Below are positions 1 through 64,000 of a stretch of 64,000 nt of DNA, piece after piece; the stretch's first letter is position 1, and every line of letters starts with the position of its first letter. The stretch comes from Alloactinosynnema sp. L-07 (lineage in GTDB: Bacteria; Actinomycetota; Actinomycetes; Mycobacteriales; Pseudonocardiaceae). The notes below the pieces were generated by a model that did not search any database, had not been told where the DNA came from, and saw only the letters and a list, made by a program, of their open reading frames with translations. A program made the translations under genes and the position numbers. The stretch covers positions 4,030,001 to 4,094,000 of the forward strand of contig NZ_LN850107.1 in NCBI RefSeq assembly GCF_900070365.1, written 5' to 3'.

Positions 1-1
1 G

Positions 2-643
2 GTGGCCGCCGACGGCACGCTCGGGATCGTGCCTGCGGGCCGGGGCAACGACCTGGCCAGGAAGCTGGACCTGCCGACCGACCACGCCGCGCTCGGGGAG
101 TTGCTGCTGAACGCCCCGGAGCGGCGGATCGACGTGATCGATGCCGCCGGGTCCATCGTGCTCGGCAACGTCTACGCGGGGATCGACAGCCTCTCGGCGC
201 GGATCATCAACGACAACCGGTGGATGCCCGCGAAGCTGATCTACCGCCTCGCCCCGGCGCTGGCCCTGCTGCGCTGGCAGCCGCCGGTCTACACCGTCAC
301 CGCCGACGGCGAGACGATCACCGCGAAGGCGGACACCGTGATCGTCGCCAACTCCGGTACCTACGGGCACGGGCTGCGGATCGTGCCGGACGCGGTGGTC
401 GACGACGGCCTCCTGGACGTCATGATCGTCAGCGCGGGACCCAAGCGACGCCTCGCCGCCTTCATGAGCCAGGCCAAGACCGGCACCCACGTGGGCAGGC
501 CAGAGGTCCGCGTCGTGAGGGCCCGCGAGGTCACCCTCGACGCCGACCGTCCGGTCCCCGTAGGGGCCGACGGCGACGACCTCGGCGCGCTACCCTGCAA
601 GATCCGGATCCGGCCCGCAGCGCTGCGGATCCTCGCCCCATAG
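2..643 (+). CDS. Diacylglycerol/lipid kinase-family protein, 5' end cut by the window edge
   Basis: The reading frame is open at the left edge, so the true start lies outside the window. The visible 213 residues begin inside the catalytic fold of the diacylglycerol/sphingosine kinase family. The nucleotide-binding motif PAGRGNDLAR is at residues 11-20, and the C-terminal beta-sandwich ends in VTLDADRPVPVGADGD, a typical family ending. Members phosphorylate membrane lipids such as diacylglycerol or phosphatidylinositol at the membrane. The N-terminal part of the fold is missing here only because of the window boundary. The following 167 bases hold no gene; the next gene has its own ribosome binding site. 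The family is clear, the substrate is not. Confidence 0.85.
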   Translation: MAADGTLGIVPAGRGNDLARKLDLPTDHAALGELLLNAPERRIDVIDAAGSIVLGNVYAGIDSLSARIINDNRWMPAKLIYRLAPALALLRWQPPVYTVTADGETITAKADTVIVANSGTYGHGLRIVPDAVVDDGLLDVMIVSAGPKRRLAAFMSQAKTGTHVGRPEVRVVRAREVTLDADRPVPVGADGDDLGALPCKIRIRPAALRILAP

Positions 644-810
644 CCAAGGGAAAAGCTGTGTCCATGAACGTTGTGGGGCGATCGGCGGATCCAGGTTCGC
701 GCTGGGCGTGCCGCCAGAATGCCGCTCGTGCTGGGTGCGGCCTGCGGGAATCTGGGCCGTCGAGGGCCTGGCAACGTTCGTGGACGCAGCTCTAGCCGAA
801 GGGAGCGCCG

Positions 811-2046
811 ATGGCCGTCGCCGACCCGCCCACCGTCGCTGACCCGGTGACCAAGGTGTCCGCCCGGTGGATCTCCGGGTTCTGTCTGGCCGTGGTCGGC
901 ACGTTCGTCGGCTGGTACGGGCCGCTGCAGATCTTGCTGGCCAAGCAGGCCGACGCGTTCGACCCGGCGGGCAAGGAGTCGGTGCTGGCGGTGGTGGCCC
1001 TATTGGGGGCCACCGTGTCGTTGCTGGCCAACCCGGTCTGGGGCGCGCTGTCGGACCGCACGACCTCCCGCTTCGGCAGGCGGATCCCGTGGGTCGTGGT
1101 CGGCACGGTGGGCGGGGTCGCCGGGCTGCTCGTGCTCGCGGCGGCCGACGGCATCGGGCTGATGATCATCGGCTGGTGCCTCGTCCAGCTCACCTTGAAC
1201 GCGCCCTTGGCCGCGCTGTCGGCGGCGATCCCCGACCAGGTCCCGGTCGCCCAGCGCGGCACCGCGGGCGGCTACTTCGGGCTCGCGCAGATGTTCGGGG
1301 TCATGGCTGGCACCGGGTTGGCGGTGGCGGGCGGTTCGATCGTCGGCGGCTACGTCGCGTGCGCGGCGTTCGTCCTGCTCGCGCCGCTGCCGTATGTGCT
1401 GCTGGGCAAGGACACCGTGATCACCGAGCGCCCGCCGTGGCACTGGCGGGCGTTCCTGTCCGGGTTCTGGATCAGTCCCCGCCGCTACCCCGACTTCGCG
1501 TGGGCGTGGTTCACCCGGTTCCTGATGAACGTCAGCAACGCCATCGCCCTGCTTTACCTGCTGTTCTACCTCAAGGACGGCGTGCGGATCGAGGATCCCG
1601 AGACCGGCGTGCTGATCCTGACCGTGCTCGACGCCTGCACGATGCTGATCACGGTCATGGTCGCGGGCGTCTGGTCGGACCGGATCGGCAGGCGGCGGGT
1701 GTTCGTGTTCGGCTCCGGCGTGATCATGGCCGTGGCCGCGATGCTGCTCGCGGTCTGGCCGACCTGGGCCGGGGCGGTGACCGCGGCGATCGTGCTGGGG
1801 GTCGGGTTCGGCGCCTACACCTCGGTCGACTTCGCGCTGATCACCCAGGTGCTCCCCCGGGCCGCCGACCGGGGCCGCGACCTCGGCGTGCTCAACGTGG
1901 CCAACACGCTGCCGCAGGTGCTCGCGCCGGTGGTCGCCGCGCCGATCGTGCGCCACCTCGGCGGCTACCCGATGTTGTTCTCGGTCTCCGCGCTCGTCGC
2001 ACTGGTGGGCGCGCTGCTCGTCTATCGGATCAAGTCGGTTCGCTGA
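811..2046 (+). CDS. MFS transporter, probable sugar permease
   Basis: A 411-residue integral membrane protein with about twelve hydrophobic segments. It has the MFS loop signature between segments 2 and 3 (WGALSDRTTSRFGRR, residues 72-86) and a similar one in the second half (WSDRIGRRR). An AAGGGAG ribosome binding site precedes the ATG. It is followed after only 11 bases by a glycoside hydrolase family 1 gene, so the two are probably co-transcribed. The likely role is import of a beta-glucoside or related disaccharide for the downstream enzyme; this substrate is inferred from the neighbour and not from the transporter sequence. A drug-export role cannot be excluded. Confidence 0.82.
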   Translation: MAVADPPTVADPVTKVSARWISGFCLAVVGTFVGWYGPLQILLAKQADAFDPAGKESVLAVVALLGATVSLLANPVWGALSDRTTSRFGRRIPWVVVGTVGGVAGLLVLAAADGIGLMIIGWCLVQLTLNAPLAALSAAIPDQVPVAQRGTAGGYFGLAQMFGVMAGTGLAVAGGSIVGGYVACAAFVLLAPLPYVLLGKDTVITERPPWHWRAFLSGFWISPRRYPDFAWAWFTRFLMNVSNAIALLYLLFYLKDGVRIEDPETGVLILTVLDACTMLITVMVAGVWSDRIGRRRVFVFGSGVIMAVAAMLLAVWPTWAGAVTAAIVLGVGFGAYTSVDFALITQVLPRAADRGRDLGVLNVANTLPQVLAPVVAAPIVRHLGGYPMLFSVSALVALVGALLVYRIKSVR

Positions 2047-2057
2047 AAGGGCACCAA

Positions 2058-3395
2058 GTGGACTTCCCCGCACTCCCCAAGGACTTCGTCTTCGGCGTCT
2101 CGGCGGCGTCCTACCAGATCGAGGGCGCGGTCGGCGCCGACGGCCGCGGAGTGTCTATTTGGGACACTTTCACCGCCGAGCCGGGGCGGATCAGGAACGG
2201 CGACACCGGCGACGTCGCGTGCGACCACTACCACCGTTACCGCGAGGACGTGGCCATGATGAAGGAGCTGGGCGTCGACGCCTATCGCTTCTCCATCGCC
2301 TGGCCCCGGATCCAGCCGACCGGCCGCGGCGCGGCCAACGAGGCCGGACTCGACTTCTACGACCGGTTGGTCGACGAACTGCTCGCCGCCGGGATCACCC
2401 CCGCCGCCACCCTCTACCACTGGGATCTGCCACAGGCGCTTGAGGACGCGGGCGGCTGGACGGTCCGCGACACCGCCGAGCGGCTCGCCGAGTACGCGGG
2501 CATCGTCGGCGCCCGCCTCGGTGACCGGGTGGGCATGTGGATGCCGCTCAACGAACCGGTCGTGGTGACCATGTTCGGCTACGCGATGGGCGCCCACGCC
2601 CCCGGCAGGCAGCTCGGCTTCGGCGCGCTCCCGGTGGCCCACCACCAGCTCCTCGGCCACGGCCTGTCGGTTCAGGCGCTGCGCGCGGCGGGCTGCGCCA
2701 ACATCGGCATCGCCTCCAACCACGCCCCGACCTGGCCCGCCTCGGACTCCGCCGAGGACAAGCAGGCAGCCGAGATCTTCGACGCGCTGGTCAACTGGAC
2801 CTTCGCCGACCCGATCCTGCGTGGGGAGTACCCGGACCCGTTGATCGCCGCGGCGATGCCGGGCCCGGTCGCGGCGGACCTGAAGGTCATCGCCGAGCCG
2901 CTGGACTGGTTCGGGATCAACTACTACCAGCCCGCGCTCGTCGGCGCGCCCGGCTCCGGGGAGTCGCTGCTGCCCGGCGTCGAGCTGCCGTTCGACCTGC
3001 GCACGACCGAGGGCTACCCGAAGACCGACTTCGGCTGGTCGGTCGTCCCCGACGGCCTGCGCGAGATCCTCGCCGCCTTCAAGGACCGCTACGGCGACGC
3101 GCTGCCGCCGGTCTACATCACCGAGAGCGGCTGCTCGTATCACGACACGGTCGGCCCGGATGGCGCCGTGCACGACCAGAGGCGCATCGACTACCACGAC
3201 CAGCATCTGCGGGCGCTGGCCGAGTCCGGTGTGGACGTTCGCGGGTACTTCGCGTGGTCGATCATGGACAATTTCGAGTGGGCGGAAGGTTTCACCGAGC
3301 GGTTCGGCCTGGTGCACGTCGACTACGACACGCTCAAGCGGACCCCGAAGGACTCGTTCGGCTGGTACCGGGACCTCATCCGGTCCCGTCAGTAG
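2058..3395 (+). CDS. Glycoside hydrolase family 1 beta-glucosidase
   Basis: The 445-residue length is normal for bacterial GH1. The GTG start is chosen because GAAAGG precedes it and the protein begins with the family start DFPALPKDFVFGVSAASYQ; a much longer upstream frame exists but only overlaps the MFS gene. The acid/base glutamate is E166 in the motif LNEP, and the nucleophile is E356 in YITESG, where most members have TENG. The C-terminal NFEWAEGF motif lines the sugar subsite. It should hydrolyse terminal beta-glucosyl or similar residues in the cytoplasm after uptake by the adjacent MFS protein. No signal peptide. The 3' end overlaps the convergent gene by 7 bases. Confidence 0.92.
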   Translation: MDFPALPKDFVFGVSAASYQIEGAVGADGRGVSIWDTFTAEPGRIRNGDTGDVACDHYHRYREDVAMMKELGVDAYRFSIAWPRIQPTGRGAANEAGLDFYDRLVDELLAAGITPAATLYHWDLPQALEDAGGWTVRDTAERLAEYAGIVGARLGDRVGMWMPLNEPVVVTMFGYAMGAHAPGRQLGFGALPVAHHQLLGHGLSVQALRAAGCANIGIASNHAPTWPASDSAEDKQAAEIFDALVNWTFADPILRGEYPDPLIAAAMPGPVAADLKVIAEPLDWFGINYYQPALVGAPGSGESLLPGVELPFDLRTTEGYPKTDFGWSVVPDGLREILAAFKDRYGDALPPVYITESGCSYHDTVGPDGAVHDQRRIDYHDQHLRALAESGVDVRGYFAWSIMDNFEWAEGFTERFGLVHVDYDTLKRTPKDSFGWYRDLIRSRQ

Positions 3396-4237
3396 CTGGG
3401 CACCGTGGCCGACCGGAGCAGGCGCATCCACAGCCCCGGCCGGGCCACCGTCCACGCGGTCCGGTCCAGCGGCGGGCTCCCGTAGCACGGGATCCCGTCG
3501 CTGATCATGTCCGCGATCCTCGGCTCGTCGAGCGCCACCCCCGCGAACTCGTACAGCGCGCTGAGCCGGGGCGTGATCACGCCGTAGTCGAGCAGGCGCG
3601 GCAGCCTGCCCTCGTCGGCCACCAGCCGAGCGAGCGAGTCGCCGGTCACCGGATAGCGCTGCGGGAAGACGCGGCGCAGGCTTAGAAAGAGGCCGACCGT
3701 CCCAAAGCGAGGGTCGCCGAGGTGCCGGGCCCACCAGCCCATCCGCCCGGCGGCGAGCCCGGGCTCGGCGACGAGGGCGTGGGCGTAGAAGGCCCGCAGC
3801 ACCGTCACATTGATCATGAACCGTTCCAGCGGGGTCTCCCGGCGGGCCAGCGGCTCGTGGTCGAGGTAGCCCGCCACGACGCTGGCGTTGTGCGCGCGGT
3901 ACCAGGTGGCCGGGGTCGGCAGGCGCAGGAACGCGGCCCAGAGCTCGACCGGCCGCGACGAGACGGCGCGCACCCCTCGCGCCGCGGCCAGGCCCGCTTC
4001 GATCTTGTCCCGGAGCAGGCGTTCGTTGACCGCGCGCCACCACGGGCTGCCGGTCACCGACGAGAGCACCCCGCGTTCGAACTCCCACCGCAGGAAGCTC
4101 AGCTCGCCACGCGCGAACCGCCGGTGCTCCGGCCGCGAACGGTAGAACTCACCGGCGAGCCGATACCGCCCGGCGGCGTCGTCACGCACCGTGGCCACTA
4201 GCTCATCCGCGTCGTCCAGGTGTGATGGCATCACCAC
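3389..4237 (-). CDS. Conserved hypothetical protein (282 aa)
   Basis: A soluble 282-residue protein, rich in Arg, Leu and Ala, with no signal peptide or membrane segment. It has aromatic-rich helices such as WYRAHNASVVAGYLDHEPLA and ERFMINVTVLRAFYAHAL. I do not recognise the family with confidence; the pattern resembles all-helical actinobacterial conserved proteins of the DUF5995 sort, but this is a guess. It converges on the GH1 gene with a 7-base overlap and has a 51-base gap to the next gene on its strand. Coding is supported by length, codon bias and tight packing. Confidence 0.7.
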   Translation of the reverse strand: MVMPSHLDDADELVATVRDDAAGRYRLAGEFYRSRPEHRRFARGELSFLRWEFERGVLSSVTGSPWWRAVNERLLRDKIEAGLAAARGVRAVSSRPVELWAAFLRLPTPATWYRAHNASVVAGYLDHEPLARRETPLERFMINVTVLRAFYAHALVAEPGLAAGRMGWWARHLGDPRFGTVGLFLSLRRVFPQRYPVTGDSLARLVADEGRLPRLLDYGVITPRLSALYEFAGVALDEPRIADMISDGIPCYGSPPLDRTAWTVARPGLWMRLLRSATVPSY

Positions 4238-4288
4238 CAGAGTGTCAGTCGGGTGGCCGATCGCGCATCTTCCCTGTGTGTGTCCTGG

Positions 4289-4819
4289 TCAGGGGACGGG
4301 CTGGGACCGCCATCGGCGCAGCAGGGCGGCGACCTCGCGGGCGTCGCTCAGCACGTCCCGGACCGCCAGCCGGGCTTCCTCCAGCTGCAGGTCCCGATTC
4401 ACCAGCAGACCTTTGCGTCCCTCCGCGCCGCGCCAGCGGCTGGTGGCGCGGCGTTCCATCGCCGCGGCCTTGCGGACCATGGCAACGGGCCTGCGGTTCT
4501 CCCGGACCAGTTCGCGGTTCACCTGGGCCAGACCGACCACCAGCACGTCGAGCGGTTTGGCCACCCCCATGCGGATCACGTCCTCCGCGGCCCGGGCCAC
4601 CGCGGCGGTGTCGTCGGCCATGGCGAAGGCCTCGGCCACCGCGGGAAGTGCCTGGGCCGCTTCGCCGCCCGCGTCGAACGCGGTGACGGCGGCTTCCCAG
4701 GCGGCTATGCCGGAGCTGACGGTGCCGAGGAACCGTGCGGACACCTCTTCGCCGCGCAACCTATGGCGTTCGGTCGCGACGGTGTCCAACAGCGACGACA
4801 TGGCTGGGGCGGCTGGCAT
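4289..4819 (-). CDS. Hypothetical helical protein (176 aa)
   Basis: A 176-residue, Ala/Arg/Glu-rich protein predicted by eye to be all alpha-helical. Stretches such as ALPAVAEAFAMADDTAAVAR and ERRATSRWRGAEGRKG lack known motifs. There are no membrane segments and no signal peptide. An internal in-frame ATG (MSSLLDT) six codons in is an alternative start. The gene lies upstream of and on the same strand as the preceding unknown gene, and is divergent from the ABC transporter operon. No function can be assigned. Confidence 0.6.
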   Translation of the reverse strand: MPAAPAMSSLLDTVATERHRLRGEEVSARFLGTVSSGIAAWEAAVTAFDAGGEAAQALPAVAEAFAMADDTAAVARAAEDVIRMGVAKPLDVLVVGLAQVNRELVRENRRPVAMVRKAAAMERRATSRWRGAEGRKGLLVNRDLQLEEARLAVRDVLSDAREVAALLRRWRSQPVP

Positions 4820-4884
4820 CTGACCTCCGGATAGGACGTACGGGCGTGATCACGTTACGACCCCATCGGGCCCGTGCGTACCTC

Positions 4885-4913
4885 TTGACGGACCAACTCA
4901 ACGGGCGCAGAAT
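4885..4913 (+). promoter_or_regulatory. Probable promoter of the ABC transporter operon, leaderless mRNA likely
   Basis: TTGACG at 4885-4890 and CAGAAT at 4908-4913 are 17 bases apart, a good match to a housekeeping sigma promoter. The ATG of the ATPase gene is at 4921, so transcription would begin at or within a few bases of the start codon. No Shine-Dalgarno sequence precedes the ATG. Leaderless mRNAs are common in actinobacteria. Confidence 0.6.
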
Positions 4914-4920
4914 TAAACAC

Positions 4921-5640
4921 ATGACTAATTCTGCGGTGTTGGTCCGCGACCTGCGCGTGCTGCGCGGTGGCCGCCCGGTCCTGCGCGACATCGGGTTCGA
5001 GGTGCCGCGCGGGTCGGTCACAGGTCTGCTGGGGCCGAGCGGGTGCGGCAAAACCACTCTCATGCGCGCGATCGTGGGCGTGCAGATTGTCGAAAGCGGA
5101 CAAGTCGACGTCCTGGGGCTGCCCGCGGGCGATCCCGCGCTGCGCCACCGCATCGGCTACTCCACCCAGAGTCCGGCGATCTACGCCGACCTGACCCTCA
5201 CCGAGGCGTTGCGCTACTTCGCTTCCGTGCTCAAGGCGCCCGCCTCAGATGTCGGCCGAGTGATCGCCGACGTCGATCTCCGGCCGCAGGCCGACCAGCT
5301 CGTCGGCAGCCTTTCCGGCGGCCAGCGCGGTCGGGCGAGTCTCGCGGTGGCGCTGTTGGGCTCCCCCGAACTGCTCGTCCTCGACGAACCGACCGTCGGA
5401 CTCGACCCGGTGCTGCGCGACGACCTGTGGGCCCTGTTCCACCGCATCGCCAAAGCGGGCACAACCCTGCTGGTCTCGAGTCACGTGATGGACGAGGCGG
5501 CCCGCTGCGACCGGCTGCTGCTCATGCGGGAGGGGATCATCCTCGCCGACGACACCCCAGGCGGCCTGCGCGCGCGGACCGCGAAAGACGATCTGGAGCA
5601 GGCGTTCCTGCACCTGGTCCGGACGGAGGCGGCGGCATGA
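4921..5640 (+). CDS. ABC transporter ATP-binding protein (ABC-2 type)
   Basis: A 239-residue ATPase. Walker A is GPSGCGKTT, the signature LSGGQRGR, Walker B LLVLDEPTVGLDP, and the H-loop SSHVMDE. The start is placed at the ATG at 4921 because the frame upstream lacks ABC homology and a promoter ends just before it. The downstream permease starts in an ATGA overlap, so the two are translationally coupled and form one exporter of the DrrA/DrrB or NodI/NodJ style. Such pairs export drugs, lipids or polysaccharide precursors; the substrate here is unknown. Confidence 0.92.
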   Translation: MTNSAVLVRDLRVLRGGRPVLRDIGFEVPRGSVTGLLGPSGCGKTTLMRAIVGVQIVESGQVDVLGLPAGDPALRHRIGYSTQSPAIYADLTLTEALRYFASVLKAPASDVGRVIADVDLRPQADQLVGSLSGGQRGRASLAVALLGSPELLVLDEPTVGLDPVLRDDLWALFHRIAKAGTTLLVSSHVMDEAARCDRLLLMREGIILADDTPGGLRARTAKDDLEQAFLHLVRTEAAA

Positions 5641-6395
5641 GCCCAGCGATGAACCCCGTGATGACTCCCTCGATCACGCTGGCCACGGCCAAGCGGATCC
5701 TGACCCAGCTGCGGCACGACCCGCGCACCATCGTGATGCTGCTGCTGGTCCCCTCGCTGCTGATGACGCTGCTGCGGTTCGTCTTCAACAACGAGGTGAC
5801 GTTCAGCCGGATGGCGCCCGCACTGCTCGGCGTGTTCCCGTTCGTGATCATGTTCCTGATCGCGTCGGTCACCACGCTGCGCGAACGGACAACGGCCACA
5901 CTCGAACGGCTGATGACCATGCCGATCGCCAAGCTCGACCTGATCCTCGGCTACGCCATCGCCTTCGGCACGATCGCCGTGTTCCAGGTCGGCATCGCCA
6001 CCGGCGTCTCGTTGCTGTGGCTGGGACTCGACGTCGTCGGTTCGGTGTGGACACTGCTGCTGATCGCCGTGCTCGACGCGCTGCTGGGGATGGCGTTGGG
6101 GCTGCTGGTGAGCGCGTTCGCCACCAGCGAGTTCCAGGCCATCCAGTTCATGCCGCTGTTCGTGCTGCCGCAGTTCCTGCTGTGCGGGCTGCTGCAGCCG
6201 CGCGACCAGATGGGCTGGCTGCTGAACTGGCTCTCGGACGTGATGCCACTGTCCTACGCCGTCGAGGCACTGACTCACGTCACCCGCTCGGCCGACTTCA
6301 CCGTCACCCTCACCCGCGACCTGCTGGTCGTGGCCGCGTGCGTGCTCGTGGCGCTCGGCCTGGGTGCGGCGACACTGCGCCGCCGCACCCCTTGA
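5637..6395 (+). CDS. ABC-2 type transporter permease
   Basis: A 252-residue membrane protein with about six hydrophobic segments. It has the ABC-2 permease pattern: a first segment after RHDPRTIVMLLLVPSLLMTL, then the cytoplasmic motif RERTTATLERLMTMPI (residues near 81-96) typical of DrrB-like subunits. The ATG at 5637 overlaps the stop of the ATPase gene (ATGA), which fixes the start. It should form a homodimeric channel with the ATPase. The gene ends 3 bases before the stop codon of the convergent protease gene. Confidence 0.9.
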   Translation: MSPAMNPVMTPSITLATAKRILTQLRHDPRTIVMLLLVPSLLMTLLRFVFNNEVTFSRMAPALLGVFPFVIMFLIASVTTLRERTTATLERLMTMPIAKLDLILGYAIAFGTIAVFQVGIATGVSLLWLGLDVVGSVWTLLLIAVLDALLGMALGLLVSAFATSEFQAIQFMPLFVLPQFLLCGLLQPRDQMGWLLNWLSDVMPLSYAVEALTHVTRSADFTVTLTRDLLVVAACVLVALGLGAATLRRRTP

Positions 6396-6398
6396 CCG

Positions 6399-8342
6399 CT
6401 AGCGCACCACCAAAGCGAAGTCCGCGTCGGTCGCCGACGTCTCCACGTGTCCGTCTTGGTTGACGGCCGTGGCGATGACATCGACGGTCCACGTGCCCGA
6501 GCCGGGGCTCTGCACGAAGACGTTCTCCACGGTGTCGACCCGGTTGGCCGATCCGCCCGAGGTCGACCACACGCCCGCGCTCAACCCGTTGTTGCCGTAG
6601 TAGACCGTGCCGGTCGGCGAGATCACCTTCAGCGTCAGGTCGTTGACGGTGGCCACCGACGCGCTCGGCGAGCCCATCGGGTCGGCGTAGACCAGGGTCG
6701 CGAGCAGCGGCTTGGTGCCGTTGGTCGTGATCGTGTAGCGCTTGGTCTGGCCGGTGGTGAGCAGGTCGGTCTCGTTGACCAGGATCGGCAGCTTCCAGCC
6801 GCCCGCCTTGGCCGAGTCGTACAGCGTACGGACATTCACCGAGCCCCAGCCTTGGTGCGTGCGGGTCATATCCGAGGTCGTGCCGGTGAACGGGTACTGC
6901 GACGCGGTGTTGATCAGCAGTGCCTTGGCCGTCGCCGCGTGCGGGCGGCTGGTGAAGACGTCGCGGTTCTTGCCGGGGCCGCCGTCCAGCACGCCGTCGG
7001 CCCACAGCTGGAACAGCAGGCCCGCGTTGCCGCAGGTGATCGGGGTCGCGCCGCTGGTCCCGCCGAACGATGCGGTGTAGGAGGTGTCGCTGGAGCTGGA
7101 CGTGGTGTTGATCTGGTCGTAGTAGTTCGACACGTCCGGCTTGATCCGGCCGTCGGCGGCCGGGCCGATGCTCGCTCCGCTGTTCCACTTGTCGTCGGTG
7201 CGCGACAGCGTGTTGTAGTGGTACTGGCCGCCCACCGACAGCACGTTCTTCGACCACGCCTGCGGCCGGGACTGCCGCGTGCCCGCGTTGCTCTGCGACT
7301 GGCAGATCAGGATGTCGTGGTCGAAGATGATGTCGTCGAACGCGGCGGAGATCGAATTGTAGCTGGTGGTGAGGGTGTCGCCCCAGCTGTTCGACTGGAA
7401 CACCGCGCGGTACGGGCCTGCCGGGTTGACCAGTTCCTTGGTGTGGGCGTAGCGGTCGGGCTTGTTGTAGGTGGCGAAGATGCCCTGGCCGTCCGGCAGC
7501 AGGCCGCGCCGGGTCGAGCTGACCCCGGAGGCGAAGATCTGGCCTGTCGTGGCCGTGCCGTGGCTCGTGCTGGTCGAGTTGGAACCGTGGAACACCAACG
7601 GATGCGCGCGGAACTCCTGGTGGGTGGACCGGACACCGCCGTCCATGACCTCGCCGCGCACGCCCGTGCCCTTGTAGCCGCCGACGGACTCGATGTGGTT
7701 CGCGCCGGTCGCCTCGCGGGCCATGTCCATGTCGGTCTGCGGCTCGGACACCGCGCCCACCGACAGCACGTCGGGCAGCGCGGCGACTTGGGACACCTGC
7801 GCGGGCGTGAGCGTGGCCAGGACGTGCCGCTTGCTCTCGGAGATCCCGTCGAGCCTGCCGCCGATCCGCGACACCTGACGGGCCACCGCGCTCTGCTCGC
7901 GGACGTCCTCATCGACGACCGTCACCAGGTACCGCGCCCGCGTACCCGCCAACGCGAGCGGCGCGTCGACCTTGTCCGCGGCGGCGTAGTCGCCGACCCA
8001 GCGCACGAAGTCCAGCGCGCGCAACCGATCCGGGTCGGCGCTGCGCACTACGTAGGCGTAGTCGGGGATGTACGCGCCGAGCCGCACGCCGACGCGGCGC
8101 AGGGCGGCGCGCTGGTCGTCGGTGACCGGGCCGCGGAACTGCACCAGGTAGCCGGACTTCCCGGTCGGCGCCGCGAGCGCGGCCGACGCCAGCGGGTCGA
8201 AAGTGCGGCCGGCGAGCCGGATGTACTGAGAGTCAGATGTGGACTGTGGAACGCTCGCGGCGGGGACCGCGGCAGCCGTCGTGGCGACCGCGGCCAGCAC
8301 CGCCCCGGCTAACAAGGCGAAGCGACGGGATTTGGGCAGCAT
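6399..8342 (-). CDS. Secreted S8 (subtilisin-like) serine protease
   Basis: A 647-residue pre-pro-protease. The ATG at 8342 is chosen because AGGAGG lies just upstream and the protein then starts with a standard Sec signal (MLPKSRRF followed by a hydrophobic stretch, cleavage likely near residue 30). Residues about 60-200 look like an inhibitory propeptide. The catalytic triad is visible: D234 (MDGG), H261 (HGTATTG) and S430 (GGTSGATP); N352 is a candidate oxyanion Asn. The region after about residue 520 resembles the P-type/pre-peptidase beta-sandwich found C-terminal to many secreted S8 enzymes. Expected to degrade extracellular protein. It shares strand with the PhoD gene but a terminator separates them. 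Confidence 0.93.
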   Translation of the reverse strand: MLPKSRRFALLAGAVLAAVATTAAAVPAASVPQSTSDSQYIRLAGRTFDPLASAALAAPTGKSGYLVQFRGPVTDDQRAALRRVGVRLGAYIPDYAYVVRSADPDRLRALDFVRWVGDYAAADKVDAPLALAGTRARYLVTVVDEDVREQSAVARQVSRIGGRLDGISESKRHVLATLTPAQVSQVAALPDVLSVGAVSEPQTDMDMAREATGANHIESVGGYKGTGVRGEVMDGGVRSTHQEFRAHPLVFHGSNSTSTSHGTATTGQIFASGVSSTRRGLLPDGQGIFATYNKPDRYAHTKELVNPAGPYRAVFQSNSWGDTLTTSYNSISAAFDDIIFDHDILICQSQSNAGTRQSRPQAWSKNVLSVGGQYHYNTLSRTDDKWNSGASIGPAADGRIKPDVSNYYDQINTTSSSSDTSYTASFGGTSGATPITCGNAGLLFQLWADGVLDGGPGKNRDVFTSRPHAATAKALLINTASQYPFTGTTSDMTRTHQGWGSVNVRTLYDSAKAGGWKLPILVNETDLLTTGQTKRYTITTNGTKPLLATLVYADPMGSPSASVATVNDLTLKVISPTGTVYYGNNGLSAGVWSTSGGSANRVDTVENVFVQSPGSGTWTVDVIATAVNQDGHVETSATDADFALVVR

Positions 8343-8465
8343 GAATGAGCCTCCTAGCGCAGGGGGTTCCGACCCGGAGGGAAGTCGGACTTTCCTCACG
8401 CTAGTGACCGCGAACCGGTCGGCCAGCCTCCGACTGAGTGAGCGGCGATCCGGTAAATCACCAGT

Positions 8466-8495
8466 AAACGGGGGCACCCGAGGGTGCCCCCGTTT
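8466..8495 (-). terminator. Strong hairpin terminator after phoD
   Basis: Two 14-base arms (8466-8479 and 8482-8495) are perfect inverted repeats, with core GGGGGCACCC and its complement flanked by AAAC/GTTT. The hairpin sits 2 bases beyond the phosphatase stop codon and ends in a short T run on the minus strand. It separates the phosphatase transcript from the protease gene. Confidence 0.85.
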
Positions 8496-8497
8496 CG

Positions 8498-10135
8498 CTA
8501 GGCGACCGGGCTGGAGACCGGCTTGACTTTCTGCGTGCCCGCCGCCGTGGCCAGCGACTTGGCGTGTTTGACGCCGGAGTTGGCGTTGAGGCGGTCGTCG
8601 AGGAAGTACCAGTCGGTCTGCACGCGCTGCGGGTTGACGTCGACCACCGAGTAGCCGTGCGAGTCCAGCTCGATGTACTTGACGTGCCAGTTCTTCGCGT
8701 ACATCGCGACCTCGGCCGCGACCGAGCCGGTGCGCGCCGGGATGTTGAGCAGGTCGTCGATGTTGTCGCTGGTCACCGACGGCGTGACGAACTCGGTGGC
8801 CACACTGTTGCCGTTCCACCAGTAGCTAGACCGGTCGAGCGGGATGTCGGCGCCCCACGAGGTGTGGATGTCGCCGGTGAGGAAGACGGTGTTCTTGACC
8901 TTGTTGTCCTTGAGGTGGCCGAGCAGTTCGAGCCGATCGGCGGTGTAGCCGTCCCACGCGTCGGCGTTGGCCGCGACGCCGCCCAGCGGCAGGCCGAGCA
9001 GCTCGCCGATGGCCTCGGCGAACAGAGCGGTGACCCCGCCGAGCGAGATCGGCGTGATCATGACCGAGTTGCCGACCAGCTTCCAGGTGGCGTCGGTGCC
9101 CGACAGCCCGGACTTGAGCCACTCCATCTGCGCGTCGCCGGTCAGCGTGCGGTTCGGGTCGTTCGGGTCGCCCGAGGACGGCGTGGTCTGCTTGGAGCGG
9201 TAGCTGCGCAGGTCGAGCAGGGACAACTCGGCCAGCTTGCCCCAGCGGAAGCGGCGGTAGATCTCGCCGCCCGCGCCCTGCCGGACCGGCATCCACTCGA
9301 AGTACGCCTGCCGCGCCGCGGCCTTGCGCACACCCCAGTCGCCCTCGGTGGCGGGCTGATGGTTCTCGGCGCCACCCGACCACGCGTCGTTGGCGGACTC
9401 GTGGTCGTCCCAGGTGATGAACCACGGCTGCTTGGCGTGCAGCGACTGCAGGTCAGGGTCGGTCTTGTACTGCGCGTGGCGCTTGCGGTAGTCGGCCAAC
9501 GCGACCATCTCGGTGGCGGGCTCGTGCGGGCGGATCGTCACGCCGCGGGCCCCGAAGCCGCCCACCGGGTATTCGTAGAGGTAGTCGCCGACGTGCAGGA
9601 CGCCGTCGAGGTCGGTGCGGGCCGCGAGCTGGCGGTAGGCCGCGAAGTAGCCCGCCTGCCAGTTCGAGCACGACACCAGACCGAGGCGCAGCTTGCTGAC
9701 GTCGGCGTTCGTCGCGGGCGCGGTGCGGGTGCGGCCGGTGGCCGACGCGACGCCGTCGAGGAGGAAGCGGTAGAAGTAAGTCGTCGCGGCGGCGAGGCCA
9801 CCGGCTTCGACCTTCACCGTGTGGTCGCGGGACGGGCCGGTCGTGGTTGCGCCGGACTGGACGACGTTGGCGAATGACGAGTCTGTCGCGACCTCCCAGC
9901 GGAGTTCGACGTCAGGTCCGGCGCCGGATCCCGGGGTCGAGTCCGGTGTCGGGGTCACTCGGGTCCAGAGCAGGACGTTGTCGGGCAGTGAGTCGCCCGA
10001 GGCGACGCCGTGCGCGAACTGGGGCACGGCGGCCGCGGCGGCCGTGCCGGCCAGGGCGGCGGGGATGAGCAGGGCGCCACCTGCGACGGCGGACGTGCGG
10101 AGGAAGGCGCGGCGGTCTAATCCGGGATTCATCAC
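8498..10135 (-). CDS. phoD: Tat-exported alkaline phosphatase, PhoD family
   Basis: A 545-residue protein with a twin-arginine signal (LDRRAFLRTSAVAGG, residues 6-20) and an AAAA-type cleavage region near residue 35. The N-terminal fibronectin-like PhoD_N domain includes HGVASGDSLPDNVLLWTRVT. The metallophosphatase core follows, with GLVSCSNWQAGYF, LHVGDYLYEY, ITWDDHESANDAW and FLTGDIHTSW as metal-binding motifs. PhoD enzymes are Ca/Fe-dependent phosphomono/diesterases used to scavenge phosphate outside the cell. The start may be the GTG at 10135 or the adjacent ATG; no strong SD is seen. Regulation by phosphate is expected for the family, but I cannot point to a convincing PHO box. Confidence 0.93.
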   Translation of the reverse strand: MMNPGLDRRAFLRTSAVAGGALLIPAALAGTAAAAAVPQFAHGVASGDSLPDNVLLWTRVTPTPDSTPGSGAGPDVELRWEVATDSSFANVVQSGATTTGPSRDHTVKVEAGGLAAATTYFYRFLLDGVASATGRTRTAPATNADVSKLRLGLVSCSNWQAGYFAAYRQLAARTDLDGVLHVGDYLYEYPVGGFGARGVTIRPHEPATEMVALADYRKRHAQYKTDPDLQSLHAKQPWFITWDDHESANDAWSGGAENHQPATEGDWGVRKAAARQAYFEWMPVRQGAGGEIYRRFRWGKLAELSLLDLRSYRSKQTTPSSGDPNDPNRTLTGDAQMEWLKSGLSGTDATWKLVGNSVMITPISLGGVTALFAEAIGELLGLPLGGVAANADAWDGYTADRLELLGHLKDNKVKNTVFLTGDIHTSWGADIPLDRSSYWWNGNSVATEFVTPSVTSDNIDDLLNIPARTGSVAAEVAMYAKNWHVKYIELDSHGYSVVDVNPQRVQTDWYFLDDRLNANSGVKHAKSLATAAGTQKVKPVSSPVA

Positions 10136-10236
10136 GAGTCTCAGTGGTACACCTTGATCCTAAGTGTCACACCCACCGTCCAGGTGAATACTCCTCAAAT
10201 TCGTCCCGATCTGGGGTTCGGACTACGCTGCCGATC

Positions 10237-10635
10237 ATGCCGACCGACGCTTTGACTCGCCTCGGCGAGGGCAAGTATCTGCTACTGACGACGTTCCGTA
10301 AGGACGGCAGTGCCGTTGGGACGCCGGTGTGGGTGGTTCGGGATGGGGACGTTCTGCTGGCTTGGACGGTGACTGAGTCGTGGAAGGCCAAGCGGCTGCG
10401 ACGAAACAGTGATGTGACGCTTGCCGAGTGCGACATCCGGGGCAACCCGGCAGGCGAGACCGTCTCCGGAACGGCGCGGTTCCTCGACACTGAGGGAACC
10501 GCGCGCGCCAAGAAGCTGATCCAGCGGAAGTACGGTTTCGTCGCGTGGGTCACGGTGTTTGGCAGCAAGCTGCGTCGAGGGTCTTCTGGGACTATCGGGA
10601 TCTCGATCGCTGTGGGTGCGCCGGTTTCGGAGTGA
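10237..10635 (+). CDS. PPOX-class flavin/F420-binding oxidoreductase
   Basis: A 132-residue single-domain split-barrel protein of the pyridoxamine 5'-phosphate oxidase-like family. Visible family patterns are YLLLTTFRKDGSAVGTPVWV near the N-terminus, the WTVTESWKAKRLRRN segment, and VSGTARFLD. Actinobacterial members bind FMN or F420 and reduce diverse small molecules. The ATG at 10237 follows a short leader. It converges on priA with a 78-base gap that contains three short direct repeats. Confidence 0.85.
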   Translation: MPTDALTRLGEGKYLLLTTFRKDGSAVGTPVWVVRDGDVLLAWTVTESWKAKRLRRNSDVTLAECDIRGNPAGETVSGTARFLDTEGTARAKKLIQRKYGFVAWVTVFGSKLRRGSSGTIGISIAVGAPVSE

Positions 10636-10644
10636 CTGTGTCCA

Positions 10645-10684
10645 CACCCTGGGTCCGCACCCTGGGGTCGGCACCCTGGGTCCG
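10645..10684. repeat. Three tandem copies of a 13-14 base repeat
   Basis: CACCCTGGGTCCG occurs at 10645-10657, a variant CACCCTGGGGTCGG at 10658-10671, and CACCCTGGGTCCG again at 10672-10684. The array lies between the convergent PPOX and priA genes. It has no spacer structure and is not a CRISPR. Replication slippage is the simplest origin. Confidence 0.8.
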
Positions 10685-10713
10685 CGGCGGGGGTGCGGCT
10701 TGTTGGTTGTTTC

Positions 10714-11445
10714 TTACGGGCGGCGAACTGCTGCGAGTGCCTCGGGCAGAGTGAAGTTGCCGTTGTATAGGGCTTTGCCGATGATTGCGCCCTCAACGCC
10801 GTCGATCGCGGCCAGGGCGACCAGGTCGTCCACACTGGACACGCCGCCCGAGGCGATCACCGGCGCGTCGGTGCGCGCGCAGACCTCGCGCAGCAGGCCC
10901 GCGTTCGGGCCCTCCAAGGTGCCGTCCTTGCTCACGTCGGTGACTACGTAGCGGGCGCAGCCGTCGGTGTTCAGGCGGTCGAGGGCCTCCCAGAGTTCAC
11001 CGCCGTCGGTGGTCCAGCCTCGGGACGACACCCGGTAGACACCATCTTTGATTCGTACGTCCAGGCCGACGGCGATCTTGTCGCCGTGTTCGGCGATGAC
11101 CTTCGCGCACCACTCGGGGTTTTCCAGGGCGGCGGTGCCCAGGCCGATGCGGGCGGCGCCGGTGGCCAGGGCGTTGTCCAGTGATTCGTCGTCGCGGATG
11201 CCGCCGGATAGTTCTACCTGGACGTCCAGGGTGCCGACGATCTCGGCGAGCAGGTCGCGGTTGCTGCCCCGGCCGAACGCGGCGTCGAGGTCGACCAGGT
11301 GGACCCAGTCGGCGCCGCCGTCCTGCCAGGCCATGGCGGCGTCCAGTGGGGAGCCGTAGCCGGTCTCGGACCCGGCCTCACCCTGGACGAGACGGACGGC
11401 CTGGCCATGGACCACGTCGATGGCGGGAAGCAAGTAGAAGCTCAC
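10714..11445 (-). CDS. priA: Phosphoribosyl isomerase A (HisA/TrpF)
   Basis: A 243-residue TIM barrel. It shows the HisA start [19 protein letters not shown], the loop motif [22 protein letters not shown], the second catalytic Asp region [14 protein letters not shown], and the phosphate-binding ASGGVSS. HisA isomerises ProFAR to PRFAR in histidine synthesis. In actinomycetes the PriA form also does the TrpF step of tryptophan synthesis, which fits the absence of trpF here, though absence from a 64 kb window proves little. It lies 13 bases after the small membrane protein gene and is co-directional with hisH. No hisF follows; the convergent PPOX gene comes next. Confidence 0.95.
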
Positions 11446-11458
11446 CGGAGCACCCTAT

Positions 11459-11680
11459 CTACGCGGCTGGGGTCGACCGGCGGTGGATGAGGTAACCCAC
11501 ACCGAGTCCGACGGCGAGCAGTAGCACCCACGCCCACCAGGGCAGACTCCCCAGGATGCCGACCAGCGCACCCGCGATGGCCGCGCCGACGACACCTCCC
11601 AAAGTGGTCGCGGTCGACGGCCTGCGGCGGCGGGTGGTCGTGGTGCGGCGCTTGCGTGGCTTCTTCTTCGGGGTGGTCAT
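11459..11680 (-). CDS. Small membrane protein in the his operon (73 aa)
   Basis: The ATG overlaps the hisH stop (ATGA), which fixes the start. The N-terminus is strongly basic (residues 4-21 rich in Lys and Arg, with TTTTRRRR). It is followed by two hydrophobic segments (about residues 26-44 and 48-64, the second containing [18 protein letters not shown]) and a short basic tail. The topology suggests a cytoplasmic basic head and a helical hairpin. No known function. Tight coupling between hisH and priA shows it is co-translated with histidine enzymes, but no catalytic part in the pathway is implied. Confidence 0.75.
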
Positions 11681-12333
11681 CCGGTGACGTCCTTGAGCCA
11701 GTTCTCCAGCAGCTGCGCGCCTGCGTCGCCCGACTTCTCTGGGTGGAACTGGGTGGCCGACAGGGGACCGTTCTCGGCCGCCGCGACGAACTCGCCGCCG
11801 TGGTCGGCCCAGGTAACCAGGGGTGGGATCATCGGCGGCTCGGGGTGCAGTTCCCAGGTGCGCGCGGCGTAGGAGTGGACGAAGTAGAACCGGGTGTCCG
11901 GGCCGAGGCCGTGGAAGAGCACGGACTTCTCCGGCGCCCGCACGGTGTTCCAGCCCATGTGCGGGACGATGGGGGCGTCGAGCCGGTCGACCGTGCCGGG
12001 CCACTGGTTGCAGCCGTCGGTCTCGACACCGTGCTCGATACCGCGCTCGAAGAGGATCTGCATGCCGACGCAGATTCCCAGTACCGGCCGACCGCCTGCG
12101 AGCCGACGTCCGATGATCCGCTCGCCGCGCACGCCGCGCAGCCCCTCCATGCACGCCGCGTAGGCCCCGACACCGGGCACGACCAGCGCGTCGCAGTCGA
12201 TGGCGGCATGGAAGTCGCCGGTCACCTCGACATCGGCACCGACGCGGCGCAGCGCGCGTTCAGCGGAACGAAGGTTCCCGGACCCGTAATCCAGCACGAC
12301 GACTCTTGGCACGGGCCCAGCGTAGTCGGCCAC
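11677..12333 (-). CDS. hisH: Imidazole glycerol phosphate synthase, glutaminase subunit HisH
   Basis: A 218-residue class I glutamine amidotransferase. The nucleophile elbow is GICVGMQ with its Cys, and the His/Glu pair is in QFHPEKS. The N-terminus [13 protein letters not shown] and the PHMGWN loop are specific for HisH. It supplies ammonia to HisF, which is not in this window. The stop overlaps the start of the small membrane protein gene. The nearest upstream gene, at 12435, is on the opposite strand, so hisH is probably transcribed from its own promoter in the 101-base gap instead of from hisD. Confidence 0.95.
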
Positions 12334-12434
12334 GTCCGTTATCTAACCGTGACCTCGATCGGGTGTAAGCCGTCCCGCCTGCGGGTATGTGGGGACTAAG
12401 GCGTGGTCAGGGGGCCGCGCCCAGGAGGCCTGTG

Positions 12435-12641
12435 ATGTTGCGTTGGACCTTGGCGACAATCCTGCTCGTCGCGGCGATGGTCAACGCCTATCTCGCGCTG
12501 TCCGAGTCGGTCGTGTGGCCGATCGTGCCCGCTGTGCTGTGGATCCTCGTGGCCGCCGCACTCATCACCGCCGAACCGAAGTCCGAGGTCCCCGCGCCGC
12601 GAGCGGAGTCCGAGCCGGTGCGACGGCCGGTGTCCGTCTAA
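12435..12641 (+). CDS. Small two-segment membrane protein (68 aa)
   Basis: The ATG at 12435 is preceded by AGGAGG (12423-12428) with good spacing. The predicted protein has two hydrophobic segments (roughly residues 4-19 and 24-43, the second with WPIVPAVLWILVAAALI) and a hydrophilic Pro/Glu/Arg-rich tail. No family recognised. It is divergent from hisH and its stop overlaps the stop of the convergent transketolase gene by 4 bases. The strong SD argues that it is expressed. Confidence 0.65.
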   Translation: MLRWTLATILLVAAMVNAYLALSESVVWPIVPAVLWILVAAALITAEPKSEVPAPRAESEPVRRPVSV

Positions 12642-13546
12642 CTGAGGAATTCTCGCAGGGTCCGGGCGATCCCGGCCGCGTCGAGGCCGTGGATCTCGTC
12701 GTGCTGCGCCGCGGTGCCGTAGGCGCGCACCTCCATGTCCCGCCGCACACCCACCGACCGCTGACGGTGCGGCATGTCCGCCAACGCCTCGGCCACCGAG
12801 TGCGCCGAGGTCCCCGCCAGGTACGGCTCCACGACCAGGACATTCGGCGCCGCCGACTCGACCGCCGCGCGTAGGCCCGTGTGGTCGAACGGGCGGACGG
12901 TCGGGGTGTACAACACCGACACGTCGACACCCTCGGTCGCGGCGAGCACCGCGTCCAGGGTCGGGCCCACGGCCAGGACCACGCCAAGGCTGCCGTGGCG
13001 CAGCGGGACGAAGTCGCCGGTCACCGGGTGGGCGTCGGTGTTCGATCGGGTCGAGAGCCGCAGGTAGACCAGCCCGTTCCCCGCGAGCGCGCCGGTCAGC
13101 AGCGGCGCGACCTCGTCGGGGTGGCCGGGTACGTGGATGGTGAAGCCGGGCAGGCTGTCGATCAGTGCCACGTCTGCGGGCGCCTGGTGGGTGCGGCCCA
13201 TCTTCGGGTTGTCGTAGGACGCGCCGACGCTAACCAGCACCGCGCCGACACCCTGGTGGCCAAGGTCGAGTTTGACCTGCTCATACGCCCGCTCGACCAG
13301 GAACGGCGCATAGGTGTGGATGACCGGCCGGAATCCGGTCAGCGCGAGCCCGCCCGCGACGCCGACCATCGCCTGCTCCCGAATCCCGACGTCGACCACA
13401 CGGCCGGGATGCTCCTTGAGCGGTCCAGCGAATAGATCCACGGAGATCGCGGCCAGCACGAGCGCGACCCGCGGGTCCTGCTCCAGCGCCTCGGTCATGC
13501 TCGCCGCGAACGCCTCACGCATGGTCCTGGTGTCAACCGTGGTCAT
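12638..13546 (-). CDS. Transketolase, C-terminal subunit
   Basis: A 302-residue protein covering the pyrimidine-binding and C-terminal domains of transketolase. Visible are DVGIREQAMVGVAGGLAL, containing the glutamate that activates thiamine diphosphate, the YEQVKLDLGHQGVGAVLVSV segment and the C-terminal transketolase fold. It is paired with the N-terminal subunit, whose stop overlaps its start by 4 bases (13543-13546). Together they make a split transketolase of about 520 residues. Such split enzymes transfer two-carbon units in pentose phosphate metabolism or in specialised sugar and C5N pathways; the substrate cannot be read here. A full-length housekeeping transketolase is expected elsewhere. 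Confidence 0.88.
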   Translation of the reverse strand: MTTVDTRTMREAFAASMTEALEQDPRVALVLAAISVDLFAGPLKEHPGRVVDVGIREQAMVGVAGGLALTGFRPVIHTYAPFLVERAYEQVKLDLGHQGVGAVLVSVGASYDNPKMGRTHQAPADVALIDSLPGFTIHVPGHPDEVAPLLTGALAGNGLVYLRLSTRSNTDAHPVTGDFVPLRHGSLGVVLAVGPTLDAVLAATEGVDVSVLYTPTVRPFDHTGLRAAVESAAPNVLVVEPYLAGTSAHSVAEALADMPHRQRSVGVRRDMEVRAYGTAAQHDEIHGLDAAGIARTLREFLS

Positions 13547-14205
13547 CGCTGCTCCTTGATATCGGCGACCACGACGAGCGGCCTGCCGGGGTGGCCTTCG
13601 GTCAACGCGGCGTGCAAGGCCACGTGGTCACGGCCGTCGACGGTGACGCCCGCCCAGCCCTCCACGGTGAACCGGGACGCGATGCCGCCGGGCCAGCCGT
13701 GGTTGGAACTGTGGTTGTCCACGACGACGGCGGTCAGGTTCGCCAGCCCGAACCGCGCGGCGACCGCGATGGCCTCGTGGTTGCTGCCCTCGTCCAGCTC
13801 ACCGTCGCCGACCAGCACGAACACGCGAGCGGGCGAACCTTGGGCGCGTAGCCCGACGGCCTGCCCCACCGCGATGGGCAGCCCGTGTCCAAGTGATCCC
13901 GACCCGATCTCGGCGCCGGGCACGAGGGTGCGGTCGGGATGGTGGCCGAGGATGGAGTCGAACCGGGTCCAGGTATCCAATGTGGAGGGATCAAGGAAGC
14001 CCTTGGCGGCCAGGACCGCGTAGAACGCCATCGGACCGTGTCCTTTGGACAGCAGGAACCGGTCCCGGTCCGGATCATCGAGCGCGTCGATGCGCAGAAC
14101 GCGGTCGTAGAGCACCCACAGGACGTCGAGGGTGGAGGCGGCGGCCCACTCGTGCTTCTCATCGCCGGTCATCCGGGCGAACAGCGGGGCCAGTGCGTGT
14201 GTCAT
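13543..14205 (-). CDS. Transketolase, N-terminal (TPP-binding) subunit
   Basis: A 220-residue protein with the thiamine-diphosphate domain of transketolase: LSKGHGPMAFYAVLA, GSLGHGLPIAVGQAVG and the Mg/TPP motif VGDGELDEGSNHEA, ending near the VVVDNHSSNHG segment. The ATG at 14205 is preferred over an upstream in-frame TTG because GGTGG lies a few bases before it. It is translationally coupled to the C-terminal subunit. Divergent from kptA across 85 bases. The organisation as two genes instead of one polypeptide is normal for this subfamily. Confidence 0.88.
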   Translation of the reverse strand: MTHALAPLFARMTGDEKHEWAAASTLDVLWVLYDRVLRIDALDDPDRDRFLLSKGHGPMAFYAVLAAKGFLDPSTLDTWTRFDSILGHHPDRTLVPGAEIGSGSLGHGLPIAVGQAVGLRAQGSPARVFVLVGDGELDEGSNHEAIAVAARFGLANLTAVVVDNHSSNHGWPGGIASRFTVEGWAGVTVDGRDHVALHAALTEGHPGRPLVVVADIKEQR

Positions 14206-14290
14206 GGGTCCACCGTGCAACCTTGAGTTCGGTGGAGGTCAAGAACTTCGTGGCGCCCGCGCGGGCCGGTGTGCTGCAATTCGCATCGAT

Positions 14291-14818
14291 ATGGAAGAAC
14301 AACAGCTGATCCGCCTGTCGAAGCGGATGTCCAAAGCCCTGCGCCACCACCCCGAGCGAGTCGGCCTCACCCTCGACGCCGCGGGCTGGGTCCCGGTGTC
14401 GGACCTGCTCAGCGCACTCGGCGTGTCCCGCTCGGCACTCGATGAAGTCGTGGCGCGCAACAACAAGAACCGTTTCGCGTTCGACCCGACCGGGACCCGC
14501 ATCCGGGCCAGTCAGGGCCACAGCGTGCCGGTCGACCTCGGACTGACGCCCATGCCGCCGCCCCCGGTGCTCTACCACGGCACCGTGGCCGCCGCACTGG
14601 AGTCGATCAAGGCCGAGGGCTTGCGGCCGATGAACCGCCACCATGTGCACTTGTCGGCTACCCGCGACACCGCCGTGGCGGTGGGCGCCCGCCGAGGCAG
14701 GCCACTCGTCCTGGAAATCGACGCGGCGGCGATGGCCGCTGACGGGCACGAGTTCTATGTCAGCGCGAACGGGGTCTGGCTGACCGACCACGTCCCCGCG
14801 CTCTACCTGCAAGAATGA
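14291..14818 (+). CDS. kptA: RNA 2'-phosphotransferase KptA/Tpt1
   Basis: A 175-residue KptA. Family motifs are LSKRMSKALRHHPERVGLTLD at the N-terminus (first Arg-His-His anchor), the winged-helix half with AGWVPVSDLL, RIRASQGHS, then LYHGTVAAALESI and HHVHLSATRDTAVAVG of the ADP-ribosyltransferase-like half. The enzyme transfers an internal RNA 2'-phosphate to NAD, giving ADP-ribose cyclic phosphate. Bacteria have no tRNA splicing of the yeast type, so its natural role here is unclear, perhaps RNA repair or detoxification. It stands next to a VapC toxin remnant. Confidence 0.92.
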   Translation: MEEQQLIRLSKRMSKALRHHPERVGLTLDAAGWVPVSDLLSALGVSRSALDEVVARNNKNRFAFDPTGTRIRASQGHSVPVDLGLTPMPPPPVLYHGTVAAALESIKAEGLRPMNRHHVHLSATRDTAVAVGARRGRPLVLEIDAAAMAADGHEFYVSANGVWLTDHVPALYLQE

Positions 14819-14853
14819 GTTGATCGGGGTCCGTCAAAGCCGAAGGCCCATTT

Positions 14854-15012
14854 GTCACCCGGCACGGCAGACGCGACTCAAGCCGCGCGCTACCGGTGAT
14901 CGACGGACTGCTTGCCGCGACAGCGTTGGCACACGACTGGACGCTCGTGACTCGCAACGGGACCGACGTGATGTCGACCGGCCTCCGACTCCTCGATCCG
15001 TTCGCGCGCTGA
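14854..15012 (+). pseudogene. Truncated VapC-type PIN-domain toxin, C-terminal remnant
   Basis: The short frame ending in TGA at 15010-15012 encodes the classic VapC tail: LPVIDGLLAATALAHDW, then TLVTRNGTDV, then GLRLLDPFAR. These are the two last conserved acidic-residue regions of PIN nucleases (the Asp of VIDG and the Asp of RNGTDV). No start, no first catalytic half and no VapB antitoxin are present upstream; kptA ends 35 bases before. Only about 50 residues survive of an expected 125-140, so it is a decayed toxin gene. It would be inactive as a nuclease. Confidence 0.75.
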
Positions 15013-15013
15013 C

Positions 15014-15043
15014 TTCGACCTACCTGGAGGTTGCCGGTAGGCT
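15014..15043 (+). promoter_or_regulatory. Candidate promoter/operator of the SoxR-type gene
   Basis: TTCGAC (15014-15019) and TAGGCT (15038-15043) are 18 bases apart. Between and across them is a dyad CCTACC (15019-15024) N11 GGTAGG (15036-15041), with an inner near-dyad ACCT-GG-AGGT. A dyad inside a lengthened spacer is the hallmark of MerR-family operators, so this is likely the autoregulatory SoxR site. The GTG start follows the -10 element by 7 bases, suggesting a leaderless transcript. Confidence 0.5.
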
Positions 15044-15050
15044 TGGACGG

Positions 15051-15515
15051 GTGTCCAAACTGGCTGAGACGCTGTCCATCGGCGAGGTCGCCGATCGCAG
15101 CGGGGTTCCGCATACGGCGTTGCGCTTCTACGAGGAGCGCGGGTTGATCCACTCCGAGCGGACGGCCGGTAACCAGCGCAGATATGCCAGGGCAGTGCTC
15201 CGCAGGCTCGCCTTCATCCGCACCGCCCAACGGGTCGGGCTCACACTGGAGGAGATCCACGCCGCGCTCGACCTGTTACCCGAGCGGCGGACGCCGACGA
15301 AGGTCGACTGGGCGCGGCTGTCCAAGACGTGGCGGTCGGAGATCGACGCCCGGATCGACTCGTTGGAGCGGCTGCGGGACAACCTGACGTCCTGCATCGG
15401 GTGCGGGTGTCTGTCGTTGAAGACCTGTGGACTGGTCAACAGCGAAGACCGGATGTCGAACCTCGGCCCCGGCGCACCCCGGCTGAAAGCGGCCAGCGAG
15501 GGCGGCACCCCCTAG
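15051..15515 (+). CDS. soxR: Redox-sensing MerR-family regulator, SoxR type
   Basis: A 154-residue regulator. The N-terminal winged helix has IGEVADRSGVPHTALRFYEERGLI, followed by a dimerisation helix (LERLRDNLTSC). The iron-sulphur motif CIGCGCLSLKTC (about residues 119-130) contains all four Cys of SoxR. The [2Fe-2S] cluster senses redox-active compounds. In actinomycetes SoxR usually controls exporters, oxygenases and reductases for self-made redox-active metabolites and not a SoxS gene, and none exists here. GTG at 15051 is chosen because the promoter ends just upstream. The stop codon is part of a bidirectional terminator hairpin. Confidence 0.9.
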   Translation: MSKLAETLSIGEVADRSGVPHTALRFYEERGLIHSERTAGNQRRYARAVLRRLAFIRTAQRVGLTLEEIHAALDLLPERRTPTKVDWARLSKTWRSEIDARIDSLERLRDNLTSCIGCGCLSLKTCGLVNSEDRMSNLGPGAPRLKAASEGGTP

Positions 15516-15534
15516 TGCCCTGCGCCGGGCACTA
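15513..15534. terminator. Bidirectional hairpin containing both flanking stop codons
   Basis: TAGTGCCC (15513-15520) and GGGCACTA (15527-15534) form a perfect 8-base stem with loop TGCGCC. The first TAG is the soxR stop. The last CTA is the stop (TAG on the minus strand) of the small convergent gene. The hairpin thus ends both genes exactly. Confidence 0.7.
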
Positions 15535-15693
15535 GCGGTTCGACACGTACCAGGCCACGGCGCCGCCGCCCGCCAGCAGGGCGAGCACGAGCAGCACCAT
15601 GGCCATGCCCTTTGCCGTCTTCCAGGTCGTGTAGACCCCACCGACGAGCACGCCGGTCAACGCGATCAACCCGACGACGACGAGATCCTTCAC
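15532..15693 (-). CDS. Small membrane protein (53 aa) downstream of hisB
   Basis: A short frame from GTG (15691-15693) to TAG, preceded by GGAGGA at good spacing. It encodes VKDLVVVGLIALTGVLVGGV, a short YTTWKTAKG linker, then MAMVLLVLALLAGGGAVAWY and a polar end. This is two transmembrane helices with a basic linker. No family recognised. It lies 42 bases after the hisB stop on the same strand, so it may be the last gene of the hisDCB transcript. The hairpin at its stop codon would terminate that message. Confidence 0.7.
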   Translation of the reverse strand: MKDLVVVGLIALTGVLVGGVYTTWKTAKGMAMVLLVLALLAGGGAVAWYVSNR

Positions 15694-15735
15694 GACCTAC
15701 TCCTCCAGCGCCCTGTGAATCCGGACAGACCCTAC

Positions 15736-16334
15736 TCAGAGGACGCCCTTGGTTGAGGGGATTCCGCCAACTCTGGGGTCGGACTCCGTGGCAGCCCTTA
15801 GTGCCCTGGCGAAGGCCTTGTACTCGGCCTCGGTGATGTGGTGCGGGTCACGCCCGTGGATGACCCGGAGGTGCAGGGCGATATGGGCGTGGAAGGCGAT
15901 CGACTCGAAGACGTGCCTGTTCAGCACGGTCGGGTAGTTCCCGCCGACGACGAAACCGACCATGACCTCGGGCTCGCCCGTGTGCACGCAGTAGGGGCGG
16001 CCCGAGACGTCGATCGCGGCGTGCGCCAGGGTCTCGTCCATCGGGATCCAGGCGTCGCCGAAGCGGCGGATGCCCGACTTGTCGCCGAGGGCCTGGCGCA
16101 GGGCCTGGCCCAGGACGATGGCGACGTCCTCGACGGTGTGGTGGGCGTCGATGTCGATGTCGCCGGTGGCGTGCACGGTCAGGTCGAACGACGCGTGCGA
16201 GCCGAACGCGGTGAGCATGTGGTCGTAGAACGGGACGCCGGTCGACACGTCGACCTTGCCCGAGCCGTCGAGGTCGACCTCGACGAAGACCTTCGATTCC
16301 TTGGTGATCCGCTCCACGCGGCCGACACGGGACA

Positions 16335-16335
<1 letters not shown>
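15736..16335 (-). CDS. hisB: Imidazoleglycerol-phosphate dehydratase
   Basis: A 199-residue monofunctional HisB. Metal-binding motifs are HHTVEDV (residues about 65-71) and the C-terminal [23 protein letters not shown] and the [11 protein letters not shown] strand are also typical. It dehydrates imidazole glycerol phosphate to imidazole acetol phosphate. The GTG start shares one base with the hisC stop, so translation is coupled. There is no fused phosphatase domain, as usual in actinobacteria. Confidence 0.96.
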
Positions 16336-18750
<2,415 letters not shown>

Positions 18751-18751
<1 letters not shown>

Positions 18752-18780
18752 GGGGTCCTTCCAGCTTCAAGGGGACCCCA
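18751..18780 (-). promoter_or_regulatory. Hairpin enclosing the hisD ribosome binding site
   Basis: On the minus strand TGGGGTCC (18780-18773) pairs perfectly with GGACCCCA (18758-18751). The loop of 14 bases carries GGAA, running into the stem as GGAAGGA, the likely SD. The last base of the stem is the A of the hisD ATG. It could limit translation initiation, or simply be a weak terminator for the upstream aminotransferase gene; it lacks a U tract. Confidence 0.45.
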
Positions 18781-18848
18781 CCAGGGTAAAGCGTGGACCG
18801 GGAGCGGTGACCTTCGCGGTACCGCAGGTCACAGCCTCAGGTCACGTC

Positions 18849-20021
18849 TCAGCGCAGCCCGGCCACCGCCTCGACCGCGGTGTCGATCTGCTCCGGGGAG
18901 ATGAAGTAGTGCGGCGAGGCCCGGACCAGCTCGGTGATCCCCCGCCGGGTCATGTCGTAGCGGGTCGAGGTCAGGCCGCTGACCGTCACCGTGATGTCCA
19001 TGGCGCGCAACTTGTCCCGAACGTCATCGGCCGACACCCCGTCCACCGTGAACGTGACGATCCCGCACTGTTGCGACCCGAGATCCCGCACCTGGACCCG
19101 AGGTATGGCCTCCAGCCCGGCGCGCAGTTGGGCCGCCCGCTCGGTCACCGCCGTGGCGATGGCCGGAATCCCCAGGTCAAGCGCGTATCGAGCGGACGCG
19201 ATCAGGCCGAGGCGGTCGGCGACGCTGCACTCCCACAGCTCGAAGACCCGGGCGTCCTGGCGCAGCGTGATCTCCGCGGTACCGGTCCACAGCGCGCCGT
19301 GCAGGTCGATCAGCCGGGGGTGGAGGCGGTCGCGGACCGAGCGGCGCACCACGAGCACGCCGGTCCCGCGCGGGCCGCGCAGCCACTTGCGGCCGGTCGC
19401 GCTGATGATGTCGACGCCCATGGCCTCGGCGGACACCGGGAGCTGGCCCATGGACTGACAGGCGTCGAGCAGGACAAGCGCGCCGACCTCGTGGGCCGCC
19501 GCGGCGACCTCGGCGACCGGGTTGACCAGGCCGCCGTTGGTCGGGACCTGGACCAGCGACACCAGCTTGACCCGCTCGTCGAGCATCCCCCGCAGGGCGT
19601 CCACGTCGAGTTCACCAGCGGCGTTCGACGGGATCGGCTCGACCGTCGCGCCGACCTCCGCGGCCCGGCGCAGCAATGGGATGGCGTTTCCGCCGTACTC
19701 GGCCTCGGTGGCCAGCAGGCGGTCGCCCGCGGCCAGTGGGATCGCGTCGAAGGCGGCCAGCCAGGAGCGGGTGGCGCTGTCGGTGAAGGCGACCTCGTCG
19801 GGCTCGCAGCCCAGCAGCTCGGCGAACACGCCGTAGCCCGCTTCGAGGTCGTCGAGGCGTTCGGCGCCCGCGCGGTAGCCGCCGACCTCCTCCTCGCGCC
19901 GCAGGTGGGCGACGACCTCGTCGACGACGGGGCGCGGGGACAGCGACGAGCCCGCGCTGTCGAGGAACACGCCGTCGGCGCTGCCCGGCGTGTCGGCGCG
20001 GACCGCGGCCAGATCGATCAT
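18849..20021 (-). CDS. Class V aminotransferase (cysteine desulfurase-like fold)
   Basis: A 390-residue PLP enzyme. The PLP lysine is in SATGRKWLRGPRGTG (about residues 209-223), the cofactor Asp in LLLDACQSMGQLP, and the N-terminus FLDSAGSSLSPRPVVDEV matches class V enzymes. It could be a C-S lyase of the EgtE kind, an isopenicillin-epimerase-like enzyme or a kynureninase relative; no other ergothioneine gene is nearby, so I do not assign egtE. The ATG at 20021 overlaps the stop of the upstream binding-protein gene (ATGA), so the two are co-translated. Confidence 0.85.
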   Translation of the reverse strand: MIDLAAVRADTPGSADGVFLDSAGSSLSPRPVVDEVVAHLRREEEVGGYRAGAERLDDLEAGYGVFAELLGCEPDEVAFTDSATRSWLAAFDAIPLAAGDRLLATEAEYGGNAIPLLRRAAEVGATVEPIPSNAAGELDVDALRGMLDERVKLVSLVQVPTNGGLVNPVAEVAAAAHEVGALVLLDACQSMGQLPVSAEAMGVDIISATGRKWLRGPRGTGVLVVRRSVRDRLHPRLIDLHGALWTGTAEITLRQDARVFELWECSVADRLGLIASARYALDLGIPAIATAVTERAAQLRAGLEAIPRVQVRDLGSQQCGIVTFTVDGVSADDVRDKLRAMDITVTVSGLTSTRYDMTRRGITELVRASPHYFISPEQIDTAVEAVAGLR

Positions 20022-21472
20022 CGAGGTGCCCAGGTCTGCAGGTTCCACCATGCCCCCCACGTGTGGTCTGTCCCCGTCGCGTCCACGACGGGCTGGTAGC
20101 CGTTCCAATTCTGTCGGATCACGTAGCTGTGGTCGGACTCGGCGAGCACCACCGCCGACGGCTCGTCGAGGTAGGCCCGTTGCACCGCCCGGAACGCGAC
20201 GGCACGCTGCGCGGGGTCGGTGACCGCCGCGGCGGCGGCCGTGCGGTCACCGAGCCAGGACAGTGCCCGACCCGGGTCGAGCGGGTCTCCAACCGCGGTC
20301 AACTCGGCCGTCGCGCCGGTCAGCGCGGCGCGCAGCGTCGGCCGAGGGGTGACTTTGACGCCGATCGCGGCGGCCGCGGCGGCGAACCCGGCGACCAGCT
20401 CCCGGTTGGCGATGTCGGCGACCGGGTAGGCGACGTCGAACTCGGCGACCACGCCGGACTTGCGGCGCACGCCGTCCAGGCCGGGCACCCAGCCCGCCAT
20501 GTCCAGGACGGCCTTGGCCCTGGGCACGTCGAACTCGAATCGGGCGCCGGGCTCGACGAACTCGGCCAGCGCGGTCGGCACCGGCAGCGACGTCGGCTTG
20601 CCCCGCCCGGCGAGCGCGGTGTCGACCAGCTTCCGGCGGTCGACGCAGAGGTTGAGCGCGAGCCGCATGGACGCGTCGCCCGTGACCGGGGAGATCGAGG
20701 GCAGGGTGACCACGCGGACGTCGGCGGCGCTGTGCCGGACCGTCGTGAACGCCGACGAGCCCTGGAACGACACGGCGAGGCGCGCGGGCAGGTCGGCCCC
20801 GTCGAGCTTGCCGTCGCGCAGCCGCTGGGCGCGGATCTCGTCGTCCGGCACGAACTCGACGGTCACCCGGGTGATCTTGGGAGCGCCGCCGCGGTGGTCG
20901 GGATAGGCCTTGAGCACCAGTGAGCGGCCCGGCTTCCAGCTCTCGACCTGGTAGGGCCCGGTGCCGACCGGCGCGTCGCCCGCCCGTTTGATGCCCAGGA
21001 CCAGCAGCGACGCGAATCCGGGGGTCGGCAGGGTCAGGTCGAACCGCACGGTCGCGCTGTCGAGTTGGTGGACCGCGGCCAGTGTCGAGAATCGGGACTT
21101 GAGCGCGCCCGCGAGCACCGCCTGATAGGTCGCGATGACGTCGGCGGCGCCGAACTTGGCCTTGTCGTGGAAGAAGACGTCGTCGCGCAGGACGATGGTC
21201 CACGCCTTCCCGTCGGCTGACGGCACTGGCAGCGCGGCGGCGAGCACGGGCCGCAGGGTGCCGCCGGGCTCGAGTTCGACCAGCCCGTCGTAGATCTTCG
21301 CCGCGCCGTACGGCGCGTAACCGGACAGCGGGTCGAGGGAGGCGGGCGCGACCGCGGTGGCGATCACCATCGACCGACCCTCGCGGTCGCCGGAGGCGGT
21401 CGGGGTAGGTTCGGCTGTGCACGCCGCCAACAGCCCCACCAGGGCTACGGCGACGGCGCGCGACAGGACCAC
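20018..21472 (-). CDS. ABC transporter substrate-binding lipoprotein, family 5 (peptide/nickel type)
   Basis: A 484-residue exported lipoprotein. The signal ends in a lipobox VGLLAAC, placing the lipidated Cys at about residue 17 if the GTG at 21472 is the start. SBP family 5 features include the DGLVELEPGGTLRPVLA strand, WTIVLRDDVFFHDKAKFGAADVIATYQAVL and GTGPYQVESWKPGRSLVLK. The family binds oligopeptides, nickel or opines outside the membrane. No permease or ATPase genes are adjacent; instead it is coupled to a PLP enzyme. It may therefore use a shared transporter or serve a sensing role (inference). The start is not certain. Confidence 0.85.
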   Translation of the reverse strand: MVLSRAVAVALVGLLAACTAEPTPTASGDREGRSMVIATAVAPASLDPLSGYAPYGAAKIYDGLVELEPGGTLRPVLAAALPVPSADGKAWTIVLRDDVFFHDKAKFGAADVIATYQAVLAGALKSRFSTLAAVHQLDSATVRFDLTLPTPGFASLLVLGIKRAGDAPVGTGPYQVESWKPGRSLVLKAYPDHRGGAPKITRVTVEFVPDDEIRAQRLRDGKLDGADLPARLAVSFQGSSAFTTVRHSAADVRVVTLPSISPVTGDASMRLALNLCVDRRKLVDTALAGRGKPTSLPVPTALAEFVEPGARFEFDVPRAKAVLDMAGWVPGLDGVRRKSGVVAEFDVAYPVADIANRELVAGFAAAAAAIGVKVTPRPTLRAALTGATAELTAVGDPLDPGRALSWLGDRTAAAAAVTDPAQRAVAFRAVQRAYLDEPSAVVLAESDHSYVIRQNWNGYQPVVDATGTDHTWGAWWNLQTWAPR

Positions 21473-21511
21473 GGCCTCGACAGTAGTGGCCGCGACTACG
21501 TAGGGGGGACT

Positions 21512-22285
21512 GTGCGACTCGGGCTTTGTCAGATCTCGGCGTCGGCCGACCCGGCCGCGAACCTCGACCTGATCCGGGCCGGTGTGGCGGAGGCGGCGGG
21601 CGCGGCGGTCGTGCTGTTCCCGGAGGCGACGATGTCCCGCTTCGGGGTCCCGCTGGGCCCGGTGGCCGAGCCGCTGGACGGCCCGTGGGCCACCGCCGTG
21701 CGGGAGATCGCGGACGCGGCCGGGGTGGTGATCGTCGCCGGGATGTTCACCCCGGCCGAGGACGGGCGGGTGCGCAACACCCTGCTGGTCACCGGCCGTG
21801 GCCACCACCTGGGCTACGACAAGATCCATCTGTTCGACGCGTTCGGCTTCAAGGAGTCGAAGACCGTCGCGCCCGGCGACACTCCCGTGGTCTTCACGGT
21901 CGACGAGGTCACCGTGGGCGTGGCGACCTGCTACGACGTCCGCTTCCCGGAGCTGTTCCGCAAGCTGGCCGACGAGGGCGCGAAGGCGATCCTCGTCGGC
22001 GCCAGCTGGGGCGCGGGCGAGGGCAAAGCCGAGCAGTGGGAATTACTGGTCCGTGCCCGCGCGTTGGACTCGACGTCGTGGGTCGTCGCCTGCGGCCAGG
22101 CCGACCCGGGCCCGACCACGGACACCGCGCCGCTGGGCATCGGGCACAGCCTGGTCGCCGACCCACGGGGCCGGGTGGTGGGGCGGTTGGGCGGGAAGCC
22201 GGAGACGCTGGTCGTCGACATCGACCCGGACCTGGCCGACACGACCAGGAAGACCATCCCGGTGCTGGCGAACCGCAGGCTGTAG
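21512..22285 (+). CDS. Carbon-nitrogen hydrolase (nitrilase superfamily)
   Basis: A 257-residue amidase with the full triad: Glu in VLFPEATMS, Lys in YDKIHLFDAFG, Cys in VATCYDVRFPELFR. The HLFDAFGFKESKTV loop is shared with the Nit2/deaminated-glutathione and omega-amidase groups. It should hydrolyse a small carboxamide in the cytoplasm. GTG start at 21512. Divergent from the binding lipoprotein with only 39 bases between starts, and 22 bases ahead of the LysE exporter gene. Confidence 0.9.
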   Translation: MRLGLCQISASADPAANLDLIRAGVAEAAGAAVVLFPEATMSRFGVPLGPVAEPLDGPWATAVREIADAAGVVIVAGMFTPAEDGRVRNTLLVTGRGHHLGYDKIHLFDAFGFKESKTVAPGDTPVVFTVDEVTVGVATCYDVRFPELFRKLADEGAKAILVGASWGAGEGKAEQWELLVRARALDSTSWVVACGQADPGPTTDTAPLGIGHSLVADPRGRVVGRLGGKPETLVVDIDPDLADTTRKTIPVLANRRL

Positions 22286-22307
22286 GTATCGAGAAACTGG
22301 GGGAATC

Positions 22308-22952
22308 GTGGTCACGGTAGGCGCGGTCGTCGGAATCAGCCTTATCGCGGTGGGGTTAGTGCTGACACCCGGGCCCAACATGATCTATCTGGTGTCCCGG
22401 TCGGTCGCGCAGGGTCGCCGCGCGGGCCTGATCTCGCTGACCGGCGTCGGCGCGGGCTTCCTGATCTACCTGGCCGCCGCGACGGCGGGCATGTCGGCGG
22501 TGTTCACCCACGTGCCACAGCTGTACCTCGCGCTGAAGATCGCGGGCGCGGCCTACCTGCTGTGGTTGGCCTGGCAGGCGATCCGCCCTGGCGGCGGGTC
22601 GCCGTTCACGCCGCGGGACCTGCCCGCGGACGGTACGCGCAAGCTGTTCACCATGGGCATGGTCACCAACCTGCTGAACCCGAAGATCGCGGTCCTCTAC
22701 GTCTCGCTGCTGCCCCAGTTCATCGACCCGGCCCTGGGCTCGGTCGCGACACAGAGCTTCCTGCTCGGCCTGATCCAGATCGCCATCGCGCTGACGGTCA
22801 ACGGGATGATCGTGCTGTTCGCCGGATCGGTGGGCACCTTCTTCACCCGCAAGCCGAACTGGCTGCGGTTCCAGCGGTACGCAACCGCGGCGGCCCTGAC
22901 GTGGTTCGCCGTGCGGGTGGCGACCGACAAGTCGAAGCCGTTGACGGCCTGA
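22308..22952 (+). CDS. LysE/RhtB-family amino acid exporter
   Basis: A 214-residue membrane protein with six hydrophobic segments. Family signatures are LTPGPNMIYLVSRSVAQGRRAGL in the first loop, LKIAGAAYLLWLAWQAIR, and FTMGMVTNLLNPKIAVLYVSLLPQF. GTG at 22308 follows GGGGGA. Family members export amino acids and homoserine lactones. The ATG of the DinB-like gene overlaps its stop, so the two are in one operon with the upstream amidase. Confidence 0.9.
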   Translation: MVTVGAVVGISLIAVGLVLTPGPNMIYLVSRSVAQGRRAGLISLTGVGAGFLIYLAAATAGMSAVFTHVPQLYLALKIAGAAYLLWLAWQAIRPGGGSPFTPRDLPADGTRKLFTMGMVTNLLNPKIAVLYVSLLPQFIDPALGSVATQSFLLGLIQIAIALTVNGMIVLFAGSVGTFFTRKPNWLRFQRYATAAALTWFAVRVATDKSKPLTA

Positions 22953-23487
22953 TGAGCAGGCGAGCCGAGATGTTCGTCCCGGCCGAGCGGGATCCCCGAC
23001 TCGGGGCGCCCGCCACCGGCGAGGAACGGGCGATGCTGCTGGGCTTCCTGCGGGTGCAGCGGTCGACGCTGGAGTTGAAGTGCGCGGGCCTGGGGCAGAA
23101 CTGGCGGCTCGGTCGGTCGAGCCGTCGACGCTGTCACTGCTCGGCTTGGTCCGCCACCTCGCCGACGTGGAGCGCCGCTGGTTCCGTCAGGTGCTCGCGG
23201 GCCAGGACGCGCCGCCGCGTTTCTCGTCGGCGGTCAACCCGGACGGCGACTTCGACGGCGCGACACCCGAGGCCGCCGAGGAGGCTTGGCAGGTGTGGCG
23301 CGACGAGGTCGCCTTCGCCGACCAGTTCGCGAGCGAAGCCCCGGACCTGGACGTGAGCGGCCACGACGACTGGCGTGGCGAGGTGTCACTGCGCTGGGTG
23401 CTGGTGCACTTGGTGGAGGAATACGCCCGCCACAACGGCCATGCGGACTTGCTCCGGGAACGAATCGACGGCGCTATCGGCGTCTAG
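22952..23487 (+). pseudogene. DinB/DUF664-family gene with a single-base frameshift
   Basis: The first part reads from ATG 22952 (RRAEMFVPAERDP ... LGFLRVQRSTLELKCAGL). The rest of the family is in another frame (AELAARSVEPSTLSLLGL, then VRHLADVERRWFRQVLAGQD, to DLLRERIDGAIGV). Adding one G to the G run at 23092-23095 restores a single 178-residue protein, normal for DUF664. Members have a four-helix DinB fold with metal ligands (His of VRHLADVERRWF; Glu/His of EEYARHNGHADLLRE) and include mycothiol S-transferases. The downstream half is well preserved, so the defect is recent or a sequencing error. The 3' end overlaps the P450 gene by 14 bases. Confidence 0.8.
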
Positions 23488-24769
23488 CAATGATCCGTGC
23501 GCCCTTGGCGGGCACCAGGGTGATGTTGCGTGAGCGGGCGGGCTCCGGTGGGCCGACGGGCTCGATGTCGTAGCGGACCAGGATCGCCCGCAGGGCCGAA
23601 GCCGCCTCCTGCAACGAGAAGCCAGCGCCAAGACACCGGCGGACCCCGCCGCCGAACGGGATCCAGGTCCCGGCCTCCGGCTGCGCGCCGACGAAGCGCT
23701 CCGGCCGAAAGTCCTGCGGCTCGGCGAAGTGGTCCGCGTCGACCTGGACCAGCCCGATCGACGGCGACACCACGGTCCCCTTGGGCAGCAGGTGGCCACG
23801 CACCACCGTCGGCTCGGTCAGCCTGCGGGCGACGCTGTAGATCACCGGCCGCAGCCGCATGGCCTCCTTGGTCACTGCCTGCAGGTACTCGTCGTCGCCT
23901 TGGTCGGCGGCCGCCTGGGCGGTTCGCAGGGCAGACGGGTTACGGGCCAGTTCGTGCAAGGCCCACGCCAGTGCCGTCGCGGTGGTCTCGTGTCCGGCCA
24001 ACAGCAGCGTCATCATGTGGTCGCGCAACTCGACCGCGGGCGCGTCCGGGTCCGCGTGGAGCAGGCGCGACAACACGTCGGTGCGATCGGCCAGGTCCTG
24101 CGTCCGGCGCTCGGCGATCTCCTCGTACAGCAGCACGTCGGCCGCGGCCAGGTTCTCACCGTTCTGCTTCCATGGGGAGAAGCGGTTGAGCTTCGGGTAG
24201 GTCCAGCCGAGCACGGCGACCGGGCCGATGTCGACGACCTTGGTGATCAGCGGTCGGAGCGCACGCAGGCGGTCGCCGTCGGCCATGCCGAAGACGACCC
24301 GCAAGATGATGTCGAGGGTCAGGTCGTTCATCAGCGGGTGGACCGCGAACGGCCGCCCGACCGGCCAGGTCTTGGCCGACTTCTCGGCCAGTTCGGTCAT
24401 CATGTCGCCGTAGCCGCGCAGGGCGGCGCCGTTGAAGGCGGGCATCAGGCGCTTGCGGGCCCGCAGGTGGGCGTCCTCGTCGAGGATGAGCACCGACTCG
24501 CGGCCCATCACCGGCGCCAGGATCGAGTTGCCCTCGCCCGCGTGGAAGACGTCGGTGGGGCCTGCGAACACCTCGCGGATGTCCTCCGGCCTGGACACGA
24601 CCACGACCGTGCGTCCGGCGGCGAGCCGAACGGTGAACGTGTCGCCGAAGCGGCGGCGCCAGATCGGGCCGAACCGGGCGCGGGACCGCATGAAGATGAT
24701 CGTCTGGACGAGCCGCGGCAGGCGCGGGCCGGGCGGCAGGGACTCCTGGACCGTGACGGCCGGGTTCAT
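23474..24769 (-). CDS. Cytochrome P450
   Basis: A 431-residue P450. The I-helix oxygen motif is LAGHETTATA, the ExxR is KEAMRLRP, and the heme-binding loop is FGGGVRRCLGAG. The ATG at 24769 follows GGAGG. There is no membrane anchor, so it is a soluble class I enzyme needing a ferredoxin and reductase, which are not adjacent. It resembles the CYP110/fatty-acid-hydroxylase-like branch more than CYP105/107, judged only by the FGGGVRRCLGAG loop and length. It is divergent from a TetR gene 73 bases away, which probably represses it. Confidence 0.93.
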   Translation of the reverse strand: MNPAVTVQESLPPGPRLPRLVQTIIFMRSRARFGPIWRRRFGDTFTVRLAAGRTVVVVSRPEDIREVFAGPTDVFHAGEGNSILAPVMGRESVLILDEDAHLRARKRLMPAFNGAALRGYGDMMTELAEKSAKTWPVGRPFAVHPLMNDLTLDIILRVVFGMADGDRLRALRPLITKVVDIGPVAVLGWTYPKLNRFSPWKQNGENLAAADVLLYEEIAERRTQDLADRTDVLSRLLHADPDAPAVELRDHMMTLLLAGHETTATALAWALHELARNPSALRTAQAAADQGDDEYLQAVTKEAMRLRPVIYSVARRLTEPTVVRGHLLPKGTVVSPSIGLVQVDADHFAEPQDFRPERFVGAQPEAGTWIPFGGGVRRCLGAGFSLQEAASALRAILVRYDIEPVGPPEPARSRNITLVPAKGARIIARRR

Positions 24770-24803
24770 GGCACCTCCGCGCGAGTGTGACCTACACCCC
24801 GAT

Positions 24804-24818
24804 TCATACACCCGTATA
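24804..24818. promoter_or_regulatory. Candidate TetR operator between P450 and tetR-type genes
   Basis: ATACACCCGTAT (24806-24817) is a dyad with arms ATAC and GTAT and a 4-base centre. It lies midway between the divergent starts, 25 bases before the regulator ATG and 36 bases before the P450 ATG. Such a position would let one bound dimer control both promoters. The assignment rests only on position and symmetry. Confidence 0.4.
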
Positions 24819-24842
24819 GATCCGCCCGGCAACTACGATCCG

Positions 24843-25430
24843 ATGGTGGGACATCGAGAGCAACTCCTCGCCGCGGCCAGGAAGCTGCTGGAGGACAAGG
24901 GCTACGCGCACATCACCGCCCGCGACCTGGTCGCCGAGTCGGCCACCAACCTGGCCTCGATCGGCTACCACTTCGGATCCAAAGCGGGCTTGCTCAACGA
25001 GGCGCTCGGGGTCGTCTTCGAGGAGTGGACCGACCAACTCGCCAAGGTCGCCCTGGCCGAACCGGACGCCACGCCCATCGCCCGCGCCCACCTGACCTGG
25101 GCCGCGGTGCTGCGCAACCTCGCCGACAACCGGATGCTCGTCCTCAGCTTCGCCGAGGCACTGGCCCAGGCCGAACGCGACCCCGCGCTGCGCGCCCAAC
25201 TCGCCGACCTGCAGGACCACACCCGCACCAGGGTCGCGGCGATCGTGGCCACGTCGTTCGGCCCCGAGGTCACCGCCGACGATCCGCGCTGCCGCGCCGT
25301 GGCCAGTTTCGTGCTCGCCGTGTGCGACGGCTTCGCCCTGCAATGGATGCTCGACCCGGTCCGCACCCCGCAGGCAGACGACCTGCTCCAAGGCCTCGCC
25401 GAACTCCTGGCGCGTTCCGCCCCGTTCTAG
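24843..25430 (+). CDS. TetR-family transcriptional regulator
   Basis: A 195-residue regulator. The N-terminal TetR DNA-binding domain reads HREQLLAAARKLLEDKGY, then ITARDLVAESATNLASIGYH (recognition helix) and FGSKAGLLNEAL. The C-terminal ligand domain is variable, with FAEALAQAERDP. Starts at the ATG at 24843. It is divergent from the P450 gene and lies 35 bases ahead of a SnoaL-like gene preceded by two tandem palindromes. It most likely represses one or both neighbours and responds to the P450 substrate (inference). Confidence 0.9.
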   Translation: MVGHREQLLAAARKLLEDKGYAHITARDLVAESATNLASIGYHFGSKAGLLNEALGVVFEEWTDQLAKVALAEPDATPIARAHLTWAAVLRNLADNRMLVLSFAEALAQAERDPALRAQLADLQDHTRTRVAAIVATSFGPEVTADDPRCRAVASFVLAVCDGFALQWMLDPVRTPQADDLLQGLAELLARSAPF

Positions 25431-25453
25431 TACAGTGTACGGTACAGCGTACG
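25430..25453 (+). promoter_or_regulatory. Tandem 12-base palindromic repeats before the SnoaL-like gene
   Basis: GTACAGTGTACG (25430-25441) is followed directly by GTACAGCGTACG (25442-25453). The first 11 bases of each unit are palindromic or nearly so (GTACA-N-TGTAC). The array begins on the last base of the TetR stop codon and ends 12 bases before the next GTG. Two helically phased palindromes are typical of a TetR-type operator binding two dimers. Confidence 0.55.
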
Positions 25454-25465
25454 AGAGGGGTGTTC

Positions 25466-25891
25466 GTGTACGAACCAACAGAGTCCGAACTGGCGAGCCT
25501 GCGCGACTGGTTCACCACGTACGACGCGTTGGCCGCGAAGGGCGCGGTCGAGGAGATGGCCGACCTCGCGGTCTTCCCGATGAACCTGGCCACCGACGTC
25601 TCCGGCGGCCACGCCGCGGTGACCCAGTGGAACCGGGAGCAGTACGTGGCGGCCATGGCCGAGGTGATGGGCGGGGGCACCGCCGAACTGGAGATGACCT
25701 CCGAGCGCACGCCCCACTTCCTCACCGAGAACCTGGCCGTGGTCGTCAGCGAGGCGACGATGACGGTGGGTGGTGAGGTGCAGCGGATGACCTACGCCGA
25801 CCTGATGGTCCGCACGGCCGACGGCTGGGCCTTCCAGTCGATGATCCAGGGCGGCTGGGGCGCCGACTGGCCGCAGGCTAAACGCGGTTAG
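25466..25891 (+). CDS. SnoaL/DUF4440-like small protein
   Basis: A 141-residue protein with an NTF2-like pattern: an N-terminal helix (ASLRDWFTTYDALAAKGAVEEMADLA), central beta strands (TAELEMTSERTPHFLTENLAVVVSEATMTV) and a final strand-turn (GWAFQSMIQGGWG). Such folds serve as small-molecule binders, cyclases or isomerases, often beside P450s. The GTG at 25466 is preceded by GAGAGGGG. Ends with a 14-base overlap with the convergent membrane protein gene. Function not assignable from sequence. Confidence 0.7.
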   Translation: MYEPTESELASLRDWFTTYDALAAKGAVEEMADLAVFPMNLATDVSGGHAAVTQWNREQYVAAMAEVMGGGTAELEMTSERTPHFLTENLAVVVSEATMTVGGEVQRMTYADLMVRTADGWAFQSMIQGGWGADWPQAKRG

Positions 25892-26348
25892 CCCGGTGGG
25901 CGCCGTCCGGCACTCTGCGGACGGCGCCCGACCGCAGGACCAGCACGAGGATGCCCAGCGAGACCACCCCGAAGAACACAGCGGCGCCCAGCAGGAACGG
26001 GGTCAGCGGCGCCTCGGCCGGGTCGGGGGCGATGACGAACACCGCGAACGCCATGTAGAGCACACTGATGCCCGCCGAGAGCAGGGCACCGAGGACCAGC
26101 GGAGTCCGGCCGCGGTCGAACAGCAGCCGGGCGGCCCCGATGATCAGCATGGCCGCCGCGCCGACCTCGGCGACGAGCAGCAGCAGCATCGGGTGCCACG
26201 GCTGGGCCAGCAGCGCCGAGCCGGGAAAGACCGGCGCGGCGATCAGCGTCATTCCGGCCTCGACCACCGCGAGCGCGGCCGCGGCCTTGACCACACCTGG
26301 CCGCAAGTCGAGCTGGCTGTCGTCGCGCAGCAAGGAAAGCACGTGCAC
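25878..26348 (-). CDS. Four-segment membrane protein (156 aa)
   Basis: Four hydrophobic stretches are visible (about residues 20-40, 53-72, 83-106 and 118-138), flanked by polar ends, with the C-terminus basic (RRVPDGAHRANRV). There is no transporter or enzyme motif, and no lipoprotein signal. The start is a GTG at 26348; a second GTG two codons in is equally possible. It is not clearly part of the nad operon, whose last gene ends 59 bases away on the same strand upstream. I do not recognise the family. Confidence 0.7.
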   Translation of the reverse strand: MHVLSLLRDDSQLDLRPGVVKAAAALAVVEAGMTLIAAPVFPGSALLAQPWHPMLLLLVAEVGAAAMLIIGAARLLFDRGRTPLVLGALLSAGISVLYMAFAVFVIAPDPAEAPLTPFLLGAAVFFGVVSLGILVLVLRSGAVRRVPDGAHRANRV

Positions 26349-26407
26349 TCCCGGACCGTTGGCGGATTACCCCTTACTCATCGCCGCAGGCCGCCAGATC
26401 GTGTCAG

Positions 26408-27247
26408 TCAGTGACTAAGATCCATCCCCAGGTCCAGTGCGGGCGACGAATGGGTCAACGCGCCGACCGCCAGGTAGTCGACACCCGTGGCCGCGTACTC
26501 GCGGGCCACCTCCAAAGTCAGACCGCCGGATGCCTCCAGCTTCGTAGCTGTCCCCCGCACCCGCTCGACGGCCCGCGCGCAGTCGGCCGCGGTGAAGTTG
26601 TCGAGCAAGACCAGTTCCACGCCCTCGGCCAGCGCCTCGTCCAGCTGGGCCAGGCTGTCGACCTCGACCTCGAGGAACAGCTCCGGCGCGTGCGCCTTGG
26701 CCGCGGCGATCGCCTTGGTGACCGAGCCCGCCGCGACGACGTGGTTGTCCTTGATCAGGATCGCGTCGCCGAGGCCGAGGCGGTGGTTGACGCCGCCGCC
26801 GCAGCGCACGGCGTACTTCTCCAGCAGCCGCAGGCCGGGCAGGGTCTTGCGGGAGTCGCGCACCGCGGCACCCGTGCCCGCCAGCTCCCGCACCCACGCG
26901 GCGGTCGCCGTGGCGATGCCCGACAGGTGGCAGATCAGGTTCAGCGCGGTCCGCTCGGCGGTCAGCAGCGCCCGGGTGTTGCCGCGCACGACCAGCGCGG
27001 GCTGTCCGACCACGGCCGCGTCCCCGTCGGCCAGCGCCGACACCACGGTCAGATCCGGCACGACGGCGGCGAACACGGCCTCGGCGACCGGGACGCCCGC
27101 CAGCACGCCCGGCTTGCGCGGGGTCAGCGCCGCGACCGCCACCGCGTCCGCGGCCACCGTGGCCTCGGTCGTGGCGTCCGGGCCATAGCGCAGGTCCTCG
27201 GCGAGCGCGGTGCGGATGACCCGCCGCAGGTCCTCCTGGTCGATCAC
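26408..27247 (-). CDS. nadC: Nicotinate-nucleotide pyrophosphorylase (carboxylating), quinolinate phosphoribosyltransferase
   Basis: A 279-residue enzyme. Family motifs are RDSRKTLPGLRLLEKYAVRCGGG with the PRPP/quinolinate-binding basic residues, HRLGLGDAILIKDNH, EVEVDSLAQLDEAL and LEASGGLTLE. It converts quinolinate and PRPP to nicotinate mononucleotide, the third step of NAD synthesis from aspartate. The GTG start overlaps the nadB stop (GTGA), so it is the last gene of the nadABC operon. Confidence 0.96.
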   Translation of the reverse strand: MIDQEDLRRVIRTALAEDLRYGPDATTEATVAADAVAVAALTPRKPGVLAGVPVAEAVFAAVVPDLTVVSALADGDAAVVGQPALVVRGNTRALLTAERTALNLICHLSGIATATAAWVRELAGTGAAVRDSRKTLPGLRLLEKYAVRCGGGVNHRLGLGDAILIKDNHVVAAGSVTKAIAAAKAHAPELFLEVEVDSLAQLDEALAEGVELVLLDNFTAADCARAVERVRGTATKLEASGGLTLEVAREYAATGVDYLAVGALTHSSPALDLGMDLSH

Positions 27248-28875
27248 GCGGCACCGCGCAGCGCGGTCGGGGTGGTGAGCACCGGCTGGCCGGACGGGGT
27301 GAGCCGCACGACCAGGGACCGGCGCCAGATCGCGTCGTCTTTGACCGGGTAGTCGGTGCGGACGTGGCAGCCGCGCGACTCGGTTCGGGTGGCCGCGGCG
27401 GCGATCAGCGAGCGCGCGACCAGCGTCAGCGCGGCGTCCTCGACGGCGGCCCGGGTGTCCAGCGGTCGGTCGACCGCGGACACGTCGAGCACGGAGCCGA
27501 CCACCGCCAGCCCCTCGGCCTCGCGGCCGATCGCGGCGTAGCGGCTCATCACGCGCTGCAGGGAGTCCCGCTCGGCGACCGGCGTGACCGGCAGGTCGGA
27601 CACCACGGCGAGCCGCGGGTCGCCCAGCCTGCCCGCCGCGAGATCCGCGGCGACCGCCTCGGCGGCCCGAGCGCCGACGACCAGGCCCTCCAACAGGCTG
27701 TTGGACGCCAGCCGGTTCGCCCCGTGCAGGCCGATGCTGGCGACCTCGCCCGCCGCGTACAGTCCTGGCACCGCCGTCCGTCCGTCCACAGTGGTCATGA
27801 CGCCGCCGCAGGAGAAGTGCGCGGCTGGCGCGACCGGGATCGGGGTGACCGCCGGATCGATTCCCACGCTCAGGCAGGCCTGGTACACGGTCGGGAACCG
27901 CTTGGCGAAGTCGATGTCGGCGAGGTTTGTGGCGTCGAGGAAGACGTGGTCGTCGACCCCGCCGCGCCCCTCGGCCATCCGGCGGGTGATCGCGGCGGCC
28001 ACGACGTCGCGCGGGGCCAGGTCGACCAGCGGGTGCACGCCCCGCATGACCGAGGCGCCGGTCGCGTCGATGAGCACCGCGCCCTCGCCGCGCACCGCCT
28101 CGGTGACCAGCGGGCAGCGCCCCCGCGCGCCATGGCCGGTGTACAGAACGGTCGGGTGGAACTGCACGAACTCGATGTCGGCCAGCGGCGCCCCGGCCCG
28201 CAGCGCCAGCGCGAGCCCGTCGCCGGTGGCGACCTCCGGGTTCGAGGTGGCCTGGTAGAGCTGGCCGAGGCCACCGGAGGCGAGCAACACGGCGGGCGCG
28301 CTGATCACGCCCGGCACCCCGGAACCGTCAAGGACCATCAACCCGGCGACCGCGCCGGAGCCGGTTCGCACGGCCTGCACGGCCACGTGGTGCTCCAGCA
28401 CCGGCACCCGGCCGTCCCTGGCCGCGGCGATGAGCGCCCGCTCGACCTCGGCGCCGGTCGCGTCGCCGCCCGCGTGCACCACGCGGAAAGCGCTGTGGCC
28501 GCCCTCACGGGTGCGGGCCAGTTTGCCGTCGGCACCAGGGTCGAACACCGCGCCCAGCTCACGCAGCCGGGTGACCGCGGCGGGGCCGTCGGCGATGATC
28601 GCCCGAACGGCGTCCTCGTCGCACAGGCCCGCGCCCGCGACCAGGGTGTCGGCCACGTGCTTGTCGACCGAGTCGCCCTCGTCGTGCTGGTCGGGTAAGA
28701 CGACGGCGACGCCGCCCTGTGCCCAGCGGGTATTGCCGTCGACCGCCTCGGCCTTGGTGACCACCAGGACCCGCAGCCCCAGTGAGTGCGCCCGCAGCGC
28801 CGCGGTCAGCCCGGCCACGCCGGTACCGACGATGACGAGGTCAGCCCGGGCTTCCCAGCGTGGGCCGCCGGTCAT
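27244..28875 (-). CDS. nadB: L-aspartate oxidase
   Basis: A 543-residue flavoprotein. The FAD-binding start is [16 protein letters not shown], followed by [12 protein letters not shown], the substrate-domain HRVxxAGGDATG-like [23 protein letters not shown], and the C-terminal helical domain with [12 protein letters not shown]. It oxidises aspartate to iminoaspartate, which NadA condenses. Coupled to nadA and nadC by 4-base overlaps. As usual it may use oxygen or fumarate as acceptor. Confidence 0.96.
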
Positions 28876-29879
28876 TCGCCACCGCCGGACGTGCCGATCT
28901 CGATCATGCGCTGCACGGCGCCCCGGGCGCGCGCGGCGGTCTCGAGGTCGACGTGCACCTCGTCGGCGCCTTCGCGCAGCGACCGCAGCAGCGCGGCGGG
29001 CGTGATCATCTTCATGTACTTGCAGGACGCGCGGTCGTTGACGGCGTTGAACTCGATGCCGGGGGCGGCCTTGCGCAGCTGGTGCAGCATGCCGACCTCG
29101 GTGGCGACCAGCACCGACTTGGCCTTGGTCGACCGCGCCTGGGTCACCATGTCTCCGGTCGAGAGGATCTTGACCTTCGCGCTGGGCACGATGCCCTCAC
29201 CGGCGAGGTAGAGCGCCGAGGTTGCGCAGCCGCACTCGGGGTGGATGAACAGGTCGGCGTCGGGGTTGGCCGCGGCGCGCGCGGCCAGTTCGGGGCCGTT
29301 GATGCCCGCGTGCACGTGGCACTCGCCTGCCCAGATGTGCAGGTTCTCGCGGCCGGTCTCGCGCTTGACGTGCGCGCCGAGGAACTGGTCCGGCAGGAAC
29401 AGCACCTCGCGGTCGGCCGGGATGGACCGGACGACGTCGACGGCGTTGGACGACGTGCAGCAGATGTCGGTCTCGGCCTTCACCTCGGCGGTGGTGTTCA
29501 CGTAGGACACCACGACCGCACCGGGGTGCTCGGCCTTCCAGGCCCGCAGCTCAGCGCCGGTGATCGAGTCGGCAAGCGAGCAGCCCGCACGCGCGTCCGG
29601 AATCAGCACGGTCTTCTCGGGGGCCAGGATCTTGGCGGTCTCCGCCATGAAGTGCACGCCGCAGAACACGATCGTCGACGCGTCGCTGGTGGCCGCGATG
29701 CGGCTCAGCGCCAGCGAGTCGCCGGTGTGGTCGGCGATGTCCTGGATCTCCGGCAGCTGGTAGTTGTGCGCGAGCAGCACGGCGTCGCGCTCCTTGGCCA
29801 ACCTGCGCACTTCGTCCCGCCACTCGCTGTTCGGCTCCACCCCGCTGTAGGGGGTCAGGTCGATCAGTTCCGCGGTCAT
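28872..29879 (-). CDS. nadA: Quinolinate synthase
   Basis: A 335-residue NadA. The three [4Fe-4S] cysteines are seen in [28 protein letters not shown] and [28 protein letters not shown] and [12 protein letters not shown] are also family motifs. It condenses iminoaspartate with dihydroxyacetone phosphate to give quinolinate. First gene of nadABC; the ATG is preceded by GAGGAG. A perfect dyad in the 59-base gap to the divergent NrtR-type gene suggests repression when NAD or its breakdown products are plentiful. Confidence 0.96.
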
Positions 29880-29915
29880 CGGGCCCTCCTCGTTTGTCCG
29901 ATTTCCGATCCCGAG

Positions 29916-29938
29916 GTTTTCGCCTTAGGATCGAAAAC
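29916..29938. promoter_or_regulatory. Candidate NrtR operator between nadA and nrtR
   Basis: GTTTTCG (29916-29922) and CGAAAAC (29932-29938) are a perfect 7-base inverted repeat with a 9-base centre. The right arm abuts the nrtR ATG at 29939. The site sits between the divergent nadABC operon and the NrtR-type gene, the place expected for an autoregulated NAD repressor operator. Confidence 0.65.
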
Positions 29939-30658
29939 ATGACAGATGCTACCACCGCTTCACCGGGCATCGCTCACGAAGTACTCGCGGCGGTACTCCA
30001 GGTGAGAGCGGGATCACTACAGGTGGTGCTGTGGGAACGGGCCATGGAACCGCACGCGCACCGTTGGGCACTGCCCGGCGGCAGGCTGCACGCGGAGGAG
30101 GATGTCGAGGCCTCGATCCGGCGCCAGCTGGCCGAGAAGGTCGATGTGCGAAAGGTCTCTCACGTCGAGCAGGTAGCCGTTTTCAGCGCGCCGGACCGGG
30201 TCCCCAGTCCGCGGGTCATCGCGACCGCGTTCCTGTGTCTGGTGCCGTCCCACCTGGACCCGGAGCTGCCGCCGGACACGGAGTGGCATTCCCTCGACGG
30301 CCTGCCCGCGACAGCCTTCGACCACGAGACCATCGCCGTGCGTGCCCAGCACCGGCTGCGCTCGAAGCTGTCGTACACGAACATCGGCTTCGCCTTGGCG
30401 CCGCCCGCGTTCACCATCTCCGAACTGCGTGAGCTCTACTCGGCGGCGTTGGGCTATCGCGTGTCGGCGACGAACCTGCAGCGGGTGCTGGCCCGCCGTG
30501 GTCTGCTGGTCCCGACCGGTGAGACAGCCCGGCCAGGACGCGCGGGCGGCAGGCCCGCGGCCCAGTTCCGATTCGCCGACACCCGAATGGCTGTCACCGA
30601 TCCGTTCGCCGTCCTGAGGCCACCAGCCGGTGACCAAGCGCTAGGCCGACCGAACTAA
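29939..30658 (+). CDS. nrtR: Nudix-related transcriptional regulator of NAD synthesis, NrtR type
   Basis: A 239-residue protein: an N-terminal Nudix-like domain (residues about 12-150, with RWALPGGRLHAEEDVEASIR) and a C-terminal winged helix (about 155-235, FTISELRELYSAALGYRVSA then TNLQRVLARRGLL). The Nudix box is degenerate: where catalytic members have REUxEE, this has RQLAEK, losing two metal-binding glutamates. That is expected for NrtR, which binds ADP-ribose or NAD-related nucleotides as a signal and does not hydrolyse them. Position divergent from nadABC with a dyad between them strongly supports the assignment. The ATG directly follows the operator, so the message may be leaderless. 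Confidence 0.88.
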   Translation: MTDATTASPGIAHEVLAAVLQVRAGSLQVVLWERAMEPHAHRWALPGGRLHAEEDVEASIRRQLAEKVDVRKVSHVEQVAVFSAPDRVPSPRVIATAFLCLVPSHLDPELPPDTEWHSLDGLPATAFDHETIAVRAQHRLRSKLSYTNIGFALAPPAFTISELRELYSAALGYRVSATNLQRVLARRGLLVPTGETARPGRAGGRPAAQFRFADTRMAVTDPFAVLRPPAGDQALGRPN

Positions 30659-30703
30659 CCGTGACTCACCGGACAGCGGACGGCCCCGCTTCGTCGTAGC
30701 GTG

Positions 30704-31390
30704 ATGCCCGTGGCCGACTCGCTCCCGCTGTTTCCCCTGCAGGCAGTACTGCTGCCCGGAGCGAACCTGCCCCTGCACATCTTCGAGCCTCGGTATCGGC
30801 AGTTGACGGTTGACCTGGTGACCGGGACGGTGCCGGACCGGCGGTTCGGCGTGATCGCGATGCGGCCGTCTTCCGGGCATGAGATCACTGACCTGTCCCA
30901 GCTTCAGGAGATTGGGTGTTCGGCGGCGTTGCGGCAGGCCAAGCGGCTGCCTGATGGGCGGTTCGACATCATCAGCACTGGGGAGCTTCGGTTCCGGCTG
31001 CTGGATATCGACGCTTCCAGCGCGCCGTATCTGATCGGGTCGGTGGAGTGGGTGCCTGACGTGCCTCAGCAAGGGGCTCCGGCGGCTTCGGTGGCCGAGC
31101 TCGCCGAAGCCGCTCGGTCGGCTCATCGGCGGTATTGCGAGGCGGCTTGGCAGCCTGAGGATTGGAGTGAGCCGCCTGTCGATACCGATGTGTGCGAGTT
31201 GGCGCATGCGCTGGCGGCTGATTGTTTGTTGACGATGACCGATAAGCAGCGGATTTTGGAGGAGGCTCGGCCGTTGCATCGGCTTCGGCTCGTTGGTGAG
31301 TTGTTGAGTCGGGAGGCTGGGTTGTTGTCTACTCTGCGCGCTGTTCCCGCGCCGCCTTCGGAGTTCAGCTCTCCGTACAGTTTGAACTGA
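30704..31390 (+). CDS. LON peptidase N-terminal (substrate-binding) domain protein
   Basis: A 228-residue stand-alone LON-N domain. Signature segments are LPLFPLQAVLLPGANLPLHIFE, YRQLTVDLV and FGVIAMRPSSGHE, followed by a helical region. No ATPase or protease domain follows, so it is not Lon itself; such proteins are widespread in actinobacteria and of unknown function, perhaps peptide or substrate binding. Start uncertain among GTG 30701, ATG 30704 and GTG 30710. A terminator follows the stop. Confidence 0.85.
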   Translation: MPVADSLPLFPLQAVLLPGANLPLHIFEPRYRQLTVDLVTGTVPDRRFGVIAMRPSSGHEITDLSQLQEIGCSAALRQAKRLPDGRFDIISTGELRFRLLDIDASSAPYLIGSVEWVPDVPQQGAPAASVAELAEAARSAHRRYCEAAWQPEDWSEPPVDTDVCELAHALAADCLLTMTDKQRILEEARPLHRLRLVGELLSREAGLLSTLRAVPAPPSEFSSPYSLN

Positions 31391-31399
31391 TTATTAGGT

Positions 31400-31431
31400 C
31401 CGCACCGTCGGGTGAAGGTGAGCGGGTGCGG
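31400..31431 (+). terminator. Terminator between convergent genes
   Basis: CCGCACC (31400-31406) pairs with GGTGCGG (31425-31431) and is followed by CTTTCT. It lies 9 bases after the LON-domain stop and 4 bases before the stop of the convergent CoA-binding gene, so it mainly serves the plus strand. Confidence 0.6.
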
Positions 31432-31435
31432 CTTT

Positions 31436-31840
31436 CTACCATTCGATTGCTGGGCAGCGGTCCATGACCATGCGTAGGCCTGCGGCGGTTGTGCGTTCGT
31501 AGGCGGGCTGGTCGATGACGTTCAGTTGGAACCAGACGGCCTTTGCTCCGATGGTGACGGCTTGGTCCGCGAAGGCAGGCGCGGCGTCGGTGCGGCGGAA
31601 GACATCCACGCAGTCGACCTCGAAGGGGATGTCGGCCAGGGAGGCATAGCCCTGTTCACCCCAGACGGTTTCCGCTGAGGGGTGTACTGGGACGATTCGT
31701 TTTCCCTTTCGCTGGAGGAATTTGGCTACTCCGTGTGCGGCGCGCGAGGGGTTGTCCGCCAATCCCACGATGGCCCAGGTCTGACATTCGTCGATGATCC
31801 AGCGGATCGTGTCCGGGTCGGCCCATGGTTCTGCTCGCAT
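31436..31840 (-). CDS. CoA-binding domain protein (YccU-like)
   Basis: A 134-residue Rossmann-fold protein of the succinyl-CoA-synthetase-like CoA-binding family. Typical segments are WAIVGLADNPSRAAHGVAKF, GKRIVPVHPSAETVWGEQGY, VDCVDVFRRTDAAPAFADQA and AKAVWFQLNV. The Cys of family members that use it (as in the WMQxG-like strand) is not present. Function unknown; may bind CoA or a dinucleotide. The ATG at 31840 is favoured over an upstream frame start because the homologous part begins there. Divergent from the NmrA-like gene 31 bases away. Confidence 0.8.
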   Translation of the reverse strand: MRAEPWADPDTIRWIIDECQTWAIVGLADNPSRAAHGVAKFLQRKGKRIVPVHPSAETVWGEQGYASLADIPFEVDCVDVFRRTDAAPAFADQAVTIGAKAVWFQLNVIDQPAYERTTAAGLRMVMDRCPAIEW

Positions 31841-31871
31841 CGTTCCAGGATGCCACTTGGTACCGTCAGGT

Positions 31872-32717
31872 GTGGAAGATCGACTTGTCACCGTCATGGG
31901 GCCTACCGGCAAGACCGGTCGGCACGTCGTCCAGCAGGCCGTTGAGCGAGGGTGGACGGTGCGGGCCGCTGGTCGGCGGCCTGCGGCGGCTGGGGAGTGG
32001 GTGCCGTTCGAGTGGGACGATCCGGGTACTTGGGAGCCTGCGTTCGCGGGTAGCGATGCGGCCTACATCCTCATTCCGTTCAACCATCCGGGCGCGCCCG
32101 AGCGTGCGCCTGAGGTGATTGAGGCGGCGGTGCGGGCTGGGGTTCCGCGGATCGCGCTGCTGTCGACCGTCGATGTCGATCATGCGCCCGACGACGATCC
32201 CACCAAGGTCGCCGAGCGGACTCTCGCCGGGCTTCCCGTCCGGTCGACGATGGTGCGGCCGACGTGGTTTCTGGACAACTTCACCGTGGGGTCGTTCAAG
32301 GGCATGCTTGAGACGGGCGAGTTGCGGCTGCCCGCTGGTGATGGGCTGATCCCGTTCGTCGACACGCGGGATGTCGCGGCGGTCGCGGTGGCGGCTATGG
32401 CGGCGGGTGGGCCGGAAGGGGTGCTGCCGGTCACCGGGCCCGCGGCCGTCGACCACCACGTCGTCGCCGAGGCGTTGGCGGACGCGCTGGATGTTCCGAT
32501 GCGCTATGTCCCGGTGTCGGGTGCGGAGTTCGTCGATCTGTTGCGCGGCCGTGGGTTCGCCACCGAATACGGCGAGTTTCTCGCTGAGGCGCTGATCAAG
32601 GTGGCCGACGGGCGGCTGGAGTTGCCCGTGTCGGACACCGTGCCCCGGGTGGTGGGCAGGCCCGCGTACTCGGTGTCCGACTTCGCCAGGGACTACGCCG
32701 TGAACAGTCGCCCGTAA
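31872..32717 (+). CDS. NmrA-like NAD(P)-binding protein
   Basis: A 281-residue atypical short-chain dehydrogenase of the NmrA/YtfG group. The nucleotide motif is MGPTGKTGRHVVQQA near the start. VRSTMVRPTWFLDNF and PFVDTRDVAAVAVAAM are typical. Members are NAD(P)-dependent reductases or redox sensors. The GTG at 31872 gives a normal N-terminus, whereas upstream extension is in an unrelated frame. Its 3' end overlaps the racemase-like gene by 25 bases, convergently, so it is probably not part of that cluster. Confidence 0.85.
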   Translation: MEDRLVTVMGPTGKTGRHVVQQAVERGWTVRAAGRRPAAAGEWVPFEWDDPGTWEPAFAGSDAAYILIPFNHPGAPERAPEVIEAAVRAGVPRIALLSTVDVDHAPDDDPTKVAERTLAGLPVRSTMVRPTWFLDNFTVGSFKGMLETGELRLPAGDGLIPFVDTRDVAAVAVAAMAAGGPEGVLPVTGPAAVDHHVVAEALADALDVPMRYVPVSGAEFVDLLRGRGFATEYGEFLAEALIKVADGRLELPVSDTVPRVVGRPAYSVSDFARDYAVNSRP

Positions 32718-33475
32718 CCGAGGACGGCCGCCGGATCCACCCGCGCGGTGCGCAGGCAGTGCCACAGGCACGCCTGGTTCGACGTGACCACCGGCAGTCC
32801 CAGATCGGCCTCCAACGGCCCGATGGTGTCGACGCACCGCAGGCCGTTGCCCGCGATCACCACGCCGTCGGCGCCTGCTGGAATCGCGCGGCGGATCTGG
32901 TGGTAGACCTGTTCCGGGCGCACCTCCCACTGTGCGCCCGCGTCCCACAGTTCCCATGGTCGCAGGTCTCCGCCGACGTCCAACCGGTCCATGGCGACCG
33001 GCGGGAAACCGGCCGCTGTCAGGTACTCCCGCCCTGCGGCGACTATCTCGTCCTTGAACCAAGGTGGCACCAGGACGTACGGCGCCGTCATGCCCACCGC
33101 GTCCATGGCCGCGACGGTCGCCTGGGCGGCCGTCAGCGCGGGGATGCCCTGGGCGCGAACGCTTGCCTGCTCCGCGAAGGCTTTGTCGAACTCCGCTCCA
33201 CCGAGGAAGCTGCTGGTGGTGAAGCACACGCAGATCGCGTCGAGTCGCATTCCGCCGAAGCAGTCCAGGCCGCGGGCGATATCCGGGGACTCGGCCACCA
33301 CCCGCGCCTGGTCGCCGTACTCCGAGGTTCCCGGCCTGCGCGGGCTGGCGAAGCGGGCCGCGTTCACCGCGACCCCGGCCGGTGCCATGGCCCAGAACTC
33401 CGCCTCCGCCACCGGATCGTGGTCGATCACCAGGATGCCGAACGCGGCGCGCCAGCCCCAGCTGTCGGTGAGCAT
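32693..33475 (-). CDS. Asp/Glu racemase superfamily protein, maleate isomerase/EutA-like, lacking both catalytic Cys
   Basis: A 260-residue protein of the aspartate/glutamate racemase, maleate isomerase and arylmalonate decarboxylase group. Recognisable parts are GVAVNAARFASP near the N-terminus, CFTTSSFLGG, GNGLRCVDTIGPLE and PVVTSNQACLW. In maleate isomerases the first site is a CTS motif and the second a CTGLR motif. Here Thr86 and Gly209 stand in these places, so the two-Cys mechanism is not possible, though Cys84 and Cys214 lie near. It is the last gene of the cluster at 32.7-39.7 kb, 9 bases after the exporter gene. Possible roles are decarboxylation or ligand binding; I would not name a reaction. 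Confidence 0.8.
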   Translation of the reverse strand: MLTDSWGWRAAFGILVIDHDPVAEAEFWAMAPAGVAVNAARFASPRRPGTSEYGDQARVVAESPDIARGLDCFGGMRLDAICVCFTTSSFLGGAEFDKAFAEQASVRAQGIPALTAAQATVAAMDAVGMTAPYVLVPPWFKDEIVAAGREYLTAAGFPPVAMDRLDVGGDLRPWELWDAGAQWEVRPEQVYHQIRRAIPAGADGVVIAGNGLRCVDTIGPLEADLGLPVVTSNQACLWHCLRTARVDPAAVLGYGRLFTA

Positions 33476-33484
33476 CGGTCCTCC

Positions 33485-34402
33485 CTATTCGGCGGTGACC
33501 TTGGCGGGTTCGGCGGTGGAAGGCTTGGTGGCCAGCCGGTTCTCGGCGAAAGCGAGCGCGGCGAGGACGACAAGCGTGCCGACGATCATGTTCCAGGTGA
33601 TCGGCTCGCCAAGCAGGCCGACGCTGATCGCCACGGCGGTGACCGGCACCAGGTAGTTGACCGAGGACGCGGTGGCGGCTCCGGCGTCGGTGATGAGTCG
33701 GAAGTAGATCAGGTACGCGAGGCCGGTGCCGACCACACCGAGGAGCACGATGCTGACCACGACCGACACGCGCAGATCCGGGGTCTGCCAGGGGAAGAAC
33801 GGTGTGATGGCCGCCTGCAGGATACTGGCCGCGATCACCTGCGTGGTGGACGAGACCAGTGGTGGGATCCCCTTCTGCGACAACATCTTCCGCACATACA
33901 CCGTCTGCGCGGCATAGCACGCCGCCGCGGCGAGTACGGCCAACTGGCCGGGCAGCGAACCCAGTTCCCCGTCCTCGGCCCACGGCTTGATCACGATGAC
34001 AACACCGACGAAGCCGAGGCCGAAGCCCACGATCTTGCGCCACGTGGCCCGTTCGGTGTTGAGCGCGACCGTCGACGCGGCCAGGGTCAGCAGCGGGGTC
34101 GCCGCGATGAGCACGCCCGCCATCGCCGCGGTGGTGCGCTGTTCACCCCACGCCAGCAACAGAAACGGCGCGACCATGCCGAGAACCGCGGTGACAGCGA
34201 TGTGTCCCCACACCGCGGGCACCTTCGGGAGCCTGCCGCCGGTGAACCGCAGCACCGAGTAGAGCACAGCGGCGCCCAGCACCACCCGCACCAACACCAG
34301 TTGAGCCGGGGTCAGGCCGCCGACGGCGACCTTGATGAACGTGTAGCTGGCGCCCCAGATCGCGGCGAGCAGCAGGAACAGCATCAGGTTGACACGACTC
34401 AT
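33485..34402 (-). CDS. EamA/DMT-family transporter
   Basis: A 305-residue membrane protein with ten hydrophobic segments in two EamA repeats. First-repeat motifs are LAAIWGASYTFIKVAVGGLTPAQLVLVR; second-repeat ones are VNYLVPVTAVAISVGLLGEPIT. DMT proteins usually export amino acids or small metabolites. It sits in the middle of the putative biosynthetic cluster (12 bases after the TrpB2-like gene, 9 before the racemase-like gene), so it is a reasonable candidate for exporting the cluster product. Confidence 0.88.
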   Translation of the reverse strand: MSRVNLMLFLLLAAIWGASYTFIKVAVGGLTPAQLVLVRVVLGAAVLYSVLRFTGGRLPKVPAVWGHIAVTAVLGMVAPFLLLAWGEQRTTAAMAGVLIAATPLLTLAASTVALNTERATWRKIVGFGLGFVGVVIVIKPWAEDGELGSLPGQLAVLAAAACYAAQTVYVRKMLSQKGIPPLVSSTTQVIAASILQAAITPFFPWQTPDLRVSVVVSIVLLGVVGTGLAYLIYFRLITDAGAATASSVNYLVPVTAVAISVGLLGEPITWNMIVGTLVVLAALAFAENRLATKPSTAEPAKVTAE

Positions 34403-34414
34403 CTTCTGCGGTCC

Positions 34415-35779
34415 TTAAACGTGGGCGGGGGCGGGGATGCTGGCCAGCCCGAAGTCGAGGGCGTCGTCGGACAGCGCGTCGTCGGGCAGTTCACCGGCAA
34501 GGTAGCGCTGGTAGGCCACGAGATCGAAGTCCCCGTGGCCGGACAGGCCGAGCAGGATGGCCTTGCTGGTGCCGTCCTCGCGGCAGCGGATGGCCTCGTC
34601 GATGGCGCCGCGGATCGCGTGCGTCGACTCGGGGGCGGGCACGATGCCTTCGGTCCTGGCGAACAGCACGCCCGCCTCGAAGCAGTCGTTCTGCCGCACC
34701 GAGACCGCCTCCATCAGCTTGTCCTCGACGGCGCGGCTGATCAGCGGGGCGATGTTGTGCGCGCGCAGGCCGCCCGCGTGGAAGGCGGGCGGGACGAACT
34801 TGTGCCCCAGGGTGTGCATGCGGAACAGCGGCGTCAGACCCTGCGAATCGGCGTGGTCGTAGGCGATGCGGCCGCGGGTCAGCGTCGGGCAGGCGGCGGG
34901 CTCGACGGCGATGAGCCGCAGCTCCGGACCGCCGCGCAACTGGTTGCGCAGGAAGGGGAAGGCCAGGCCTGCCAGGTTGCTGCCGCCGCCCGCGGCGCCG
35001 ACGACGATGTCGGGGTAGTCGTCGGCGAGCTCCATCTGCTTGATGGCTTCCTGGCCGATGACCGACTGGTGGGCGCACACGTGGTTGAGCGCGCTGCCTC
35101 TGGTGTAGCCGTAGTCCGGGTTGGCGAAGGCGAACTGCAGCGCCTCCGACTTGGCGGTGCCGAGGCTGCCGGGGTGGTCGGGCCGTTCGCCCAGGATCGT
35201 GCGGCCCGCCTCGGTCTCGGTGCTGGGGCTGGCCGAGCAGGTCGCCCCGTAGGTCTCCATCAGGGTGCGCCGGTAGGGCTTCTGCTCGAAGCTGACCTTG
35301 ACCATGAAGACCTTGGCTTCCATGCCGAACAAGGCCGCGGCCAGCGCCACCGCGCTGCCCCACTGGCCCGCGCCCGTCTCGCCGACCAGGCCGGTCTTGC
35401 CCGCGAGCTTGTTGTAGTACGCCTGCGGGATCGCGGTGTTGGGCTTGAAGCTGCCGGTGGGCGCGACGCCCTCGTACTTGTAGTAGATCCGGGCGGGCGT
35501 GCCCAGCGCCTGCTCCAGCGCACGGGCGCGGTAGAGCGGGGTGCAGCGCCACTTGGCGTAGTGCTGGCGGACCGGCTCGGGGATCTCGAACTCGTCGGCG
35601 CTGCTCAGTTCCTGCTCGACCAGCGGCGGCGCCATCGTCCTGGCCAGCCCGTCGAAGCCCACCGGCTCGCGCGTCACCGGGTCGATGATGGGGGCCACCT
35701 CGCCGATGTCGGCGGCCGGGTTGAGCCAGGTGCGGGGGATCTCCGACTCGACGAGTTCGTACTTGATCGGATCGATCAT
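34415..35779 (-). CDS. TrpB2-like PLP-dependent enzyme
   Basis: A 454-residue fold-type II PLP enzyme of the TrpB2 (tryptophan synthase beta-like) family. Features include RCTPLYRARALEQALG, the PLP lysine K112 in PTGSFKPNTA, the catalytic glutamate E134 in GETGAGQWGSA, and the phosphate loop AAGGGSNLAG. TrpB2 and TrpB usually have His before the PLP lysine; here it is Phe111. There is no TrpA or other trp gene nearby. Within this cluster it could make a beta-substituted amino acid from serine or a related substrate (inference); housekeeping tryptophan synthesis is less likely. Confidence 0.88.
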   Translation of the reverse strand: MIDPIKYELVESEIPRTWLNPAADIGEVAPIIDPVTREPVGFDGLARTMAPPLVEQELSSADEFEIPEPVRQHYAKWRCTPLYRARALEQALGTPARIYYKYEGVAPTGSFKPNTAIPQAYYNKLAGKTGLVGETGAGQWGSAVALAAALFGMEAKVFMVKVSFEQKPYRRTLMETYGATCSASPSTETEAGRTILGERPDHPGSLGTAKSEALQFAFANPDYGYTRGSALNHVCAHQSVIGQEAIKQMELADDYPDIVVGAAGGGSNLAGLAFPFLRNQLRGGPELRLIAVEPAACPTLTRGRIAYDHADSQGLTPLFRMHTLGHKFVPPAFHAGGLRAHNIAPLISRAVEDKLMEAVSVRQNDCFEAGVLFARTEGIVPAPESTHAIRGAIDEAIRCREDGTSKAILLGLSGHGDFDLVAYQRYLAGELPDDALSDDALDFGLASIPAPAHV

Positions 35780-35801
35780 GTGCTTCGTCCTTAGTGTGTT
35801 A

Positions 35802-36476
35802 CTAGCGAACGGCTTCGGTGGCGAGCGATCCCTCGGACTGGAACAGCAGCGGATGGGCCTGGCTGATGCCCGCGACGACGGTCTCGTAGGGGAAGTCGGC
35901 GAACTCGCCGCGCATCCGCAGGAACTCCATGTGCTGACGGCCCTCTTCGTCGTACGGGTGGTAGAGGCTGTCCGCGCGGCCGTCGAAGTCCAGCGGGGCG
36001 ATCCGGTAGACGTGGCAGAGCAGCTTGTTGAACACGGGCGTGGCCTTCACCCAGTCGCCGCCGAGGAAGACCGAGACGAGGCTGTGGAAGCAGAAGACGT
36101 CCCCGCCGACGAGTTCACGCAGCCGCGGTGAGGACAGGTGGTTGCGGACGTCGCCGTAGACGATGCGGCTGGGGATGCCCAGCGCGCGCACGGCCGCGGC
36201 GTACACGATCGACTTGTGCACGCAGAAACCCATGCCGCGCTGGATGATCGCGCTCGCCTGGAACGCGCCGCGGGCCGCGTCGGCCCCGTAGACCTCGTAG
36301 TGCAGACCGTCCCGCACCGCGTAGTACAGGGCGACGGCGCGCTCGATCTCGCCGGTCGGGTCGCCCTTCTTGCGCAGTGCCTTCTCGGTGAACGCCTGGA
36401 CCACCGGGCTGGTGAAGTCCAGGAACTCGGTCTCCCGCAGGTCGTCGTCGGTGACCTGGGCAGTGGACTCGATCAT
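35802..36476 (-). CDS. Transglutaminase-like domain protein
   Basis: A 224-residue protein with the transglutaminase-like fold. The nucleophile is Cys85 in QRGMGFCVHKS, followed by the family pattern AAAVRALGIPSRIVYGDV. The His is probably H131 in FCFHSLVSV. The third position, usually Asp in a WxxxD pattern, is replaced in DWVKATPVFN. Bacterial members act as proteases, amidases or amide synthases; AdmF of the andrimid pathway uses this fold to couple an acyl carrier-bound acid to an amine. In this cluster an amide-forming role on the carrier protein is attractive but unproven. Spaced 16 bases from the upstream dehydrogenase-like gene. Confidence 0.8.
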   Translation of the reverse strand: MIESTAQVTDDDLRETEFLDFTSPVVQAFTEKALRKKGDPTGEIERAVALYYAVRDGLHYEVYGADAARGAFQASAIIQRGMGFCVHKSIVYAAAVRALGIPSRIVYGDVRNHLSSPRLRELVGGDVFCFHSLVSVFLGGDWVKATPVFNKLLCHVYRIAPLDFDGRADSLYHPYDEEGRQHMEFLRMRGEFADFPYETVVAGISQAHPLLFQSEGSLATEAVR

Positions 36477-36492
36477 GCTTCCTCTCCGTGGT

Positions 36493-37635
36493 TCACAGGC
36501 CGACCATCGCCGCGATGCGCTGGCGTTGGACTTCGGAGGTGCCCGAGTAGATCGGGCCCGCCACCGCGTTGCGCAGTTCCTTCTCCATCCCGTACTCGGC
36601 CAGGTAGCCGTAGCCGCCGTGGATCTGCACCGCGGCCATCGCCGAGGCGACGTTCGCCTCACTCACCACCAGCTTGGTGATGGCGATGTCGGTGGTGACG
36701 TTCTCCCGCCGGACGAGCTTCGCCGCGGTGTCGTAGAGCCACTTGCGGGAGGTCTCGACGCCGACCTTCATGTCGACGATCTTGTTGGACACGGACTGGA
36801 ACGAGCCGATCGGCTTACCGAACTGCGCACGCTCCTTGGCGTAGTCCACACAGGACTGGAAGCGGTGCTGCATCTCGCCTGCGTTGATGACGAACGAGGC
36901 CAGGATCTCCCATTTCATCACGTGGTCGAGCACCAGGAAGCCGGATCCGACCCCGCCGACCGCGTTCTCGCGCGGGACCCGGCAGTCGTCGAAGAACAGC
37001 TCACACAACGGCGAGGTCCGTAGGCCCATCTTGGCGACCGGCTTGCCCACGTGCAGGCCAGGGGTGTCCCGCTCGACGAGCAGGGCCGTGATCGCCGCGG
37101 GACTGCCCGGCTTCCCGGTCAGCGTGTAGACCACGTACAGCCCGGCGATCGGGCCGTTGCTCACGAACGCCTTGCTGCCGTTGAGGACGAAGACATCGCC
37201 GTCGGCCTTCGCCGTGGTGCGCATCGCCATCATGTCCGACCCGGCGTCGGGCTCGGTGATGGCGTGCGCGCCGATCGCCGAGCCGTCGCACACCATCGGC
37301 AGGTACTTGGCCTTGAGCGCGGCCGAGCCGTACCGCTGCAGGGCCACGCCGGTGCTGACCATGTGGGTCGACACCGAGAAGTTGAACCCGCCGTCGCGGC
37401 AGCTCTCGCCGAGTCCCTCCAGGACGTACATCGTGGTCAGCAGGTCCGCGCCCAGCCCGCCGAAGGCCGGGTCGAACGGCAGCCCGAGCAGTCCGGTGTC
37501 GCGCACGAGGTCCCAGGCGGACTGGTCGAACTCGCCCGCCTGGTCCCGTTCGATGTGACCGGCGCCCAGCTTCTCGCCGAGATCGACGATGGTCTTGCGC
37601 AGCGCGCGCTGCTCGTCGTTCCAGTCGATCACCAC
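36493..37635 (-). CDS. Acyl-CoA dehydrogenase-like flavoprotein, carrier-protein oxidase type
   Basis: A 380-residue acyl-CoA dehydrogenase family enzyme: AITEPDAGSDMMAMRTTA, AFVSNGPIAGLYVVY, FGKPIGSFQSV and AVQIHGGYGYLAEYGMEKEL are visible. The medium-chain catalytic Glu in the YEGT motif is replaced (IYSGTSE, Ser364). A glutamate instead occurs at E243 in MKWEILASF, the helix position used as base by isovaleryl-CoA dehydrogenase and by the prolyl-carrier-protein oxidases (PltE, RedW, CloN3 type). The length of 380 also matches those. With the ligase and carrier protein upstream, oxidation of a carrier-bound amino acid is likely. Confidence 0.88.
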   Translation of the reverse strand: MVIDWNDEQRALRKTIVDLGEKLGAGHIERDQAGEFDQSAWDLVRDTGLLGLPFDPAFGGLGADLLTTMYVLEGLGESCRDGGFNFSVSTHMVSTGVALQRYGSAALKAKYLPMVCDGSAIGAHAITEPDAGSDMMAMRTTAKADGDVFVLNGSKAFVSNGPIAGLYVVYTLTGKPGSPAAITALLVERDTPGLHVGKPVAKMGLRTSPLCELFFDDCRVPRENAVGGVGSGFLVLDHVMKWEILASFVINAGEMQHRFQSCVDYAKERAQFGKPIGSFQSVSNKIVDMKVGVETSRKWLYDTAAKLVRRENVTTDIAITKLVVSEANVASAMAAVQIHGGYGYLAEYGMEKELRNAVAGPIYSGTSEVQRQRIAAMVGL

Positions 37636-37650
37636 ATGCTCCTCGCCCGA

Positions 37651-38025
37651 TCAGTACTGGGAGAACCCGTCGGCATCCAGGTTGTGCCGCTCGTCGCCGC
37701 GCAGGGGCGGGTTGAAGATGCTGATCAGCTCGAGGTCCGCGCCCGCGTCGGCGATCAGGAAGTGGGCGTCGTGCTGGTCGAGCGCGTAGAGCACGCCCGG
37801 CTCGATCCGGTACGAGCGGCCGTCCGGGGTCTGCACCTCGCCCGCGCCCGCGATGCAGTAGCAGGCCTCCAGGTGCATTCGGTACTGCAGGCGGGACTTG
37901 GTGTTGGCCCGCACCACCGTGTGCGCGACCGTGAAGCCCATCGCGTCGGCACCCAGCAGGAAGCGGTAGCTCAGACCGTTGCCCCAGTCGACGCATTTCA
38001 CCTCGGACCTGGCACGCACGATCAT
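37651..38025 (-). CDS. Ectoine synthase-like cupin
   Basis: A 124-residue cupin, close to the usual 130-residue EctC. The EctC iron ligands known from the family are conserved in order and spacing: Glu53 (HLEACYC), Tyr80 (LYALD) and His88 (HDAHFL). The C-terminal strand IFNPPLRG is also EctC-like. The substrate pocket differs: where EctC has a Trp in an NWTSRR-like segment this has NGLSYR, and a Cys before the FNPPL motif is replaced (SIFNPP). No ectA, ectB or ectD is present. It likely cyclises a different gamma- or beta-amino amide. Its start overlaps the carrier protein stop (ATGA). Confidence 0.85.
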   Translation of the reverse strand: MIVRARSEVKCVDWGNGLSYRFLLGADAMGFTVAHTVVRANTKSRLQYRMHLEACYCIAGAGEVQTPDGRSYRIEPGVLYALDQHDAHFLIADAGADLELISIFNPPLRGDERHNLDADGFSQY

Positions 38026-38291
38026 CTCAAGCCCTCCTGGATCAACTCGGGGATGTGGGAACCGACGAAATCGTCGATGGCGTCGACCGACCGGAAGTTG
38101 TCCGGCGTCAGGTCGACCTCCTCGACCGGGATGTCGTAGCGCAAGCCAACCCAGGCGATGAGTCGGAGCAGCCCGAGGCTGTCGACGACGCCGTTGTCGA
38201 GCAGGTCGAAGTCATCGGCCAGTTCGTCGGCCCCGACATCGGGGGCGAACTCGGCCAGCACGAACCGTTTTATCTCAGCGAGCCGCGACAT
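38022..38291 (-). CDS. Stand-alone acyl/peptidyl carrier protein
   Basis: An 89-residue four-helix carrier protein. The phosphopantetheine attachment Ser38 is in NGVVDSLGLLRLI. The preceding acidic DDFDLLDNG loop and the length match the free carrier proteins of pyrrole-forming cassettes (PltL and CloN5 are about 88-89 residues). The ATG at 38291 is chosen because AAGGAG lies 9 bases upstream, inside the end of the ligase gene (17-base overlap). It would be loaded by the adjacent AMP ligase and serve the dehydrogenase-like enzyme. Confidence 0.9.
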   Translation of the reverse strand: MSRLAEIKRFVLAEFAPDVGADELADDFDLLDNGVVDSLGLLRLIAWVGLRYDIPVEEVDLTPDNFRSVDAIDDFVGSHIPELIQEGLR

Positions 38292-39720
38292 GTTCTCGAA
38301 CTCCTTCACGCGCCGATGCCTGTATTGCCGCGCGGTCGACCTTCCCGTTGGGACTGGCCGGGAACGGGTCGACCACGATGTCCATAGTGGACGGAATAGC
38401 CGTCCGGGGAAGCCGGGCCGCGCAGTGTTGTCGCAGCTGGACGCTGTTGAGCGTGGCGTCCGGACACAGCCGGACCACCGCGTGCAGCCGGTGGCCCGCC
38501 ACGTCGTCTGGCAGGCCGAGCACGACCGCCTCGTGGACCGCGGGGTGCGCGGTGACGATGTGTTCGACCTCGAGCAGGTTCGTCCGCACGCCCCGGACCT
38601 TGACCTGGAAGTCGGACCGGCCGTCGAGCCGCAGCACGCCGTCGGCGTCGCGGGTCACGTTGTCGCCGGTCCGGAAGTAGGTTCCCGCGCCCGCCGGGGC
38701 CTCGACCCAACTGCGGGCGGTGAGCGCGGGGTCGAGGTAGCGGCCGGACTGGAACGGCGTCGCGGTCCACAACTCCCCCGCGCCCGCCCCGGTGAGCACC
38801 TGGCCATCGCGGACGACCAGCGCCCGCACCCCGGCGATCGGTGTGCCGATCGGGGTGGCCAGCCCGCTGACCGGGTCGATGTCGTGGATAAAGCTGTCGT
38901 TGGTCTCCGTGGACCCGTAGACGTTGCGGAGGCGGGCGTTGGGGAACGCGTCGGGCAGCCGCGCGGCCAGCGCGGGCGGCATCGCCTCGCCGGTCGTGAC
39001 CAGTTCGCGCACGGCGGGGAAGCGTCGGCCGTCGGCGGCGTCGAGCAGCAGGCGGAAGAACAGCGGGACGGCCTGGACGACCTCGACGGCGGCCTCAGTG
39101 AAGACGCTGAGCAGGTATTTCCCGTCCACCGCACGGTCCTGTTCGGCCAGTACGACGTGTCCGCCCTTGGCCAATGTGGTCCACACGTCGAGCAGGCTGA
39201 GGTCGAAGTTCAGCGGGGCGTAGCTGAACACCACCGTGCCCGGCCCGATGCCGAACTCCGTGGCGGCCCAGTCGATGAACGCCGCCGTCGCGCGGCGCGG
39301 CAGGGGGACGATCTTGGGCGTCCCGGTCGATCCGGAGGTGGTCAGCAGCAAGCCGACCCCGTCGAGGTCCGGCACCGCAGCGGGCGCCCCGACCTCCTCG
39401 ACGGTGCGGGCGTCCGCGCGCAGCAGGAATCGGCATCCGGCCTGGTCGAGCAGGGCCGCGCGACTCCGCGCGCCAAGATCGACCGGCAACAGCAGACAGG
39501 GCCGTTCGATACGCGTGCACGCGGCGACCAAGGCGAGACCCGCGGGCGACTTGTGCGGAATGAGCGCCACCGGCTCGTCGCCCGGCAGTTCGGCCAGCAG
39601 TTCGGCTGCCCTGGCGACCTCGGACCGCAGGTCGCGGTAGCCGGTGGCCACCCCTTGCCACGAAAGCGCCGCGGCGGAATCACCGGGCCATAAATGACCT
39701 GCGGACGCGTCAGACATCAT
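38275..39720 (-). CDS. Free-standing AMP-dependent ligase (amino acid adenylation enzyme)
   Basis: A 481-residue adenylation enzyme. Core motifs are A3 LLLTTSGSTGTPK, A5 NVYGSTETN, A7 YFRTGDNV, A8 GRSDFQVKVRGVR and A10 PNGKVDRAA with the catalytic Lys. No condensation or carrier domain is fused. A hand alignment to GrsA suggests specificity-pocket residues D, L, L, Q, V, T, V, D, S. The initial D-L-L resembles prolyl ligases, but the late Asp would also suit a basic amino acid. First gene of the cluster, behind a 415-base promoter region. The start is one of two adjacent ATGs. Confidence 0.9.
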   Translation of the reverse strand: MMSDASAGHLWPGDSAAALSWQGVATGYRDLRSEVARAAELLAELPGDEPVALIPHKSPAGLALVAACTRIERPCLLLPVDLGARSRAALLDQAGCRFLLRADARTVEEVGAPAAVPDLDGVGLLLTTSGSTGTPKIVPLPRRATAAFIDWAATEFGIGPGTVVFSYAPLNFDLSLLDVWTTLAKGGHVVLAEQDRAVDGKYLLSVFTEAAVEVVQAVPLFFRLLLDAADGRRFPAVRELVTTGEAMPPALAARLPDAFPNARLRNVYGSTETNDSFIHDIDPVSGLATPIGTPIAGVRALVVRDGQVLTGAGAGELWTATPFQSGRYLDPALTARSWVEAPAGAGTYFRTGDNVTRDADGVLRLDGRSDFQVKVRGVRTNLLEVEHIVTAHPAVHEAVVLGLPDDVAGHRLHAVVRLCPDATLNSVQLRQHCAARLPRTAIPSTMDIVVDPFPASPNGKVDRAAIQASAREGVREHVAAR

Positions 39721-40135
39721 TCTCCCGACAATTCACGGCCGACAACGAGTTCGGCGAATAACGACATTGTTAATCGACATTGAGGACCGCGTCCGGGGGA
39801 GAATTCCCGGCCCGTTGCGGCAGAACATTAGCTACGAAATCCGCCCACGCCAAACCTCCATCGGAGTGATCGACTGAATCGAGACACCGCCGACAAGACC
39901 ACCCTGCGTCGACAATTCAGACCAATCCGGACAACCCGGATTGATCTTTACAGGTGAACGGAAGCCCTGGCCGGCCTAGTAATTCTGCATGCTCGATCAC
40001 CAACGGTGACGACACTCATTCGGGTCGGTGCATACACAGAATTAGCCGGATAAATGGGAACGGCGATGACGGCGCAAACCCATTACGCGCAATGGTCCAG
40101 CGGTGACTGGTACGAGTGAACTATGTGCGGATTTC
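39721..40135. promoter_or_regulatory. 415-base gene-free region upstream of the biosynthetic cluster, with a dyad
   Basis: No coding frame with plausible codon bias or homology is seen. CAATCCGG (39923-39930) and CCGGATTG (39936-39943) form a perfect 8-base dyad with a 5-base centre, about 200 bases upstream of the ligase gene. Nearer the gene, CGACATTG occurs twice (39762-39769 and 39775-39782), 13 bases apart. The region is more A/T-rich than its surroundings. It probably holds the promoter and control sites of the cluster. The unknown membrane protein gene ends at its other side. Confidence 0.5.
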
Positions 40136-40750
40136 TCAGCCGAGCCTGCGGCCCAGATCGTCGCGACCATTCCACGCCGCGGCGAATCCGTAGGCCAGGG
40201 CGGCGCCCAGCGGCCAGCCGACCACGACCCATCGCGATTCCAAACGTGGGGCGACCGGCAGCACGTCGCCGATCTTCGGCGCGGCCTCCACGACGAAGCG
40301 GGCTTCGGCCCAGGAGACGCCGACCTGCATGGCCAGCCACGCGGCCAGGCCCGAGCCGACCACGGCCGCGATCATGATCACCGGCCCGCGCCGCTCGCGC
40401 AGCATCCACACGCCCGCGCCGGTGACGACGCCCGCGCCGAGGCCGAGCAGCACGAACAGGACAAGATCGTCGAACCGGTGGTAGCTCTCGGCGCGCAGCG
40501 GGATCAGCTTGCCGCCCTCGGCCACCACGACGAGCTGCGCCGGGGCGAGCCGGGACCACAGCCAGCCGATCGCCATGCCGAACAGCGCGATGAACGACGC
40601 GATGCTCACCGCGGGCAGCAGATCGGCCTTGATCCGGACCTTCGGCCGCGGCTGGTGCCACAGCGGGAACACGGGCGGCGGCGGGGTCTCGACGCGGACG
40701 GCTGCCTCGGACACGGGGGTCTCGACCTCTGACTCCGTGGGTTCGGGCAC
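40136..40750 (-). CDS. Membrane protein, DUF2567-like (204 aa)
   Basis: A 204-residue protein: a Pro/Glu-rich cytoplasmic N-terminus (residues 1-40, with PPPPVFPLWHQPRP), then four hydrophobic segments (about 46-66, 97-115, 124-144 and 176-194). The pattern of a first helix followed by WSRLAPAQLVVVAEGGKLIPL, then ESYHRFDDLVLFVLLGLGAG, is typical of the actinobacterial DUF2567 family of unknown function. The GTG at 40750 follows GGAGG. A longer upstream frame lacks family similarity. Confidence 0.75.
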   Translation of the reverse strand: MPEPTESEVETPVSEAAVRVETPPPPVFPLWHQPRPKVRIKADLLPAVSIASFIALFGMAIGWLWSRLAPAQLVVVAEGGKLIPLRAESYHRFDDLVLFVLLGLGAGVVTGAGVWMLRERRGPVIMIAAVVGSGLAAWLAMQVGVSWAEARFVVEAAPKIGDVLPVAPRLESRWVVVGWPLGAALAYGFAAAWNGRDDLGRRLG

Positions 40751-40788
40751 CCGACGACCTCCAACTCGCGTTGTACTTCCCCGCGAGA

Positions 40789-40992
40789 CTAGTCGGTCAG
40801 CACGGGCCCGTTCGCGCTGGTCGTCTCCCCGTGCCTGCTGCAGCGCGCCGACCACCCGCTCGGCGTCACCTGCACGACCATCCGCCTGGCGCACTCGCCG
40901 CAGAACCTGGGTGGCTCCAACGCGGCCCGGCCGCCCTGGCACGGGGTGTGGTCCCCGTCCGCGGGCGGCCGTCCGCAGTGCACACAGAACAT
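40789..40992 (-). CDS. bsaP: Biotin synthase auxiliary protein
   Basis: A 67-residue Cys/His-rich protein: [26 protein letters not shown] and WSARCSRHG. It matches the small actinobacterial BsaP proteins encoded just after bioB, which are known to carry an iron-sulphur cluster and to help biotin synthase turn over. The ATG lies 2 bases after the bioB stop; a GTG two codons earlier, overlapping the stop (GTGA), is also possible. Its position and the cysteine spacing make the assignment fairly firm. Confidence 0.85.
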
Positions 40993-40994
40993 GG

Positions 40995-42032
40995 TCACAG
41001 CGAGTCGCTCAGCGCCTTGATGGGCATCTTGAGGTCGGCGAGCATGTCGAGGTCCTGCTGGGCGGGGCGGCCCAGGTTGGTCAGGTAGTTGCCGACGATG
41101 ATCGCGTTGACGCCGCCGAGCATGCCCTTCTCCGCGCCCAGGTCGCCCAGGGTCAGCTCCCGGCCGCCCGCGAAGCGCAGCATCGTGCGCGGCAGGGCCA
41201 GCCGGAACGCGGCGACGACGCGCAGCGCGTCCTTGCCCTCGATCGGGTCGTACTTCTCGTACGGGGTGCCGGGCTGCGGAATGAGGAAGTTCATCGGGAC
41301 CTCGTGCGGGTCCAGCTCGGCCAGCTGCACCGCGAACTCGGCGCGCTGCTCGTAGGTCTCGCCCATGCCGATGATGCCGCCGGAGCAGACCTCCATGCCC
41401 GCCTCGCGCACCATCCGCAGGGTGTCCCAGCGCTCTTCCCACGAGTGGGTGGTGACGACGTTCGGGAAGTGCGACTTGGCCGTCTCGAGGTTGTGGTTGT
41501 AGCGGTGCACGCCCATCGCGACCAGCTCGTCGACCTGCTCCTGGGTGAGCATGCCGAGCGAGCAGGCGATCTGGATGTCGTTGCCCGACTCTCGGATCGC
41601 CTTGATGCCCTCGCGCACCTGCGAGAGCAGGCGGGCGTCGGGCCCGCGCACGGCGGCGACGATGCAGAACTCGGTGGCACCCGTCTCGGCGGTCTGGCGG
41701 GCGGCCTCGACCAGGCCGGGGATGTCCAGCCACGCGGAGCGCACGGGGGTCGGGAAGCGGCCCGACTGCGAGCAGAAGTGACAGTCCTCGGGGCAGCCGC
41801 CGGTCTTGACGCTGACGATGCCCTCGACCTCGACCTCCGGGCCACACCACTTCATCCGGACGTCGTGGGCCAGCGCGAGCAGATCGTCGAGCCGGTCGTC
41901 ACCCAGGCGCAGGACCTGGAGCACCTGCTCCTCGGACAACCCTTCGCCGCGCTCAAGCACCTGGTCCCGGGCGACGGCGAGGATGTCGCCTGCGATCGAG
42001 CTGTCCTGCGTGTGCTCGGCGGTTGCCGTCAC
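40995..42032 (-). CDS. bioB: Biotin synthase
   Basis: A 345-residue radical SAM enzyme. The cluster motif is [11 protein letters not shown] (CxxxCxxC), the second-cluster ligands are in [15 protein letters not shown] and the Arg of LRFAGGRE, and [12 protein letters not shown] is typical. It inserts sulphur into dethiobiotin. The GTG at 42032 is preceded by GAGGAGG with good spacing, so the longer upstream frame is rejected. It is followed by bsaP and preceded by bioD with a 69-base gap. Confidence 0.96.
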
Positions 42033-42101
42033 TGGTGCCTCCTCGTGGTTCCGGTCCGGGCAAGTCTGCCTCATGGCGGACGAGCCCGGCTGCGATGTCG
42101 C

Positions 42102-42824
42102 TCACGCGCCGCTGGAGACCTGCTCGACGAACTCCTTGACGTCGAACTCCCCGCCCAGGGACGGAGCCAGCGACCTGCGTGCGACCTGGGCGAACTCGTC
42201 CGGGTCGAGCGCTCCGGCACCCGCAGGGAACACCCCTACCAGGGGTGCGCCCGCGACCGAGGGGAGATCGTCGAGGTTGAGCAGGGCGGCGAGATCAGGC
42301 TCGGCGGGCCACGACCCGACCACGACCCCGGCGCAGGTGATCCCCCGCCGGTCGAGTGCCTCGGCGGTCAGCGCGGTGGCGTTGAGCGTACCCAACCCGG
42401 CCTCGGCCACGATCAGCGTCGGCGCGGCCAGCGACCAGGCCACATCGGCGAGCGTGCCCCCATCGGGGTCGAACCGGACCAGCAGCCCGCCCGCGCCCTC
42501 GACCAGCACCAGGTCATGGGTCACCGCGAGCTCACCGACCGCCTGCGCGACCTCCGACGGCCGCACCGGGGGCATCCCCACCCGCCGCGCGGCGGTGTCG
42601 GGGGCCAACGGGTCGGGGAACCGACGCAACTCGCGGGTGGTCACTGCTCCGGCGAGTCTGCGCACGTCATCGAGGTCGCCCGGCTCATGCGCGGCGACAC
42701 CTGTCTGTGCGGGCTTGAGCACGGCCACCCGCCGCCGGAGTGCCAACGCGAGCGCGGCGACCCCAGCCGTGACGACGGTCTTGCCGACGCCCGTGCCGGT
42801 CCCGGTGATCACAAGAACACTCAC
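42102..42824 (-). CDS. bioD: Dethiobiotin synthetase
   Basis: A 240-residue ATPase with P-loop [11 protein letters not shown] at residues 8-18, LKPAQTG, and [10 protein letters not shown] with the family Glu. It closes the ureido ring on diaminopelargonate using CO2 and ATP. GTG start. Divergent from the mycoredoxin gene with 68 bases between. In many actinobacteria bioF stands between bioA and bioD; here an opposite-strand redoxin gene occupies that place. Confidence 0.94.
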
Positions 42825-42892
42825 GTGGTGCAGGTTAGACCTGGCAATTGGTTATGGCCGCCACACCCCAACACTCTGGATATGGTCGAACC

Positions 42893-43144
42893 GTGAGCAA
42901 CGACGTCCTCATCTACAGCGCCGACTGGTGCGGCGACTGCCGCCGAGCCAAGTCCTGGCTGCGGGCCAACACCGTCCCCTTCACCGAGATCGACGTCGAG
43001 CATGACGACACGGCCCGGGACCTGGCGGTAGAGATCGCGGGCGGACGCAAGAACATCCCGGTGATAGTCCTGCCAGACGGAACAGTGTTGATAGAGCCGA
43101 CCAACACCGAACTAGCCGACGCCCTAGGCGTTCCAGTCGCCTAA
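42893..43144 (+). CDS. Mycoredoxin/glutaredoxin-like protein
   Basis: An 83-residue thioredoxin-fold protein. The active site is ADWCGDCRRAKSWL (two Cys spaced CxxC), followed by the glutaredoxin cis-Pro strand NIPVIVLPDGT and a C-terminal helix. The family reduces mixed disulfides, in actinobacteria those with mycothiol. The GTG at 42893 gives a normal N-terminus (SNDVLIYSADW). TATGGT lies 7 bases upstream, so the mRNA may be leaderless. It lies between bioD and bioA on the other strand. Confidence 0.88.
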   Translation: MSNDVLIYSADWCGDCRRAKSWLRANTVPFTEIDVEHDDTARDLAVEIAGGRKNIPVIVLPDGTVLIEPTNTELADALGVPVA

Positions 43145-43183
43145 CAAGGCGAACACCAGACAGGCACCCACGGCGCCAGGCAA

Positions 43184-44452
43184 CTACCCCACAGTCGCCG
43201 CCGCGATCGCTCCCGCACAAATCAAAGCAACATCATCAGTGCCACTGACAAACGGCGGCATCGTGTAAATCAAGTCCCGGAACGGCCGCAGCCATACGCC
43301 TGCCCGCACAGCGGCCTCAGTGGCCGCTCTCATATCCACCGGATGATCAAGCTGGATCACCCCGATAGCCCCCAAAACCCGAACATCCTGAACACCAGCA
43401 AGATCACGCGCCGGAGTCAGGCCCGCGGTCAGCTCCGCCTCGATCCGTTTGACCGTCCCCCGCCAGTCCCCCTCAAGCAGCAGATCAATCGAAGCCAGTG
43501 CCACGGCCGACGCCAACGGGTTGCCCATGAACGTCGGCCCGTGCGCCAACACCGGAACCTCCCCCCGCGAAATCCCATCAGCGACCCGCGCCGTGCACAA
43601 CGTCGCAGCCATGCTGAGGTATCCCCCAGTCATCGCCTTTCCAACACACAGCACGTCCGGACTGACTCCCGCGTGATCAGCGGCGAACAGCTCCCCAGTC
43701 CGCCCAAACCCCGTAGCGATCTCGTCAAAGATCAGTAGCACGTCATGCGTCAAACACAACTCGCGCAGCACATGCAGATAGCGCGGGTCGTGGAAACGCA
43801 TGCCGCCCGCACCCTGAACCACCGGCTCGACGATCACCGCGGCGAGTTCGTCAGCATGAGTCTCGATCAAAGTCGCCAAATGCGCGACGTAGTCATGGTC
43901 GAACTCGGCGGGCGGGGCATCGGCGAACACCTGCACCGGCAGCACCCCGCGCCACAGAGAGTGCATCCCGCCATCCGGGTCACACACGCTCATCGGGTTG
44001 AACGTGTCGCCGTGGTAGCCGCCGCGCCAGGTCAGCAGCTTCGTCTTCGCCGGGTTGCCGGTCGACCGCCAGTACTGCAGGCACATCTTGATCGCGACCT
44101 CGACCCCGACCGAGCCCGAGTCGCACAGGAACACGTGCTGGAGCGGCTCCGGGGTGATCTCGACCAACCGGGCGGCCAGGCGGACCGCGGGCTCGTGGGT
44201 GAGTCCGCCGAACATGACGTGGCTCATCTTCCCGGCCTGCTCGACCAGCGCGGCGTCGAGGACGGGGTTGCGGTAGCCGTGGATGGCCGCCCACCAGGAC
44301 GACATGCCGTCGACCAGCTCGCGCCCGTCGGCCAAGGTCAGCCGAACGCCCTGGGCCGAACGCACGACGAGAGGGTCCTGCGTGCCTGGCATCGGGCCGT
44401 AGGGGTGCCAGACGTGTGCGCGGTCGAGTGCGATCAGCTCTTCTGGAGACAC
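43184..44452 (-). CDS. bioA: Adenosylmethionine-8-amino-7-oxononanoate aminotransferase
   Basis: A 422-residue class III aminotransferase. BioA motifs include HVWHPYGPM at the start, [46 protein letters not shown], the PLP lysine in VGKAMTGGY, and [13 protein letters not shown]. It makes 7,8-diaminopelargonate, using SAM as amino donor in the classical enzyme. The GTG at 44452 is preferred. The last third (43184-43850) uses more A- and T-containing codons than neighbours. It opens a biotin gene group that lacks bioF. Confidence 0.94.
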
Positions 44453-44462
44453 ACCAGGCAGG

Positions 44463-45143
44463 CTATCCGGCCAGCTCCTTGCGCCGGGCGACCAGGCGAG
44501 CCAGGTCACGCCCCTGGTCGGTGGGCAGGATCCACTCCCCGGGCGGCACGGCGATCCGCACGGCGGGCCCAGGTGTGACCGTCACGTTCAACTCGCCCAC
44601 GCCGGGAACGTGCAGCGTCGCCCGGCGCGCGACCATCACCTGTTCGACGGCCCCCACCGAGCCGAGGTCCACGACGGGCCGCACCGTGCGCAGCCTGCCG
44701 CGGCTGCCGACCAGTGTGATCCGGTTGGCCCCCACCAGCAGTTCCAGGCCCCGCGACCCCCGCGCGGGCCACGGCACCTCGATCGCCGAGTCGGCGAGGT
44801 CGGCGCTGTAGGGGCAGAGGATCTTCTTGCCCGCGCGGCTCGCCAGGAGGTGACCGGCCGTCCCGAAGGCGAGGACGGCCAACGGGGCCGTCACCCAAGG
44901 CAGCCACAGCGACCCGACATAGGCCCCCGCGAGACCACCGAGAACCGCCGCGGCGACGGGCCAGCGGCGGGGCTTGAAGCGGTGGACGGCGAAGTAGGCG
45001 CCGCCCACGAACAGCAGGAGAGCGGGGATGCCGAGCCCGGGCAGCCAACCGTCGAGCAGGAAGGTCGCGACGATCCCGAGGATCGGGCCGAGGGCGACCA
45101 CGAGCAGCAGATGTGGCCGAACGCCACGGAGGCGCGCTGTCAC
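44463..45143 (-). CDS. Hypothetical membrane protein (226 aa)
   Basis: Four hydrophobic segments fill residues about 10-100 (for example [19 protein letters not shown]). A cytoplasmic domain follows with beta-like strands such as [20 protein letters not shown] and [15 protein letters not shown]. No known motif. It ends 10 bases before the bioA start on the same strand, so it could share that transcript. The start is one of several GTG codons near 45143. Confidence 0.65.
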
Positions 45144-45331
45144 CACACTGCTTTGTCGCTGGTCAAGTTGCCCCCGCACCCATGGCACGGTACCCAACCC
45201 ACGCCCGTGGGGCGGGGATTCCCGAATCTTGGCGTGGCGCCAATTGCCTCACCGCCCCGCCCGCAGTGCACATGATCGCCGCTCCAGAGAACTGGCCCGC
45301 GTACCTCGCCAGGCGCGAACCATGAGGACGG

Positions 45332-46546
<1,215 letters not shown>

Positions 46547-46632
46547 CCCCCAAAGCCTGAGCGTACCCCGTGGTATCCACGGTACTCACATCCGCTCGAC
46601 CATGCGGCGGATTAGCCCATTCAGGTGATCAC

Positions 46633-49600
46633 CTAGGCGAGACAGCCCGGTCCGAGCAGCGCCTTCAAGTCGCCCATCAGCGACGGCGACGGGCTGACCC
46701 GCAGCGCGTCGTCGAGCTTGAGGAGGGTCTGACGCGGGCCGTTGATCAGCTTCAGATGGACCTCGGTGGTGCCGGGATGGGCGCCGAGGACGTCCTTGAG
46801 TTGGGCGACCAGCGGCGGCGTGCACTTCGTCGCGGCCATGCTCAGCCGGAACGGGGCGCCCGCGTGGTTGCTCAGGTCGGGCACGGCGAGGTCGTTGGCG
46901 ATCAGCGACGTGCGGTCGTCGCGCTTGGCCACCCTGGCCTTGACCAGCACGATCGCGTCCTCCAGCACGCCCATCCCGATCACGGCGTACGTCTTGGGGA
47001 AGAACAGCACCTCGATGCCGCCTGCCAGGTCCTCCAGCATCGCCGAGGCCCACGGCTCGCCGTTGCGGTTCACCCGCCGGTTGACCGCGGCGAGGATGCC
47101 GCCGATCACCACCTGCGTGCCGTCGCCGATCCCGCCTTCCAGGATGGCGGCGATCGACGTGTCCGACTGCGAGGTCAGGATGTGTTCGACGCCGTTGAGC
47201 GGGTGGCCGGACACGTAGAGCCCCAGCATCTCCCGCTCCAGCGCGAGTTGGTGCTTGGACTCCCAGAACTCGTCGGGCACGGGGACGTCGAAGACACTGG
47301 TCACGCTGTCTTCCTCGTCGCCGCCTGCGCCGAACAGGTCGAACTGGCCGACCGCCTCGGCTTTCTTGGTGTCCATCACCGCGTCGATGGCGTCGGTGTG
47401 GATCAGGAACAAGCCCTTGCGCGGGTGCTTGAGCGAGTCGAAGGCGCCCGCCTTGATCAGCGATTCGACGACCTTCTTGTTGCAGGCCACCGCCTCCACC
47501 TTGCGCAGGTAGTCGGAGAAGTCGGTGAACTCCCCCTTCTCCGTGCGGGACTTGATGATCGACTCGACGGCGTTGGCTCCAACGTTGCGGATCGCGCCGA
47601 GGCCGAAGCGGATGTCGTTTCCGACCGGGGCGAAGTCCTTCTCCGACTCGTTGACGTCCGGCGGCAGCACCGAGATGCCCATCTTGCGGCACTCGGCGAG
47701 GTAGACCGCCGCCTTGTCCTTGTCGTCGCGCACGCTGGTGAGCAGTCCGGCCATGTATTCGGCCGGGAAGTTCGCCTTGAGATAGGCGGTCCAGTAGGAG
47801 ACCAGTCCGTACGCGGCCGAATGCGCCTTGTTGAAGGCGTAGTCGGCGAAGGGAACGAGGATGTCCCACAGGGTCTTGATCGCGTCCTTCGGGTATCCGT
47901 TCTTCTCCATACCGCCGGAGAAATTGACGAATTCCGCGTCCAGGACCTCTTTCTTTTTCTTGCCCATGGCCCGGCGGAGCAAGTCCGCTTGTCCGAGCGT
48001 GTATCCCGCGAGTTTCTGGGCGATCGCCATGACCTGCTCCTGATACACGATCAGGCCATAGGTTGTGCCGAGGATGTCTTCGAGCGCCTCCGCCAGCGAC
48101 GGGTGAATCGGGGTGATGTCCTGCTGCTTGTTCTTGCGCAGCGCGTAGTTCGTGTGGGACTTGGCACCCATCGGCCCCGGCCGGTAGAGCGCGCCGACCG
48201 CCGAGATGTCCTCGAAGTTGTCGGGGCGCATAAGGCGCAGCAGGTCGCGCATGGGCCCGCCGTCGAGCTGGAACACCCCGAGCGTGTCGCCGCGCGACAG
48301 CAACTCGTAGGTGGGCTTGTCGTCGAGGCCGAGGGTCTCCAGGTCGGGCACCGGCTTGCCGTTGCGCTCGATGTTGACCAGCGCGTCGTCGATGACCGTC
48401 AGGTTGCGCAGGCCGAGGAAGTCCATCTTCAGCAGGCCGAGCGACTCACACGTCGGGTAGTCGAACTGCGTGATGATCGACCCGTCCTGCGGGCGCTTCC
48501 ACAGCGGGATCGTCTCCATCAGCGGCTCGGCGCTGAGGATGACCGCGCAGGCGTGTACACCGGCGTTGCGGATCAGACCCTCAAGGCCCTTGCCGGTGTC
48601 GATGATCTCCTTGACCTGCGGGTCGCTGCCGTAGAGCTCGCGGATCTCGGTGGCCTCGGCGTAGCGCTTGTGCTGAGTGTCGAACAGGCTGTTGAGCGGG
48701 ATGTCCTTGGCCATGACCGCGGGCGGGTAGACCTTGGAGATCTTGTCGGCGATGGCGAAGCCGGGTTGGCCGAACAGCACGCGCGCGGAGTCCTTGATCG
48801 CGGCCTTGGCCTTGATCGTGCCGAACGTGATCACCTGCGCGACCTTGTCCGCGCCCCACTTCTCGGTGGTGTAGCGGATGACGTCGCCGCGCCGACGTTC
48901 GTCGAAGTCGATGTCGATGTCGGGCGGGCTGACGCGGTCGGGGTTGAGGAACCGCTCGAAGATCAGGCCGTGGGCCAGCGGGTCGAGGTCGGTGATGCCC
49001 ATCGCGTAGGCGATCAGCGCGCCCGCGGCGGACCCTCGGCCGGGGCCGACCCGGATGCCGTTGTTCTTGGCCCACTGGATGAGGTCGGCCACGACGAGGA
49101 AGTACGCCGGGAACCCCATCTGCAGGATGACGCCGATCTCGAACTCGACCTGGCGCTTGTGCTCGTCGTCGATGCCATTGGGGAACCGGCGGTGCATGCC
49201 TTCCCAGACCTGCTCGCGGAAGTACTCGTCCTCGGTCTTGCCCTCGGGGATCGGGAACTTCGGCATCAGGTTCCGGAACTCGAACATCCCGGTGGTGTCG
49301 ACCTTCTCGGCGATCAGCAGGGTGTTGCGACACCCCTCCTGCCACGGGTCGGACGAGTCGACCGCGCGCATCTCGTCGGGCGACTTCAGGTAGTAGCCGG
49401 AGCCGTCGAAGCGGAAGCGGGTCGGGTCCTGCAGCGTGCTCGCGGTCTGCACACAGAGCAGCGCGTCGTGCGAGTCGCGTTCCTCGGCGTAGGTGTAGTG
49501 CGAGTCGTTGGTCACCACGAAGGGAATGTCGAGCTTGCGGGCGACGTCGACCAGGCCGTCGCGGACCCGGCTCTCGATCTCGATGCCGTGGTCCATCAGC

Positions 49601-50166
49601 TCGACGTAGAAGCTGTCCTTGCCGTAGATGTCGCGCCAGGCGGCGGCGGCTTCGACGGCCTCGTCGAACTGGCCGAGCCGCAGCCGGGTCTGCACCTCCC
49701 CGGAGGGACAGCCGGTGGTCGCCATCAGCCCACCGGAATGCTCGGCGATCAGCTCGCGGTCCATCCGGGGCCACTTGCCGAGCTGCCCCTCCAGGGACGC
49801 CCGGCTCGACAGCTTCATCAGGTTGCGCAGGCCCTCGTCGGTGCGCGCCCAGATCGTCTGGTGGGTGTAGGCGCCGCTGCCGGAGACGTCGTCGGACTTC
49901 TGGCCGGGGTCGCCCCAGCGCACCCGGTCCTTGCTGAAGCGGGACGCGGGGGCGAGGTAGGCCTCAATGCCCAGGATCGGCTTGATGCCCGCGCCTTTGG
50001 CCTGATTGAAGAAGTCGTAGATGCCGTTGGTGTGGCCGTGGTCGGTGATCGCCACCGAGGTCATGCCGAGGCGCTCGCACTCGGCGAACATGTCCTTGAG
50101 CTTGGCCGCTCCGTCGAGCATCGAGTACTCGGTGTGCACGTGAAGATGAGCGAAGGAGTCAGCCAC
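46633..50166 (-). CDS. dnaE: DNA polymerase III alpha subunit
   Basis: A 1177-residue replicative polymerase of DnaE1 type. The N-terminal PHP domain begins [16 protein letters not shown] (residues 4-19). The catalytic palm has [18 protein letters not shown] and the [13 protein letters not shown] segment. The helix-hairpin-helix region and an OB-fold near the C-terminus ([15 protein letters not shown]) follow. It copies the chromosome with the beta clamp. Length and full domain order indicate the main enzyme. Single gene on its strand, preceded by a 310-base gap containing a transposase scrap. Confidence 0.97.
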
Positions 50167-50323
50167 GGAACGACACCCTAGCCGTGGTCCAGCTCATCGA
50201 TGCGGCGACATACGGAGGCATGCCGAGGTTCTACCCCGCCGCACCGACACTCCCCAAAACTGGACGCGGAGTGCGACGTTCAGTCGCGCGACAGCAACTC
50301 CCGGTCACGCCATGCCATCCGTA

Positions 50324-50450
50324 TCAAGGCCCGTGAGCCAGCCGGGCGGACGCCGTCCCGCTGCCGTGCTCCTGTTCACATTTGTGCACCCAGTTACGCA
50401 GTGTCTCCGAATTCATGTCCAACTCGCGCGATCGATTGGGTCCCTGCCCG
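50324..50450 (-). pseudogene. IS3-type transposase OrfA remnant
   Basis: On the minus strand one frame reads SRELDMNSETLRNWVHKCEQ before a TGA at 50326-50324. This is the helix-turn-helix core of IS3-family OrfA proteins (compare the common RELGMNPETLRNWV). Only about 40 residues survive, there is no start codon, no OrfB and no recognisable terminal repeat. It lies in the 310-base gap between dnaE and an FAD monooxygenase; the rest of the gap (50167-50323 and 50451-50476) shows nothing. Confidence 0.7.
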
Positions 50451-50476
50451 GAAACCACGGGGCACCTCAGACCTCC

Positions 50477-51709
50477 TCAGGGCTGTTGCTTTGCCCAGGT
50501 GGGGGTGGGTTCTGTGAACAGGCCTCGGCCGACCAGCAATGCCGGCAGGCGGTTGAGCCAGGGGAGTCGGGTGATCAGCCGCAAGGGCGCCGGAGGCTCT
50601 ACTGACTGGGCGATGTTCACCCTGCCCTCCAGCGCCGGCTTCAAAGCCTTCGCGTGTGCGACTCGTTGGAAGGTTTGGACCGCGACGGTCGGGATCAAGC
50701 GCCTGCGGCGGACGGCTGCCAGGTCCTTTGTAGACAAATTGCCGCGCTTCAGCGGCGCGGCCAGCAGTCTGGCTGTGGCGATGGCGTCCTGGACTGCCAA
50801 GTTGATGCCGATCCCGCCGACTGGGGACATCGCGTGGGCGGCGTCGCCTATGCAGAGGAGGCCGTTGGTGTGCCAGCGGCGTAGGCGGTCGAGTTTGACG
50901 TCGAGGACCTTGACATCGTCCCAGGTCGACACCGCGTCGGCGCGGTCGGCCAGCCAGGGGGCGGAATCGACCATGTCTCGCATGAGGGTGGTGACCGGGG
51001 TTTGCCGTGCGGCGGCGTCGGTGCCTTTGCGGATGAGGGTGGCGACTTGCCAGTAGTCGCGGCGGTCGATCATCACCGCTGCTCGGCGGTCGCCGATGAG
51101 GCCGACTATGCCGCTGGGGTCGCCCTCGTGTTTCGGGAGGCGGTACCACCAGACGTCCATGGGGGTCGGGTAGGAGGTGGGGCGCAAGCCCGCCTCGGCC
51201 CGCAGGAGTGACGTTCGGCCGTCGCAGGCGACGGTGAGGTCGGCGGTGATGGTGCCCGTTGTGCCGTCCTTTGTCCGGTATTCGACACCGGTGACGCGGT
51301 CGCCGGAGCGGGTCAGGCCGGTGGCGGCGGTGCTCATCCGCAGCGTGAAGGTCGGCTCCGCTTTGGCGGCGTTGGCCAGCAGGTCGAGCAGGTCCCACTG
51401 CGGGACCATCGCGATGTAGTTGCGCGGGCCGCGCAGTCTGGTCAGGTCGCCGACCGTCACCGCGCCGCCCTTGAACGGGATCAGGACCTTGTCGACGCGG
51501 CTCTGCGGCAGGGCGTCGAAGGCCGGGCCGAGGCCGAGGTCGTCGAGCAGGTCCAAGGTCGGCGGGTGGACGGTGTCGCCCCGGAAGTCGCGCAGGAAGT
51601 CGGCGTGCTTCTCCAGCACCGTCACCTCGATCCCCGCCCTGGCCAGTAGTAGCCCCAGGACCATCCCCGCCGGTCCACCCCCGACGACACACACCGTTGT
51701 GCGCTCCAT
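50477..51709 (-). CDS. FAD-dependent monooxygenase (PHBH/aromatic hydroxylase family)
   Basis: A 410-residue flavoprotein. The FAD motif is VVGGGPAGMVLGLLLARAG at the N-terminus, the DG motif is TVACDGRTSLLR, and the GD motif is CIGDAAHAMSPVGGIGINLAVQDA. The family hydroxylates aromatic or polyketide substrates or acts on quinones. The ATG at 51709 starts directly before the FAD fold; an upstream in-frame start adds 15 residues without similarity. A single gene divergent from gltX. The substrate is unknown. Confidence 0.9.
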   Translation of the reverse strand: MERTTVCVVGGGPAGMVLGLLLARAGIEVTVLEKHADFLRDFRGDTVHPPTLDLLDDLGLGPAFDALPQSRVDKVLIPFKGGAVTVGDLTRLRGPRNYIAMVPQWDLLDLLANAAKAEPTFTLRMSTAATGLTRSGDRVTGVEYRTKDGTTGTITADLTVACDGRTSLLRAEAGLRPTSYPTPMDVWWYRLPKHEGDPSGIVGLIGDRRAAVMIDRRDYWQVATLIRKGTDAAARQTPVTTLMRDMVDSAPWLADRADAVSTWDDVKVLDVKLDRLRRWHTNGLLCIGDAAHAMSPVGGIGINLAVQDAIATARLLAAPLKRGNLSTKDLAAVRRRRLIPTVAVQTFQRVAHAKALKPALEGRVNIAQSVEPPAPLRLITRLPWLNRLPALLVGRGLFTEPTPTWAKQQP

Positions 51710-51805
51710 CACGTCTCCCCTTTTCAACACAGGTTGAATAACTTGAGGATGCACCGGGGCGCCGGCTCGGTCAAGTGAGATCGGCAGGGATACCCTGATC
51801 GGGCC

Positions 51806-53290
51806 ATGAGCACTCCAGACGCGAACACCCCAGTCCGAGCCCGCTTCTGCCCGTCACCGACCGGCACCCCGCACGTCGGGCTCATCCGTACCGCCCTGTT
51901 CAACTGGGCTTTCGCCCGGCACAGCGGCGGCAAACTCGTCTTCCGCATCGAGGACACCGACGCCGCCCGCGACTCCGAGGAGAGCTATGACGCCCTCCTC
52001 GACGCGCTGCGGTGGTTGGGCCTCGACTGGGACGAGGGTCCCGAGGTCGGCGGCGACTACGGCCCCTACCGGCAGAGTCAGCGCGGCGACCGCTACGCCG
52101 AGGTCATCCGCAAGCTGACCGAGGCGGGCGAGCTCTACGAGTCGTTCTCGACCAACGAAGAGGTCGACGCGCGCCGTAAGGCAGCGGGTCAGGACCCCAA
52201 GCTCGGCTACGACAACTTCGACCGGAATCTCACCGACGAAGAACGTGCCGCGCTGCGGGCCGAGGGTCGCGAGCCGACGCTGCGGCTGCGCATGCCCGAC
52301 GGCGCCATCGCGTTCACCGACCTCGTCCGCGGCGACATCAGCTTCCCCGCGGACAGCGTGCCGGACCCGGTGCTCGTGCGCGCCAACGGCCAGCCGCTCT
52401 ACACCCTGGTCAACCCGGTCGACGACGCTCTCATGCGGATCACCCACGTGCTGCGCGGCGAGGACCTGCTGCCCTCCACCCCGCGGCAGATCGCGCTCTA
52501 CGAGGCACTGCAGCGCGTCGGCGTCGCCGAATTCACCCCCCACTTCGGTCACCTGCCACTCGTGCGCGGCGAGGGCAACAAGAAACTGTCCAAGCGCGAC
52601 CCCGAGTCGAACCTTTTCGCCTATCGCGAGCGCGGATTCGTCCCGGAAGGAATGCTGAACTATCTGGCATTGCTTGGTTGGGCCATCGCCGACGACCGCG
52701 ACATCTTCACCATGGCCGAGATGGTCGAGGCTTTCGACATCGGCAAGGTCAGCTCGAATCCGGCCCGATTCGACGTGAAGAAGGCCGAGGCCATCAATGC
52801 CGAGCACGTGCGCGCTCTGTCGCATGAGGAGTTCGTGCGCCGCGTTCTGCCGTATCTGATTTCCGCCGGCGTGCTCCCCGCGGAGCCGACCGGGGCGCAA
52901 TTGGCCACTGTGGACGCCATCGCGCCCATGGTGCAGGAGCGGCTTATCGTCCTGTCGGACGCGGTGGCCATGGTGCGCTTCCTTTTCACCCCTGAGGGTG
53001 AGTTCGAGCCGGAGGCGGACTCGGCGGCCAAGGCCTTGGGCGCCGACGCCAAGCCGGTCCTCGACGCCAGCATCGAGGCGCTGGCGGCGCTGGACGAGTG
53101 GACCACACCGGCCATCGAGGGCGCCCTCAAAGCGGCGCTCATCGACGGCATGGGCCTCAAGCCGCGCAAGGCGTTCGCGCCGGTCCGGGTGGCCGCGACC
53201 GGTCGCACGGTCTCGCCGCCGCTCTACGAGTCCCTGGAGCTGCTCGGCCGCGACCGCACCCTCACCCGTTTGCGCGCCGCACTGCCGTAA
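51806..53290 (+). CDS. gltX: Glutamyl-tRNA synthetase
   Basis: A 494-residue class I synthetase. The HIGH-like motif is [19 protein letters not shown], the KMSKS-like motif is KKLSKRD (in [12 protein letters not shown]). It charges tRNA-Glu and, in organisms lacking GlnRS such as most actinobacteria, also tRNA-Gln, which GatCAB then amidates. The genes for both its likely substrates follow within 1.1 kb. A 16-base perfect hairpin terminates the gene. Confidence 0.97.
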
Positions 53291-53297
53291 CGAATGG

Positions 53298-53345
53298 CGA
53301 ACGCCCCGCGATAAGGCCCTTTCCTGGTCTATCGCGGGGCGTTCG
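53298..53345 (+). terminator. Perfect 16-bp hairpin terminator after gltX
   Basis: CGAACGCCCCGCGATA (53298-53313) and its exact reverse complement (53330-53345) are separated by 16 bases. It begins 8 bases after the gltX stop. There is no long U tract, as is common for actinobacterial terminators. Confidence 0.85.
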
Positions 53346-53423
53346 TGCTTGACCGTGGCAGTAGTCGAAACATCACCGTTTCAGACGAATCGGAAACCCA
53401 CATCGGCGACCTAATCTCGCTGG

Positions 53424-54218
53424 ATGACTTCTGCGCTCGCGTCTATTTCACTGCCTTCGTCTACGCGGGCGGCGCTGAGTCGTGATCACTGCCCGCCAGT
53501 TATTCACGCGATCTGCCTGGATATCGACGACACTGTGATCGATTACACCGGCTCGGCAAGATCAGCGCTTTCGGAATTGATCGGCCGCGACGACATGTGG
53601 CAGGCCTGGCAGCGGGTCACCGACGAGTACAGCGCCAAAGCGGTCTCCGGTGAACTCGATCACGCCACCATGCGCCGCACCCGCACCAAGGCCTTCCTCG
53701 CCGACCTGGGCGTCCTTCTGGACGACGACGCGGTAGCCGAACTGGAGGAACGCAGGCTGAGCCGGATGAACCTGTCCTGGCGCCTGTTCCCCGACACCCG
53801 TCCCTGCCTCGATTGGCTGCGCGCCGCCGGTTTCGCCATCGCCGCTGTGACGAATGCCTCAGCGCCGCACCAGCGGGCCCGCCTGGCCGCCCAGGGCATC
53901 TCCCGCTACTTCGACGTCGTGGTCAGCGCGGGCGAGCTGGGCGTGGCCAAGCCCGACCCGGCGATCTTCCACGCCGCCTGCCGCCAGCTGGGCATCCCAC
54001 CAGCGCAAACCCTCCACGTCGGCGACCGCCTCGACCTCGACGCCGCCGCCGCCCGCGCCGCGGGCCTGCACGGCGTCTGGCTCAACCGCGCCGCGCAGCG
54101 GTCCGACGTCGACGTCCCGATGATCGAGACCCTCGCCGACCTGCCTGAACTCCTGGTGACGGACTACCGAACACCAACGCTGACCAGCGCCTCGGGCGTC
54201 CCGAGCCCACGCGGGTAG
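53424..54218 (+). CDS. HAD-family hydrolase
   Basis: A 264-residue HAD hydrolase with all four motifs: I DIDDTVIDYTG, II VTNASAPHQ, III KPDPAIFHA with the Lys, IV HVGDRLDLDAAAA. A helical cap is inserted after motif I (residues about 45-115). Likely a phosphatase for a small phosphorylated metabolite. The start at ATG 53424 gives an N-terminal extension of about 26 residues before the HAD core. Followed by the tRNA pair on the same strand. Confidence 0.88.
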   Translation: MTSALASISLPSSTRAALSRDHCPPVIHAICLDIDDTVIDYTGSARSALSELIGRDDMWQAWQRVTDEYSAKAVSGELDHATMRRTRTKAFLADLGVLLDDDAVAELEERRLSRMNLSWRLFPDTRPCLDWLRAAGFAIAAVTNASAPHQRARLAAQGISRYFDVVVSAGELGVAKPDPAIFHAACRQLGIPPAQTLHVGDRLDLDAAAARAAGLHGVWLNRAAQRSDVDVPMIETLADLPELLVTDYRTPTLTSASGVPSPRG

Positions 54219-54317
54219 GGGCCGATTTCTCTCCGGCATGGGGTGTGGTCTAACATCTTCTCCGGCAGCCGAACAGCGCAACGGGAGCGATCCTGGAGAC
54301 GCTGATCGAATAGCCAT

Positions 54318-54389
54318 TGGGGTATGGTGTAATTGGCAGCACGACTGATTCTGGTTCAGTTAGTCTAGGTTCGAGTCCTGGTACCCCAG
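54318..54389 (+). tRNA. tRNA-Gln (anticodon CUG)
   Basis: A 72-base cloverleaf. Acceptor TGGGGTA pairs with TACCCCA and the discriminator base is G. The D loop contains AATTGGCA. The anticodon stem ACTGA/TCAGT encloses loop TTCTGGT, so the anticodon is CTG, reading CAG. The T arm is CTAGG-TTCGAGT-CCTGG. No CCA is encoded. It precedes tRNA-Glu by 64 bases. Confidence 0.95.
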
Positions 54390-54453
54390 CGCTAAGAGTC
54401 CGCAGAGCATCTGCTACGATTCTTCAGCAGTAAGACAAGAGAAAATGATCCTG

Positions 54454-54526
54454 GCCCCGTCGTCTAGCGGCCTAGGACGTCGCCCTCTCAAGGCGGTAGC
54501 GCGGGTTCAAATCCCGTCGGGGCTAC
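54454..54526 (+). tRNA. tRNA-Glu (anticodon CUC)
   Basis: A 73-base cloverleaf. Acceptor GGCCCCG pairs with CGGGGCT (one G-U) and the discriminator base is A. The anticodon stem TCGCC/GGCGG encloses CTCTCAA, giving anticodon CTC for GAG. The T arm contains GGTTCAAATCC. No encoded CCA. A hairpin terminator follows within 8 bases, so both tRNAs are probably on one transcript. Confidence 0.96.
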
Positions 54527-54533
54527 AACAGTA

Positions 54534-54584
54534 GCGGCGGTCTATCAGCGGAGAATATCCGCAGGTGGACCGCCGCTTTGTTTA
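54534..54584 (+). terminator. Terminator after the tRNA pair
   Basis: AGCGGCGGTC (54534-54543) pairs with GACCGCCGCT (54569-54578) and is followed by TTGTTT. The long loop holds a second small hairpin GCGGA/TCCGC. Good rho-independent terminator. Confidence 0.8.
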
Positions 54585-54639
54585 TCCCGATCGTGTTCCA
54601 CGGCCTCTCCAGCCGAACATGGAGAGCAGGCCATGAGCG

Positions 54640-54830
54640 CCGCCTTCGAGGCCGCCGTGCTGGGAGTGAGCAACGTGTCCCGGCCGACACCGGCTGGCTG
54701 GTGGCCACCCGGGACGGGATCACCGCGCGGCGGGCCGCGGCATCGCCGTCGTCGCGGTGGCCCGCAAGCTGCTCGCCCTCGCCTAATACGGGCTGCGTGA
54801 CGGCACGACGGTGATCAGGGTGCGTGACCG
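54640..54830 (+). pseudogene. Transposase C-terminal remnant, IS110-like
   Basis: In one plus-strand frame the sequence reads GRGIAVVAVARKLLALA, a TAA, then YGLRDGTT. This matches the end of IS110/IS116-type transposases (an AvARKLL ... LRDG tail). The frame is broken by the stop and by at least one shift upstream. No intact ends or flanking repeats were found. It lies in the 430-base gap (54585-55015) between the tRNA terminator and the FAH-type gene; the remaining bases of the gap show no gene. Confidence 0.5.
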
Positions 54831-55015
54831 GGCGGAGTCTGCGTCCACATCCCCCATCGCGGGATGGCGTGACCGAACCCTTGATTTGGCCCCACCCGAC
54901 CACCGGCCGCACCTCACCATGCCCCACCCCGCGACACGGAGTGGCCAGGCGAACGGATGACCGGCACCCCAACCGGAGGGATGCCCGCCAGTCCGGCCAA
55001 TTCCATCGCTTGGGT

Positions 55016-55786
55016 CTAGCGTTTTGCTACCGGGTTGGTTAGTTCGCCTAGGCCGTCGATCTTTACCGTTACCGACTGACCGTCCACGATTGGGCCGACG
55101 CCCGCCGGAGTCCCAGTCAGGATCACATCTCCCGGCAACAGGGTCATCACCCGCGAGATCCACTCCACCAAGGCGGGGACGTCATGGATCATCTTCGACG
55201 TTCGACCGTCCTGCTTGAGTTCTCCGTCCACACTGGTCTGAATCCCCAGGTCCGACGGATCCACCGCGGTCTCGATCCACGGGCCGAGTGGGCAGAACGT
55301 GTCATGTCCCTTCGCCCTGGTGAATTGGCCGTCGGCCTTCTGCTGGTCGCGGGCCGTGACGTCGTTGGCGATCGTGTAGCCGAGGATGACGTCCTTGGCC
55401 TTGGCCGCGGGGACGTCTCGGCACGGCATGCCGATCACCGCGGCGAGTTCGCCCTCGAAGTCGACCCGGGTCGAGTCGCGGGGGAGTTTGATGGCGGCTC
55501 CCGGGCCGATGACCGTGGTGGACGGCTTCATGAAGATCACCGGGTTGGCTGGGGCCTCGCCGCCCATCTCGGCGGCATGGTCGGCGTAGTTCTTGCCGAC
55601 GCAGATGATCTTCGTGGGGAGGATCGGGGCGAGGACCCTGGTGTCGGCCAGGGGCCAGCGGCGGCCGGTGAACGTGGGGGCGCCGAACGGGTGTTCGGCG
55701 ATCTCCGCGGCGACCAGGTCTGGGCCGTCGCCCTCGACGGCGACGAAGGCGACGCCTTCGGGGTGGGCAATTCGAGCGATTCGCAC
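55016..55786 (-). CDS. Fumarylacetoacetate hydrolase family protein
   Basis: A 256-residue FAH-fold enzyme. Core motifs: IICVGKNYADHAAEMG, NPVIFMKPSTTV, the metal ligands in DFEGELAAVIG, YTIANDVTARDQQ, and LLPGDVILTGTPAGVG. Members hydrolyse, isomerise or decarboxylate beta-keto acids such as acylpyruvates and hydroxyhepta-dienedioates. GTG start. Together with the following small lipoprotein and cimA it lies on the minus strand, but gaps are short and an operon is possible. Confidence 0.92.
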   Translation of the reverse strand: MRIARIAHPEGVAFVAVEGDGPDLVAAEIAEHPFGAPTFTGRRWPLADTRVLAPILPTKIICVGKNYADHAAEMGGEAPANPVIFMKPSTTVIGPGAAIKLPRDSTRVDFEGELAAVIGMPCRDVPAAKAKDVILGYTIANDVTARDQQKADGQFTRAKGHDTFCPLGPWIETAVDPSDLGIQTSVDGELKQDGRTSKMIHDVPALVEWISRVMTLLPGDVILTGTPAGVGPIVDGQSVTVKIDGLGELTNPVAKR

Positions 55787-55800
55787 CCCGTCACCCTATG

Positions 55801-55965
55801 TCAGCGCTCGATCGGCCTCAGACTCTGCTTGGCCAAGAGGTACTCGGGGACCAGTTTGTCGAAGTCGGCGCCCGGTGGCGGCGCGGCCTGCCCGCCGGTC
55901 GATCCCGACCCGGCACAGCCCGCCACCGTCACCAGCACGATCCCGGCGATCAAGCCCGTCCGCAG
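55801..55965 (-). CDS. Small putative lipoprotein (about 50-54 aa)
   Basis: A short frame with a lipoprotein signal: RTGLIAGIVLVTVAGC, with lipobox VAGC and Cys near residue 17, followed by a Gly/Ser/Pro-rich linker and the end LVPEYLLAKQSLRPIER. A GGAGG lies 7 bases before an in-frame CTG at 55965; the nearest normal start is TTG at 55953. The start is therefore unsure. It lies between the cimA stop and the FAH-type gene. No homologue recognised. Confidence 0.45.
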   Translation of the reverse strand: MRTGLIAGIVLVTVAGCAGSGSTGGQAAPPPGADFDKLVPEYLLAKQSLRPIER

Positions 55966-55995
55966 TACAAGGCCTCCATAACCACCCGACAGGGG

Positions 55996-57651
55996 CTACG
56001 GTCGCAGGCCTCCGGCAGGCACGCCGGACCGAACCCGCATGGCCTTGTGCGCGAGCGCGTCGCAGAGTGCCAGCCAGCTGGCCTCGACGATGTTGCCGTG
56101 CACGCCGACCGTGGTCCATTCGAGGTCGTGGTCCGTGGACTGCACCAACACCCTGGTGACGGCGTCGGTGCCGTGTTCGGTCGCCCGCGGCCCGCCGCCG
56201 CCGGTCAGGATGCGGACCTTGTAGTCGGTCAGCTCGACCTCGTCGAGCCACGGGAGGTACGGCAGCAGCGCCTTGCGCAGGGCCGCGTCCAGGGCGTGCA
56301 CCGGGCCGTTGCCCTCGGCGGTGGCGATGACCCTGCGGCCCGCCACGTGCACCTTCACCGTCGCCTCCGAGACCACCTCGCCGTCGATGCGGTGGTCGAG
56401 GATGACCCGGTAGGACTCCAGTTCGAACGGCGCCCGGATGTCGCCGCCGACCTCGTCGCGCAGCAGCAGTTCCAGCGAGGCGTCGGCCGCCTCGAACGAC
56501 CAGCCGCGCGCCTCCAAATCCTTGACCTTGCGCAGCGCGCTGTTGAGCGCGTCGGGCTCGGCGGCCAGGTCAATCCCGAGCTCATGTCCCTTGAGCTCCA
56601 GACTGGCCCGGCCTGCCATCTCGGTGACCAGCACCCGCATGTCGTTGCCGACACGTTCCGGATCGATGTGGTTGTACAGCTCCGGATCGACTTTGATCGC
56701 GCTCGCGTGCAGTCCCGCCTTGTGGGCGAAAGCCGACGTCCCGACATATGCCTGGTGGGTGTTCGGGGCGATGTTCGCGATCTCGGCAAGGGCATGGGAG
56801 ACCCGGGTGAGCTCGGGGACGGCATCGGTGGGTAGCACCGCCATCCCGAGCTTGGTCACGAGATTGCCGATCACGGCGAACAGGTCGGCGTTGCCTGCCC
56901 GCTCCCCGTAACCGTTCGCGGTGCACTGGACATGGCTCGCGCCCGCCTGTACCGCCGCGAGACTGTTGGCCACCGCGCAGGAAGTGTCGTCCTGGCAGTG
57001 GATGCCGACCCGGAAGCCGGTCCGGTCGATGACCTCGCGCACCGTCTCGGCCAGGCCGAGCGGCAGCTGTCCGCCGTTCGTGTCGCACAGCACGGCGACG
57101 TCCGCGCCCGCCTCCATGCCCGCGCCGATGACCCGCAGCGCGCAATCAGGGTCGTAGGCGAAGCCGTCGAAGAAGTGCTCCGCGTCAAGGAAGACCCGCC
57201 TGCCCTCGCCGACCAAGAACGCGACGGTGTCGCGGACCATCTCCGCCGCCTCGGTTACATCGGTCCGCAGCGCCAACTCGACGTGCCGCCGGTCGGACTT
57301 GGCGACCAAGGTGATGACCGGCGCCTGGGACTCCAGCAGCGCCCGGACCTGCGGATCCCGGTCGGCCCGCGCACCCGCGCGCCGGGTCGACCCGAAGGCA
57401 ACCAGTGCGGCGTGCTTGAGGTCGAGTTCACCGGCCGCGGCGCGGGCGAAGAACTCGGTGTCCTTGGGCATCGCGCCAGGCCAGCCGCCCTCGATGAACC
57501 CCACGCCGAGCCCGTCGAGCAGCCGGGCGACCGCGAGCTTGTCGGCCACCGAGTAGGAAATGCCTTCCCGCTGGGCACCGTCACGCAGCGTCGTGTCATA
57601 GACGTGGAAGGTGTCGCCGAGCGGCGTTCCGGCGGGCGTCGTGCGGGTCAC
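55996..57651 (-). CDS. cimA: (R)-citramalate synthase
   Basis: A 551-residue LeuA-family enzyme. The TIM barrel starts VYDTTLRDGAQREGISYSV and carries FIEGGWPGAMPKD, metal-binding HCQDDTSCAVANS and QCTANGYGERAGNADLF. A C-terminal LeuA-type allosteric domain follows (DYKVRILTGGGGPRATE). The GGWPGAMPKD segment is typical of CimA and not of isopropylmalate synthase. It condenses pyruvate and acetyl-CoA to citramalate, entering isoleucine synthesis without threonine. GTG start. An attenuator with an Ile-rich leader peptide precedes it. Confidence 0.93.
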   Translation of the reverse strand: MTRTTPAGTPLGDTFHVYDTTLRDGAQREGISYSVADKLAVARLLDGLGVGFIEGGWPGAMPKDTEFFARAAAGELDLKHAALVAFGSTRRAGARADRDPQVRALLESQAPVITLVAKSDRRHVELALRTDVTEAAEMVRDTVAFLVGEGRRVFLDAEHFFDGFAYDPDCALRVIGAGMEAGADVAVLCDTNGGQLPLGLAETVREVIDRTGFRVGIHCQDDTSCAVANSLAAVQAGASHVQCTANGYGERAGNADLFAVIGNLVTKLGMAVLPTDAVPELTRVSHALAEIANIAPNTHQAYVGTSAFAHKAGLHASAIKVDPELYNHIDPERVGNDMRVLVTEMAGRASLELKGHELGIDLAAEPDALNSALRKVKDLEARGWSFEAADASLELLLRDEVGGDIRAPFELESYRVILDHRIDGEVVSEATVKVHVAGRRVIATAEGNGPVHALDAALRKALLPYLPWLDEVELTDYKVRILTGGGGPRATEHGTDAVTRVLVQSTDHDLEWTTVGVHGNIVEASWLALCDALAHKAMRVRSGVPAGGLRP

Positions 57652-57676
57652 GAGTGCTCCTGGGATCGGTGTCGGG

Positions 57677-57713
57677 AAAACAAAAAGACCCCCCGCTTGG
57701 ATGCGAGAGGTCT
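57677..57713 (-). terminator. Attenuator terminator in the cimA leader
   Basis: On the minus strand AGACCTCTCGC (57713-57703) pairs with GCGGGGGGTCT (57696-57686) across loop ATCCAA, and is followed by TTTTTGTTTT. It is a strong rho-independent terminator lying 26 bases upstream of the cimA start. It directly follows a second, perfect 11-base hairpin (57714-57724 with 57736-57746). Confidence 0.85.
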
Positions 57714-57733
57714 GCGCGCTGGGTGGGAAACGC

Positions 57734-57778
57734 TTACCCAGCGCGCTCTTCGATAATGATCACAACGAAGGCGGTCAC
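57734..57778 (-). CDS. Isoleucine leader peptide of the cimA attenuator
   Basis: A 14-codon frame from GTG at 57778 reads (M)TAFVVIIIEERAG and then TAA. It has three consecutive Ile codons (ATC ATT ATC) after two Val codons. A shorter start at the GTG at 57763 would give MIIIEERAG. There is no SD; the start codon lies about 6 bases after a -10-like element, so a leaderless leader peptide is likely. The end of the frame forms the 5' arm of the pause hairpin, as in classical attenuation. Confidence 0.7.
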   Translation of the reverse strand: MTAFVVIIIEERAG

Positions 57779-57784
57779 ACAGCG

Positions 57785-57814
57785 ATGGTGCCACAGTGGA
57801 CTCGGCCGTACCAA
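57785..57814 (-). promoter_or_regulatory. Candidate cimA leader promoter
   Basis: On the minus strand TTGGTA (57814-57809) and CACCAT (57790-57785) are 18 bases apart. The -10 match is weak. Transcription would start about at the leader peptide GTG, 57778. Confidence 0.45.
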
Positions 57815-57864
57815 CTCACGGACCCAGATTCCCATCTCCTGGGACCGTGAGTCGGCGGCCGCGA

Positions 57865-58608
57865 TCACCGGACGGCGACCATCACGTGGTCGTCACCGAA
57901 CTGCCACACCGGCCCGGCGGCCGAGAAGCCCGCCCCGGTCAGCAGGTCGGCGTACTGGCCGACGGTGAGGTCGCTGGACGAGTCGTGCGAGATCGCCACG
58001 GCCGAGTGCTCGCGGGCCAGATCGTCGCCGACGTCGGCGAGCACCGCGTCCCACCATGACCGCCAGTCCTCGTTGTCGACCACACCCGCACGGTCGGTGC
58101 GCGCCTCACGCACGACCTTGGCGTACTGCTGCAGCGGCTCGGTCAGCACCATGTGGTCGGCGTTGACCAGCACGCCGCCGGGCCGCAGCCTGCTCGCCGC
58201 GGTGGCGAACACCTTGGCCAGGTCGTCGGGGGCCAGCCAGTGCAGTGCCGTGCTGGACACGACGGCGTCCCACGGACCGTCGAGCGCGACGGCCGCGTCC
58301 CAGCCGGGCTCATTGAGGTGCGCCCGGACGAACCGGATGTCGGCGCGGGCGGCCGAGGCGGCCAGGTCGAGCAGCAGCGGGTCGGCGTCGACCCCGACGA
58401 TCTCGGCGTGCGGCAGCGCGCCCGCGAGCCGCTCGCCCAGCGAGCCGGGACCGCAGCCGATGTCGACGATCTTCGGCTTGGCGACACCGTCGGTGGCGGC
58501 TTTGACCACGTCGACGACGACGCGGAAGCGCTCCTCGCGGTCGGGGATGTAGCGCTCCTGCTGAGTGTCCCAGCGGTCCAGCCACTTGCGTGCGGTTATG
58601 GTGTCCAC
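57865..58608 (-). CDS. Class I SAM-dependent methyltransferase
   Basis: A 247-residue methyltransferase. Motif I is IVDIGCGPGSLGERLAG (near residues 47-63), the acidic residue after strand 2 is in IVGVDADP, and motif IV is WDAVVSSTALHWL, similar to trans-aconitate methyltransferase-type enzymes. RPGGVLVNADHM is also typical. GTG start. Divergent from the CGNR-type regulator with 71 bases between and a dyad in that gap. Substrate unknown. Confidence 0.88.
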   Translation of the reverse strand: MDTITARKWLDRWDTQQERYIPDREERFRVVVDVVKAATDGVAKPKIVDIGCGPGSLGERLAGALPHAEIVGVDADPLLLDLAASAARADIRFVRAHLNEPGWDAAVALDGPWDAVVSSTALHWLAPDDLAKVFATAASRLRPGGVLVNADHMVLTEPLQQYAKVVREARTDRAGVVDNEDWRSWWDAVLADVGDDLAREHSAVAISHDSSSDLTVGQYADLLTGAGFSAAGPVWQFGDDHVMVAVR

Positions 58609-58622
58609 AAGCCCTCCCGGTT

Positions 58623-58646
58623 ACTGTCAATACTTCAAACGACAGT
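58623..58646. promoter_or_regulatory. Dyad between methyltransferase and CGNR-type gene
   Basis: ACTGTC (58623-58628) and GACAGT (58641-58646) are perfect inverted repeats with a 12-base centre. The site lies 15 bases upstream of the methyltransferase start and 34 bases before the regulator start. It may bind the CGNR-type protein. Confidence 0.4.
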
Positions 58647-58679
58647 GACGACACTAGAGACAAGGACGTAACTGGTCAA

Positions 58680-59255
58680 GTGGACTTCGACAGTCACTCC
58701 TCGATCGTCGTGGAATCCGCGCTGGCGCTGGCCAACGAGGTGACGTCCGGTCATCTGCGCGGCAAGCCCTACGTCGCCCCCACCGGCTCCGCGTTGACCA
58801 GCGCGCTGGCGCGGATGTTCGCCGCGCGGAATTCGACCTGGGGGCCGCCGCCGAGTGATGGCGCGGCCGCCCGGCTCGGCGCGTGGGGGGTGCGGCTGCA
58901 TGGGGTGATCGCCGCCGTCGACGGGGGTGAAGTGGACAGCGCGTGCGAGGAGATCAACCGGATCACCGCCGAGACCGGCGCGACGCCGGTGCTCAGCAGG
59001 CATGACGGTGAGGCCTGGCATCTGCACTTCCACGCGCTGGACGCGTCGTGGGAGGTGAGCTGGGCGGCGTCGATGGCGACCGGGCTCGCGATCGTACTCG
59101 GGAACCCGGCGATCGACCGACTGGGCATCTGCACCGCGCCCGCGTGCGACCGCGCCTACCTGGACACCTCGAAGAACGGGACGCGGCGGTTCTGTTCCAC
59201 GGCCTGCCAGAACCGGGTCAAGACCGCGGCGTTCCGGGCGCGAAAGTCTGGCTAA
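58680..59255 (+). CDS. CGNR zinc-finger / ABATE domain protein
   Basis: A 191-residue putative regulator. The N-terminal ABATE-like domain (ALALANEVTSGHLRG) is followed by a C-terminal treble-clef zinc finger: CTAPACDRAYLDTSKNG, then RRFCSTACQNRVKTAAFRAR. The usual CGNR signature reads CQNR here. Members are likely stress or metabolite-responsive DNA-binding proteins. The GTG at 58680 is the first in-frame start that fits. It probably controls the divergent methyltransferase gene (inference). Confidence 0.82.
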   Translation: MDFDSHSSIVVESALALANEVTSGHLRGKPYVAPTGSALTSALARMFAARNSTWGPPPSDGAAARLGAWGVRLHGVIAAVDGGEVDSACEEINRITAETGATPVLSRHDGEAWHLHFHALDASWEVSWAASMATGLAIVLGNPAIDRLGICTAPACDRAYLDTSKNGTRRFCSTACQNRVKTAAFRARKSG

Positions 59256-59264
59256 CCAAGCCGA

Positions 59265-59293
59265 AAGGCCGCCCCCTTGTCGGGGACGGCCTT
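59265..59293. terminator. Bidirectional terminator between CGNR-type gene and leuB
   Basis: AAGGCCG (59265-59271) pairs with CGGCCTT (59287-59293), extended by CCCC/GGGG with one mismatch. It lies between the convergent stops at 59255 and 59308. Confidence 0.65.
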
Positions 59294-59307
59294 GTCGGAT
59301 CACGAAA

Positions 59308-60354
59308 CTAGGACTGCTGGACCGCTCGGACGTTCGAGGAGACGAGCGCCGCCAGGCGGTCGCCGATGGCGAAGGTGCCACCGGGTGACGCGTGGTCGCG
59401 GGTGGCCAGGTCGAACGCCACCGACGCCTCGATGCGGCGGGCCGCCTCGACCTCGCCGAGGTGGTCGAGCAGCAGCGCCACCGACAGCACCGCGGCCGTC
59501 GGGTCGGCGATGCCCTGCCCGGCGATGTCCGGCGCGCTGCCGTGCACCGGCTCGAACATGCTCGGGTTGCGCTTGGTGATGTCGAGGTTGCCGCTGGCCG
59601 CCAGGCCGATGCCACCGGTCACCGCCGCCGCCAGGTCGGTGAGGATGTCGCCGAACAGGTTGTCGGTGACGATCACGTCGAAGCGGGTCGGGTCGGTCAC
59701 CATGTGGATCGTGGTGGCGTCCACGTGCTGGTAGGCGACCGTCACGTCCGGGTGCTGCAGCGAGACCTCCTCGACAACGCGCGACCACAACGAGCCCGCG
59801 TGGGTGAGGACGTTGGTCTTGTGCACCAGCGTGAGGTGCTTGCGCGGCCGCGCCGCCGCCCGGCCGAACGCGTCGCGCACGACCCGCTCGACACCGAACG
59901 AGGTGTTGACGCTGACCTCGGTCGCGATCTCGTGCGGAGTGTCCTTTCGCAACAGACCGCCGTTGCCCGCGTACAGGCCCTCGGTGCCTTCCCGCACGAC
60001 GATCATGTCGATCTCGCCCGGGTCGACGATCGGGCTCTTCACACCGGGGTAGAGCCGCGCGGGGCGCAGGTTCACGTGGTGGTCGAGTTCGAACCGCAGA
60101 CGCAGCAGCAGGCCGCGCTCCAGGATTCCGCTGGGCACCGAAGGGTCGCCGACGGCGCCGAGCAGGATCGCGTCGTGCCCGCGCAGCTCGCCGAGCACCG
60201 ACTCCGGCAGCAGCTCCCCCGTCGAGTGCCAGCGCGACGCGCCGAGGTCGTAGCGGGTGATCTCCGCGGTCGGAACGACCTCGCCAAGCACCTTGAGTGC
60301 CTCAGCGATGACTTCCGGCCCGATCCCGTCACCTGGGATCACCGCGAGCCGCAT
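59308..60354 (-). CDS. leuB: 3-isopropylmalate dehydrogenase
   Basis: A 348-residue enzyme starting [15 protein letters not shown]. Motifs: [20 protein letters not shown] with substrate Arg residues, [41 protein letters not shown] and the NAD-binding [14 protein letters not shown]. It oxidises 3-isopropylmalate in leucine synthesis and, in citramalate-using organisms, can also act on methylmalate. The ATG at 60354 follows GGGAGG. Upstream (60355-60644) lies a 290-base gap with one long perfect hairpin and no gene. Confidence 0.96.
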
Positions 60355-60495
60355 GCACACACCTCCCGGAGTATCGGCCCGAACTGACAGGGCCTCGTAG
60401 ACGAACGAAAGGCTACCGGCAATAGGCCCGATTGCCGCACCTCGCCACCCCACTGGGTGGTTGCGAGGGCAGGAATTTGCCCTCCAGCTACACCA

Positions 60496-60538
60496 ACGGT
60501 GCCCGGAACGGCCTAACACCAACCGTTCCGGGCACCGT
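60496..60538 (-). terminator. 16-bp perfect hairpin between serA and leuB
   Basis: ACGGTGCCCGGAACGG (60496-60511) and its exact reverse complement (60523-60538) enclose 11 bases. It lies 107 bases past the serA stop and 142 bases before leuB on the same strand. Likely the serA terminator, although no U tract follows. Confidence 0.65.
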
Positions 60539-60644
60539 GGATGGGTAGATCGGACTTCTCAGCCAGTGGACATGGAGATCATGTTTCCCACACTCCGGGT
60601 CAGCCGTTTCGATCCTCGCGACCCGATCGGGCCGCGCTGGTCGG

Positions 60645-62243
60645 TCAGCTAAAATCGATTGAGCGGACGATCTTGGCGCCGATGGCCTTGCCGATGGACT
60701 CCAGCACCGACGGGTCGACCGACCGGCCCACGCGCAGGAGCATGACCGCGTCGGCGCCGTCGGTGGTCTGGCTGATCTGCGCGGCTTCGATGTTGATGCC
60801 CACCTCGCCCAGCAGGGTGCCGACGGTGCCCATCACGCCGGGGCGGTCCGAGTACTCCAGGAACACCACGTCGCCCTCGGCGCGCAGGTCGAAGTGCCTG
60901 CCGTTGACCTCGACGAGCTTCTCCACCTGCGCCAGGCCCGAGAGCGTGCCGCTGACGGTGTGGGCGGTGCCGTCGGGGTAGACCGCGCGCAGCGTGACCA
61001 GGCTGCGGTGGTTCTGGCTCTCGGACTCTTTGGCCAGGTCGATGGTGACCCCGAGGTCCTCGGCCAGCCGCGGCGCGTTCACAAAGGTGACCTGGTCCTC
61101 GACGATGGCGGAGAACACCCCACGCAGCGCGGCCAGGGGCAGGATCGAGACGTCCTCAGTGGACAGTTCGCCGCGCACGACGACGCTGACCGAGCTGGGC
61201 GCCTTCGGGCTCAGCGCGGAGAGCACGGTGCCGAGCTTCTGCGTCAGCGGCAGGTACGGGCGCACCTCTTCGCCGACCACGCCACCGGCGGCGACGTTGA
61301 CCGCGTCGGGCACGAACTCCCCGCGCAGGGCCAGCAGCACCGATCGGGCCACGTCGGTGCCCGCGCGGTCCTGCGCCTCGCTGGTGGAGGCGCCGAGGTG
61401 GGGCGTCACCACGATGCCGGGCACGCCGAACAGCGGGCTCTCGGTGGTCGGCTCCGTGCTGAACACGTCGACCCCGGCGCCGCCGACCTGACCGCTCGTG
61501 ACCGCATCGGCCAGCGCCTGCTCGTCGATCAGACCGCCGCGGGCGGCGTTGATGATGATGACGCCCTTCTTGGTCCTGGCCAGCGCGGCTGCGTTCAGCA
61601 GACCCTTGGTCTCCGGCGTCTTGGGCAGGTGGACGGAGATGACGTCGGCGCGGCTGAGCAGGTCGTCCAGCGTCGTCAGCTCGATACCGAGCTGCGCGGC
61701 GCGCGCGGGCGAGGCGTACGGGTCGTAGGCGATGAGCGTCGTACCGAAGGCGGCGAGCCGCTGGGCGAACAGCTGCCCGATCTTGCCGAGGCCGACGACC
61801 CCGACGACCTTGCCGTTGAGCTCGACGCCGGAGAACTTGCTCCGCTTCCACTCACCCTGCTGCAGGGTGGCGTGCGCGTCGGGCACCTGGCGGGCCACCG
61901 CGAGCAGCAGCGCGACGGCGTGCTCGGCGGCGGAGACGATGTTGGACGTGGGCGCGTTGACGACCAGGACACCCCGGTCGGTCGCGGCCGGGACCTCGAC
62001 GTTGTCAAGGCCGACACCCGCGCGGGCGACCACCTTGAGCTTGTCACTGGCCTTGAGCACCTCGGCGTCGACCTGCGTGGCGGAACGGACGAGGAGCGCG
62101 TCGGCGTCGGCGACCGCGGCCAGCAGAGCGGGCCGGTCGGTGCCGTCGACGTGGCGGACCTCGATCTCGTCACCGAACACGTCCAGCACGGACGGCGCGA
62201 GCTTCTCGGCGATGAGGACGACGGGACGGGACGAAATGGTCAC
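60645..62243 (-). CDS. serA: D-3-phosphoglycerate dehydrogenase
   Basis: A 532-residue SerA of the long (type 1) form. The NAD motif is VGLGKIGQLFAQRL, the catalytic Arg is in INAARGGLID, and the Glu/His pair in VTPHLGASTSEAQD. An intervening domain (about 320-450) and a C-terminal ACT domain (EYSDRPGVMGTVGTLLGEVG) follow, as in Mycobacterium. Serine feedback via the ACT domain is expected. GTG start. The -10-like TAGACT is visible on the minus strand at 62318-62313. Confidence 0.97.
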   Translation of the reverse strand: MTISSRPVVLIAEKLAPSVLDVFGDEIEVRHVDGTDRPALLAAVADADALLVRSATQVDAEVLKASDKLKVVARAGVGLDNVEVPAATDRGVLVVNAPTSNIVSAAEHAVALLLAVARQVPDAHATLQQGEWKRSKFSGVELNGKVVGVVGLGKIGQLFAQRLAAFGTTLIAYDPYASPARAAQLGIELTTLDDLLSRADVISVHLPKTPETKGLLNAAALARTKKGVIIINAARGGLIDEQALADAVTSGQVGGAGVDVFSTEPTTESPLFGVPGIVVTPHLGASTSEAQDRAGTDVARSVLLALRGEFVPDAVNVAAGGVVGEEVRPYLPLTQKLGTVLSALSPKAPSSVSVVVRGELSTEDVSILPLAALRGVFSAIVEDQVTFVNAPRLAEDLGVTIDLAKESESQNHRSLVTLRAVYPDGTAHTVSGTLSGLAQVEKLVEVNGRHFDLRAEGDVVFLEYSDRPGVMGTVGTLLGEVGINIEAAQISQTTDGADAVMLLRVGRSVDPSVLESIGKAIGAKIVRSIDFS

Positions 62244-62280
62244 GCTGCGACTCCAAGGTCAGGAGGCTGGGCCGGAGGAC

Positions 62281-62298
62281 GGTTACCGCGCTGTAACC
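62281..62298. promoter_or_regulatory. Dyad in the serA leader
   Basis: GGTTAC (62281-62286) and GTAACC (62293-62298) are perfect inverted repeats with a 6-base centre, about 40 bases upstream of the serA start and just downstream of a TAGACT -10-like element. It may be an operator or a small RNA hairpin. Confidence 0.35.
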
Positions 62299-62406
62299 AG
62301 ACGACGGCGAGTCTATGACGTGGACTGAACCGTTACACCAGTAGGTGGGATAACTGACATGGCACCGACCGGCCATCCCCGCTCGTCGCCGCGATCTTGT
62401 CGATCG

Positions 62407-64000
62407 TCACTCGCCGATGACTGGAGGCGCGGTGAACTCTCCGGTGCCGAACATCTCGTCGTCGTCGCCCTCGACCAGGTAGGCGGGCCGCTTGCGCTCC
62501 TGGTCTTTGACCGTGGGCAACTCCGGATGCTCGTCCTGCGGGCGCACGGGCATCGGGGTGGTGCCGGTCTGGTACGAGCCGGACCCGGCGGGCCCGAACC
62601 CCCCGAAATCCGGCAACGCGGGCCGCACCCGCGTCGGCTTAAGGGCGGGCGGGGGCGTGAACGGCTGCGATGTACTCGGCGATGGCCCAGCCCCATGACC
62701 ATGCGGCGAGTTCGGCACCGGCCGAGGCCCAGGCTGACGCGGGGGCGGCGCGGCGAGCGGCTGCGACGTCGACGAGGGACGTGGGCCGGGAGGTGGCGCG
62801 GCGAGTTGCTGGGACGCGCTCCCCGACGGATGCGGCCTGGTGGGCGGCAGGCTCGCCGACGGGCGCGGGCCGGACGACTGCGGCGGCGCGGTGAACCGCT
62901 GGGGTGGGGCCGGCGCTGGGCGAGGTCCGGACGACTGGGGGGTCGGCGGGGGACCAAGTGGCTGGGACACGCTCGGGGATCTCGGTCCGGACTGCGGCGG
63001 CGGGGTGAACCCTTGCGGACCAGGCGTCCGATGCGACGCGGACGGCTGAGCGGGCCGCGACATGATCCCGGACGGCTGCGCTCCGGCAGCGCGCACATCG
63101 GACCGAGTCGGCACCGGGCGCGGCTCAGGGCCCTGCGGAGGCTGAGTCGGGAGCGAAGCCGAACGTCCTCCGGTCGCCTGCATCGAGCCGGTCCGGCCCA
63201 TCCGCGGCCCAGGCGGTCGTTCCGACACCTCACCCGGTGCGGTGTGCTGCGGCCCAGGCGGTCGCTGCGATACCTCACCCGGCGTGGCGTGCTGCTGCCC
63301 AGGCGGTCGCTGCGACACCTCACCCGGTGCGGTGTGCTGCGGCCCAGGGCGGCCCGCCTGATGCGCCCCACGCTGAGTCGACTCCGGCGACCACTGCGGC
63401 GCGGAACCCGGCTGCCCCGGTGCGACGAACCCGCCACCAGGCCCACTTCCCGGCCCAGGCGCGGGCCGCGGCCCACCCGCGGGCGCGTGCTGCCCGCGTG
63501 GGTCACCGGCTCCCGCCGGACTCCCTGCCCGTAAGTCACTGTGCCCCGCCGGGCTACCGACCCGTGGATCACCGGATCCCGCCGAGCTCCCCGCCCACAG
63601 CTCACCGGGCCCCACAGGGCCGCCAACCCGCGGATCAATGGGCCCCGCCGGGCTCCCCGCCCACTGCTCTCTGGGCGCCGCGGGGCTACCGACCCGCGGA
63701 TCAACGGGCCCCGCCGGGCTCCCAGCCCGTGGGCCAACGGGCCCAGCAGGCACTTGCCGCGCGTGCGGGTCCCCTGGCCCGGCCGCCTGCCGCGCCCGCG
63801 GACCAACAGGTCCCGCTGGACTCCCCGGCGCCGGTCGGCCCGCGGGTCCCCCGCCGGGCAGCAGATCGCCCGCCGATGCCTGCCAACCGCCTGGCCGCTC
63901 AGCCAGCGCACCGGGATCGGCCGCGAAGGTCCCGACCGCGCGATCCACAGGCGGCCCGCCCTCCTCAGGCGCCGTCCAGCCGCCCTTGCCGGGAGGGCTC
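62407..64000 (-). CDS. Proline/glycine-rich repeat protein, 5' end outside the window
   Basis: The frame is open to the right edge (WTAPEEGGPP precedes the first internal GTG), so at least 530 residues are present and the N-terminus is missing. Almost all is low-complexity Pro, Gly, Ser and Ala with repeats: about 12-residue units of the AGSPAGPxDPRV type near the N-terminal part, three 15-residue units around 63206-63340, and SSGPRPS-like motifs after. Only the last 45 residues look folded or conserved (RPAYLVEGDDDEMFGTGEF, ending APPVIGE). Similar tails are found on large WXG100/PPE-like proteins of related genera, so a type VII secretion link is possible (weak). No signal or membrane segment visible. 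Confidence 0.75.
   Translation of the reverse strand, partial: SPPGKGGWTAPEEGGPPVDRAVGTFAADPGALAERPGGWQASAGDLLPGGGPAGRPAPGSPAGPVGPRARQAAGPGDPHARQVPAGPVGPRAGSPAGPVDPRVGSPAAPREQWAGSPAGPIDPRVGGPVGPGELWAGSSAGSGDPRVGSPAGHSDLRAGSPAGAGDPRGQHAPAGGPRPAPGPGSGPGGGFVAPGQPGSAPQWSPESTQRGAHQAGRPGPQHTAPGEVSQRPPGQQHATPGEVSQRPPGPQHTAPGEVSERPPGPRMGRTGSMQATGGRSASLPTQPPQGPEPRPVPTRSDVRAAGAQPSGIMSRPAQPSASHRTPGPQGFTPPPQSGPRSPSVSQPLGPPPTPQSSGPRPAPAPPQRFTAPPQSSGPRPSASLPPTRPHPSGSASQQLAAPPPGPRPSSTSQPLAAPPPRQPGPRPVPNSPHGHGAGPSPSTSQPFTPPPALKPTRVRPALPDFGGFGPAGSGSYQTGTTPMPVRPQDEHPELPTVKDQERKRPAYLVEGDDDEMFGTGEFTAPPVIGE
63206..63340 (-). repeat. Three tandem 45-bp repeats in the proline-rich gene
   Basis: GGCCCAGGCGG-like unit starts recur at 63206, 63251 and 63296 (with a partial at 63341), giving an exact 45-base period. 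Each encodes a 15-residue unit of the type PGPQHTAPGEVSQRP. The units differ at a few bases, so the array is not brand new. Confidence 0.85.

Follow-up and report, generated by a model that had tools for sequence, protein, structure and literature searches.

The question raised by this locus of Alloactinosynnema sp. L-07, analysed here within a window of 64,000 nucleotides (the whole stretch of DNA studied), is which product could come from eight closely packed genes that combine an activation and oxidation cassette with an EctC-like cupin and a TrpB2-type enzyme. An ORF check found all eight genes of the original prediction in place on the minus strand, and the predicted families were recovered with Pfam and NCBIfam, the carrier being without a Pfam match and having weak NCBIfam carrier matches. 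The ligase and carrier genes overlap by 35 nt and the carrier and cupin genes by 4 nt, and the remaining gaps along the cluster are 15, 16, 22, 12 and 9 nt, taking the transglutaminase-like gene as 35802-36476 with a start near 36476 chosen after relatives such as L041 (the mechanical ORF starts at 36662). A promoter and terminator scan of 39600-40200 found nothing. A possible additional member, coding for an NmrA-like NAD(P)-binding protein on the plus strand (31794..32717), is convergent with the gene of the maleate-isomerase-fold protein and overlaps it by 25 nt; homologues with 60-87% identity lie near the cluster in L041 (= L029), L043, L045 and L116 and one lies about 3.6 kb from it in L030, and L042 and L044 gave no match. 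The genes nadA, nadB and nadC are also found near the cluster.

Loci of relatives were chosen for the resemblance of their cupins to that of the window (the best 80 of 564 confirmed), and the counts are thus not natural frequencies. In this sample, 85 of 96 distinct loci bring together the genes for ligase, carrier, EctC-like cupin and oxidase, and 67 of the 96 have all five core genes, with that of the transglutaminase-fold enzyme. Since the four-gene core is spread across phyla, from actinobacteria to Vibrio, and the whole eight-gene order is also present in Actinokineospora relatives and in Actinophytocola oryzae (L116), the cluster is more than a chance assembly. A search of 100 genomes, its own included, gave 25 matches to the cupin at 53% identity or more, and a ligase is nearby in 23 of the 24 neighbourhoods inspected (L039 is the exception, and the match in G015 was left out). 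It had been expected that ligase, carrier and cupin would travel together and not separately, and this is what we observed; the reading of the locus as one biosynthetic unit was likewise borne out. Beside the core, the relatives carry as partner module a PsuG-type C-glycosidase, TrpD/A/F/C, TrpB2, TrpD/A/F/C with TrpB2, or none. Gene calling was crude, and the class labels were assigned from tblastn matches passing identity thresholds in the surrounding 10 kb or so. The window belongs to the class with TrpB2; an Indigoidine_A (PsuG/YeiN-type) C-glycosidase is added in 14 loci, and the partnerless class (SMR/DsbA type) also comprises 14. The concatenated core tree groups the window type with eight C-glycosidase-type cores as their sister (support 0.764).

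The oxidase (36493..37635, minus strand; Acyl-CoA_dh) has as best solved relative the prolyl-ACP dehydrogenase 4irn (E 2e-91) and conserves the Glu of the 'WE' motif, but its scores stay below the PigA and RedW thresholds of NCBIfam. The predicted oxidation of a carrier-bound acyl group by a flavoenzyme like the prolyl-carrier dehydrogenases agrees with the best solved relative, and we propose that the enzyme acts on a carrier-bound ring. The transglutaminase-fold enzyme (35802..36476, minus strand; PF01841, Transglut_core) keeps Cys and His in 72 of 72 sequences, with T, S or A at the usual Asp position, and structural comparison of its AF2 model gave transglutaminase and NAT folds, with the TG-fold amide synthase GdmF among the matches. 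This Cys enzyme is proposed to be a thioester hydrolase for release. The free-standing carrier (38022..38309, minus strand) adjoins the ligase in relatives as well, and 95% or more of 91 homologues keep the Ser-Leu of its DSL motif. Its resemblance to AmcB suggested a link to cispentacin, which was rejected because that pathway, as described in PMC10698177, uses 2-oxoglutarate and ketosynthase-like enzymes, the latter being absent here.

The stand-alone adenylation enzyme (38275..39720, minus strand; Pfam AMP-binding) carries the code DLLQVTVDSK, read at what we take to be the PheA positions, which were set by motif. The pattern DLLQxTxDSK is common to all classes and nearly unchanged in 92 ligases, and the window code is as in the C-glycosidase-type clusters, used here as proxies for the showdomycin cluster sdm; the near-identity of the code in all classes indicates that the substrate is probably shared. 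The original prediction envisaged a carrier-bound amino acid, in our reading proline oxidised to a pyrrole-2-carboxyl group, which the transglutaminase-like protein would couple to a diamino acid before the cupin closed an ectoine-like ring. The kinship of the oxidase to prolyl-carrier dehydrogenases and the presence of GdmF among the structural matches are consistent with it, and the window shares ligase, carrier and ACAD-type oxidase with PltF/L/E-type prolyl-to-pyrrole cassettes, but it differs from them in the ligase code and adds the cupin and the TG-fold protein. The code differs from that of the prolyl ligase 6o6e at six of nine compared positions, which disfavours a proline-derived pyrrole, the same ligase and cupin types accompany a C-glycosidase elsewhere, and a gene for a diamino acid partner is missing from the eight. 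As the code is common to the classes and unlike that of the proline ligase, neither proline nor the diamino acid partner finds support, and we consider this scheme highly improbable. Asp330, found where 6o6e carries Val, would suit a cationic amidine, and we propose that the ligase activates cyclised Gln, 2-amino-1-pyrroline-5-carboxylate.

Such a substrate could come from the EctC-like cupin (37651..38025, minus strand; PF06339, Ectoine_synth, E 6.4e-33), which we propose to be a glutamine cyclase forming the cyclic amidine. It shares with ectoine synthase EctC the fold family, several core residues and the iron ligands (Glu57, Tyr84 and His92 in P. lautus EctC), conserved in 101 of 101 cupin sequences, but it has a three-residue insertion after Trp, and the equivalent of the EctC substrate residue Asn38 is lost, being A, T or C in all 101. 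Ectoine biosynthesis was rejected, as ectA and ectB are not among the eight genes and all three cupins of the genome (100, 67 and 59% identical to the window cupin) belong to the window subfamily. A 2019 study (PMC6344544) reports that Halomonas EctC yields a Gln-derived amidine as a side reaction and considers the function of EctC-type proteins encoded outside ectoine operons to be still uncertain. The cupin is kept as the putative ring-closing enzyme, but not as the last to act, since in the published showdomycin scheme, as a review describes it, the cyclase comes first, on L-Gln (PMC8724604). According to that description, L-Gln becomes a cyclic amidine, which is activated and, while bound to a carrier, oxidised; hydrolysis then gives an aminopyrrole acid, the maleimide arises non-enzymatically, and sdm of Streptomyces showdoensis includes a YeiN-like C-glycosynthase and a phosphatase, SdmA/SdmB. 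Likened through this account and through gene content, the window fits activation, carrier loading, oxidation and hydrolysis: A domain, carrier, EctC-like cyclase, ACAD-type oxidase and hydrolase candidate are all present, the sdm cyclase (SdmE) being presumed EctC-like. Unlike sdm, the window combines TrpB2 with a DMT transporter and lacks a C-glycosidase, and tblastn gave no match to a YeiN-like C-glycosynthase in the window or in window-type loci. Elsewhere, the C-glycosidase loci agree with the SdmA/SdmB description, with a HAD phosphatase gene next to the C-glycosidase in L103, the only locus where the next gene was typed; S. showdoensis was absent among the best 120 of 3894 matches to the L119 C-glycosidase.

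Kosinostatin offers a partial parallel. In the available descriptions (PMC7918784, PMC5321127), the kstB genes are responsible for loading an acid and for forming a pyrrole, the kstC genes use PRPP, the reported precursor is nicotinic acid and not Gln, antiSMASH labels a large kosinostatin-bearing region 'ectoine', and N. alkaliphila has a near-complete kosinostatin cluster. The N. alkaliphila locus L074 has the core with TrpD/A/F/C, the kstC-like counterparts, which the window lacks: homologues of TrpD, TrpA, TrpF and TrpC gave no tblastn match in its 64 kb. Two adjacent ketosynthase genes lie on G100:C55, presumably contig_55 of L074. A nicotinic acid precursor fits poorly with one substrate common to all classes. 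Nicotinate could conceivably be the substrate here too, as hinted by kosinostatin and the nad genes near the cluster, but nadA, nadB, nadC and bioB are without a match in any of 100 other loci, so that this neighbourhood is not conserved. The statement that no such cluster had been described thus stands for the full set of eight genes, but not for the five-gene core, which matches the descriptions of showdomycin and, in part, kosinostatin.

On this evidence, the TrpB2-type PLP enzyme (34415..35779, minus strand), to which the original prediction had assigned no role, is the distinctive part of the cluster. Compared with the TrpB2 family (NF009057, TIGR01415), it scores above the cut-off (628.9 bits against 366 for NF009057) and keeps the catalytic Lys and Glu (K112, E134), but deviates in having Ala at 340. 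In 5kin the aligned residue is the Tyr of 'GLDY', and the position presumably belongs to the indole pocket (Salmonella F306, Pyrococcus Y301). Ala340 is found in 24 of 24 cluster TrpB2 rows (23 distinct), while 23 other TrpB2s carry Tyr, Phe or His; in the sister set, ten have Tyr, of which five lie in TrpD/A/F/C clusters and three more in loci with TrpD, F and C. The TrpB2s of clusters with core, transglutaminase-fold and TrpB2 genes form one clade (support 100/100), in which Ala340 may be a single event rather than 24 independent ones. R390 was dropped as a carboxylate binder, 6hul having Arg there too. TrpB2 might be a bystander, for indole salvage or for supply or self-protection against a tryptophan antimetabolite, the product then being a simple aminopyrrole or maleimide. 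The partnerless class, a TrpG-TrpE-type gene family (one member typed) near eight TrpB2-type loci and one other, and the two further TrpB2 genes and canonical trpC-trpB-trpA group of the genome are compatible with this. We nevertheless find it improbable, because the cluster TrpB2s are a clade apart, with an altered residue in the pocket, and a TrpB-family match is present in 61 of 61 genomes searched, so that salvage hardly requires the cluster TrpB2. Alternatively, the core would make 2-amino-pyrrole-5-carboxylate (APC) and TrpB2 would act without C-C joining, by N-attachment, as a serine deaminase, or by making another beta-substituted alanine joined later. TrpB-type enzymes are promiscuous, Ala340 indicates at most an altered pocket, and genes of an ATP-grasp amino acid ligase family at some TrpB2 loci (five by clustering, two typed) could serve later joining; against this, TrpB2 occupies the place of the C-glycosidase or TrpD/A/F/C in other classes and retains the catalytic Lys in 24 of 24 and Glu in 23 of 24 rows, and we regard this alternative as unlikely, though it deserves weight.

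As a full scheme, we somewhat favour an aminopyrrole cassette of the showdomycin type that has TrpB2 for its partner; the assignment of the core is strong, and coupling by TrpB2 and the identity of the product are inferred. In the first four steps, proposed from the genes present and their homology to the published showdomycin route, the cupin would cyclise L-Gln to 2-amino-1-pyrroline-5-carboxylate, the ligase would activate this and load the carrier, the dehydrogenase would aromatise the bound ring, and the transglutaminase-fold Cys enzyme would free APC. For the coupling, export and ring processing that we infer beyond these steps, TrpB2 would make aminoacrylate from serine or phosphoserine and a nucleophilic APC carbon would add to it, forming a beta-(aminopyrrolyl)alanine with a calculated [M+H]+ of 214.082; the attack site and the serine donor are guesses. 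The EamA/DMT protein, a putative exporter (33485..34402, minus strand; PF00892), would export the amino acid, which may then autoxidise to a maleimide, and the maleate-isomerase/arylmalonate-decarboxylase-fold protein (32693..33475, minus strand; Amdase) would act on the ring, by decarboxylation, deamination or maleimide handling. The latter shares the fold of arylmalonate decarboxylase and maleate isomerase but has Cys at neither catalytic position, these positions, located by motif and alignments, being F and G in 41 of 41 sequences. Several observations count against this scheme: the DMT gene, present in 10 of 22 TrpB2-only loci, is absent from 12, the maleate-isomerase-fold gene is absent from 13 of the 22, the L116 core is placed elsewhere in the core tree despite its window-like gene content, and no cupin was detected in the related cluster of L157.

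Tryptophan isosteres may already have been published, and no TrpB2 or tryptophan-isostere version of the cassette was found in the open-access literature. Paired with TrpB2, the cluster may make an amino acid of an undescribed kind instead of a nucleoside and, if so, showdomycin chemistry would be shifted from nucleoside to amino acid. Only tentatively, we view the locus as one version of a widespread, carrier-bound aminopyrrole factory that centres on EctC-like proteins and has interchangeable coupling modules, in which a specialised TrpB2 would lead to aminopyrrolyl-alanine and then, by autoxidation, to an electrophilic maleimidyl-alanine. The distribution of partners suggests that one heteroaromatic building block is used with several modules. 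A testable function may follow for those EctC-like proteins that now carry the annotation ectoine synthase. The cluster also points to an undescribed amino acid and to a TrpB2 whose altered pocket would be useful to biocatalysis.

The eight genes at 32693-39720 (minus strand) are tightly packed, with two overlaps and remaining gaps of 9-22 nt, and the families named in the original prediction were found again for all eight. The window corresponds to G000:C1:4030001-4094000, on the single contig of the 7.4-Mb genome, and the cluster does not stand out in base composition. Its nearest named relatives, among the matches listed, belong to Actinokineospora. The cluster is flanked by housekeeping genes, namely a biotin group (40995-44509) and nadA/B/C together with a NUDIX/NrtR-like gene; neither nadA/B/C nor bioB recurred in the 100 other loci. 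An NmrA-like gene (31794-32717, plus strand) overlaps the 3' end of the last cluster gene, and a homologue likewise follows the cluster in L116, a locus of Actinophytocola oryzae.

A protein search with the window cupin (E up to 1e-3) returned 661 proteins, 120 of which were listed. Scanning genome contigs with the cupin gave at least 564 confirmed relatives; the best 80 were retained and joined by 20 loci from relatives, giving 100 loci, 96 of them distinct. Of the 96, 85 combine ligase, carrier, cupin and oxidase, and 67 have the complete five-gene core, which adds the transglutaminase-like (TG) gene; at seven, the cupin lacks all four other core genes above thresholds. The set includes proteobacteria, among them Vibrio coralliilyticus, Grimontia, Alteromonas and Pseudovibrio, and within the genus 8 of 16 genomes, our own counted, carry a cupin at ≥81% identity. 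Solitary cupins of the same subfamily, with no ligase match nearby, were seen in L079, L105, L113, L120 (Corynebacterium) and L106 (Roseivivax MAG); such enzymes perhaps make a free Gln-derived amidine as a solute.

In showdomycin biosynthesis, as described in a review that rates the pathway as incompletely understood (PMC8724604), the cyclase SdmE converts L-Gln to 2-amino-1-pyrroline-5-carboxylate, which is activated by SdmC, carried on SdmD, oxidized and hydrolyzed before the YeiN-like SdmA and the phosphatase SdmB act, the final steps being non-enzymatic. To the extent of that description, our loci with an Indigoidine_A (PsuG/YeiN-type) C-glycosidase have the showdomycin gene content, the core together with a PsuG-like enzyme; at L103 the gene next to the latter encodes a HAD phosphatase, in line with the SdmA/SdmB description. 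This gene content suggests that the showdomycin cyclase is EctC-like, and we consider it quite probable that the core follows the showdomycin-type aminopyrrole route.

Where ligase, cupin and oxidase were all present (86 loci), TrpD/A/F/C homologues without TrpB2 accompany them in 25, TrpB2 without TrpD/A/F/C in 22, both in five, the C-glycosidase in 14 and none of these in 20; the C-glycosidase never accompanied Trp-type genes. The TG gene is present in all TrpB2 (22/22), C-glycosidase (14/14) and double (5/5) loci and in 7/25 Trp-only loci, and the maleate-isomerase-fold gene in 14/14 C-glycosidase, 9/22 TrpB2, 0/30 Trp-type and 14/20 partnerless loci. Seven of the 96 distinct loci are arranged like the window cluster, with core, TrpB2, DMT transporter and maleate-isomerase-fold gene, and of these only L116 lies outside the genus. 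Fourteen loci (L023, L036, L076, L077, L085, L086, L090, L092 from V. coralliilyticus, L093, L104, L108, L109, L111, L114) combine the core with MarR, DsbA-like, SMR transporter and Cys-less maleate-isomerase-fold genes, without a coupling partner.

In a FastTree core tree of 85 loci, seven window-type rows are sister to eight C-glycosidase loci (support 0.764), and TrpB2 clusters are scattered, L116 with L027 and L096, and L034 with L063 and L071. Such scattered cores, set against a single clade of their TrpB2s, are as expected if modules were exchanged between cores, several deep nodes of the core tree being weak.

According to PMC7918784, kosinostatin takes its pyrrole from kstB genes, kstC genes use PRPP, antiSMASH assigns 'ectoine' as one of several types to the large region with its cluster, and Nocardiopsis alkaliphila has the cluster almost complete. 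L074, from this species, has the core with TrpD/A/F/C, and contig G100:C55, presumably the one that carries L074, has a pair of neighbouring ketosynthase genes. We cannot reconcile nicotinic acid, the reported kosinostatin precursor, with a common Gln substrate for all classes.

Several related clusters carry further genes. In L021 (G000:C1:3319400-3339300), L035, L098 and L157 (G009:C5:126000-145900), the core with TrpD/A/F/C and TrpB2 adjoins a gene for a LanM-type lanthionine synthetase, identified as such in L035 and present as homologues in L021, L098 and L157. This neighbourhood hints that the clusters supply a tryptophan-like amino acid for use with a modified peptide; the Trp-type L157 has ligase, carrier, oxidase and TG matches and no cupin match. 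L022 (G000:C1:7290400-7310300), the third related cluster of our genome, lacks TG and combines the other core genes with TrpD/A/F/C; genes for a ketosynthase, an aminotransferase, a MaoC protein, a thioesterase and an S-adenosylmethionine synthetase lie nearby. L158 and L159 have carrier, TrpD, TrpB2, TrpF and TrpC matches, with no ligase, cupin, oxidase or TG match within 20 kb. A TrpG-TrpE-type anthranilate synthase family, possibly for self-protection against a tryptophan analogue, occurs near TrpB2-type clusters (L034, L049, L057, L059, L063, L071, L072, where it was typed, and L073) and in L103. At some loci there is also a gene for an amino acid ligase of the ATP-grasp family (typed in L053 and L058) or for methylaspartate mutase (typed in L073).

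TrpB-family matches were found in 61/61 genomes searched, and our genome has three TrpB2 genes besides a canonical trpC-trpB-trpA group. In a 59-row tree, TrpB2s from core+TG+TrpB2 clusters form a single clade (100/100) of 26 rows, two being cluster genes fetched twice. Its sister set of 10 rows (99/96) includes five TrpB2s from Trp-type clusters; for the other five, three loci were opened (L157-L159), showing TrpD, TrpF and TrpC in 3/3 and TrpA in 1/3. Residue 340 aligns with the 'GLDY' Tyr of TrpB 5kin, which we take to line the indole pocket on its aromatic side. All 24 rows (23 distinct) from core+TG+TrpB2 clusters have Ala there, the sister set has Tyr in 10/10, and 13 other TrpB2s have Tyr (10), Phe (2) or His (1). 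Thus TrpB2s expected to act on a bicyclic indole analogue retain the aromatic residue, and those beside the core alone have lost it, possibly in one event since the Ala340 group is one clade. This pattern is our main argument that the nucleophile of the cluster TrpB2 would be the aminopyrrole. The whole scheme, in which the core makes an aminopyrrole acid from Gln and TrpB2 would couple the aminopyrrole to a serine-derived alanine, has in our judgment slightly better than even chances.
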